Origin: Paludibacter sp. | Lineage (GTDB): Bacteria > Bacteroidota > Bacteroidia > Bacteroidales > Paludibacteraceae | DNA: 33,725 nt | Assembly: GCA_029973975.1 (NCBI GenBank) | Contig: JARKQF010000334.1 | Span: 1-33,725 of the forward strand | Direction of reading: 5' to 3' | Shown: positions 1 through 33,725 of the stretch, one piece after another | Numbering within the stretch: the first letter of the stretch is position 1 | Layout: each line of letters starts with the position of its first letter | The notes under the pieces: model-generated | Databases searched by the model: none | Told to the model about the DNA's origin: nothing | The model's input: only the letters and a program-made list of their open reading frames with translations | Made by a program: the position numbers and the translations under genes

Positions 1-75
1 TGGATAGCCAGCTGTAAAATAAACAGAAAGTATATTTTTTCGCTTCCTGTCGAACAATTGATTGATTCTATTCAT
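1..75 (-). CDS. trpA: Tryptophan synthase alpha chain, 5' part only
   Basis: The first 25 codons of trpA run off the left edge of the window. They translate to MNRINQLFDRKRKN followed by ILSVYFTAGYP; the FTAGYP segment is the conserved first beta strand of the TrpA TIM barrel. The ATG overlaps the trpF stop as ATGA (75-72), indicating translational coupling. TrpA cleaves indole-3-glycerol phosphate to indole and glyceraldehyde 3-phosphate and passes indole to TrpB. It is the last gene of the trpBEGDCFA order seen here, so the pathway from chorismate to tryptophan appears complete at this locus. The rest of the protein is outside the window, so its integrity cannot be judged. Confidence 0.9.
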   Translation of the reverse strand, partial: MNRINQLFDRKRKNILSVYFTAGYP

Positions 76-701
76 AACGAGTTAAGCTGTTTGATAAATT
101 GTTGTAATAACTTATAACTTTTAATAGCCGGAGCAATTTCAAATCTGCTGTTTAAATCCACCCCCCTGAAAAGTGGATGATTTATTTTTTGTATTGCCTG
201 GACATCATCCGGACCAATTCCCCCACTGAGAAAAAAAGGTGTATTTCCATGGTAAGCATCCAGTAAACTCCAGTCGAATTTAGACCCTGAACCACCATAA
301 GATGCCGTCTTTGTATCGAACAAAAAATAATCTACCTGATCGTTATAAAGTAAAGTATCTTCGAAGTCTTCCGCGGCATAAATCTGAAAAGCTTTCAAAA
401 CCAATACACCTTTGTTTCTCAGAGAACGACACAGGACAACAGATTCTTCTCCATGCAGCTGCACGGCCTGTAATTCGTACAATTTGACTTTTTGCATGAT
501 TTCATCTTCAGTAGCATTGACAAAAACCCCGGTTTTTTTTATATTTTGTCCAAACCTGATATTGTTTATTATTGTAGGAGATGTCACATATCTTGAAGAT
601 TTTGGATAGAAAATTAATCCCAGAAAATCAGGGTCCAGGGTTAATATATCGCGTATATTATCCGGCTCCCGCATGCCACATACTTTAATCAAAACATTCA
701 T
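72..701 (-). CDS. trpF: Phosphoribosylanthranilate isomerase
   Basis: A protein of 209 residues, normal for TrpF, which isomerises N-(5-phosphoribosyl)anthranilate to CdRP in cytosolic tryptophan synthesis. The N-terminus MNVLIKVCGMREPDNI carries the KVCGM motif with the catalytic cysteine (residue 8). LFDTKTASYGGSG holds the expected aspartate, and FLSGGIGPDDV with GVDLNSRFE forms the phosphate-binding end of the barrel. GVDLNSRFE replaces the commoner VDVSSGVE, a mild variation. An in-frame ATG six codons upstream (719) is possible, but the shorter start fits the family. It follows trpC by 47 bases and overlaps trpA by four. Confidence 0.95.
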   Translation of the reverse strand: MNVLIKVCGMREPDNIRDILTLDPDFLGLIFYPKSSRYVTSPTIINNIRFGQNIKKTGVFVNATEDEIMQKVKLYELQAVQLHGEESVVLCRSLRNKGVLVLKAFQIYAAEDFEDTLLYNDQVDYFLFDTKTASYGGSGSKFDWSLLDAYHGNTPFFLSGGIGPDDVQAIQKINHPLFRGVDLNSRFEIAPAIKSYKLLQQFIKQLNSL

Positions 702-748
702 ACTATATTTTAACCACATTAGTCATACAAGCACACCTTAGTCAGAAC

Positions 749-1537
749 TTATTTTAACAATTCAAGCCTTTCGATAAACGTTCGTAAAGATTCAGCCGGG
801 TTAAGTTCTTTCATGAAGTTTTCGCCCATCAGGAAACCTTGATATCCTGACACTTTAAGCATATTAACGGTTTCCGGAGAAGAAATGCCGCTTTCGCTGA
901 TTTTGACAAATTTATCCGGAATCAATCCTGCTAATTCAAACGAAACATCCGTGCTCACCTCAAAAGTTTTTAAATTACGGTTATTCACTCCAACCATATC
1001 CACAAAATCATTGATATACACAAGTTCTTCCTTGTTGTGAATTTCAAGCAATACTTCCAGCGACAATGCTTTTGCCTGCCGGGCAAGTTCGAGCGTATCA
1101 CCCACAGTCAACGCTGCTGCTATTAACAGAATCACATCCGCTCCCATTGCTTTTGCTTCAAACAACTGATAAACATCTATCATAAAATCTTTACGCAGAA
1201 TGGGACAATGTACATACGGACGGGCAGCTGTCAAATCTTCAGAAATGCCACCAAAATACTTGCTGTCAGTCAACACCGAAATTCCGGCAGCCCCTGCTTC
1301 GTCGTATCCGGAAGTAACATCCACCACATCGGCTTCTTCGTGTATCCAGCCTTTGGAAGGTGATTTTCTTTTAAACTCCGCAATAACGCCCGATGAGGAA
1401 GAAGTCAACCTATCCTTCAGCGAAATACATTTTCTATTAAAATACGGTGCCGTACGCAAATCATCAATTGTCACCAGTTTTTTACGATTTGCAACTTCTG
1501 TTTTCTTATCTGCAATTATTTTATCTAATATGGTCAT
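749..1537 (-). CDS. trpC: Indole-3-glycerol phosphate synthase
   Basis: This 262-residue protein is a monofunctional IGPS that closes the indole ring by decarboxylating CdRP. Visible signatures are EFKRKSPSKG near residue 54 (catalytic lysine strand), ILRKDFMID (second lysine), GVNNRNLKTFEV and ISESGIS, in the order expected for the TIM barrel. Its ATG overlaps the trpD stop as ATGA (1537-1534), so translation is probably coupled. TrpC and TrpF are separate genes here, unlike the fused enterobacterial enzyme. Confidence 0.96.
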   Translation of the reverse strand: MTILDKIIADKKTEVANRKKLVTIDDLRTAPYFNRKCISLKDRLTSSSSGVIAEFKRKSPSKGWIHEEADVVDVTSGYDEAGAAGISVLTDSKYFGGISEDLTAARPYVHCPILRKDFMIDVYQLFEAKAMGADVILLIAAALTVGDTLELARQAKALSLEVLLEIHNKEELVYINDFVDMVGVNNRNLKTFEVSTDVSFELAGLIPDKFVKISESGISSPETVNMLKVSGYQGFLMGENFMKELNPAESLRTFIERLELLK

Positions 1538-2529
1538 GTGTTGTGGTTTAAAAATTTCCGAAACGCATTCATTGCCGCTCCATTTTGCAGGGATTCCATG
1601 GCTTCTGCCTTACAATCCTCGATTGATTTAAATGGGCAACGGGTTTGAATTGCAAGTGCTGCATTGATTATTACCGCATCTCTTTGTGCTGCCGTTGCCT
1701 TATTTTCAAGCACGTTCAGGAAAATTACCGCGGCATCCTGAACAATCTCACCTCCCCATAATGCCTGTTGCTCTATTTTATTAAAGCCCAATTCCTCAGG
1801 GGTATATACAAACTCGCCGGAGTTGTTTACAATTTTGGCCGTATTAGTCAGCGAGATTTCGTCGTACCCATCCAGACTATGTACAATTGTATATTGAGTA
1901 CCCAAGCGTTGATAAATATAACTATACAACCGCATCATTTTCAGGTTATAAACTCCAAGACATTGATATTTTGGCTGTGCCGGATTAATCAATGGACCCA
2001 GCATATTAAAAAATGTTCGAACACCCAGATTTTTCCTCACCGGCGCCACATGTTTCATGGCAGGATTGAAAACAGGTGCATGCAGATAAGCAAAACCCGA
2101 GCGATCCAAAGAATTTTTCAAAACTGATTCATCAGTAGTAAATTTCACTCCGAAATATTCAAGCACATTAGAGGAACCACTCACAGATGTTGCGCCGTAA
2201 TTTCCATGCTTGGCCACTTTATAACCGGCGCCAGCCACCACAAAACAGGCAGCAGTTGAGATATTGAAAGTGTTTTTCCCATCACCACCTGTTCCCACAA
2301 TATCCATAATCCCGAAGTCCGACAAATCAACCTTCACAGCCATGGAAAGCAGAGCTTCCCTAAAACCGATGATTTCATCCAATTCAATGCTACGCATCAG
2401 ATACACTGAAATAAATGCCGCAATCTGAGCCTCGTTGTACAGTCCAGCCGCCATATTGGTCATCACTTCTGTAGCTTCACTTCTAGTCAAAGACTGATGA
2501 TCAAATAATCTGTTTAATATTTGTTTCAT
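1534..2529 (-). CDS. trpD: Anthranilate phosphoribosyltransferase
   Basis: A protein of 331 residues joining anthranilate to PRPP. The PRPP-binding loop GTGGDGKNTFNIST (from residue 79) and the KHGNYGATSVSGSSN segment are diagnostic of TrpD. It is not fused to the TrpG amidotransferase domain, which is the separate gene just upstream. The start MKQILNRLFDHQSL fits the family's N-terminal helix, and the preceding bases (ATAAATAAAAAAC) are A-rich as usual in Bacteroidetes. The repeat that fills the trpG-trpD gap runs up to this start codon, so it supplies the gene's initiation region. Confidence 0.96.
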   Translation of the reverse strand: MKQILNRLFDHQSLTRSEATEVMTNMAAGLYNEAQIAAFISVYLMRSIELDEIIGFREALLSMAVKVDLSDFGIMDIVGTGGDGKNTFNISTAACFVVAGAGYKVAKHGNYGATSVSGSSNVLEYFGVKFTTDESVLKNSLDRSGFAYLHAPVFNPAMKHVAPVRKNLGVRTFFNMLGPLINPAQPKYQCLGVYNLKMMRLYSYIYQRLGTQYTIVHSLDGYDEISLTNTAKIVNNSGEFVYTPEELGFNKIEQQALWGGEIVQDAAVIFLNVLENKATAAQRDAVIINAALAIQTRCPFKSIEDCKAEAMESLQNGAAMNAFRKFLNHNT

Positions 2530-2632
2530 GTTTTTTATTTATGTCTAATATATCCCCCTCCAGTGAACTGGCAGGCTAGACAGGGCGCAAACATTGCGTC
2601 CCTACGCTTTCCGTTCTCAGCTATTCGCTAAT
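2523..2632. repeat. Intergenic palindromic repeat, copy A (trpG-trpD gap)
   Basis: About 110 bases that align with 3279-3397, at roughly 80-85 % identity by eye. On the minus strand the order is: a tract of GAATAG/GAGAACGGAAAGC-like units beside the trpG stop, an imperfect inverted repeat GTAGGGACGCAATG/TTTGCGCCC, a second palindrome around CCAGTTCACTGGAGG, then an A/T-rich tail ending in ATAAATAAAAAACATGAAAC, which contains the trpD start codon. It resembles REP-like elements. No open reading frame or transposase is associated with it. Confidence 0.75.
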
Positions 2633-2634
2633 AA

Positions 2635-3201
2635 TTACTGTTTCAACCAATTTTTCAACATATCTTCTCCTTCCGGGGTCAACACTGACTCCGGATGGAA
2701 TTGCACACCACGTACATCATACTGTTTATGCGCCAATGCCATGATCATACCTGATTCATCTACTGCTGTTATCTTCAGACAGTCCGGCAAAGATTCTTTT
2801 TCGACCGCCCATGAATGATAACGCCCTACAGTCATTTTCACCGGCAAATTTCTGAACAATACATCCTCTTTCAACACTTGTATTTCAGATGTCACACCAT
2901 GATGCACCTCCGGCAGGTTAATCAACTTACCGCCAAATGCTTCGGCAATAGCTTGTTCGCCAAGACAAATACCCAATATACTTTTATAATTGGCATAAGT
3001 TTTTATTAAATCCAATAGAATTCCCGACTCCGAAGGGATTCCCGGTCCCGGCGACAAGATTATTTTATCAAAACACCCGATATCAGCTAAAGCAATCTGA
3101 TTATTGCGGTGTACTTCAACATCATTATACCCGAGCTTTTTCAGCGCATGTACGATGTTGTAGGTAAAAGAATCGTAATTGTCGAATACTAATATTTTCA
3201 T
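2635..3201 (-). CDS. trpG: Anthranilate synthase glutamine amidotransferase component
   Basis: This 188-residue class I glutamine amidotransferase supplies ammonia to TrpE. The order of motifs is complete: SPGPGIPSESG (oxyanion strand, about residue 50), GICLGEQAIAEAFGG with the nucleophilic cysteine at residue 79, and GVQFHPESVLT with the catalytic histidine and glutamate. GICLGEQ in place of the commoner GxCLGHQ is a small variation also plausible for PabA; the position between trpE and trpD argues for anthranilate synthase, though a shared role with folate synthesis is possible. The start is preceded by an 11-base gap from a micro-ORF (3213-3260). Confidence 0.95.
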   Translation of the reverse strand: MKILVFDNYDSFTYNIVHALKKLGYNDVEVHRNNQIALADIGCFDKIILSPGPGIPSESGILLDLIKTYANYKSILGICLGEQAIAEAFGGKLINLPEVHHGVTSEIQVLKEDVLFRNLPVKMTVGRYHSWAVEKESLPDCLKITAVDESGMIMALAHKQYDVRGVQFHPESVLTPEGEDMLKNWLKQ

Positions 3202-3204
3202 ACG

Positions 3205-3260
3205 ATTAAATTTTATTTTTTAGTTGTCGTATGGAACTCTCGATGAAATAATTTAATCAT
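3205..3260. repeat. Dispersed 56-bp repeat, copy 1
   Basis: This stretch matches 21491-21547 with only about four substitutions and one single-base indel, in the same orientation. It begins ATTAAATT and ends near AATTTAAT, so it has short A/T-rich terminal inverted repeats, which may be chance. The core is AGTTGTCGTATGGAACTC. It lies directly upstream of trpG on the minus strand and contains the micro-ORF at 3213-3260. Confidence 0.75.
3213..3260 (-). CDS. Micro-ORF MIKLFHREFHTTTKK in the trpE-trpG gap
   Basis: A 15-codon open frame ending 11 bases before trpG. Its ATG overlaps the stop of a five-codon frame (3274-3257, MKFIK) as ATGA, and that frame overlaps a four-codon frame (3285-3271, MKRT) in the same way. 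A related frame, MIKLVHREFHTTT plus an extension, lies at 21479-21547. Over the shared 13 codons the differences are one replacement (F/V) and two silent third-position changes (CGA/CGG, TTC/TTT), a pattern compatible with coding; a single-base indel then changes the C-terminus. No function is recognised. It could equally be part of a noncoding dispersed repeat. Confidence 0.4.
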   Translation of the reverse strand: MIKLFHREFHTTTKK

Positions 3261-3278
3261 TTAATAAATTTCATGTTC

Positions 3279-3397
3279 GTTTCATATTTTTTATTTATAT
3301 CTAATATATTCCCCTCCAATGAACTGGCGGGCCGGGCGCAAGCATTGCGCCCCTACGCTCTCCACTTTCCGCTATTCTCTATTCGTTATTCGCTATT
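3279..3397. repeat. Intergenic palindromic repeat, copy B (trpE-trpG gap and trpE 3' end)
   Basis: Second copy of the element at 2523-2632. Its palindrome GGGCGCAAGCATTGCGCCC is cleaner (8-bp arms) than in copy A, and the CCCCTCCAATGAACTGG part is also conserved. The tract of ATTCGCTATT/ATTCTCTATT units reaches into trpE, where it encodes the final residues IANNE and the stop. The A/T-rich end carries ATGAAAC as in copy A, but here this opens only a four-codon frame. Confidence 0.75.
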
Positions 3398-4785
3398 TGT
3401 ATCGCTCGTTTCAACGCTGCCAGTTTATTATTCACTTCCTGCAGTTCGCTTTCTTCATCAGATTTCGCCACAACACCAGCTCCGGCCTGATAATAAAGGG
3501 TGTTTTGTTTGCTGACAAATGAACGAATGGTAATGGCCTGATTGAAACTCCCATCAAAACCAATATAACCCAAACAACCTCCGTACGGTCCGCGATCATG
3601 CGGTTCAATTTCATCAATCAATTGCATTGCCCTGATTTTGGGTGCGCCCGACAAAGTTCCGGCCGGAAATGTATCTGCAAAAAGTTTGATAACCTTGGTA
3701 TCCGGCCGGAGTTTTCCGCTGACACTTGATACCAGATGTAACACATGCGAATAATATTGTACTTCCCTGAATACTTCTACCTCCACATTTTCAGTATTAC
3801 GGCTCAGGTCGTTACGGGCCAGATCAACCAGCATTACATGTTCGGCATTTTCCTTTTTATCTTTGCTTAGTCTTTCAGCCAGTTCCAGATCTTTTTCATC
3901 GTCACCGGTACGACGAAAAGTCCCGGCAATCGGTTTGATAAACGCTTTTTGTTTTTTTCCGTCCACTACCAAATGTGCTTCAGGTGAAGAACCAAAAATC
4001 CGGAAATCCCCAAAATTAAAATAGAACAGATAAGGAGAAGGATTAACTGAGCGAAGTGTCCGGTACAACATAAAATCATCGCCCTTGAACCGCTGATAAA
4101 ATCTTCTGGAAAGCACTATCTGAAAAACATTACCCTTGTAACACTCTTCTTTGCCACGCGTTACCATTTTTCTGAAATCATCATCTGAAATATCGCATTT
4201 CTCTTCACCCACCGGCTGAAAACCAAAAGTGGCAACGTTATTATTCAACAGCACTTTCTCTATTACATCAATTTCCGATATATCTCCTTCCTGCAGGTTT
4301 TCAATGATGGTCAATTCATTGTTAAAATGATTGATCGCGATGATATACTTAAACAACACATAATGCAATCCGGGCATTGAACCAGGAACCGTTTCACGTG
4401 CATGAAGTTTCACATCTTCAAAATACTGAACCGACTCGTAGGAGGTATAACCCAACAAGCCATTGATCAGTCCTTTCTCTGTTGACTGCTGAATCAACTC
4501 AAACGATTTCAGAAAAACATCAAAACGATTTGCCACCGTCATTTTATCAACAACTTTCGTTTCAATCATCCGGCCATCCGGATATTCTTCTTTAATCAAA
4601 AAACGATTCACAGAAATCCCTCCAACAGGAGCAAAACCTATATATGAAAAACTATTTTCGGTTCCATGATAGTCCGAACTTTCCAGCAGCACCGAATTGG
4701 TATACAAATCACGTATTTTCAGGTAAATGCCCACAGGTGTCTGCATATCCGCCAGCATTTTCTTCGTATGTACGTATAATTTCAT
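3379..4785 (-). CDS. trpE: Anthranilate synthase component I
   Basis: This 468-residue enzyme converts chorismate and ammonia to anthranilate, with TrpG as partner. LLESSDYH (residues 33-40) contains the LLES element of the tryptophan feedback-inhibition site. The chorismate-binding C-terminal domain shows GNVFQIVLSRRF, IKPIAGTFRRTGDDEKD, ENAEHVMLVDLARNDLSR and the long AGTLSGAPKIRAMQLIDE to GGCLGYIGFDG block. The start at MKLYVHTKK is preferred over an ATG 14 codons upstream because it fits the family and has A-rich upstream sequence (ATTTTTATAGAA). The last few codons are formed by an intergenic repeat tract. It follows trpB by 56 bases containing a perfect palindrome. Confidence 0.96.
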   Translation of the reverse strand: MKLYVHTKKMLADMQTPVGIYLKIRDLYTNSVLLESSDYHGTENSFSYIGFAPVGGISVNRFLIKEEYPDGRMIETKVVDKMTVANRFDVFLKSFELIQQSTEKGLINGLLGYTSYESVQYFEDVKLHARETVPGSMPGLHYVLFKYIIAINHFNNELTIIENLQEGDISEIDVIEKVLLNNNVATFGFQPVGEEKCDISDDDFRKMVTRGKEECYKGNVFQIVLSRRFYQRFKGDDFMLYRTLRSVNPSPYLFYFNFGDFRIFGSSPEAHLVVDGKKQKAFIKPIAGTFRRTGDDEKDLELAERLSKDKKENAEHVMLVDLARNDLSRNTENVEVEVFREVQYYSHVLHLVSSVSGKLRPDTKVIKLFADTFPAGTLSGAPKIRAMQLIDEIEPHDRGPYGGCLGYIGFDGSFNQAITIRSFVSKQNTLYYQAGAGVVAKSDEESELQEVNNKLAALKRAIQIANNE

Positions 4786-4812
4786 TTCTATAAAAATATT
4801 TATTGTTATATT

Positions 4813-4840
4813 GTAGAGACATAGCATGCTATGTCTCTAC
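4813..4840. repeat. Perfect 28-bp palindrome between trpB and trpE
   Basis: The half-site GTAGAGACATAGCA is followed immediately by its exact reverse complement, one base after the trpB stop (4842). The RNA would form a hairpin of about 12 bp with a tiny loop. There is no T-run on the minus strand directly after it, so it is more likely an mRNA-stabilising or REP-like element than a terminator. The GTAGRGRC start is shared with the palindromes at 2603-2613 and 3335-3354, suggesting a related family. Confidence 0.8.
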
Positions 4841-4841
4841 G

Positions 4842-6029
4842 TTATTCGTTTTTCGGCATTTGTTTAATATACGTTTCCATATCCTTATCCCCTCTACCAG
4901 AAACCGTTAATACGACAACATCATCGGATTTAAAGTTTGATCGTTCCTTTTTCAGCACACCCAGCGCATGAGCCGACTCAATAGCAGGAATAATACCTTC
5001 GAGTCTGGTAAGTTCAAATGCCGCATCCAGGGCTTCATCATCGTTAATGGCATGAACCTTTGTCCTACCCATTTCAGCAAAATACGCATGTGCAGGTCCA
5101 ACACCCGGATAATCCAGCCCGGCTGAAATAGAATAAGGTTCAATAATCTGCCCATCCTCATCCTGCATCAACAAAGTTTTGAATCCATGTATAATACCTA
5201 CGGTTCCCACTTGAATAGTTGCAGCGGTTTCACCTGAATCAATACCCAGTCCACCTGCTTCAGCCGAAATAATTTTCACCCTTTCATCATTCAAGTAATG
5301 ATAATATGTTCCCATGGCATTGCTTCCACCACCTACACAAGCAATCAGGTAATCCGGATAATCCCGGTTTATCTGCTCCTTCAATTGTAATTTAATTTCT
5401 TCTGAGATAACCGATTGAAAATAGGCTACTATATCAGGGTATGGGTGTGGACCGACTGTGGATCCAATGATATAGAATGAATCCGGATTTGAGCACCAGT
5501 ACCGAATGGCCTCATTTGTGGCATCCTTGAGCGTCATATTGCCACTGGTAACCGGCTCGACTTTGGCGCCCAGCATATTCATTTTTTGTACATTCAAAAA
5601 TTGTCTGTCCACATCCGTCTTTCCCATAAACACGATGCATTCCATCCCCATAAGTGCGCATGCAGTTGCAGTTGCCACTCCATGCTGTCCGGCACCGGTC
5701 TCAGCAATGATACGCGTTTTCCCCATGCGTTTTGCCAGTAATATTTGACCCAGTGCATTGTTTATTTTATGCGACCCGGTATGATTCAAATCTTCTCTTT
5801 TCAGGTAGATGTTTGTTTCGTATGCGGCTGATAGTCTTTTCGCAAAATACAAAGGAGAAGGCCTTCCTGCATAATGTTTCAGCAAATCGTAATATTCAGC
5901 TTTAAAAGCCGGATCTGCTTTCGCTTCATAGAAAGCAGCTTTTAAACGTTCAACAGAACCATGTAAAATCTCAGGAATGTAAGCTCCCCCGAATGTTCCA
6001 TAATATCCTTTATTATCCGGTTGATTCAT
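4842..6029 (-). CDS. trpB: Tryptophan synthase beta chain
   Basis: A PLP enzyme of 395 residues condensing indole with serine. [15 protein letters not shown] places the Schiff-base lysine at residue 88; [20 protein letters not shown] and the phosphate-binding GGGSNAMG are intact. The reading frame is open further upstream, but those codons cross the attenuator terminator, and the start at [15 protein letters not shown] fits the family. Both trpB and the leader peptide are preceded by the same initiation context, AATATAAAAATGAA. As the first structural gene behind the attenuator it is directly controlled by tryptophan supply. Bacteroidales trp operons commonly begin with trpB. Confidence 0.96.
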
Positions 6030-6089
6030 TTTTATATTGAAATTAGAAGTAGTTTTTATCTTTTGCATACCCATTCGGGCTATATTTTC

Positions 6090-6134
6090 TTTAAAACAAA
6101 AAAGGCTTATCGTGAGTTCCGACAAGCCTTTTCA
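6090..6134 (-). terminator. Attenuator terminator hairpin of the trp operon
   Basis: On the minus strand AAAAGGCTTGTCG (6133-6121) pairs with CGATAAGCCTTTT (6112-6100) over 13 bp including one G-U, with a 7-base loop GAACTCA, and is followed by TTTTTTGTTTT. This is a canonical intrinsic terminator placed between the leader peptide and trpB. The loop and first part of the 3' arm (ACTCACGA, 6117-6110) are perfectly complementary to TCGTGAGT (6177-6170), which overlaps the leader stop codon, giving the mutually exclusive antiterminator. Confidence 0.88.
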
Positions 6135-6169
6135 AATATTGATTAATTTGATAAATACATGTTTATAAC

Positions 6170-6177
6170 ACTCACGA
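6170..6177 (-). promoter_or_regulatory. Antiterminator strand over the leader stop codon
   Basis: The octamer TCGTGAGT contains the TGA stop of the leader peptide (6174-6172). It can pair without mismatch with ACTCACGA at 6117-6110 inside the terminator. A ribosome that reaches the stop would cover it and allow termination; a ribosome stalled at the Trp codons, whose last base lies 18 bases before it, would leave it free. The switching logic is inference from complementarity and spacing. Confidence 0.7.
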
Positions 6178-6231
6178 ACCGAAATTCTGCAAGCGCCACC
6201 ACCAAGCTGTATTTACTAAATTCTGTTTCAT
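6172..6231 (-). CDS. trpL: trp operon leader peptide with three tandem Trp codons
   Basis: A 19-codon frame reading MKQNLVNTAWWWRLQNFGS, with TGG TGG TGG at 6204-6196. Tryptophan is the rarest amino acid, and three in a row in a short frame directly downstream of a promoter and upstream of a terminator and trpB is a strong signature of attenuation. Its start context AATATAAAAATGAA is the same as that of trpB. The predicted transcript start is about 13-15 bases upstream of the ATG. The peptide itself probably has no function; its translation senses charged tRNA-Trp. It is too short for ordinary gene finders. Confidence 0.88.
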   Translation of the reverse strand: MKQNLVNTAWWWRLQNFGS

Positions 6232-6250
6232 TTTTATATTAATTCGACTG

Positions 6251-6282
6251 CAAAGATATAAATGTAATTTTAATTACGCAAA
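6251..6282 (-). promoter_or_regulatory. Promoter of the trp operon
   Basis: TTTG at 6282-6279 and TATCTTTG at 6258-6251, separated by 20 bases, match the Bacteroidetes sigma-ABfr consensus (-33 TTTG, -7 TAnnTTTG). Transcription would begin around 6244-6246. The -33 element is only 18 bases past the infB stop, and no terminator is seen after infB, so some read-through from infB into the trp leader is possible. Confidence 0.82.
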
Positions 6283-6300
6283 TTTAGTTACAATTTTTTA

Positions 6301-9252
6301 TCACAAAGTCTTTTTAACTTCAGTTTCTTCGAAACTTTCAATCATATCACCAACCCGGATGTCGTTGTAATTTTTGATATTCAAACCACATTCATAATTG
6401 GTTCCAACTTCTTTCACATCTTCTTTGAAACGTTTCAGAGATTCGAGTTCGCCTGTATAGATTACAATGCCGTCGCGGATAATGTGCACCTTGTTCGTTC
6501 TCTTAATCTTACCTTCGCGAACGAGACAACCCGCAACCGTACCGACCTTTGTAATTTTAAACACCTCACGCACCTCAACTGTAGCCGTAACTTCCTCCTT
6601 AATTTCAGGAGAAAGCATACCTTCCATTGCCGATTTAATTTCTTCAATGGCATCATAGATAATAGAGTACAAGCGTACATCTATTTCCTCTTTCTCAGCC
6701 ATCTTACGGGCAGAAGCTGTTGGACGTACCTGGAAACCGCAGATAATTGCATTGGATGCAGCCGCCAGCAAAATGTCAGAATCCGAAATCGCCCCTACAG
6801 CCTTATGAATAACATTTATCTGGATATTTTCTGTTGAGAGTTTCAGTAAAGAGTCTGCAAGCGCTTCGACCGAGCCGTCCACATCACCTTTCACAATGAT
6901 ATTCAACTCTTTGAAGTCTCCAAGTGCAATACGGCGACCGAGTTCATCCAGGGTAAAATGCTTCTTGGTACGCAAACTTTGCTCACGTTGTAACTGTTCC
7001 CGTTTATTAGCAATATCACGCGCTTCCTGTTCGGTTGCCATCACATTGAAATTATCACCGGCTTGTGGGGCCCCATTCAAACCAAGAATCAATACCGGCT
7101 CAGCAGGTTTTGCCTCCTGAATACGCTGATTTCTCTCATTAAACATGGCTTTCACCCTGCCGTGATAAATTCCGGCCAACACCACATCTCCCATTTTCAA
7201 GGTACCATTCTCAACAAGCACAGTCGAAATATAACCTCTTCCTTTATCCAGTGATGATTCAATTACCGAACCAACAGCCCGTTTATTCGGATTAGCTTTC
7301 AGATCAAGCATTTCAGCTTCAAGCAATACTTTTTCAAGCAATTCTGCCATTCCGATACCTTGTTTGGCTGAAACATCCTGGGATTGATATTTTCCACCCC
7401 ATTCTTCAACCAAATAATTCATATTAGCCAGCGTTTCCTTTATTTTTTCGGGGTTTGCGCCGGGCTTATCCACCTTATTAATAGCAAAAACCATTGGCAC
7501 ACCGGCAGCAGAAGCGTGATTGATTGCCTCTATTGTTTGTGGCATCACATTATCATCAGCCGCCACAATGATGATCGCGATATCCGTCACCTTGGCACCA
7601 CGGGCACGCATAGCAGTAAATGCTTCGTGACCTGGAGTATCAAGGAAAGTAATACGCTGACCATTATCTAATTTCACATTATAGGCACCGATATGCTGGG
7701 TAATACCACCGGCTTCACCCGCAATCACATTGGTTTTGCGTATATAGTCAAGCAAAGAAGTCTTACCATGGTCAACGTGACCCATCACCGTTACAATCGG
7801 GGCACGCGGCTGCAGATCAGCTTCATCATCCGGTTCGCTTTCACCAATAGCTTCTACCACATCCGCACTCACAAACTCGGTTGTAAATCCGAACTCATCA
7901 GCAACAATATTAATTGTTTCTGCATCGAGACGCTGGTTGATCGAAACCATCATGCCAATACTCATACAAGTGGCAATAACCTGATTAACGGAAATATCCA
8001 TCATTACAGCCAGCTCGCTTACCGTCACAAATTCGGTGAGTTTCAACACCTTTTCCTGTTCGCGCTCCTGCATTTCCAGCTCACTCTGACGGGCTGAAAT
8101 ACTATCTCGTTTTTCCCTGCGATACTTAGCACCCTTACCTTTTTTATTGGTACCGGCCATCCTTGCTAAAGTCTCTTTGATCTGACGTTGTACTTCTTCC
8201 TCATCAACAACTGTTTTCAAAGGTTTCTTAAACTTATCTTTAGCCAGTTTAGCCTGCATGCCGCCAGCCTGAGCCGGCTTTTTAGAATGGTCAACCGGGA
8301 AATGTTCGATATCCACTTTTTGATTTGAGAAACGCTCACGTTTCTTTTTCTTTTTGATATCCTCCTCTGTTTCTACAAAATTCTTTTTCTTCTCATCTAT
8401 CGCATTTTTAGCTTTCTCCTCCCTCTCCTTTTTCTTTTGTTCTTTCGTTTTGGGTTTAGGACGGGTAGTCTGATTCAGCGCATCCAGGTCAATCCGACCC
8501 AACACAACCGGTTTAATTTCAACTACCGGTATAGCGATAGAGAACACTTCATCTTCGTCATTTTTTCCCTGTTCAACTTCAGGTTCACGAGCCTTTTCCA
8601 CAACCACTTGTTTTTCGTCTTCCTGCGAATCAATTTCTTTTGTTGCAACTACTTCGACTTGATCTATTGTTTCAGGTTGTTCTAAAACTTCTACTTCCTG
8701 ATTGTCTTGCGGAACAACCGCCTCAGGACGCTCCTCGACAATTACTTCCTGAACAATTTCAACCTGTTCAGGAACAGGCTCATTAACAACAGGCGTCTCC
8801 ACTTCCTCTTTTTCAACCACTTTAAGTTCTTCAACAGGTTCTATCGTCTTCACCGGTTCTTGTACTGCCGGTTCAGGCTTTACTGGTTCAGGCTTTTTGT
8901 TGATGGCATCCAAATCAATTTTACCAACCTGCTTGATTGAAGGCAGTTGATCGACCGGCACCTCAACGGGGATGATATTTTCTGCTTTCTCTGCTGTTTT
9001 TTTAACGCCATAACCCTCCAACGCAACAGTTGATGCCTTTTCTTTCTGGTGGCGCTCCTGACTGATGCGCTCCGACTCCATTTTCAGAGCCATGTCTTTG
9101 TTGAATTCTTTTACCAATAACAAGTGAAGTTCATCCGACAATTTCAGGTTGGGATCAACGGCAATCTTGTTTCCTTTCTTGGCTAAAAAGTCAACAGCAG
9201 TGGTTATACCGATATTTAATTCTTTACAAGCTTTACTTAATCTGATGGGCAT
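6301..9252 (-). CDS. infB: Translation initiation factor IF-2
   Basis: This 983-residue GTPase delivers initiator fMet-tRNA to the 30S subunit. An IF2 N-terminal module ([15 protein letters not shown]) is followed by a long Val/Glu/Pro-rich linker (about residues 95-250), a Lys/Glu-rich basic stretch, a second helical module ([19 protein letters not shown]), then the G domain: GHVDHGKT (near residue 488), [16 protein letters not shown]. The C-terminal domains end with [16 protein letters not shown]-like IF-2 sequence. Length exceeds the E. coli protein because of the linker, usual in Bacteroidetes. It is the last gene of the rimP-nusA-infB operon, 81 bases behind nusA. Confidence 0.97.
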
Positions 9253-9333
9253 GTTATAATCTATAATTTTTTAAGTAAGTTATACGAAATGGAAGCAGAA
9301 AGCGACACGCAAAATATCATTTTTTACGAAAGC

Positions 9334-10599
9334 CTACATTTCTGTTTCTTCTTCAAATTCAGCGCGTAAAATAGCAAGCACTTCATCTATAGTTTCTTCC
9401 TCAAGGTCTGTTCTTCTGATCAAATCCTGACGCGGAACAGCAAGTACACTCTTAGCTGTATCATAACCTATATTTTTGAAGGCGTCAATTACCCACTGTT
9501 CTATTTCATCATTGAATTCATCCAGGTAGATATCTTCTGTTTCTTCTTCATCATCCAGCTCGCGGTAAACATCCAGGGTGTAGCCTGTCAGCATGCTGGC
9601 CAGCTTAATATTCAACCCTCCTTTACCGATTGCCTGTGAAACTTCTTCCGGCTTCATGTAGATTTCAGCTTTTTTATCAGCTTCACTTAAACGGATTGAA
9701 GAAATCTTGGCCGGACTTAATGAACGCTGGATAAAAAGACTGATGTTGTTGGTAAAATTAATTACATCAATATTTTCATTCCGCAACTCACGTACAATAC
9801 CATGGATTCGGGAACCTTTAACTCCCACACAGGCGCCAACCGGATCGATACGGTCATCATAAGACTCAACGGCCACCTTAGCCCTTTCACCCGGCATACG
9901 GGCAATTTTCTTGATGGTTATCAATCCTTCGTTGATCTCGGGAACTTCCAGTTCGAACAATCTTTCCAGAAAAACCGGAGATACCCTCGAAAGAATAATT
10001 TTAGGATTATTGTTTTTGTTTTCCACCATAGCTACAACTGCACGAACCGTATCTCCTTTGCGATAGAAATCTGATGGAATCTGCTCGGATTTCGGCAAAT
10101 ATAACTCATTACCTTCATCATCAATCAGTAACATTTCCTTCTTCCATATCTGATATAATTCAGCACTGACGATCTGTCCCACTTTCTCACTGTATTTGGC
10201 AAATACGTTTTCCTTCTGAAGTTCCAGAATCTTGGATGATAAAGTTTGTCTGAGATTCAAAATCGCCCTGCGACCAAAACTCATGAAATCAACCGTGTCG
10301 GTCACTTCCTCACCTACTTCATAATCTTCATCGATTTTTTTCGCATCAGAGAGTTTAATTTCCAGATTATCATCTTCAAACTCATCATCCTCAACTACTG
10401 TACGGTTGCGATAAATTTCGAAGTCACCCTTATCCGGATTGATAATCACGTCGTAATTATCGTCACTTCCGAACATCTTCGCGATTACACTTCTGAAAGA
10501 CTCTTCCATTACGGAAATCAGCGTGGTTCTGTCGATACTTTTCAACTCCTTGAATTCCGAAAAGGTATCGATCAAGTTAATCGTTTCTTTTTTGCTCAT
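9334..10599 (-). CDS. nusA: Transcription termination/antitermination factor NusA
   Basis: NusA binds RNA polymerase and RNA to modulate pausing, termination and rRNA antitermination. The 421-residue protein has the N-terminal RNAP-binding domain, an S1 segment (KVGQIVSAELYQIWKKEMLL), then two KH domains: DPVGACVGVKGSRIHGIVRELRNENIDV and EVSQAIGKGGLNIKLASMLTG. The C-terminus is a single short acidic region, so the pair of acidic repeats found in E. coli is absent, as is usual outside gamma-proteobacteria. It lies three bases after rimP, in the conserved rimP-nusA-infB arrangement. Confidence 0.96.
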   Translation of the reverse strand: MSKKETINLIDTFSEFKELKSIDRTTLISVMEESFRSVIAKMFGSDDNYDVIINPDKGDFEIYRNRTVVEDDEFEDDNLEIKLSDAKKIDEDYEVGEEVTDTVDFMSFGRRAILNLRQTLSSKILELQKENVFAKYSEKVGQIVSAELYQIWKKEMLLIDDEGNELYLPKSEQIPSDFYRKGDTVRAVVAMVENKNNNPKIILSRVSPVFLERLFELEVPEINEGLITIKKIARMPGERAKVAVESYDDRIDPVGACVGVKGSRIHGIVRELRNENIDVINFTNNISLFIQRSLSPAKISSIRLSEADKKAEIYMKPEEVSQAIGKGGLNIKLASMLTGYTLDVYRELDDEEETEDIYLDEFNDEIEQWVIDAFKNIGYDTAKSVLAVPRQDLIRRTDLEEETIDEVLAILRAEFEEETEM

Positions 10600-10602
10600 G
10601 GC

Positions 10603-11070
10603 TTATTTGAATCTAATGATCAGTTTTGTTGTTTTTATATTTTTGAATGATAATGTAATTTCTTCCTGAATGGTTTTTTTACGTTTTGCGCCTTCTTCTT
10701 TAATGACTTTTTCTACTGTCAGTCCAACAGCATCCGGAGATACGGCATTTAACATACCGGTCATTTTTTTGCCATCGGTAGTAAGCACTTCAACTTCTTT
10801 TCCGATATTTTTCTCGTATTGCTTCAACACTTTAAAAGGCGAACTTAATCCGGCCGAGCTGACTTCAAGTTCATAATCTTCCACCTCACGGTCCAGTTTT
10901 GATTCCAGAAAACGGTTCAATGCTACGCAATCGTCTAAAGAAACTCCGGCAAAAGAATCAATTTCGACCTGAATCCGGTTATCCGGAGTCACCTTTACAT
11001 CTACAAGATAATGTTCACCGCCCTGAAGATACGACTCAACTATCTGATTAATAACACTTTTATCTAACAT
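10603..11070 (-). CDS. rimP: Ribosome maturation factor RimP
   Basis: A 155-residue protein needed for 30S subunit maturation. The N-terminal domain has YLVDVKVTPDNRIQVEIDSFAGVSLDDCVALNRFLES and the DYELEVSSAGLSSPFK motif typical of RimP; the C-terminal SH3-like domain follows. The start at MLDKSVINQ is chosen because family members start there; an ATG 15 codons upstream would place the leader hairpin (11094-11111) inside the coding region. It is the first gene of the rimP-nusA-infB operon and is preceded by a clear promoter. Confidence 0.93.
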   Translation of the reverse strand: MLDKSVINQIVESYLQGGEHYLVDVKVTPDNRIQVEIDSFAGVSLDDCVALNRFLESKLDREVEDYELEVSSAGLSSPFKVLKQYEKNIGKEVEVLTTDGKKMTGMLNAVSPDAVGLTVEKVIKEEGAKRKKTIQEEITLSFKNIKTTKLIIRFK

Positions 11071-11093
11071 ATTTTGATTTATTTCAACAATAA

Positions 11094-11111
11094 AGGGGAC
11101 TGCCGTCCCCT
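11094..11111 (-). promoter_or_regulatory. GC-rich hairpin in the rimP leader
   Basis: On the minus strand AGGGGAC-GGCA-GTCCCCT forms a 7-bp stem with a 4-base loop, followed by TTATTGTT, between the promoter and the rimP start. It stands out in an A/T-rich region. It could be a weak intrinsic terminator, an attenuator of this operon, or a stabilising 5' structure. No alternative pairing partner is obvious. Confidence 0.55.
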
Positions 11112-11132
11112 CCACCTTTCAAATATCGCATG

Positions 11133-11163
11133 CAAAGATAGTATTTTTTTCTTAAACTACAAA
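11133..11163 (-). promoter_or_regulatory. Promoter of rimP-nusA-infB
   Basis: TTTG at 11163-11160 and TATCTTTG at 11140-11133 with 19 bases between them match the Bacteroidetes housekeeping promoter exactly. The predicted start gives a leader of about 55-60 bases containing the hairpin at 11094-11111. The -33 box lies 9 bases past the rmlB stop. Confidence 0.8.
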
Positions 11164-11172
11164 TTTACTTTA

Positions 11173-12231
11173 TTATCTTTCTTCATATTGTTGCTGATAA
11201 TAAGACTGATATTGCCCACTTGTGACATTATCCATCCATTCCTGATTAGCCAGGTACCAGTCGACTGTTTTTTCCAGTCCTTCTTCAAACTGAAGCGAAG
11301 GTTTCCAGCCAAGCTCCCGTTGCAACTTAGAGGAATCAATGGCATAACGTAAATCATGACCGGCACGGTCTTTTACAAAAGTAATGAGTTTGGCAGATTC
11401 TCCCGGCTCACGCCCCAGCTTTCTGTCCATGATTTCACAAAGTTTTTTAATCAGATCGATATTCGTCCATTCGTTATTACCGCCGATATTGTAGGTCTCA
11501 CCAACCACTCCGTTATGAAAAATCACATCAATAGCCCGGGCATGGTCGTTCACCCATAACCAGTCGCGCACATTTTCACCTTTCCCGTAAATGGGGATCG
11601 GTCTTTTATTCTTTATATTATTGATTGACAATGGAATCAGCTTTTCCGGGAAATGATTAGCTCCGTAATTATTAGAGCAATTGGAAATCACGACCGGCAA
11701 GCCATAAGTATGATGATATGCTCGTACAAAATGGTCGGAAGATGCTTTTGCTGCTGAATAGGGACTTCTCGGGTCATAAGCAGTCTCTTCCGTAAAAAAG
11801 CCTGTATCACCCAATGACCCATACACTTCATCAGTAGAAATATGGTAAAAACGTTTTCCCTCCATCTTACCTTTCCAGCTTTCTTTGGCTGCATTCAAAA
11901 GATTAGCAGTACCAAAAACATTCGTTCTGATAAAAGCAAACGGATCGGTAATAGACCGGTCTACATGCGACTCGGCAGCCAGATGAATCACCCCGTCAAA
12001 CTGATATTCAGCAAACAACTTCGGGATAAAGCTTTCATCCGTAATATCTCCTTTTACAAAAGTATAATTGGATAATCCATCAATATCTTTCAGGTTTTCC
12101 AAATTTCCGGCATAAGTCAACGCATCCAGATTTACTACCTGATATTCAGGATATTTAGTTACAAACAAACGAACAACGTGCGAACCAATAAATCCAGCCC
12201 CACCAGTAATTAAAATTGTTTTCAATATCAT
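11173..12231 (-). CDS. rfbB: dTDP-glucose 4,6-dehydratase
   Basis: This 352-residue short-chain dehydrogenase makes dTDP-4-keto-6-deoxyglucose, the precursor of dTDP-rhamnose and related cell-surface sugars. TGGAGFIG (residues 9-16) binds NAD, HISTDEVYGSLG (130-141) carries the catalytic Thr-Asp-Glu, and YSAAK (158-162) is the Tyr-Lys pair; NNYGANHFPEKLIP is typical of RmlB. The rest of the rml pathway (A, C, D) is not in the window, which is unusual because these genes are often clustered. It is also known as rmlB. The GT2 gene at 15749 may use activated sugars but no link is shown. Confidence 0.95.
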   Translation of the reverse strand: MILKTILITGGAGFIGSHVVRLFVTKYPEYQVVNLDALTYAGNLENLKDIDGLSNYTFVKGDITDESFIPKLFAEYQFDGVIHLAAESHVDRSITDPFAFIRTNVFGTANLLNAAKESWKGKMEGKRFYHISTDEVYGSLGDTGFFTEETAYDPRSPYSAAKASSDHFVRAYHHTYGLPVVISNCSNNYGANHFPEKLIPLSINNIKNKRPIPIYGKGENVRDWLWVNDHARAIDVIFHNGVVGETYNIGGNNEWTNIDLIKKLCEIMDRKLGREPGESAKLITFVKDRAGHDLRYAIDSSKLQRELGWKPSLQFEEGLEKTVDWYLANQEWMDNVTSGQYQSYYQQQYEER

Positions 12232-12258
12232 TAATATTTTAAGATTCCGTTACGCTTA

Positions 12259-12266
12259 CAAAAATA
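12259..12266 (-). promoter_or_regulatory. Putative -7 element for rfbB
   Basis: TATTTTTG on the minus strand fits TAnnTTTG, 27 bases before the rfbB start codon. No TTTG is present at the right distance upstream, so this is a half match only. Confidence 0.4.
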
Positions 12267-12338
12267 CACAGAAATTTCATGTTTAAAAATTTATTGGGTT
12301 TTTTTCAACAAAAAGTGGCTTTTCCAGAATCTTTATTT

Positions 12339-12346
12339 TATTTTTG
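12339..12346 (+). promoter_or_regulatory. Putative -7 element for the HU/SPOR gene
   Basis: TATTTTTG fits TAnnTTTG and lies four bases before the GTG at 12351. If used, transcription would begin at or very near that GTG, giving an essentially leaderless mRNA. A matching -33 TTTG is not seen. Confidence 0.4.
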
Positions 12347-12350
12347 TATC

Positions 12351-13256
12351 GTGGAAACAATTTTCAGGAATATAGAAAAACTGTTAGCGACTAACGATCA
12401 CGCAGTTGTTCCGGGTTTGGGTGGATTTGTTGTACAGCATCAACCTGCCCGAATCTCGGGTAAATACATTATTGCACCCCGGGCAACCATCAGCTTCAAT
12501 TCTCTGATCAGTCAAAACGACGGAATGCTTGCTGTGGAAATATCCCGGCAAAAAGGCATCAGCTATCGTGAAGCAGCGGCTATCGCTGAAAAAGAAACCA
12601 GAGAGTTTTTAACAAAACTGAAAACTGCCCGTAAATTGGAATATGGACGTTTGGGAACTTTTTTATTAGAAAATGACTCACATCTGATTTTTACTCCGGC
12701 AACCGATTTATCATTCTTGCCTGCCAATTTTGGAACACAGGATTTGTTATTACCAACAAAAAGCCAGGCTAAGAAAGATATCGTATTTACCATTTCAGCA
12801 AGAAAAATGATGAAATATGCCGCCATTTTCATCACTTTTGTCGCACTGCTTTTTTCACCACGCCTCAACGAATCCACGAATATTACGAGAGCTGATTTCA
12901 GTCGGCTGAACCGGGTTGAACTGCCCGAAATCACAATTTCACCCGTGGTTGAAACAACAGTACAGGAGATAGAACATCAAGAATCAGCAAAAGAACCAAC
13001 TGGAGAAATTTCACTTAACGACAAAAACAGCTATAAAGTAATTGTTGCTGCTTTCGACCGGCCGGAAAAAGCCATGCTCTTACGCGATAAACTCATGGAA
13101 GAAGATTATCCCGAATCTGAAATCATCGTAACCAGTAAGAATACGAGGGTAGCAATCCGTTCGTTCAGTAATCTCATTTCCGCAGTTAACTACATGGAAC
13201 AGATTCGCAATGAAGACCCCCGGTTTGCCGACGCATGGGTGATGAAGAGTGAATAA
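12351..13256 (+). CDS. HU-CCDC81-like and SPOR domain membrane protein
   Basis: About 301 residues if translation starts at GTG 12351 (METIFRNIEKLLATND). The N-terminal part, with NDHAVVPGLGGFVVQHQPARI and ISRQKGISYREAAAIAEKETREF, resembles the HU-like (CCDC81-type) domains found in Bacteroidetes. A single membrane helix (MMKYAAIFITFVALLFSP) follows, then a low-complexity periplasmic linker and a C-terminal SPOR domain (YKVIVAAFDRPEKAMLLRDKL to FADAWVMK), a fold that binds denuded peptidoglycan at division sites. The frame is open upstream to an ATG at 12279, but those residues are poorly family-like. A role at the envelope or division site is inferred from the SPOR domain only. Confidence 0.8.
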   Translation: METIFRNIEKLLATNDHAVVPGLGGFVVQHQPARISGKYIIAPRATISFNSLISQNDGMLAVEISRQKGISYREAAAIAEKETREFLTKLKTARKLEYGRLGTFLLENDSHLIFTPATDLSFLPANFGTQDLLLPTKSQAKKDIVFTISARKMMKYAAIFITFVALLFSPRLNESTNITRADFSRLNRVELPEITISPVVETTVQEIEHQESAKEPTGEISLNDKNSYKVIVAAFDRPEKAMLLRDKLMEEDYPESEIIVTSKNTRVAIRSFSNLISAVNYMEQIRNEDPRFADAWVMKSE

Positions 13257-13261
13257 TATTT

Positions 13262-13295
13262 TTTAATTCTTAATTTTCAATTCTTAATTCTTTTT
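13262..13295. repeat. A/T-rich short repeat upstream of rpsP
   Basis: Degenerate reiterations of TTCTTAATT (TTTTAATTCTTAATTTTC and TTCTTAATTC) sit directly before the rpsP -7 element. They may act as an A/T-rich upstream element; otherwise they are low-complexity DNA. Confidence 0.5.
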
Positions 13296-13297
13296 TA

Positions 13298-13305
13298 TAT
13301 CTTTG
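13298..13305 (+). promoter_or_regulatory. Promoter (-7 element) of rpsP
   Basis: TATCTTTG is an exact TAnnTTTG match and is followed by CAGCC as at several other strong promoters in the window. At the -33 position only TTTT/TTTC is present. The leader of roughly 45 bases contains a small inverted repeat, CTTTTC-GA-GAAAAG (13312-13325). Confidence 0.65.
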
Positions 13306-13357
13306 CAGCCGCTTTTCGAGAAAAGGCAACAGGTATAATCATTTAACAAAGACAAAA

Positions 13358-13915
13358 ATGCCAGTAAAAATCAGATTACAACGTCATGGTCGCAAAGGAT
13401 ATGCTTATTATCATATCGTTATTGCCGACAGTCGTGCGCCACGTGATGGCAAATTCATTGAACGAATCGGTTCATACAACCCGAACACCGACCCTGCAAC
13501 GGTTACCTTGAAGTTCGACAGAGCTTTATATTGGATGCAGGTAGGCGCTCAACCAACGGACACAACCCGTAACATCCTTTCTGCTGAAGGAGTGCTTATG
13601 AAAAAACACTTGTTGGAAGGTGTTAAAAAAGGCGCTTTTGATGAAGCAGAAGCTGAAAAACGTTTTGCTGCATGGCAAACAAGCAAAGAAAGCAGAGTAA
13701 ACAAAACAAAAGAGCAAATCGCTGCTGATAAAGCTGCAGCTGCCAAAGCCCGTCTTGCCGCTGAAGTAGAAGTAAACAAAGCTAAAGCTGCAGAGCTTGC
13801 CAAAAAATTAGCTGAAGCTAAAGCTGCTGAAGCTGAAGCACAAGTAGAAGCTGCTGCTGAAACTGCCGAAGTTGAAGCTCCGGTAGAAGAAAAAGAAGCT
13901 CCGGCTGCAGAATAA
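13358..13915 (+). CDS. rpsP: 30S ribosomal protein S16 with long C-terminal extension
   Basis: The first 80-90 residues are canonical S16 ([40 protein letters not shown]), a primary-assembly protein of the small subunit. The total of 185 residues is about twice the usual bacterial length: the rest is a Lys/Ala/Glu-rich, probably helical or coiled-coil extension ([20 protein letters not shown] onward), ending in an acidic, Pro-containing tail. Such extensions are common in Bacteroidetes S16, with unknown role. It has its own promoter and a strong terminator, so it seems to be monocistronic, without the trmD/rplS partners of other phyla. Confidence 0.96.
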
Positions 13916-13932
13916 AATTTATTATAATCATC

Positions 13933-13978
13933 AAAAAAGGCCAATACCCGGAGTTAATCCGGGAATTGGTCTTTTTTG
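13933..13978 (+). terminator. Intrinsic terminator of rpsP
   Basis: GGCCAATACCCGGA pairs with TCCGGGAATTGGTC around a short GTTAA loop, with one internal mismatch, and is followed by TTTTTTG. The preceding A-run makes it possibly bidirectional. Its T-run doubles as the -33 TTTG of the next promoter. Confidence 0.88.
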
Positions 13979-14006
13979 TTATTATCAAAGTTATCCTGTA
14001 AATTTG
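13975..14006 (+). promoter_or_regulatory. Promoter of the MgtC/DUF4010 gene
   Basis: TTTG at 13975-13978 and TAAATTTG at 13999-14006, 20 bases apart, match the Bacteroidetes consensus. The -33 box is formed by the end of the rpsP terminator's T-run, so terminator and promoter are physically merged. The leader to the ATG at 14054 would be about 40 bases. Confidence 0.65.
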
Positions 14007-14053
14007 CGGGAATTATTTTCAACGAAGTAATTCAAACTTTATTTCTCATTATT

Positions 14054-15370
14054 ATGGACGAATTAATCAAAATACTACCTGAAGAGCTGGTTTCATTTGT
14101 TCTCACCACCCTTTTTTCTCTACTGATAGGGTTATCCCAACTAAAATTCCAGCTTAAACACGATGAGGACAAAGGAGGTATTACATCTTTCGGTACCGAC
14201 CGGACTTTTACTTTCATAGGAATACTGGGCTACATATTGTATATGCTTGAACCGAAGAGTTTTACTTTATTTATAGGTGGTGGACTTGCATTGATTGTAT
14301 TGCTGGGATTAAACTATGTCACAAAGGCATGGAGGTATGCTGATTTTGGTATGACAACCATTGCCATTGCCCTCATTACTTATTGTTTAGCTCCGGTCAT
14401 TATTACTCAACCTCTGTGGTTCTCGCTGACTATCGTAGTGTTGATTCTTATGCTGACGGAGATGAAACCTACCTTCAAACGCTTCGCCAATAAAATGAGA
14501 AACGATGAATTAATCATACTTGCCAAGTTCCTTGCTATCAGTGGAATTGTCTTACCCATCTTACCTGATAATACCTTAATAGAGGGCACAAAGCTTACTC
14601 CCTATTCAATCTGGCTAGCTACAGTTGTAGTATCGGGCATTTCTTATGCTTCATACCTGCTTAAAAGATATGTTTTTAAATCATCGGGAATATTCATTTC
14701 CGGACTGATCGGAGGTTTATACAGTAGTACTGCCACCATCACACTTTTAGCCAAAGATGCGAGAACTGCCCCGGAAGCTAAATTATCAAAATATGCTGGC
14801 TCAATGGTCATCGCAAAAAGCATGATGTTCCTGAAATTCATGATTTTAATCTATATATTCAGCAAGGAGATTTTTACGCTAATTTACCCATATCTCATTT
14901 TCTTAACGCTGGCATCTGCCTTTATTTCATGGCTTATTTACCGTAAATCCCTGAACAACGAGGTAAAAACCACGGAAGAAGAACACGATGATAATGATTA
15001 CAAAAATCCATTGGAGTTTAAAGTGGCACTAATATTCGCAGCGTTATTTGTTTTCTTCACGATAATAACCACTTATACGATTCGATATACAGGAAACAGC
15101 GGGCTAACGATATTATCATTATTAAGCGGACTGAGCGACATTACACCTTTCGTGCTTAATCTATTACAGAACGTAGCAGAAATTCCCAGACAAATTGTGG
15201 TTATCGCTGTTTTATTAGCCATGCTCAGCAATACAGTCGTATCCATGTTTTACATCTATTTCTTCTCCGGACAACGGACGGATTTACAGAAGAAAGTCTT
15301 ATGGGGATTTCTGACAATCGTCATCCTGACGGGCATTACCGCCGGAATTATGTATTTGTTTACCACCTGA
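14054..15370 (+). CDS. MgtC-like / DUF4010 integral membrane protein
   Basis: About 438 residues with some ten or more hydrophobic segments. The N-terminal part (FSLLIGLSQLKFQ then GITSFGTDRTFTFIGILGYIL) matches the MgtC/SapB pattern of a membrane domain with a conserved arginine; the C-terminal half (SSGIFISGLIGGLYSSTATITLLAKDAR to SGLSDITPFVLNLL) is of the DUF4010 type. Function of this combination is not established; transport or stress adaptation is a guess. The start MDELIKILPEE is used because it lies behind a promoter and gives a family-like N-terminus; an ATG 26 codons upstream overlaps the promoter. Confidence 0.8.
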   Translation: MDELIKILPEELVSFVLTTLFSLLIGLSQLKFQLKHDEDKGGITSFGTDRTFTFIGILGYILYMLEPKSFTLFIGGGLALIVLLGLNYVTKAWRYADFGMTTIAIALITYCLAPVIITQPLWFSLTIVVLILMLTEMKPTFKRFANKMRNDELIILAKFLAISGIVLPILPDNTLIEGTKLTPYSIWLATVVVSGISYASYLLKRYVFKSSGIFISGLIGGLYSSTATITLLAKDARTAPEAKLSKYAGSMVIAKSMMFLKFMILIYIFSKEIFTLIYPYLIFLTLASAFISWLIYRKSLNNEVKTTEEEHDDNDYKNPLEFKVALIFAALFVFFTIITTYTIRYTGNSGLTILSLLSGLSDITPFVLNLLQNVAEIPRQIVVIAVLLAMLSNTVVSMFYIYFFSGQRTDLQKKVLWGFLTIVILTGITAGIMYLFTT

Positions 15371-15402
15371 TAAACACATCGATTCTTTTAATAATTTTTT
15401 TG

Positions 15403-15410
15403 TACATTTG
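15403..15410 (+). promoter_or_regulatory. Putative -7 element for the thiamine-binding-like gene
   Basis: TACATTTG fits TAnnTTTG, 23 bases before the ATG at 15434. It sits in a palindromic GTACATTTGTAC. No convincing -33 element is present. Confidence 0.45.
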
Positions 15411-15433
15411 TACATTATTTTTATTCATATAAA

Positions 15434-15727
15434 ATGCAAAACACAGTTAACATCGCCCTGCAGATCCTGCCGGCATCCAAAGATAAACATCCGTATACCC
15501 TTGTAGATGAAGCCATCAGCATCATCGAAGATTCCGGGCTGAAATACCGCGTAACACCTTTTGAAACAGTAATAGAAGGAAGTTATGATGAAATCATGGA
15601 AGTAGTAAAAAAAGCCCAGGAAGCCTGTTATGCTGCAGGAGCAGACAGTCTGATGACCTACCTGAAGATCCAGAGCGCCAAAACAGATGTGTATATCGAG
15701 GATAAAATGGAAAAATACGACTTCTGA
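15434..15727 (+). CDS. Thiamine-binding (MTH1187/YkoF-like) small protein
   Basis: A 97-residue cytosolic protein resembling the MTH1187/DUF77 family, a ferredoxin-like fold that binds thiamine or related pyrimidines in some members. Typical elements are VNIALQILPAS at the start, VDEAISIIEDSGLKYRVTPFETVIEGSYDEIMEVVKKAQEAC, and the conserved pattern of alternating strands and helices. No thiamine genes lie nearby, so the ligand is not supported by context. It is 21 bases upstream of the glycosyltransferase gene and probably cotranscribed with it. Confidence 0.75.
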   Translation: MQNTVNIALQILPASKDKHPYTLVDEAISIIEDSGLKYRVTPFETVIEGSYDEIMEVVKKAQEACYAAGADSLMTYLKIQSAKTDVYIEDKMEKYDF

Positions 15728-15748
15728 TTTCGCGTAAACGGATAATCC

Positions 15749-16552
15749 ATGCTACATGTTTCCATCGTCATATACAAGCATCTATTCAGTGAAACAAAAA
15801 CGCTGATTGATTCTCTGCGGAAGTCGGGAATCGTTGATAAAATATTCATTATCGACAACTCCCCTGTTCCTTCCTGCGATTTCAAGCACGAGGGACTGAC
15901 CTACATCTTCACCGGGAAAAATATCGGCTATGGAGCGGCACATAACATCGCACTACGGAAAACAATTGCCGCTGGTGTTCCCTACCATTTGGTTGTAAAT
16001 CCCGATATCACCATGGATGCATATATTCTCAAAGAAATGGTGGATTACATGGAGCAAAACAAGGAAATCGGTCACCTTATGCCAAAGGTTATTTATCCAT
16101 CGGGAGAAACGCAATACTTATGTAAACTTATTCCGGCTCCTTCAGATTTAATCTTCAGAAGATTTCTCCCAAAGAAATGGACTGAAAAACGCATGAGCCG
16201 GTTTGAAATGCGTAATACAGGATACGATAAAATCATCGATGTGCCTTATCTTTCGGGTTGTTTCATGTTGCTCAGAACAGAAGCTCTTAAAAAGGCCGGT
16301 TTATTTGATGAACGTTTTTTCCTGTATCCGGAAGATATCGATTTAACACGAAGAATAGGAGCATATTACAGAACCGTTTTCTATCCTCCGGTTTCAGTTG
16401 TACATCATCATGCACAGGAATCCTATAAAAGTCTTTACATGATGTTTGTTCACATCTGGAATCTGAAAAAATACTTCAATAAATGGGGATGGTTTTTTGA
16501 CAAACAGAGAAAGAAAATTAATCAGCAATACATTAAACAATACAACTTATGA
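15749..16552 (+). CDS. Glycosyltransferase family 2, rhamnosyltransferase-like
   Basis: A 267-residue GT-A fold enzyme. LHVSIVIYKH and FIIDNSPVPS form the nucleotide-binding strand, NIGYGAAHNIAL and VVNPDITMD (the DxD-like acidic motif) follow, and LSGCFMLLRTEALKKAGLFDERFFLYPEDIDLTRRI is the typical acceptor/catalytic-base region. This arrangement is common in transferases building cell-surface polysaccharides. Sugar and acceptor cannot be read from the sequence; rhamnose is suggested only by similarity and by rmlB 3.5 kb away. Its stop overlaps the next start as ATGA. Confidence 0.85.
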   Translation: MLHVSIVIYKHLFSETKTLIDSLRKSGIVDKIFIIDNSPVPSCDFKHEGLTYIFTGKNIGYGAAHNIALRKTIAAGVPYHLVVNPDITMDAYILKEMVDYMEQNKEIGHLMPKVIYPSGETQYLCKLIPAPSDLIFRRFLPKKWTEKRMSRFEMRNTGYDKIIDVPYLSGCFMLLRTEALKKAGLFDERFFLYPEDIDLTRRIGAYYRTVFYPPVSVVHHHAQESYKSLYMMFVHIWNLKKYFNKWGWFFDKQRKKINQQYIKQYNL

Positions 16553-17127
16553 ACTTCAGTTTTGTAGAAATTACAAGTGCTTTCATGGTACTTTTTGCCA
16601 TCATCGACATCTTGGGTTCAATTCCCATTATTCTGAATATCAAAAAGAAAGATAAAAACATTTATGCATTCTGGGCCAGTTTAATCGCCCTGCTTATTTT
16701 AATTCTATTTTTATTCACCGGAGAAGGTATACTGAAATTGTTCAGTGTTGATATTCAATCATTCGCCGTTGCAGGGGCATTGATAATATTCATTTTCGCC
16801 ATTGAAATGATTTTAGACATCGAAATTTTTCGCAACAACGGACCTAAAAACACTTCTTCTTTTATTCCGTTAGCTTTTCCATTGATTGCCGGACCGGGAT
16901 CATTCACCACCCTGTTGTCATTACGCGCTGAATATCAGATTGAAAATATCATTGTTGCATTGGTATTGAACTTAGTTTTCGTATATGTAGTACTAAAATC
17001 GACCAATCGCATTGAAAGGTTATTCGGAGAAGCCGGCATTTACATTTTACGTAAATTCTTCGGCATCATCCTGTTGGCAATCGCAGTAAAACTGTTTACC
17101 ACAAATCTGAATCACTTGCTTCAATAG
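16549..17127 (+). CDS. MarC family integral membrane protein
   Basis: A 192-residue protein with six predicted membrane helices. The N-terminal FMVLFAIIDILGSIPIIL and the central FIPLAFPLIAGPGSFTTLLSL (MarC-type P-L-x-x-G-P-G-S motif) identify the MarC/NAAT family. Despite the name, no antibiotic efflux role is established; some archaeal relatives transport amino acids. It is translationally coupled to the glycosyltransferase through ATGA and overlaps the convergent purM by seven bases. Confidence 0.9.
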   Translation: MNFSFVEITSAFMVLFAIIDILGSIPIILNIKKKDKNIYAFWASLIALLILILFLFTGEGILKLFSVDIQSFAVAGALIIFIFAIEMILDIEIFRNNGPKNTSSFIPLAFPLIAGPGSFTTLLSLRAEYQIENIIVALVLNLVFVYVVLKSTNRIERLFGEAGIYILRKFFGIILLAIAVKLFTTNLNHLLQ

Positions 17128-18287
17128 TGAAATGTCCCAAACGGACTTTCGATGATCAGCTCTTTTTGTCCGGATTGCTCTACGTATCCGACAATTTGAG
17201 CATCGATATTGAATGAACGGGATATTTCAATGATTTTGTTTGCCTGTTCCTCAGGTAGATAAATCTCCATACGATGCCCCATATTGAACACTTTATACAT
17301 CTCTTTCCAATCGGTTTTGGATTCCTGCTGAATTAATTGAAACAAAGGCGGAACAGGAAAGAGATTGTTTTTCACTACCCTGAGTTGATCGACAAAATGC
17401 AGAATTTTGGTTTGTGCGCCTCCTGAACAATGCACCATGCCATGAATAAACGGACGTAATTCGGCCAGTATTTTTTTGATGACCGGAGCATAGGTGCGTG
17501 TAGGTGAAAGCACCAGTTTACCCGCATCCAAACCCGTTTCAGCAATCATATCAGTTAATTTACAAGAACCGGAATACGCTAAATCTCCTGGAATATCAGG
17601 ATTGTAGCTCTCCGGGTATTTTTCAGCCAGGTAATTGGCGAACACATCGTGACGTGCCGAGGTCAGTCCATTGCTTCCCATCCCCCCGTTGTATTCCTTC
17701 TCATAAGTTGCTTGTCCCGATGAAGATAAGCCGACAATCACGTCACCCGGACGGATATTGGCGTTGTCAATTACATCAGCACGTTTCATGCGACAAGTAA
17801 CAGTGCTGTCAACAATGATGGTACGCACCAAATCACCCACATCAGCCGTTTCACCTCCGGTAGGATAAATATTCACACCCATAGTAGCAAGTTCCTCGAC
17901 CAGTTCATTGGTTCCGTTGATAATGGCAGATATCACTTCTCCCGGAATAAGGTTTTTATTGCGACCAATGGTCGATGAGAGCAGAATATTATCCGTGGCT
18001 CCTACACAAAGCAAATCATCAATGTTCATAATCAGCGCATCCTGTGCAATGCCCTTCCACACACTCAAATCGCCCGTTTCTTTCCAATAGATGTAGGCTA
18101 ATGAAGATTTCGTACCGGCGCCGTCGGCATGCATGATATTGCAATACGCAGGATCATTACCCAAAAAATCAGGGACAATCTTGCAGAAAGCCTTAGGATA
18201 AAGTCCTTTATCAATGTTTTTGATTGCATTGTGTACATCTTCTTTCGATGCCGAAACTCCACGCTGATTATATCTTTGATCACTCAT
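17121..18287 (-). CDS. purM: Phosphoribosylformylglycinamidine cyclo-ligase (AIR synthetase)
   Basis: A 388-residue enzyme of purine synthesis converting FGAM to AIR with ATP. It has the PurM-type ATP/substrate motif HADGAGTKSSLAY (from residue 53), DALIMNIDDLLCVGA, PTGGETADVGD and the late FNMGHRMEIYLPEEQA. It belongs to the divergent Bacteroidetes form: GLSSSGQATYEKEYNGGMGSN replaces the GL.SSGLHSNGYS of the E. coli enzyme. It stands alone, without other pur genes, and its 3' end overlaps marC on the opposite strand. Confidence 0.93.
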   Translation of the reverse strand: MSDQRYNQRGVSASKEDVHNAIKNIDKGLYPKAFCKIVPDFLGNDPAYCNIMHADGAGTKSSLAYIYWKETGDLSVWKGIAQDALIMNIDDLLCVGATDNILLSSTIGRNKNLIPGEVISAIINGTNELVEELATMGVNIYPTGGETADVGDLVRTIIVDSTVTCRMKRADVIDNANIRPGDVIVGLSSSGQATYEKEYNGGMGSNGLTSARHDVFANYLAEKYPESYNPDIPGDLAYSGSCKLTDMIAETGLDAGKLVLSPTRTYAPVIKKILAELRPFIHGMVHCSGGAQTKILHFVDQLRVVKNNLFPVPPLFQLIQQESKTDWKEMYKVFNMGHRMEIYLPEEQANKIIEISRSFNIDAQIVGYVEQSGQKELIIESPFGTFHY

Positions 18288-18375
18288 ATATAATTATTTA
18301 ATAATTTTAAACCACAAAAGGCACAAAAGGAGGCAAAAGAAAAAACAAATATTTATTCGTTGAACTACCAATTTA

Positions 18376-18418
18376 TCCGCTCTCAGCTCTCAGTTCTCAG
18401 CTTTCCGTTTCAGTTCTC
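18376..18418. repeat. CTCAG-rich repeat tract at the malQ 3' end
   Basis: Reiterated units CTCAGCT, CTCAGTT, CTCAGCTTTCCGTT and CAGTTCTCCG start about 35 bases downstream of the malQ stop and run into its coding end, where they encode the last residues (AEN) and the stop. The same style of tract borders the trpG and trpE stops (2608-2632, 3355-3397). No palindrome accompanies it here. Confidence 0.6.
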
Positions 18419-21109
18419 CGCTTGTTTCCCTCTTCCACTATCTTCAATCATCTTCCTGATTCTTTCGTTTAACGAATTCAGTTTCAACAAATCCTCCAGA
18501 CTGATATGCATACGGTAACACCAGAAATTCCGAGGGTTAGCAGGCACATTAATCCGTTCTGCTTCCGGATTCTCATGGGCATATTTCCCATCAATAGCTA
18601 ACCAATCCTGCCAGGGTAAAATTACGAGCATAGCATTAGAGACCAGATGCTGGTTAATAATTCTCTCTGCTATCCAAGGTTCACATTGCTCAGGAGCAAC
18701 ACCTTGTATTCCGAGCGCTTTGTTATAAAAACGCTGCGTTATGTTCCTATCTTCAAGCCACCAGGCCCTGATCGGGTTCATATCGTGTGTCGAAGTCGTA
18801 CAAACCGAACGGTAAGGTGCATCCTCAGGCATGGCAAACTCGTGGTGCGGTTTTTTCGGCATACGCTGAATTTCCAAGCTCAGAATTTCCAGCTTGTTCA
18901 TCACATCAGGAACAGAATCGGGGACCATACCCAGATCTTCCCCGCAGACCAACATATCGGTTGAAGCGATTAATGCCGGTAATTTTCTCATTGCCTGCTC
19001 TTTCCAAAAAGCATTGTGCCGGTGATAATAATAATCAACATAAATACCATCCAGCAAACGACGGGTTTCGTCGGGTAAATCACGGAAAGTGGCCGAGCTG
19101 TGCATGGATATCCGCGGATGGAATTTATCCGCTTGCCGGGCATCCCGTATGAAAAGAACTTCACAATGCAACATATACAAACCATCTCTGATCATCACCT
19201 CTTTGGTGCCGAAATTATAACCCAGTGAAGCAAAATAGGCTTCAACCTTTTTCTGGGTATCAAAAGCCGGTTTGAATTTATAGTTCTGCCAACCATCCTG
19301 ATCAAAATACTCACGAAGAACATCCGCTGTATATTTTCCAAAAGTTGCATGTAACACATGTTCCCTCAGATAAGGCTTCAGAAAACGATTTTCATCCCAG
19401 TACAACCCCTTTTGCTGTAACTCTTCCACCGTAAACGGAAGCGAAGGATTGAAACTGCCTGTCAACCCCCATACATCCTGTTGAGGTATTTCCCATATCC
19501 TGAAAAACCCGAGTATATGGTCAATCCGGTAAGCATCGAAGTATTCCGCCAGTTTCTGAAAACGTTTAATCCACCAACGGTAATTATCTCTTTCCATGAG
19601 TTCCCAGTTATAAGTAGGGAAACCCCAGTTCTGACCGGTTACTGAAAAATCATCCGGCGGTGCTCCGGCCTGCATGTCGGTATTGAACATCTCCGGTTCC
19701 ATCCAGGCATCCACGCTGCGCGGACTCACACCGATCGGGATATCACCTTTGATGGTAATACCCTGACTGCGTGCGTAATCATGCACTTCTGTCAATTGTT
19801 TATTGAGATGAAACTGAACAAAATAAAACAGAGCTATTTCATCATAAAAATCATTTTCGGGAGCAGCCAATGCTTCAATTTCAGCTGCATTGTAACGACC
19901 ATATTCAGGCCATTTAGTAAATTCAGGTGTTCCGTTTTTATCCCTCAGATAAGAAAAAACAGCATACGGAACAAGCCAGGTTTTGTTTTGCTGAAAAAAG
20001 AGCTTGTATTCTTCCGAGCTGAAAAGTTTTCTGGATGAATCCTGATAAACTTCCTTACAAAACTCCCATTTCACATCCATCACATTCTGATAGTCTGAAA
20101 AGGACTTGGCATTTAATGCTTTTTTTTGTTCTGCATAGTATGCCTTGCGAACCGGATCTTTTATTTTCCCGACAGCATCCAGATGCAAATAAATGGGATG
20201 TAAGGCATATACAGATACCGCATTGTAGGGATAAGAGTCATAATTGCTGTGATACAGGATGGTGTCATTAATAGGAAGTGTTTGTATCATCTGCTGACCG
20301 GTCAGCTTTGCCCAGTCAACCATCAGTTTCAAATCATAAAACTCACCTGTTCCAAAACTTTTTTTACTTCTCAGCGAAAAAACGGGAATAGCTACACCCG
20401 CTCCTTTCCAGGAAGGAATAGTACGTATGAAATTTTCATCAGTCACAATATGAAAACTCTCGCCCGTAAGTTTGTCTATTTTCCTGTTCGGGCCTCCACC
20501 CCATGCCAATACTTCATCGGTTGCCGTATCTACAATCAGGTATTTGTATTCCAACGGAAACTTTATCTTATTGGTTTCCATACAAATCGACCATACCGGA
20601 TAACTTGACTCATCGAGTCTGACTTTCCTGTTTACATCCCAGTTTCCCAAAAAGTCCTGATTTCCAACAATGGCAAAGTGCCTCTCCGGTTCCATCTGTT
20701 GACAAAAAAGTTGCAAACGGAAATTGCCACCTTCCGGCAGATCTGATTTTATAACTTTCCGTTTAAAATAACAATCCCTGAAAACTGTGGAGGAAAAAGG
20801 GCTTTCTCCGAATGAATCCCGCCAGGAATCGTGTAAAAAGACATGTTTTTGTCCTGAAGGTAAATGAACTTCCCGCATCTCACCCGATTCCCGGATTAAT
20901 TTTCCGGAAGCATCCTGCAGTTCGTATTGATAATGAATAGAAGAAACCCGGTCATCAAAGGTCAGCTCTTTTTTCCAGTAAAAATGCTGATCACAATGCA
21001 TTTCACGGGAAACAACACGTATATCTCCGGATTCACCCGTTTCTTTCAGCAGTAATTGAATCTTACCACCCCATTGGGTTACAAAATGTATGTTGAATGT
21101 TATTAACAT
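18410..21109 (-). CDS. malQ: 4-alpha-glucanotransferase (amylomaltase) with starch-binding domains
   Basis: This 899-residue GH77 enzyme transfers maltooligosaccharyl units, taking part in glycogen/maltodextrin metabolism. Two CBM20-like beta domains occupy roughly the first 260 residues (ITFNIHFVTQWGGKIQL; then LPEGGNFRLQLFCQQMEPERHF-type sequence with GNQDFLGNWD). The catalytic domain has FDAYRIDHILGFFRIWEIP (nucleophile Asp), CGEDLGMVPDSV (acid/base Glu) and TSTHDMNPIRAWW (third Asp). This long plant DPE2-like layout is typical of Bacteroidetes MalQ. A TAACTTTG element 22 bases upstream could be its promoter. There is no neighbouring maltose or glycogen gene. Confidence 0.95.
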   Translation of the reverse strand: MLITFNIHFVTQWGGKIQLLLKETGESGDIRVVSREMHCDQHFYWKKELTFDDRVSSIHYQYELQDASGKLIRESGEMREVHLPSGQKHVFLHDSWRDSFGESPFSSTVFRDCYFKRKVIKSDLPEGGNFRLQLFCQQMEPERHFAIVGNQDFLGNWDVNRKVRLDESSYPVWSICMETNKIKFPLEYKYLIVDTATDEVLAWGGGPNRKIDKLTGESFHIVTDENFIRTIPSWKGAGVAIPVFSLRSKKSFGTGEFYDLKLMVDWAKLTGQQMIQTLPINDTILYHSNYDSYPYNAVSVYALHPIYLHLDAVGKIKDPVRKAYYAEQKKALNAKSFSDYQNVMDVKWEFCKEVYQDSSRKLFSSEEYKLFFQQNKTWLVPYAVFSYLRDKNGTPEFTKWPEYGRYNAAEIEALAAPENDFYDEIALFYFVQFHLNKQLTEVHDYARSQGITIKGDIPIGVSPRSVDAWMEPEMFNTDMQAGAPPDDFSVTGQNWGFPTYNWELMERDNYRWWIKRFQKLAEYFDAYRIDHILGFFRIWEIPQQDVWGLTGSFNPSLPFTVEELQQKGLYWDENRFLKPYLREHVLHATFGKYTADVLREYFDQDGWQNYKFKPAFDTQKKVEAYFASLGYNFGTKEVMIRDGLYMLHCEVLFIRDARQADKFHPRISMHSSATFRDLPDETRRLLDGIYVDYYYHRHNAFWKEQAMRKLPALIASTDMLVCGEDLGMVPDSVPDVMNKLEILSLEIQRMPKKPHHEFAMPEDAPYRSVCTTSTHDMNPIRAWWLEDRNITQRFYNKALGIQGVAPEQCEPWIAERIINQHLVSNAMLVILPWQDWLAIDGKYAHENPEAERINVPANPRNFWCYRMHISLEDLLKLNSLNERIRKMIEDSGRGKQAEN

Positions 21110-21131
21110 GTTATACTGTTTATTATGCCGA

Positions 21132-21139
21132 CAAAGTTA
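21132..21139 (-). promoter_or_regulatory. Putative -7 element for malQ
   Basis: TAACTTTG fits TAnnTTTG and lies 22 bases before the malQ ATG. The nearest TTTG upstream (21172-21169) is 29 bases away, too far for the usual 19-21, so confidence is limited. Confidence 0.45.
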
Positions 21140-21230
21140 CTAAAATAACAGGCATATTGACATGTATGCAAACCTGAAACCACTGAAACATCCGAAAACG
21201 TTTGCTTTAAAAACATCATTTTAAATGATA

Positions 21231-21268
21231 AAGGATGCCTAAAAGCCTGCGACTTAATAGACATCCTT
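21231..21268 (-). terminator. Hairpin downstream of tRNA-Cys
   Basis: AAGGATGTCTA pairs with TAGGCATCCTT over 11 bp (one G-U), six bases past the tRNA 3' end. The T-run after it is short and broken (TATCATTT), so it is a weak terminator or a processing/stability structure. Confidence 0.6.
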
Positions 21269-21273
21269 CTTTG

Positions 21274-21344
21274 AGGTACTTGGCGGATTCGAACCGCCGT
21301 AGACGGTTTTGCAGACCGGTGCCTAACCACTCGGCCAAAGTACC
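21274..21344 (-). tRNA. tRNA-Cys (anticodon GCA)
   Basis: A 71-base cloverleaf. The acceptor arms GGTACTT and AAGTACC pair over 7 bp with discriminator T, as in other tRNA-Cys. D arm: GCCGAGTGGTTAGGC; anticodon loop CTGCAAA with GCA at 21312-21310; T arm GGCGG-TTCGAAT-CCGCC. The 3' CCA is not encoded. It has its own promoter at 21361-21391 and is apparently a single-gene transcript. Confidence 0.96.
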
Positions 21345-21360
21345 CTTTGTTTTTGGTTTG

Positions 21361-21391
21361 CAAAGATAATGTATTTTTTTTATGTGACAAA
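21361..21391 (-). promoter_or_regulatory. Promoter of tRNA-Cys
   Basis: TTTG at 21391-21388 and TATCTTTG at 21368-21361 with 19 bases between match the Bacteroidetes promoter exactly, 16 bases before the mature tRNA 5' end. Confidence 0.8.
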
Positions 21392-21434
21392 TAGGAAAAT
21401 ACGCTGTTTGACCTTTTACGGGGAGGTAAAACAA

Positions 21435-21476
21435 CAATAATGCCGGTAATGAATTCAGAATCAATTACCGGCATTA
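21435..21476 (-). terminator. Terminator after the ECF-sigma operon
   Basis: A long inverted repeat with half-site ATAATGCCGGTAAT, separated by about 13 bases, ends the minus-strand operon just past the micro-ORF at 21479. On the minus strand it is followed by TGTTGTTTTACC, a modest T-run. It is the only terminator-like structure seen for this operon. Confidence 0.7.
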
Positions 21477-21478
21477 TA

Positions 21479-21547
21479 TTACTTTATGCGTTTAAATTTT
21501 ATTTTTTCAGTTGTCGTATGAAACTCCCGATGAACTAATTTAATCAT
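21479..21547 (-). CDS. Micro-ORF MIKLVHREFHTTT..., relative of the trpE-trpG micro-ORF
   Basis: A 22-codon frame that starts 10 bases after the stop of the secreted-protein gene (21558) and stops just before a terminator hairpin. Its first 13 residues differ from those at 3213-3260 by one replacement; the following segment is EKIKFKRIK, basic and unlike copy 1 because of a one-base indel. The position inside the transcript, after an upstream gene and before a terminator, makes translation possible. No function is recognised. Confidence 0.4.
   Translation of the reverse strand: MIKLVHREFHTTTEKIKFKRIK
21491..21547. repeat. Dispersed 57-bp repeat, copy 2
   Basis: Near-identical to 3205-3260 in the same orientation, about 18 kb away. 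It has the same conserved core AGTTGTCGTATGAAACTC and terminal TTAAATT/AATTTAA inverted ends. Neither copy contains a target-site duplication that I can recognise. Confidence 0.75.
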
Positions 21548-21557
21548 ATCAAAATTA

Positions 21558-22019
21558 TTATTCTTGTCGTACCTGTCCCCGCTGCTGACCGGGCATCTTT
21601 TGCATCAGTTCCCTTTTGTACGATTTTTCTGCCATCAGCAAACGATTGATAGTTTGTGCCGGTAATATTTTTTTGAGTTTCTGGTAGTATTTCTGTTGAA
21701 TACGGGCATTCTCCAGTTCAAAATTTACCATGGCATCATTAATCGCTTCGTAATTCACAGCTGATTTATCCGCTTTACGACGATTATTTTTAAATATTTG
21801 CCTGTTTTTTTCAAGCAAATTCCATAATTCAAGTTCCGTTTCCATAAATACCGGTTCAACTTTCTGTATATCAAGAGGTGTCAATCCTGACTTTTCAGAA
21901 ACAAACGTCCATTTTCTACTGATGACTTCATCTTTTGAAAAACGCGGTCCTCTTTGCTGAGCAACTGATGCTCCGATCATCAGAAACAATACACATATCA
22001 ATGTTATTTTCTTTTCCAT
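21558..22019 (-). CDS. Small secreted helical protein in an ECF-sigma operon
   Basis: About 153 residues. The N-terminus MEKKITLICVLFLMIGASVAQQ is a signal peptide, so the mature protein is exported. The rest is rich in charged and Gln/Asn residues with predicted long helices; SGLTPLDIQKVEPVFMETELELWNLLEKN recalls the LTxxQ-like helical repeats of Spy/CpxP-type periplasmic stress proteins. That is a resemblance, not an assignment. It is the third gene behind an ECF sigma factor and a probable anti-sigma factor, with a 22-base gap, suggesting an envelope sensor or effector role. An ATG two codons upstream (22025) is also possible. Confidence 0.7.
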   Translation of the reverse strand: MEKKITLICVLFLMIGASVAQQRGPRFSKDEVISRKWTFVSEKSGLTPLDIQKVEPVFMETELELWNLLEKNRQIFKNNRRKADKSAVNYEAINDAMVNFELENARIQQKYYQKLKKILPAQTINRLLMAEKSYKRELMQKMPGQQRGQVRQE

Positions 22020-22041
22020 ACGCATAAGTTTTTAACACAGA

Positions 22042-22368
22042 TTATTCAACTCCATCCGATTCAACCGGATAGTAGTCCATCACAACTGTTTGGTCTATCT
22101 GAGACATCACATACATTTCATATAAATCAGCTTCAATCTCCCTGTTGTTTTGATAAACAGTATAAAACAAATTGCCCATCAGAAATACTCCGACGAACAT
22201 GGCCGCCATATAAAACCAGGGTTTCAACAATTTTTTCGCTGAAAGTCTGTCTTTACCAATCTTTGTATCTATTTCAGCAGCAAAACTTTCAAAATAGTTT
22301 TCCGGCACTGTGAAGGGATTTCTGTTGCCGGTTTCTTTCAATATTGTATGTAATTCTTTATCCATCAT
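22042..22368 (-). CDS. Single-pass membrane protein, probable anti-sigma factor
   Basis: A 108-residue protein with a hydrophilic N-terminal region (about 45 residues, NPFTVPENYFESFAAEI), one membrane helix (PWFYMAAMFVGVFLMGNLFY) and a short acidic C-terminal part (DLYEMYVMSQIDQTVVMDYY). The position between an ECF sigma gene and a secreted protein, and the cytoplasmic-domain/one-helix layout, fit a small anti-sigma factor of Bacteroidetes. No zinc-binding HxxxCxxC motif is present. The MDYY-containing end recurs in similar proteins with the sigma neighbour. Function is inferred from context. Confidence 0.65.
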   Translation of the reverse strand: MMDKELHTILKETGNRNPFTVPENYFESFAAEIDTKIGKDRLSAKKLLKPWFYMAAMFVGVFLMGNLFYTVYQNNREIEADLYEMYVMSQIDQTVVMDYYPVESDGVE

Positions 22369-22425
22369 AATTTTAATACGTACATTTAGACTTTTAATAT
22401 ATCAAAAGGTTTAATTTCTGAAACG

Positions 22426-23010
22426 TTAAAGTAACTCGTCTGCCCGAATGATTGCTTTGGCCGTCCTTTCTTCTGACAAATATTTCTCAATCTTTTTTAC
22501 AGCATGGTGATACGATGCTTTCAACGCACCGGCTGATGTTTCGAGTATATTTTCCATTTCTTCATAAGTAAGGTCATCAAAATATTTCATGTTAAATACC
22601 AGTCTTTGTTTTTCAGGCAGTGTAAGAATTGCTTCCTGAAGTTTCATTTCAGCTTCATTACCCGAGAAATATGAATCAGCCTGTAACTGACCGAGCAGTA
22701 AGCCTTCCACATCATCAATCCCGGAAATATTACGCATCCGTTTATTGGCAAGGAAAGTCAGCGTTTCATTGGTAGCGATGCGATACAACCAGGTCGATAT
22801 CTGCGACTCTCCTCTGAAACCGGCAAGACCGTTCCATGCTTTCATGAATGTATTCTGCAACACATCATTGGCATCTTCGTGCGACAATACCATCTTCCTG
22901 ATGTGCCAGTACAAACGTTCCTGATACAAATGCACCAGTTTGGAAAAAGCCTGTGCATTTGTTTTCGGATTGACCAATTGACTCAAAATATCTTCTTCTA
23001 ATACTGCCAT
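22426..23010 (-). CDS. ECF-type RNA polymerase sigma factor
   Basis: A 194-residue group IV sigma factor. Region 2 is LVHLYQERLYWHIRKMVLSHEDANDVLQNTFMKAWNGLAGFRGESQISTWLYRIATNE-like, with the DVLQ(E/N)TF core-binding signature, and region 4 contains LPEKQRLVFNMKYFDDLTYEEMENILETSAGALKASYHHAVKKI, the usual helix-turn-helix. Region 3 is missing, as in all ECF factors. The operon sigma - membrane protein - secreted protein points to an envelope signal; its target promoters cannot be read from the window. Confidence 0.93.
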   Translation of the reverse strand: MAVLEEDILSQLVNPKTNAQAFSKLVHLYQERLYWHIRKMVLSHEDANDVLQNTFMKAWNGLAGFRGESQISTWLYRIATNETLTFLANKRMRNISGIDDVEGLLLGQLQADSYFSGNEAEMKLQEAILTLPEKQRLVFNMKYFDDLTYEEMENILETSAGALKASYHHAVKKIEKYLSEERTAKAIIRADELL

Positions 23011-23083
23011 TAAAACACACTAAGTTATATCAAACCCCTTAGACTTTATTCAGTCTGAAAAGTTTAATGAGATTATGAAATTG

Positions 23084-23920
23084 TCATAAAACCACAGCTC
23101 TGATCATCCTGTCATTTCCTGCAATATCCTTTCTCATTTCAAGCTGCTGAAAATTCATTTCATGCAACATCGAAATACATGCAACCCCAAAATCTCGATG
23201 AACCTCAAAAAACAATTTACCTCCTGCATGAAGATGGCATTTTGCAAATTCAGCTATTTTACGGTAGAAAACCAAAGGGTCATCATCAGGCACAAACAGA
23301 GCGCCTTCCGGTTCAAAATTCTTTACATGATCTGATATTTCAGTTTGTTCAGCATAAGGAATATAGGGTGGATTACTTACTATAACATCATACCGGCAAT
23401 CAGTATTATTTTCGTCTAAAACATCCATATAAAAGAAATCAACCCGGGTTTTATTCATCTCTGCGTTCTTACGTGCTGTATTCAGACTTTCCAACGACAC
23501 ATCACAAGCATGTACATCTGCTTGTGTCATGAAATATTTCAGGGCAATGGCGATACAGCCACTACCGGTACCTATATCCAGAATCACACTATCGACCGCC
23601 GATTCCCTGACAACCCATTCGACCAGTTCTTCCGTTTCAGGACGGGGTATTAATACCGATTGATCTACCCTGAAAATCAATCCGCAAAACTCAGTTTCAC
23701 CCAACACATACTGGACAGGCATACCGGTTTTAAGCTTTTCAAGATAAAAATTCAATAAATCCCGCTGATATGCAGAAAAAATTGTATTTTTGTTAACTAA
23801 AATTTCCGTAAAACTGAATCCGGTGATGTTTGATATGAGCAACCGGACGACCGATTGAAGCTCATTTTCCGTATAATAAGCTGACAATTCGAACCGGATG
23901 TGATTAATGGCGTTTTGCAT
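23084..23920 (-). CDS. prmC: Peptide chain release factor N5-glutamine methyltransferase
   Basis: A 278-residue SAM-dependent methyltransferase that modifies the GGQ glutamine of RF1/RF2. DIGTGSGCIAIAL (residues 115-127) binds SAM, and NPPY (183-186) in VSNPPYIPYAEQ is the catalytic motif. RPETEELVEWVV is also typical. Its ATG lies only 5 bases after a TATCTTTG promoter element, suggesting a very short or absent 5' leader. It is divergent from ribD, with 19 bases between the two start codons. Confidence 0.94.
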   Translation of the reverse strand: MQNAINHIRFELSAYYTENELQSVVRLLISNITGFSFTEILVNKNTIFSAYQRDLLNFYLEKLKTGMPVQYVLGETEFCGLIFRVDQSVLIPRPETEELVEWVVRESAVDSVILDIGTGSGCIAIALKYFMTQADVHACDVSLESLNTARKNAEMNKTRVDFFYMDVLDENNTDCRYDVIVSNPPYIPYAEQTEISDHVKNFEPEGALFVPDDDPLVFYRKIAEFAKCHLHAGGKLFFEVHRDFGVACISMLHEMNFQQLEMRKDIAGNDRMIRAVVL

Positions 23921-23925
23921 GCATG

Positions 23926-23933
23926 CAAAGATA
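23926..23933 (-). promoter_or_regulatory. Putative -7 element for prmC
   Basis: TATCTTTG matches TAnnTTTG exactly but ends 5 bases before the prmC ATG and no TTTG is found 19-21 bases upstream. If used, the message would be leaderless or nearly so. The sequence also falls inside the short region before ribD. Confidence 0.5.
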
Positions 23934-23939
23934 GAAAAA

Positions 23940-25001
23940 ATGAATTACGAAGAAAAATACATGTATCGTTGTTTGCAACTGGCAACATTTGGTGCCGGCC
24001 ATGTTGCTCCTAATCCGATGGTTGGTGCCGTACTGGTTCATAACGACCGCATTATCGGTGAAGGTTTTCATAAACGGTTCGGAGAATCGCATGCCGAGCC
24101 CAATGCCATTCACATGGTAAAAGATGAATCTTTACTCAGAGAGTCAACCCTCTATGTTAATCTGGAGCCTTGTTCTCATTTCGGGAAAACACCACCGTGC
24201 GCTAATCTTATTGTCGACAAAGGTATTCCAAGAGTGGTAATCGGAACCCTGGATCCAAATCCGAAAGTTTCTGGAAAAGGAATAGAAATACTCCGCAATG
24301 CAGGCGTAGAAGTGATAACAGGAGTTTTAGAAGGTGCATGCAAGGAATTAAATAAACGTTTTTTCATCTGGCAAAAAGAAAAAAGACCTTACGTTCTGCT
24401 TAAATGGGCACAAACCAGAGATGGATTCATTGACAGGATCAGAACAAATGCAGACACACCGCCATTACAGATTTCTGATAACATTACCAGACAACTAACC
24501 CACAAAGTCAGGTCAGAAAATCAGGCGATAATGGTTAGTACCAATACCGTTTTTCTTGATAATCCTTCCTTAACGGTCAGAAACTGGCCGGGAAAAAATC
24601 CAACACGTATCATGCTGGACCGAACCGGCAGGATACCTTTGCATTATGCTATTTTCGATCAGTCAGTTAAAACTCTTGTGTTTACTGAGAATCCTCGTGA
24701 GAACACAGATAAAGTCACCTATATATTCCTGCATTTTGACAACATGATGCTTCATAATATGCTGAAAATAATCGCCTCACACGGTATACATTCCGTTTTG
24801 GTTGAAGGTGGTTCCAGCTTATTGAACAATTTCATTGCAAGTGGATTGTGGGATGAAGCGCGTACGGAAGTTTCGGATACAATAATCGGAAACGGAGTAC
24901 CAGCTCCGGTAACGGATACTGCAGCAGAACATGTAAGCATGATTAACAAGCATTTGTATTTTATATACTCTAACAGAAACAAAAAATTTTATCATGAATA
25001 G
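23940..25001 (+). CDS. ribD: Bifunctional riboflavin biosynthesis deaminase/reductase
   Basis: A 353-residue enzyme. The N-terminal deaminase domain has the zinc motif HAEPNA (from residue 51) and LEPCSHFGKTPPC with Cys78 and Cys87; the C-terminal half is the NADPH-dependent reductase (PYVLLKWAQTRDGFIDR, MVSTNTVFLDNPSLTVR, HSVLVEGGSSLLNNFI). It carries out steps two and three of riboflavin synthesis from GTP. The start MNYEEKYMYR is chosen over an ATG 11 codons upstream that overlaps prmC. No FMN riboswitch is present: the leader is far too short. Its stop overlaps the cls start by eight bases. Confidence 0.95.
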   Translation: MNYEEKYMYRCLQLATFGAGHVAPNPMVGAVLVHNDRIIGEGFHKRFGESHAEPNAIHMVKDESLLRESTLYVNLEPCSHFGKTPPCANLIVDKGIPRVVIGTLDPNPKVSGKGIEILRNAGVEVITGVLEGACKELNKRFFIWQKEKRPYVLLKWAQTRDGFIDRIRTNADTPPLQISDNITRQLTHKVRSENQAIMVSTNTVFLDNPSLTVRNWPGKNPTRIMLDRTGRIPLHYAIFDQSVKTLVFTENPRENTDKVTYIFLHFDNMMLHNMLKIIASHGIHSVLVEGGSSLLNNFIASGLWDEARTEVSDTIIGNGVPAPVTDTAAEHVSMINKHLYFIYSNRNKKFYHE

Positions 25002-26418
25002 CCTGCTGTTCATCATATTGGTTGTTTTTTATTTCTATATGATCGTCAGCGCCATTTCGGTGTTGTTATTAGAAAACCGTAACCCTGTAAGATCTTTGTC
25101 CTGGGTATTGGTATTGGTTTTGCTACCCGTAATTGGTATATTGCTGTATTTTTTGATCGGTCAGAATTACAGAAAACAAAAAATCATCTCAAAAAAAAGC
25201 ATCAAACACGAAACAAAACTACCTTATAAAGAACTCAAACCGGATGCTTTCTCCGAATTCATTACAAATCCTAATCATTTGAACATGATTAATTTATTGT
25301 ACAAAAACAGTGATGCATCTGTTTATGCTTACAATAAGATTGATGTACTGGCCGATGGAGAATCCACCTTCTCAGCCATGTTTGAAGCTATCAAGAATGC
25401 GAAAAATCATATTCATATTGAGTTTTTCATTTTTGAGGACGACCGGATTTCGAATTTCTTGAGAGAACTACTCATAGAAAAAGCAAAAGCCGGAGTCAGA
25501 GTCAGAATGATTTACGATTACCTGGGTAGTTTCGACCTGTCACAGAAATACCTCCGGACACTCAAGGAAGCAGGTGTTTATGTCAGACCATTCCTTCCGT
25601 TAAGACTCAGGCTCAGAAGAAGTAAGATTAATTTCAGAAATCACCGCAAGATTCTGATTGTGGACGGGAAATACGGCTTTACCGGCGGGTTGAATTTTGC
25701 CGACCGGTATATCTTCGGGAATACGCTGGGAAAATGGCGCGACACATTTGTCCGTTTCGAAGGTGCTGCTGTACACGGATTGCAATCTCTTTTTCTCACC
25801 GATTGGTACTTCGTTGAACGCAAGCTGATTACAGACATCAAATACTATCCGAAGCCGAAAAAATACGACCAGAATCTCATTCAGATTGTCAGCAGCGGAC
25901 CCGATTCCGACTGGGAATGTATCATGCAAGGCATTGCATCCGGAATCATGTCGGCTCATGATTATGTTTATCTGCACACACCCTATTTCGTACCTAACGA
26001 TGTGATATTGAATGCTGTAATCATTGCAGCCCTGAGTGGAGTCAATATAAAGCTGATGATTCCCAAAGAGTCTGATTCGAGATTTTCAGATGCCTGTACT
26101 TTCAGTTATCTGGGCGAAATTATCGAAGCCGGCGTAAAAGTTTATCAATACGAAGAAGGTTTTCTACACAGCAAAGCAATTGTAATAGATGATTTCATTT
26201 CAATTGTGGGATCTGCCAATCTGGATGAAAGAAGTTTCAATCAGAACTTTGAAGCCAACGCTTTTATCTACGAAAACAAAACCGCACTTGAGCTCAAAAA
26301 ATTATTTGAAAACGACATGCTAAATTGCCGGGAAATTACACTCGATGACTGGCACAACCGGAAAAGAAGTCAAAAACTGAAGGAATCATTTGCTCGCCTT
26401 TTCAGTCCGATCATATAA
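24994..26418 (+). CDS. cls: Cardiolipin synthase (phospholipase D family)
   Basis: A 474-residue membrane enzyme joining phosphatidylglycerol molecules into cardiolipin. Two N-terminal membrane helices (residues about 1-25 and 37-58) are followed by two HKD catalytic motifs: HRKILIVDG with TGGLNFADRY, and HSKAIVIDDF with GSANLDERSF. The order and length fit bacterial ClsA-type proteins. The ATG is inside the ribD stop region (ATGAATAG), indicating cotranscription and probable translational coupling, although riboflavin and lipid synthesis are not functionally related. Confidence 0.95.
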   Translation: MNSLLFIILVVFYFYMIVSAISVLLLENRNPVRSLSWVLVLVLLPVIGILLYFLIGQNYRKQKIISKKSIKHETKLPYKELKPDAFSEFITNPNHLNMINLLYKNSDASVYAYNKIDVLADGESTFSAMFEAIKNAKNHIHIEFFIFEDDRISNFLRELLIEKAKAGVRVRMIYDYLGSFDLSQKYLRTLKEAGVYVRPFLPLRLRLRRSKINFRNHRKILIVDGKYGFTGGLNFADRYIFGNTLGKWRDTFVRFEGAAVHGLQSLFLTDWYFVERKLITDIKYYPKPKKYDQNLIQIVSSGPDSDWECIMQGIASGIMSAHDYVYLHTPYFVPNDVILNAVIIAALSGVNIKLMIPKESDSRFSDACTFSYLGEIIEAGVKVYQYEEGFLHSKAIVIDDFISIVGSANLDERSFNQNFEANAFIYENKTALELKKLFENDMLNCREITLDDWHNRKRSQKLKESFARLFSPII

Positions 26419-26439
26419 TGATATTCAGTATTTATTTTG

Positions 26440-26447
26440 TACTTTTG
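26440..26447 (+). promoter_or_regulatory. Putative -7 element for the DUF4199 gene
   Basis: TACTTTTG fits TAnnTTTG, 23 bases before the ATG at 26471. No matching -33 TTTG is seen. Confidence 0.45.
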
Positions 26448-26470
26448 CATACATCAAAATTCAGGTATTT

Positions 26471-27025
26471 ATGCAGGAAAATATATTCAAATCCACCATG
26501 TTCAACGGGCTCATACTGGGCATTCTTTTCTCTGTTAACTTTCTGTTTACCAGCTCAAAAACGATTCCATTAGTATTATTATCCTATGTAGTAATTGCTT
26601 TCATTATTGTTTTGATGTACCGGATGGCCAAACGATACCGGGATACTGAATGCGGAGGATACATAGGATACTGGCGTGTTTTTAACTATGTTGTATTGAC
26701 TTTTTTGTTTGCAGGAATTATTTCAACGGCTTTTAAAATCATTTATACCAAATACATCAACCCTGACTTTCTTCCGGCACTTTTTGAAGAAAGCATGAGA
26801 CAAATTGAGCAGAATCGGGGTATTTTTGAAACCCTTAAGTTACCATTGGACGATAGATATTATGAAGAACTCGAGAAGCAAATGCGTCCTATAAATTACT
26901 CTATTCAAACTATTTGGGTTAATATTTTTTTAGGATCCGTTTTGGGTTTGATATTAGCCGGTTTTGTAAAAAAACAAAAAAGTATTTTTGAAGAAGAAAC
27001 ACCTAATGAAGAACAAAAATTATAA
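26471..27025 (+). CDS. DUF4199-type membrane protein
   Basis: A 184-residue protein with four predicted membrane helices (NGLILGILFSVNFLF; IPLVLLSYVVIAFIIVLMY; VFNYVVLTFLFAGIISTAF; WVNIFLGSVLGLILAGF) and a charged loop between the third and fourth. The pattern, including YRDTECGGYIGYWRVF, fits the Bacteroidetes DUF4199 family of unknown function. It lies 11 bases before a GtrB-like glycosyltransferase, a frequent pairing in Bacteroidetes, which suggests a shared role at the membrane. The longer frame upstream (ATG at 26390) overlaps cls and is not preferred. Confidence 0.8.
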   Translation: MQENIFKSTMFNGLILGILFSVNFLFTSSKTIPLVLLSYVVIAFIIVLMYRMAKRYRDTECGGYIGYWRVFNYVVLTFLFAGIISTAFKIIYTKYINPDFLPALFEESMRQIEQNRGIFETLKLPLDDRYYEELEKQMRPINYSIQTIWVNIFLGSVLGLILAGFVKKQKSIFEEETPNEEQKL

Positions 27026-27036
27026 TTAACATTTCC

Positions 27037-27987
27037 ATGAACATATCCATAGTTGTACCGCTTTATAACGAAGAAGAATCATTACCCAAACTCTATGAGT
27101 GGATTGAAAGGGTTATGCATGAAAACCGGTTTACTTACGAAATAATTTTTGTAAACGATGGAAGCACAGACCATTCCTGGCAGGTAATTGAAGAGCTGAA
27201 AGCGAAATCTCCAAATGTGAGAGGTATTAAATTCCGTAACAATTATGGAAAATCGCCGGCCTTGTATTGCGGATTTCAGGCGGCGCAGGGAGATGTGGTT
27301 ATCACCATGGATGCTGACTTACAGGATAGTCCCGATGAAATTCCTGAATTATACAGGATGATAACAGAAGAAGGATACGATTTGGTTTCAGGATGGAAGA
27401 AGAAACGTTATGATTCTAAACTGGCCAAAAACCTACCCTCAAAAATTTACAATGCCACAGCAAGAAAGGTAACCGGATTGAAACTTCACGATATGAATTG
27501 TGGATTAAAGGCCTACCGAAATGAGGTCATTAAGAACATAGAAGTATATGGAGAAATGCATCGTTACATTCCTTTTCTTGCAAAGAATGCAGGTTTTACC
27601 CGCATTGGAGAAAAAGTTGTAACGCACAGAAAACGTGAATTCGGCACCACTAAATTCGGTCTGAGCCGTTTCGTAAATGGATACCTGGATTTGATGACAC
27701 TCTGGTTTTTGTCTAAATTTGGGAAAAAACCGATGCACTTCTTTGGACTATATGGCAGTCTGATGTTCTTACTTGGTTTGATTTCAGTCGTAGTCGTAGG
27801 GGCTTTTAAACTGCATGCAATTATCAATCAAACAAGAGCTGCTTTGGTAACCGACAGTCCGTATTTCTACATCGCACTGGTTGCCATGATCTTAGGGACT
27901 CAGTTATTCATGACTGGATTTTTGGGTGAAATAGTGGCCAGAAATTCAACTGAAAGAAATAATTACAAAATTGAGAAAGAAATCTGA
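27037..27987 (+). CDS. Polyprenyl-phosphate glycosyltransferase, GtrB/DPM1-like (GT2)
   Basis: A 316-residue GT2 enzyme. SIVVPLYNEEESLPKLYEWI, FVNDGSTDHSWQVIEEL and ITMDADLQDSPDEIPEL (DxD motif) form the catalytic domain; HRKREFGTTKFGLSRFVNGYLDLMTLWF leads into two C-terminal membrane helices (about residues 232-255 and 272-292). This layout is that of GtrB-type enzymes transferring a hexose from UDP-sugar to undecaprenyl phosphate on the cytosolic face. The flippase or acceptor transferase is not identified; the DUF4199 protein next to it is a candidate partner only by position. Confidence 0.88.
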   Translation: MNISIVVPLYNEEESLPKLYEWIERVMHENRFTYEIIFVNDGSTDHSWQVIEELKAKSPNVRGIKFRNNYGKSPALYCGFQAAQGDVVITMDADLQDSPDEIPELYRMITEEGYDLVSGWKKKRYDSKLAKNLPSKIYNATARKVTGLKLHDMNCGLKAYRNEVIKNIEVYGEMHRYIPFLAKNAGFTRIGEKVVTHRKREFGTTKFGLSRFVNGYLDLMTLWFLSKFGKKPMHFFGLYGSLMFLLGLISVVVVGAFKLHAIINQTRAALVTDSPYFYIALVAMILGTQLFMTGFLGEIVARNSTERNNYKIEKEI

Positions 27988-28044
27988 TTCGACAGGGAGT
28001 TAAAAAGTAGATAATGGTTAGTTTAAGAGTTTAAAAGAGTGAAA

Positions 28045-28072
28045 AGACATTAGACTTTTGACATCAGACATT
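28045..28072. repeat. Degenerate AGACATTAGAC-type repeat
   Basis: AGACATTAGAC and GACATCAGACATT form two degenerate units in the 106-base gap between the glycosyltransferase and the next gene. It is the short low-complexity intergenic type common in this phylum; no other function is apparent. Confidence 0.4.
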
Positions 28073-28093
28073 AACTAAACAAACATTCGGCAC

Positions 28094-28609
28094 ATGGAAA
28101 TTTTCAAATATATATTACCTGCATTTATTGTGATGATGACAGCTTATTTACTGTTTGACAGAATGTTATCCAACGAAGAGAAAAGAAGGAAGTTCGAGCT
28201 GACAAAAAAAGACCGGGCTTCTTTCGTGCCTTTACAACTCAGAGCTTACGAACGACTGATGCTTTTGCTTGAACGCAGCAACCCGGCCAATATGGTACTG
28301 CAGGTCATCAGACCCGGAATGTCCTGCATGGAATTTCAATCTCAGTTGACAGATCACATCAGAAAAGAATTTGAGCATAATTATGCCCAACAGCTATATG
28401 TGAGCGATGAACTGTGGTCAGCCGTAAAAAATACACAGGATAATCTGATTAAACTTATAAACACAACGGCAATCAGGTTTAAAACTGATGAACCTGCTAC
28501 TCAACTGGCAGAGCAGGTCATCCGTATATATACTGAAACAGAAGATAATCCGACACAAATTGCCATCGAAATTTTAAAAACAGAAGTAAGAAACCAGTTT
28601 CTCAGGTAA
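28094..28609 (+). CDS. Conserved Bacteroidetes protein with N-terminal membrane anchor
   Basis: A 171-residue protein with one N-terminal membrane helix (FKYILPAFIVMMTAYLLFD) and a charged, helical cytosolic part (SNEEKRRKFELTKKDRASFVPLQLRAYERLMLLLERSNP). It resembles an uncharacterised family (DUF7935-like) seen in Bacteroidetes; I give that name tentatively. No catalytic motif is visible. It is seven bases upstream of a lipoprotein gene and probably in the same transcript. Confidence 0.65.
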   Translation: MEIFKYILPAFIVMMTAYLLFDRMLSNEEKRRKFELTKKDRASFVPLQLRAYERLMLLLERSNPANMVLQVIRPGMSCMEFQSQLTDHIRKEFEHNYAQQLYVSDELWSAVKNTQDNLIKLINTTAIRFKTDEPATQLAEQVIRIYTETEDNPTQIAIEILKTEVRNQFLR

Positions 28610-28615
28610 ATTTCC

Positions 28616-29080
28616 ATGAAAATACTCATTACATCACTTACCTTAATATTACTGCTTTTATCTTCTTGTGCACAAGAAGAAACTTGCAGAGAGAATAAGC
28701 AGGTATTATTCAACATTGGTTTTTACACTTCAGAAACAACCAATGCCTTGAACATTGACAGTATTACTGTATTTGGCATCAATAATAACTCGATTACTCC
28801 CGATTCATTATATAAAAATGTCAAAAATATCAATAAAATAGCTTTACCTTTGAACAATTCGGCAGAGGAGAGCATTTTCGTATTGAATATAAATGGGACA
28901 CATGACACATTAAATGTTCAGTATTCAAATAAAGAATATTTTATTTCATATTCCTGCGGGATGGTTATTACGCATCATGTTGATACGGTTTTAAGCACCA
29001 GTCACCTGATAAAAAGTTATAGAATTCTAAATCGCGATATAAACACAACAGATGTACAACATTTACAGATATTGCTTTAG
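28616..29080 (+). CDS. Putative lipoprotein, DUF6452-like
   Basis: A 154-residue protein with a lipoprotein signal peptide (MKILITSLTLILLLLSSCAQ, lipobox LSSC with Cys at residue 19). The mature part contains many short beta-strand-like stretches and two conserved-looking cysteines (residues 23 and about 119). In Bacteroidales DUF6452-type lipoproteins often sit beside a DUF6048 outer-membrane protein, as here; the assignment rests mainly on that pairing. It overlaps the next gene by 29 bases in another frame. Confidence 0.65.
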   Translation: MKILITSLTLILLLLSSCAQEETCRENKQVLFNIGFYTSETTNALNIDSITVFGINNNSITPDSLYKNVKNINKIALPLNNSAEESIFVLNINGTHDTLNVQYSNKEYFISYSCGMVITHHVDTVLSTSHLIKSYRILNRDINTTDVQHLQILL

Positions 29081-29738
29081 TCTGCTGTTGTTATGTTGCG
29101 TAACGACATTAACCGGGCAAAAAGTAAATTCAGAGAAAAACGATAGTATAAATAAGTTTGAATTAAACAGCATACGGGTAGAACTTGACGTTTCACCTGT
29201 TATCACCACCTTTTTAAACCGAGGTGATGTATATCAATATGAAAGCGCCGTACAAGCTGAAATAAACAACCGGTATTATCCGATCTTTGAAATCGGTTAT
29301 GCAGGGGCAGACAAACTTACAGCGTCAGGAATAAAGTATCAGGGGAATGCGCTATTTTATCGGTTAGGAATGGATTTTAATCTGATAAAGAATCAAACGA
29401 GTGAAAATAAGTTTACAAATTATTTTCTGATAGGCGCCCGGTTAGGCCATACGAATTTTGATTATGACCTGCAGAATATTACCTTTGAAAATGAATATTG
29501 GAATACTGATTTTCAAAAAGATTTCAGGGGAAAGTCTTTTAATTTATGGTTTGAGATAACAGCAGGTATCAGAGTTGAAATCTATAAAAGAGTGTATGTC
29601 GGATGGACAGCACGCATCAAAAATCTGATAACCAAATCTGATCAGGGAGATTATAAACCCTGGTATATTCCTGGGTTCGGCATCAACGGAGATGGATCCG
29701 TGTGGGGATTCAATTACATGTTAGGATATAAATTTTAA
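29052..29738 (+). CDS. Putative outer-membrane beta-barrel protein, DUF6048-like
   Basis: A 228-residue protein with a signal peptide (MYNIYRYCFSLLLLCCVTTLTGQ), then alternating amphipathic strands (RVELDVSPVITTFLN; FYRLGMDFNLI; NYFLIGARLGHTNF; LWFEITAGIRVEIYKRVYVGWTARI) and a C-terminus FNYMLGYKF ending in Phe, as in outer-membrane barrels. The start overlaps the upstream lipoprotein gene by 29 bases, implying translational coupling and perhaps a physical complex of the two products. The cargo or role is unknown. Confidence 0.7.
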   Translation: MYNIYRYCFSLLLLCCVTTLTGQKVNSEKNDSINKFELNSIRVELDVSPVITTFLNRGDVYQYESAVQAEINNRYYPIFEIGYAGADKLTASGIKYQGNALFYRLGMDFNLIKNQTSENKFTNYFLIGARLGHTNFDYDLQNITFENEYWNTDFQKDFRGKSFNLWFEITAGIRVEIYKRVYVGWTARIKNLITKSDQGDYKPWYIPGFGINGDGSVWGFNYMLGYKF

Positions 29739-29755
29739 TCAAAAAATAAATAATA

Positions 29756-31780
29756 ATGAATTCAATTGCAACTTTAAATCGGGCAGCAGATAACATTCGT
29801 ATACTTGCTGCATCCATGGTTGAAAAAGCAAAATCGGGTCACCCTGGTGGCGCTATGGGGGGAGCAGACTTTATCAATGTGTTATACTCAGAGTTTTTGG
29901 TATATGATCCTGAAAATCCAACCTGGGCTGGTCGTGACCGTTTTTTTCTGGACCCGGGACACATGTCGCCTATGTTGTATTCAACATTGGCTTGTACCGG
30001 GAAATACACACTGGATGAATTAGCTCAGTTCCGTCAATGGGGTTCTCCGACTCCGGGTCATCCCGAGGTAGATGTAAAACGCGGAGTTGAAAACACATCC
30101 GGTCCGCTTGGTCAGGGACATGCCTATGCTGTTGGAGCTGCTATTGCCGCTAAGTTTCTGAAAGCCCGTTTTGGGGAGATGATGGGACAAACCATATACG
30201 CTTTTATTTCAGACGGAGGTATTCAGGAAGAAATTTCCCAGGGAACAGGACGTATCGCCGGTCACCTTGGACTTGACAACCTGGTTATGTTTTATGATTC
30301 AAACGACATTCAGTTATCAACCAATACTGATGCTGTTACAAGTGAAGATGTCGCAATGAAATACAAAGCCTGGAATTGGCATGTAATAGAAATCGACGGA
30401 AACAATGCGGAACAAATCAGAAAGGCCCTCACCGAAGCAAAAGCAGAAAACTCACGTCCAACGCTCATTATTGGCAAAACCATCATGGGTAAAGGAGCCA
30501 GAAAAGCTGACGGGTCAAGTTATGAACGTATGTGTGCAACTCATGGTATGCCACTCGGAGAAGCCGGTGCATCATTTGAAGAAAGCATCAAGAATCTCGG
30601 AGGAAACCCCGAGAATCCATTTATATTTTTTGAAGAAACCAAAGCGCTTTATGCAAAACGCGCCGAAGAGTTAGCCGTGATTATGGCAGAAAAATATGCT
30701 GAAGAAGAAAAATGGGCTAAATCGAATCCGGCTTTAGCTGAAAAATTGGCATTGTTCTTCTCCGGCAAAACGAATGTAAACTGGGATGCAATCGTTCAAA
30801 AGCCGAATCAGTCGACCAGAGCGGCATCGGCAACCGTACTTTCCGAATTGGCTGTACAAGTGGAAAATATGATTGTCGCCTCTGCCGACCTATCTAATTC
30901 AGACAAAACCGATGGATTTTTGAAAAAAACTACTGCATTCACCAAAGGTGATTTCAGCGGTGCGTTTTTACAGGCAGGCGTTGCTGAATTAACAATGGCA
31001 TGTTTATGTGTCGGTATGAGTTTACATGGAGGGGTAATACCTGCCTGTGCAACATTCTTCGTATTCTCCGATTACATGAAACCGGCCATACGCATGGCAG
31101 CCCTGATGGAACAACCTGTAAAATTTATCTGGACACATGATGCATTCCGGGTAGGGGAAGACGGTCCGACCCACGAGCCCGTAGAACAAGAAGCTCAGAT
31201 TCGTTTAATGGAGAAGCTAAAAAATCACAGCGGCCAGAATTCTATGCTTGTACTTCGTCCAGCTGATGTAGAAGAAACAACTGTGGCCTGGAAAATGGCC
31301 ATAGAAAACACCCATACACCTACGGCATTAATCCTTTCACGACAAAATATCAATGATCTTCCATCCGTTAACTTGCGGAAAGAAGAAGCAAAATATGCTG
31401 AAAAGGGAGCTTACGTAGTAAATTGTGATGGAAATCCTGATGTAATACTGTTAGCATCCGGTTCGGAAGTATCAACTTTAAATGAAGGTGCAGCCTTGTT
31501 ACGTGCCGAAGGAATTAAAGTACGTTTGGTATCAGTTCCATCCGAAGGTTTATTCAGAGCTCAACCTGTATCATATCAGCAAGATGTGTTACCCGCAGGC
31601 ATCAAAACATTCGGACTGACTGCCGGTTTACCAGTAAATCTGGAGGGGTTGGTTGGTTCTAACGGTAAAGTATTTGGTCTGGAGTCGTTCGGTTTCTCTG
31701 CTCCGTATAAAGTGCTCGACGAGAAACTCGGATTCACGGGTCAGAACGTGTACAATCAGGTAAAATCCATGCTATCATAA
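29756..31780 (+). CDS. tkt: Transketolase
   Basis: A 674-residue thiamine-diphosphate enzyme of the nonoxidative pentose phosphate pathway, of the full-length single-chain type. Landmarks: KSGHPGGAMGGADF near the N-terminus, RDRFFLDPGHMSPMLYS, GPLGQGHAYAVGAAIAA, the TPP-binding SDGGIQEEISQGTGRIAGHLGLDN to SNDIQLS segment, and in the pyrimidine domain HDAFRVGEDGPTHEPVEQ with the catalytic histidine. The start MNSIATLNRAADNIR follows the upstream gene by 17 bases, and a strong terminator follows the stop. Confidence 0.97.
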   Translation: MNSIATLNRAADNIRILAASMVEKAKSGHPGGAMGGADFINVLYSEFLVYDPENPTWAGRDRFFLDPGHMSPMLYSTLACTGKYTLDELAQFRQWGSPTPGHPEVDVKRGVENTSGPLGQGHAYAVGAAIAAKFLKARFGEMMGQTIYAFISDGGIQEEISQGTGRIAGHLGLDNLVMFYDSNDIQLSTNTDAVTSEDVAMKYKAWNWHVIEIDGNNAEQIRKALTEAKAENSRPTLIIGKTIMGKGARKADGSSYERMCATHGMPLGEAGASFEESIKNLGGNPENPFIFFEETKALYAKRAEELAVIMAEKYAEEEKWAKSNPALAEKLALFFSGKTNVNWDAIVQKPNQSTRAASATVLSELAVQVENMIVASADLSNSDKTDGFLKKTTAFTKGDFSGAFLQAGVAELTMACLCVGMSLHGGVIPACATFFVFSDYMKPAIRMAALMEQPVKFIWTHDAFRVGEDGPTHEPVEQEAQIRLMEKLKNHSGQNSMLVLRPADVEETTVAWKMAIENTHTPTALILSRQNINDLPSVNLRKEEAKYAEKGAYVVNCDGNPDVILLASGSEVSTLNEGAALLRAEGIKVRLVSVPSEGLFRAQPVSYQQDVLPAGIKTFGLTAGLPVNLEGLVGSNGKVFGLESFGFSAPYKVLDEKLGFTGQNVYNQVKSMLS

Positions 31781-31792
31781 ATCATCAAAAAC

Positions 31793-31833
31793 GAAGGGTG
31801 AGTAGAAGATTATCAATCTGACACTCACCCTTC
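31793..31833 (+). terminator. Intrinsic terminator of tkt
   Basis: GAAGGGTGAGT pairs exactly with ACTCACCCTTC (11 bp), followed by ATTATTTTC. It lies only 12 bases past the tkt stop and 14 bases before the next start codon, so the porin gene must have a promoter within or very near the terminator, or depend on read-through. Confidence 0.8.
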
Positions 31834-31846
31834 ATTATTTTCACAC

Positions 31847-33058
31847 ATGAGAAAATCATTTTTTTTCACACTGTTACTAACAGTGCCTCTCGGGCTTTTT
31901 GCAAATACGCCGAAAACGACTCTGGACATTTACGGATTTATACGAAATGATTTTTATTATAATTCCCGGCAATGCGAAGAAGGAATTGACGGTGTATTTC
32001 ATTTTTTCCCCAAACCCATCAAATTAAACCTTTCAGGAATTGATGAAAATGCGGTTGCACAAGCCAATATGCTTAGTATTGCCAGTCGGATCGGACTCAA
32101 CATCAAAGGGGAACCCATTTTAGGAGCTCAGTCTTCCGGAAAAATTGAAGCTGACTTTGCCGGATTTGGTGTTGCTAATTATGTTGTGCGGATACGTCAT
32201 GCATACATGCAATTAAAATGGGAAAGCTCAACGATACAAATTGGTCAGACATGGCATCCCATGTGGGGATCAGTTATACCTGTCACCGTTTCTTTAAATG
32301 CAGGAATGCCGTTTCAACCCTTCAACAGAAGTCCCCAGCTGCGTTTTTCACATAATCTTAAAAAGAAATTCGTTTTTACAGGAGCAGCTGTTTACCAAAT
32401 GCAATATACATCTTCCGGTCCAAAGGGTTTTTCACCCAATTATTTGAGAAACTCATTGATACCAGAATTTTTTGGAGGTTTGGAATACAAAGACGAGCAT
32501 TGGATTACAGGAGCCGGAGTTGACATGAAAGTAATAAAACCGGACGATAAAAGTCTTTCTTCAATTTCAGCAATAGCATATTCTCAGTATACGCAAGATA
32601 AATTTGTAGCAAAAGCGAGACTAACTGTTGGACAAAACCTGAGCGATCAACTACTTGCAAATGGATACGGTAAAACATACAACAGTTCGACAAGAGAATA
32701 CGGATACACCAACCAGAACATCTTATCAAGCTGGGTAAACCTTGTTTACGGTAGAAAATGGCAAATCAGTTTATTTGGAGGGTATGCTCAGAACTTGGGT
32801 AGCAGCATGGAGCTTCATGATGACAATGGCCTCATAACCGTTTACAGCAGGGGTTTTTACACAGATACCCAGGAAATGATTAACAGTATGTTCAGAGTCT
32901 CGCCAACCCTTATATTTAATCTGCCTAGTTTCAGTTTTGGAGTTGAATATAACTTAACCGGCGTAACTTATGGTACTATTCAAACGAATGGAAAGACAGC
33001 ACACAACTACACAGTAAATAACCACAGAGTCATTGGATCTGTAAGTTATTTCTTCTAA
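31847..33058 (+). CDS. DcaP-like outer-membrane porin
   Basis: A 403-residue protein with a signal peptide (MRKSFFFTLLLTVPLGLFA, cleavage near ANTPK) and a barrel-like pattern of alternating strands. LDIYGFIRNDFYYNSRQ at the mature N-terminus, RIGLNIKGEPILGAQSSGKIEADFAGF, YVVRIRHAYMQLKWESSTIQIGQTWHPMW and the C-terminal IGSVSYFF (terminal Phe) are typical of DcaP-type porins. It is the last gene before a convergent rRNA operon. The substrate cannot be told from sequence. Confidence 0.8.
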   Translation: MRKSFFFTLLLTVPLGLFANTPKTTLDIYGFIRNDFYYNSRQCEEGIDGVFHFFPKPIKLNLSGIDENAVAQANMLSIASRIGLNIKGEPILGAQSSGKIEADFAGFGVANYVVRIRHAYMQLKWESSTIQIGQTWHPMWGSVIPVTVSLNAGMPFQPFNRSPQLRFSHNLKKKFVFTGAAVYQMQYTSSGPKGFSPNYLRNSLIPEFFGGLEYKDEHWITGAGVDMKVIKPDDKSLSSISAIAYSQYTQDKFVAKARLTVGQNLSDQLLANGYGKTYNSSTREYGYTNQNILSSWVNLVYGRKWQISLFGGYAQNLGSSMELHDDNGLITVYSRGFYTDTQEMINSMFRVSPTLIFNLPSFSFGVEYNLTGVTYGTIQTNGKTAHNYTVNNHRVIGSVSYFF

Positions 33059-33074
33059 GAAACTTTATTTAATT

Positions 33075-33112
33075 AAAATACCCTGTAACAGTTTGTTACA
33101 GGGTATTTTAAT
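33075..33112 (+). terminator. Bidirectional terminator between the porin gene and the rRNA operon
   Basis: AAAATACCCTGTAACA pairs exactly with TGTTACAGGGTATTTT over 15-16 bp with a 3-5-base loop. The A-run before and T-run after make it effective in both directions. It ends the porin transcript. Confidence 0.85.
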
Positions 33113-33246
33113 TTCCTGTATGTCTGTCGGATTGGGGAACGGGAGTTACAACTGATTTCTTTCAGATGATTCCCAGCCCGGCCTATCCCATTGTTTCCGT
33201 CTTAACTTGTTGGTAACATCCGCTTATCCCATCGGGTTTTCAGTGC
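33113..33246. other. Unassigned gap between the two facing terminators
   Basis: About 130 bases lie between the porin terminator and the rRNA terminator. It is more G+C-rich in places (GGGGAACGGGAGTT, TTCCCAGCCCGGCC) but I see no frame, tRNA or promoter match in it. It may be the remains of a transcribed rRNA trailer. Confidence 0.5.
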
Positions 33247-33287
33247 ATAAAAAAAGTCCCGGTCACTGATAAGGGTGACCGGGACTT
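33247..33287 (-). terminator. Terminator of the rRNA operon
   Basis: On the minus strand AAGTCCCGGTCAC pairs exactly with GTGACCGGGACTT (13 bp, 8-base loop), followed by TTTTTTT. It sits about 10 bases past the 5S 3' end, so transcription of the rRNA operon ends here. The upstream side is also A-rich in the reverse sense (33291-33298). Confidence 0.9.
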
Positions 33288-33297
33288 CTTAAAAAAA

Positions 33298-33407
33298 ACG
33301 GCGGCTATCTACTCTCCCACTTTTACGCAGTACCATCGACGTGACCGGGCTTAACTACTCTGTTCGGAATGGGAAGAGGTGGAACCCCGGTGCTATAACC
33401 ACCTGAA
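33298..33407 (-). rRNA. rrf: 5S ribosomal RNA
   Basis: About 110 bases with recognisable Bacteroidetes 5S features: GGTGGTTATAGCACCGGGG at the 5' end, CCACCTCTTCCCATTCCGAAC, GAACAGAGTAGTTAAGCCCG and the 3' GTGGGAGAGTAGATAGCCGCC. The outer helix GGTGGTTA/TAGCCGCC pairs over 8 bp with two G-U pairs. Ends are estimated to within a few bases. It follows 23S by about 200 bases of A/T-rich spacer. Confidence 0.93.
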
Positions 33408-33605
33408 AACTGGTTGACTATTGTAAAGAAGAGAAATATCAGTTCCTGTCCTTTCGGGATAAAATTAATCTTAACCGACCTGTACAATACCATAATATCG
33501 TTCATTGTTAATACTCCATTACCAACACCTTTTTTTACAATCGGCGATGACCTATGAAGTATCTTTCTGTTTTGTGTCTTCTCTTATTCGAAAAAACCAC
33601 GCTAA
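33408..33605. other. 23S-5S internal spacer
   Basis: About 200 bases of A/T-rich sequence between the two rRNA genes on the minus strand. I find no tRNA, no open frame worth keeping and no convincing promoter in it; it is probably processed away after transcription. Confidence 0.7.
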
Positions 33606-33725
33606 AAAAGCTTATCGGGCAATTAGTATTACTCGGCTTTACATTTCTGTTGTACACCTGTAACCTATCAACGTGGTAGTCTTCCACGACCCTCAAAAAA
33701 GAAATCTAATCTTGAAGATGGCTTC
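33606..33725 (-). rRNA. rrl: 23S ribosomal RNA, 3' end (partial)
   Basis: About 120 bases of the 23S 3' end continue past the right edge. Read on the minus strand, GGGTCGTGGAAGACTACCAC, GTTGATAGGTTACAGGTGTA and CCGAGTAATACTAATTGCCC match the universally conserved end of 23S rRNA. The 3' end is put near 33606, by similarity of the last helix. The rest of the operon (tRNAs, 16S) should lie to the right of the window. Confidence 0.9.

Follow-up and report, generated by a model that had tools for sequence, protein, structure and literature searches.

A predicted tryptophan-sensing, ribosome-mediated attenuator upstream of trpB in Paludibacter and related Bacteroidetes

The leader region upstream of trpB in a Paludibacter sp. 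genome is very probably a Trp-sensing, ribosome-mediated transcription attenuator with a transient antiterminator. It lies in a contig stretch of 33,725 nucleotides (hereafter the window), on the minus strand of which positions 6098-6282 hold a predicted promoter, a leader ORF, an octamer over the stop codon of this ORF and a terminator, followed by the genes trpB-E-G-D-C-F. Sequence comparisons show that the leader with its Trp codons and the terminator are conserved and that one base pair of the putative antiterminator undergoes a matched change; the order of events that we propose for the switch comes from folding models. Attenuators of this type are recognized by a leader ORF carrying codons for the sensed amino acid, a terminator and an antiterminator that exclude each other, and an operon of the cognate pathway, and all of these are found here by computation. 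The original prediction, that all parts for ribosome-mediated attenuation are present in front of trpB, continues to offer the best reading of the region.

The trp leader and operon in the Paludibacter window

The features of the element and the operon are as follows:

6251..6282, minus strand: predicted promoter of the Bacteroidetes type, with TTTG (6282-6279), a 20-bp spacer and TATCTTTG (6258-6251)
6172..6231, minus strand: leader ORF MKQNLVNTAWWWRLQNFGS, 19 codons and TGA (ATG 6231-6229, stop 6174-6172)
6196..6204, minus strand: three Trp codons (codons 10-12), TGGTGGTGG, the putative sensor, aligned in alignment A1 (see below)
6151..6216, minus strand: 1:2 hairpin of the MFE folds, between the stretch of Trp codons and the region of the stop codon
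6170..6177, minus strand: segment 2, the octamer TCGTGAGT over codon 19 and the stop, predicted 5' half of the antiterminator
6110..6117, minus strand: segment 3, ACTCACGA, predicted 3' half of the antiterminator, spanning the 3' side of the terminator loop and the uppermost 3 nt of the 3' arm
6098..6132, minus strand: intrinsic terminator, with a 13-bp stem (6132-6120 with 6112-6100, one G-U), a 7-nt loop and TTTTTT at 6103-6098
4842..6029, minus strand: trpB (PALP domain), first gene of the putatively regulated operon
3379-4827, minus strand: trpE (Anth_synt_I_N and chorismate binding domains)
2635-3201, minus strand: trpG (GATase)
1534-2529, minus strand: trpD (Glycos_transf_3)
749-1537, minus strand: trpC (IGPS)
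72-719, minus strand: trpF (PRAI)

The trp genes were named from these Pfam domains plus gene order. The window trpB is 92-93% identical to that of the MAGs L032-L034 (two Paludibacter sp. and one Bacteroidetes bacterium), which points to a Paludibacter-like host. Directly upstream of the operon lie infB and nusA (6301-10599), with the end of infB at 6301; the window additionally contains a tRNA gene (21274-21344) and a 5S rRNA with the end of a 23S rRNA (33296-33725).

The 160-nt leader folds at -46.0 kcal/mol, as against a mean of -26.1 kcal/mol for shuffled sequences (z -5.9; 0 of 200 shuffles reach this value). The 13-bp terminator with a T-run that had been predicted in front of trpB was found at its proposed location. 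The further claim of an 8-base sequence over the stop codon pairing perfectly with this terminator also holds in the window, where TCGTGAGT (6177-6170) is the exact reverse complement of ACTCACGA (6117-6110), with 52 nt between the two. Given the presence of the 1:2 hairpin in the MFE folds, the untranslated RNA is also predicted to terminate.

The promoter proposed upstream of the leader is likewise present in the form TTTG-N20-TATCTTTG, a pattern that we take to be the Bacteroidetes promoter consensus. This consensus matches the window three times against 0.18 expected, a count reached in 0 of 100 shuffles. Among 85 leaders a strict pattern (TTG-N18-22-TAnnTTTG, at most 110 nt upstream of the leader ATG) is found in 45, and its failure in the other 40 can by eye be traced mostly to deviations at the start of the -7 box. 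A looser pattern (TTG-N21-27-TTTGY, at most 60 nt upstream) is seen in 75 of the 85, which is weak evidence.

Conservation of the leader peptide

The 19-codon WWW peptide was found where it had been predicted. TGGTGGTGG has its sole copy in the window here; as at least one copy arises in 16 of 100 shuffled windows, it is not significant alone. The best, and decisive, evidence against chance is the conservation of the leader in relatives. Using as the criterion an ATG-initiated ORF of 8-40 codons holding WW, we detected a WW or WWW leader in front of trpB in 72 of the 81 loci compared, namely the window and 80 trpB loci from contigs of relatives, and across the aligned relatives the Trp codons are kept while other residues of the peptide change. 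Of the nine loci without a WW leader, four (L035, L057, L084, L097) have too little upstream sequence. In L067 the element is intact about 200 nt upstream of trpB with a single Trp codon (NACLWRF, by eye), and this is possibly a decaying or retuned sensor. The remaining four, L069, L075, L086 and L108, have sufficient upstream sequence and show no leader. These come from one Candidatus Symbiothrix and three Dysgonamonadaceae, and control may have been lost in symbionts.

Sensing of Tyr or Phe was considered and set aside: F or Y precedes the Trp codons in many relatives (e.g. NTYWWW, FFWW), yet Ala is found there in the window and in L085, L092, L095, L098 and L105. In codon-wise folding most of these F/Y residues lie beyond the sensing stretch or just at its border.

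Covariation in the terminator and the putative antiterminator

Removal of 14 duplicates from 100 leaders left 86, of which 68 were retained in alignment A1; the exclusions are seven leaders whose hairpin calls were odd or whose peptides were frame-extended (L028, L110, L107, L059, L103, L094, L081) and 11 near-identical ones. The terminator is paired in 99.1% of 748 cells of this alignment (slid controls 27-58%), and 9 of its 11 pairs show double changes, against a shuffled mean of 5.0 and with 0 of 500 shuffles reaching this count. The putative antiterminator is paired in 88.4% of 542 cells (slid controls 26-48%) and shows 27 double-change cells versus 8.9 in shuffles, which is again reached by 0 of 500. 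In the key pair, that of columns 120:232, 49 of the 68 rows have GC and 19 have AU, with none unpaired; a second pair, that of columns 122:230, is GC in 55, GU in 5, AU in 3 and unpaired in 4. The number of antiterminator pairs with double changes, three, is reached by 184 of 500 shuffles, and that of further pair types, eight, by 451 of 500. The eighth pair of the octamer (T6170-A6117) is not conserved, being unpaired in 52 of 67 readable rows. As for the 1:2 hairpin, 96% of the A1 cells are paired in its inner helix (CUUAC with GUGAG), and 61% and 67% in the two outer helices; covariation in this hairpin is weak, with 266 of 500 shuffles reaching its double-change pairs, 98 of 500 its pair types and 4 of 500 its score.

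In 46 of the 86 rows the heptamer with the best match begins 3 nt ahead of the stop codon, and in 4 more it begins 4 nt ahead, which places the stop codon itself inside the pairing and makes its second letter the base in pair 120:232. A TGA stop is accompanied by CTCACGA, and a TAA stop by CTTACGA or its G-U and shifted variants. A further 15 of the 86 rows have the heptamer beginning 3-4 nt past the first stop-codon base. The other rows have it at different positions, for the most part upstream, with weak matches among them. In a trpB tree of 74 rows, from which 12 of the 86 without a readable base on one or both sides were left out, each base of the GC/AU pair changes three times and the two bases agree in all 74. 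This count includes a re-reading of rows L051 and L053, before which 72 of 74 agreed with 4 versus 3 changes. An independent-pairs test on this tree yields two supported pairs, both in agreement (p 0.5; two of three prior to the re-reading), and is unable to reach significance; the GC/AU changes on the tree are few.

Shuffle and swap controls were run on 112 non-redundant rows of 130. The complementarity of the stop region to the terminator loop and 3' arm exceeds that of 95% of letter shuffles in 81 of the 112 rows (54 of 73 in the Bacteroidales set and 27 of 39 in the phylum set). When stop regions are instead exchanged between rows, a row's own score beats 95% of those swapped in for only 14 of the 112, partly because most rows share one heptamer, for which this control is uninformative. 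Of 27 chosen rows shown individually, seven beat 95% of the swapped-in regions. Swapped-in stop regions reach the row's own score in 0 of 111 cases for L184, 0 of 110 for L179 and L186, 0 of 110-111 for L188, 1 of 111 for L185, 1 of 104 for L095 and 2 of 111 for L189. In L184, L179, L186, L188, L185 and L189 the letters of the stop region and the loop are unlike those of Paludibacter and nevertheless match each other; other matches from beyond the order, such as L174, L176, L180 and L183, do not stand out. By its own terms the original prediction would be contradicted by close relatives that had lost the Trp codons or one or other of the pairings; the relatives instead retain the leader in the great majority of loci (72 of 81) and show compensatory change in the terminator and a matched change at one pair of the putative antiterminator.

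Predicted folding and a proposed mechanism

Folds were computed with the leading edge of the ribosome 12-13 nt past the first A-site base and with the RNA exposed to various points, both settings being assumed. With 4 bases of the 3' arm beyond the antiterminator exposed, the window leader has a P(antiterminator) of 0.85-0.98 for A-site codons 9-15 and of at most 0.03 for A-site positions outside this range. P(terminator) is 0.97 at the stop codon, 0.99 without a ribosome and at least 0.88 for any codon outside 9-15. For codons 10-12 the dominance of the antiterminator lasts until 5 bases of the 3' arm are exposed. Full exposure of this arm makes the terminator the more stable structure in every case tried, that of a stalled ribosome included, so that the antiterminator would have to act kinetically, before the polymerase clears the T-run; this is the weakest step of the mechanism. 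Ten leaders were picked from the 86: in nine the P(antiterminator) exceeds 0.5 for one or more of the Trp codons, and in each of the ten the P(terminator) at the stop is 0.90 or higher; L102 forms no antiterminator and L095 forms it only at the third Trp codon.

Based on these folds the switch probably operates as follows. RNA polymerase would start shortly upstream of the leader ATG and a ribosome would begin the 19-codon leader. With ample Trp-tRNA the ribosome would reach the stop codon and cover TCGTGAGT, allowing the terminator to form and transcription to end near 6098. With scarce Trp-tRNA, a stall on codons 10-12 would break the 1:2 hairpin and free TCGTGAGT about 20 nt ahead, which could then pair with ACTCACGA once the loop of the terminator and the start of its 3' arm have emerged. 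If this pairing holds until the polymerase is past the T-run, trpB-E-G-D-C-F would be transcribed. In an untranslated leader the 1:2 hairpin would stay, keeping the octamer from the antiterminator, and the terminator would win.

Alternative explanations

The region might merely contain a constitutive terminator, such as that of the infB 3' end, and a short ORF arisen by chance, with trpB being transcribed from another promoter. The end of infB at 6301, just upstream, and the presence of TGGTGGTGG by itself in 16 of 100 shuffled windows lend this view some credence. However, leader and terminator are also kept in loci that show no infB ahead of them: only L032-L034 have an infB match before trpB, and none was found in the other 77 of the 80 trpB loci, within the 2 kb or less that each offers upstream. 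Moreover, the stop region and the terminator loop change together, and we therefore regard a constitutive terminator as very unlikely. Even less probable, in our estimate, is a leader sensing a metabolite or protein (riboswitch, TRAP-like or T-box-like) with an incidental peptide. It would account for a strongly structured leader (z -5.9), but not for Trp codons that are kept while other peptide residues change, and no T-box or riboswitch family was detected at its gathering score in the window or at E 10 in 5950-6350.

The alternative that retains somewhat more plausibility, though it too is unlikely, accepts attenuation by the same leader and attributes the flip to the 1:2 hairpin alone or another fold, the octamer-loop pairing being a by-product of sequence common to the octamer and the 5' arm of the terminator. 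The TCG of the octamer indeed repeats the top of this arm, so that part of the complementarity comes free, the high scores of L188 and L189 rest mainly on such mimicry of the terminator arm, and independent compensatory events are few. Against this, the loop letters ACTCA are not needed by the terminator and yet match the stop region, and rows with unrelated letters (L184, L179, L186, L185, L095) still match into the loop.

Distribution across the Bacteroidetes

A model of the whole element including the terminator (R1) matches 82 of 149 related genomes at E 0.001, versus 49 of 149 for the existing Rfam model RF01692 (see below), although the 82 take in weak matches, of which one or more (L178) lack a Trp leader, as well as genomes that trained R1. 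Annotation with the Rfam model hence probably misses many such elements. At the same threshold R1 matches 45 of 296 genomes spread over the phylum. We examined 50 R1 matches, 29 in loci of the phylum search and 21 in 20 stretches chosen mostly among weak or second matches. An ATG-initiated leader with WW is present in 43, WRWRW in one (L179), a WW frame lacking an ATG, at the end of a contig, in one (L190) and a His leader in one (L195). The remaining four (L178, L193, L196, L197) lack a Trp leader and were set aside as apparently terminator-only. The adjacent gene in the 29 phylum loci is trpE in 27, trpB in L148 and trpD in L175, and trpD is also found in the chosen stretches L192 and L194. 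In L179, L182, L184, L186, L188 and L189, likewise among the chosen stretches, the Trp leaders precede a distant trpB, 28-33% identical to that of the window and presumably TrpB2-like, which suggests that the attenuator accompanies different trpB paralogues. L181 (1550-1840, minus strand; G095:C131) contains two complete WWW leaders in tandem before trpE, each with its own terminator. The overall distribution suggests that the classic logic of amino-acid attenuation is widespread in Bacteroidetes.

We offer as a possible, albeit tentative, generalization that the trp attenuators of this phylum, whether before trpB, trpE, trpD or the distant trpB, use a distinct kinetic antiterminator, in which the stop-codon octamer captures the loop and the upper 3' arm of the terminator, in place of its 5' arm, as the polymerase crosses the T-run. 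In such a scheme the stop codon (TGA or TAA) would be a pairing element that changes with the loop and is masked by the ribosome at the stop. If true, the kinetic stop-codon antiterminator would represent a hitherto undescribed form of attenuation with a phylum-wide spread.

Leaders for other amino acids

The genome of the window also encodes a branched-chain leader, MSVRLFNIVALIVVVLLVNHQG, with a -16 kcal/mol terminator directly upstream of ilvD (L116, 1199-1400, plus strand; G000:C227), and by our criteria similar leaders occur in 15 of 25 loci of related genomes, its own genome included. By eye, pairing is possible between GGTGAG over the TGA stop of this leader and CTCACC in the loop and upper 5' arm of the terminator; the leader seems to use the same stop-codon trick as the trp leader, on the other terminator arm. 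The surroundings of hisG and pheA in the same genome (one match per gene), scanned for three like residues in a row or for six Ile/Leu/Val, yielded no cognate leader with a strong terminator. Elsewhere, L195 (1482-1628, minus strand; G334:C1) contains a His leader, MNNSLVINNHHHHHVISTMRGRFMF, and a terminator upstream of an ORF that by eye resembles hisG, and the phylum search returned weak matches alongside this case in G259, G342 and G224.

Comparison with known families

The attenuator belongs to a kind that is already known, and its family was catalogued in 2010. Bacteroid-trp appears in Table 1 of Weinberg et al. 2010 (PMC2864571) as an RNA ('y') of Bacteroidetes that is cis-regulatory ('y') and not a switch ('n'). 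A 2019 study reports Bacteroid-trp upstream of the Flavobacterium psychrophilum trp operon and, by analogy with E. coli, describes a Trp-enriched peptide and structures for termination and antitermination (PMC6414381), and a 2021 transcriptome of the same organism finds strong clues for leader-peptide attenuation before amino-acid operons (PMC9723704). The accessible text of a B. thetaiotaomicron map notes sORFs resembling leader peptides, and the word tryptophan was not found in it (PMC7366714); that of PMC4833913 yielded no trp material on Bacteroidetes. A 2010 survey considered leader-peptide systems to be known only in Proteobacteria and Actinobacteria, besides its own finding in Firmicutes (PMC2965389). 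In the openly searchable main texts we found no description of the octamer-loop pairing, and we do not claim it as unpublished.

The suspicion voiced in the original prediction that a Bacteroidetes trp leader might already be catalogued proved right, and the Rfam search that it proposed recovered the family in question. In a 401-base cmscan search the element matches RF01692 Bacteroid-trp ('Bacteroidete tryptophan peptide leader RNA') over the full length of the model (1-131) with 42.1 bits and E 0.001. As this falls below the gathering score of 49 bits, the match is absent from the default scan and the element is a divergent relative of RF01692, not an Rfam member. In the 149 related genomes RF01692 is above its cut-off in 33, several of them of the same genus. 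Of 30 loci fetched with it, 29 have trpB and L018 is cut short; a WW leader is present in 28 of these 29 trpB loci, and L023 has a WWW leader further upstream. This set overlaps with the 81 trpB loci, with 14 duplicates among the 100 rows. Both RF01692 and the window element lie directly upstream of a trp operon, and the Trp codons align to UGGuGGUGg of the model. The window forms a hairpin in the 1:2 stretch of the model, with many of the model pairs being non-standard there and the A1 covariation being weak. The 131-position model ends in the 5' arm of the terminator (consensus AAAAAGGCUUGUC), and consequently holds neither the full terminator nor the antiterminator.

Two further families resemble the element at scores below their cut-offs. 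The trpB motif RF04312, a cis-regulatory family likewise named for trpB, gives 20.4 bits over 6169-6093 (gathering score 59), and the enterobacterial Trp_leader RF00513 gives 14.2 bits (gathering score 41). The latter follows a like logic of Trp codons, 1:2 hairpin, antiterminator and terminator. In the textbook enterobacterial scheme with its Trp codons, 1:2 hairpin and terminator, the antiterminator takes the 5' arm of the terminator, whereas in the window it is predicted to take the loop and 3' arm. This anatomy, a stop-codon octamer paired to the terminator loop and 3' arm, may be the new part of the system, and it provides a testable mechanism for a family to which the portions of the literature covered otherwise give no more than a table entry or an account by analogy with E. 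coli.
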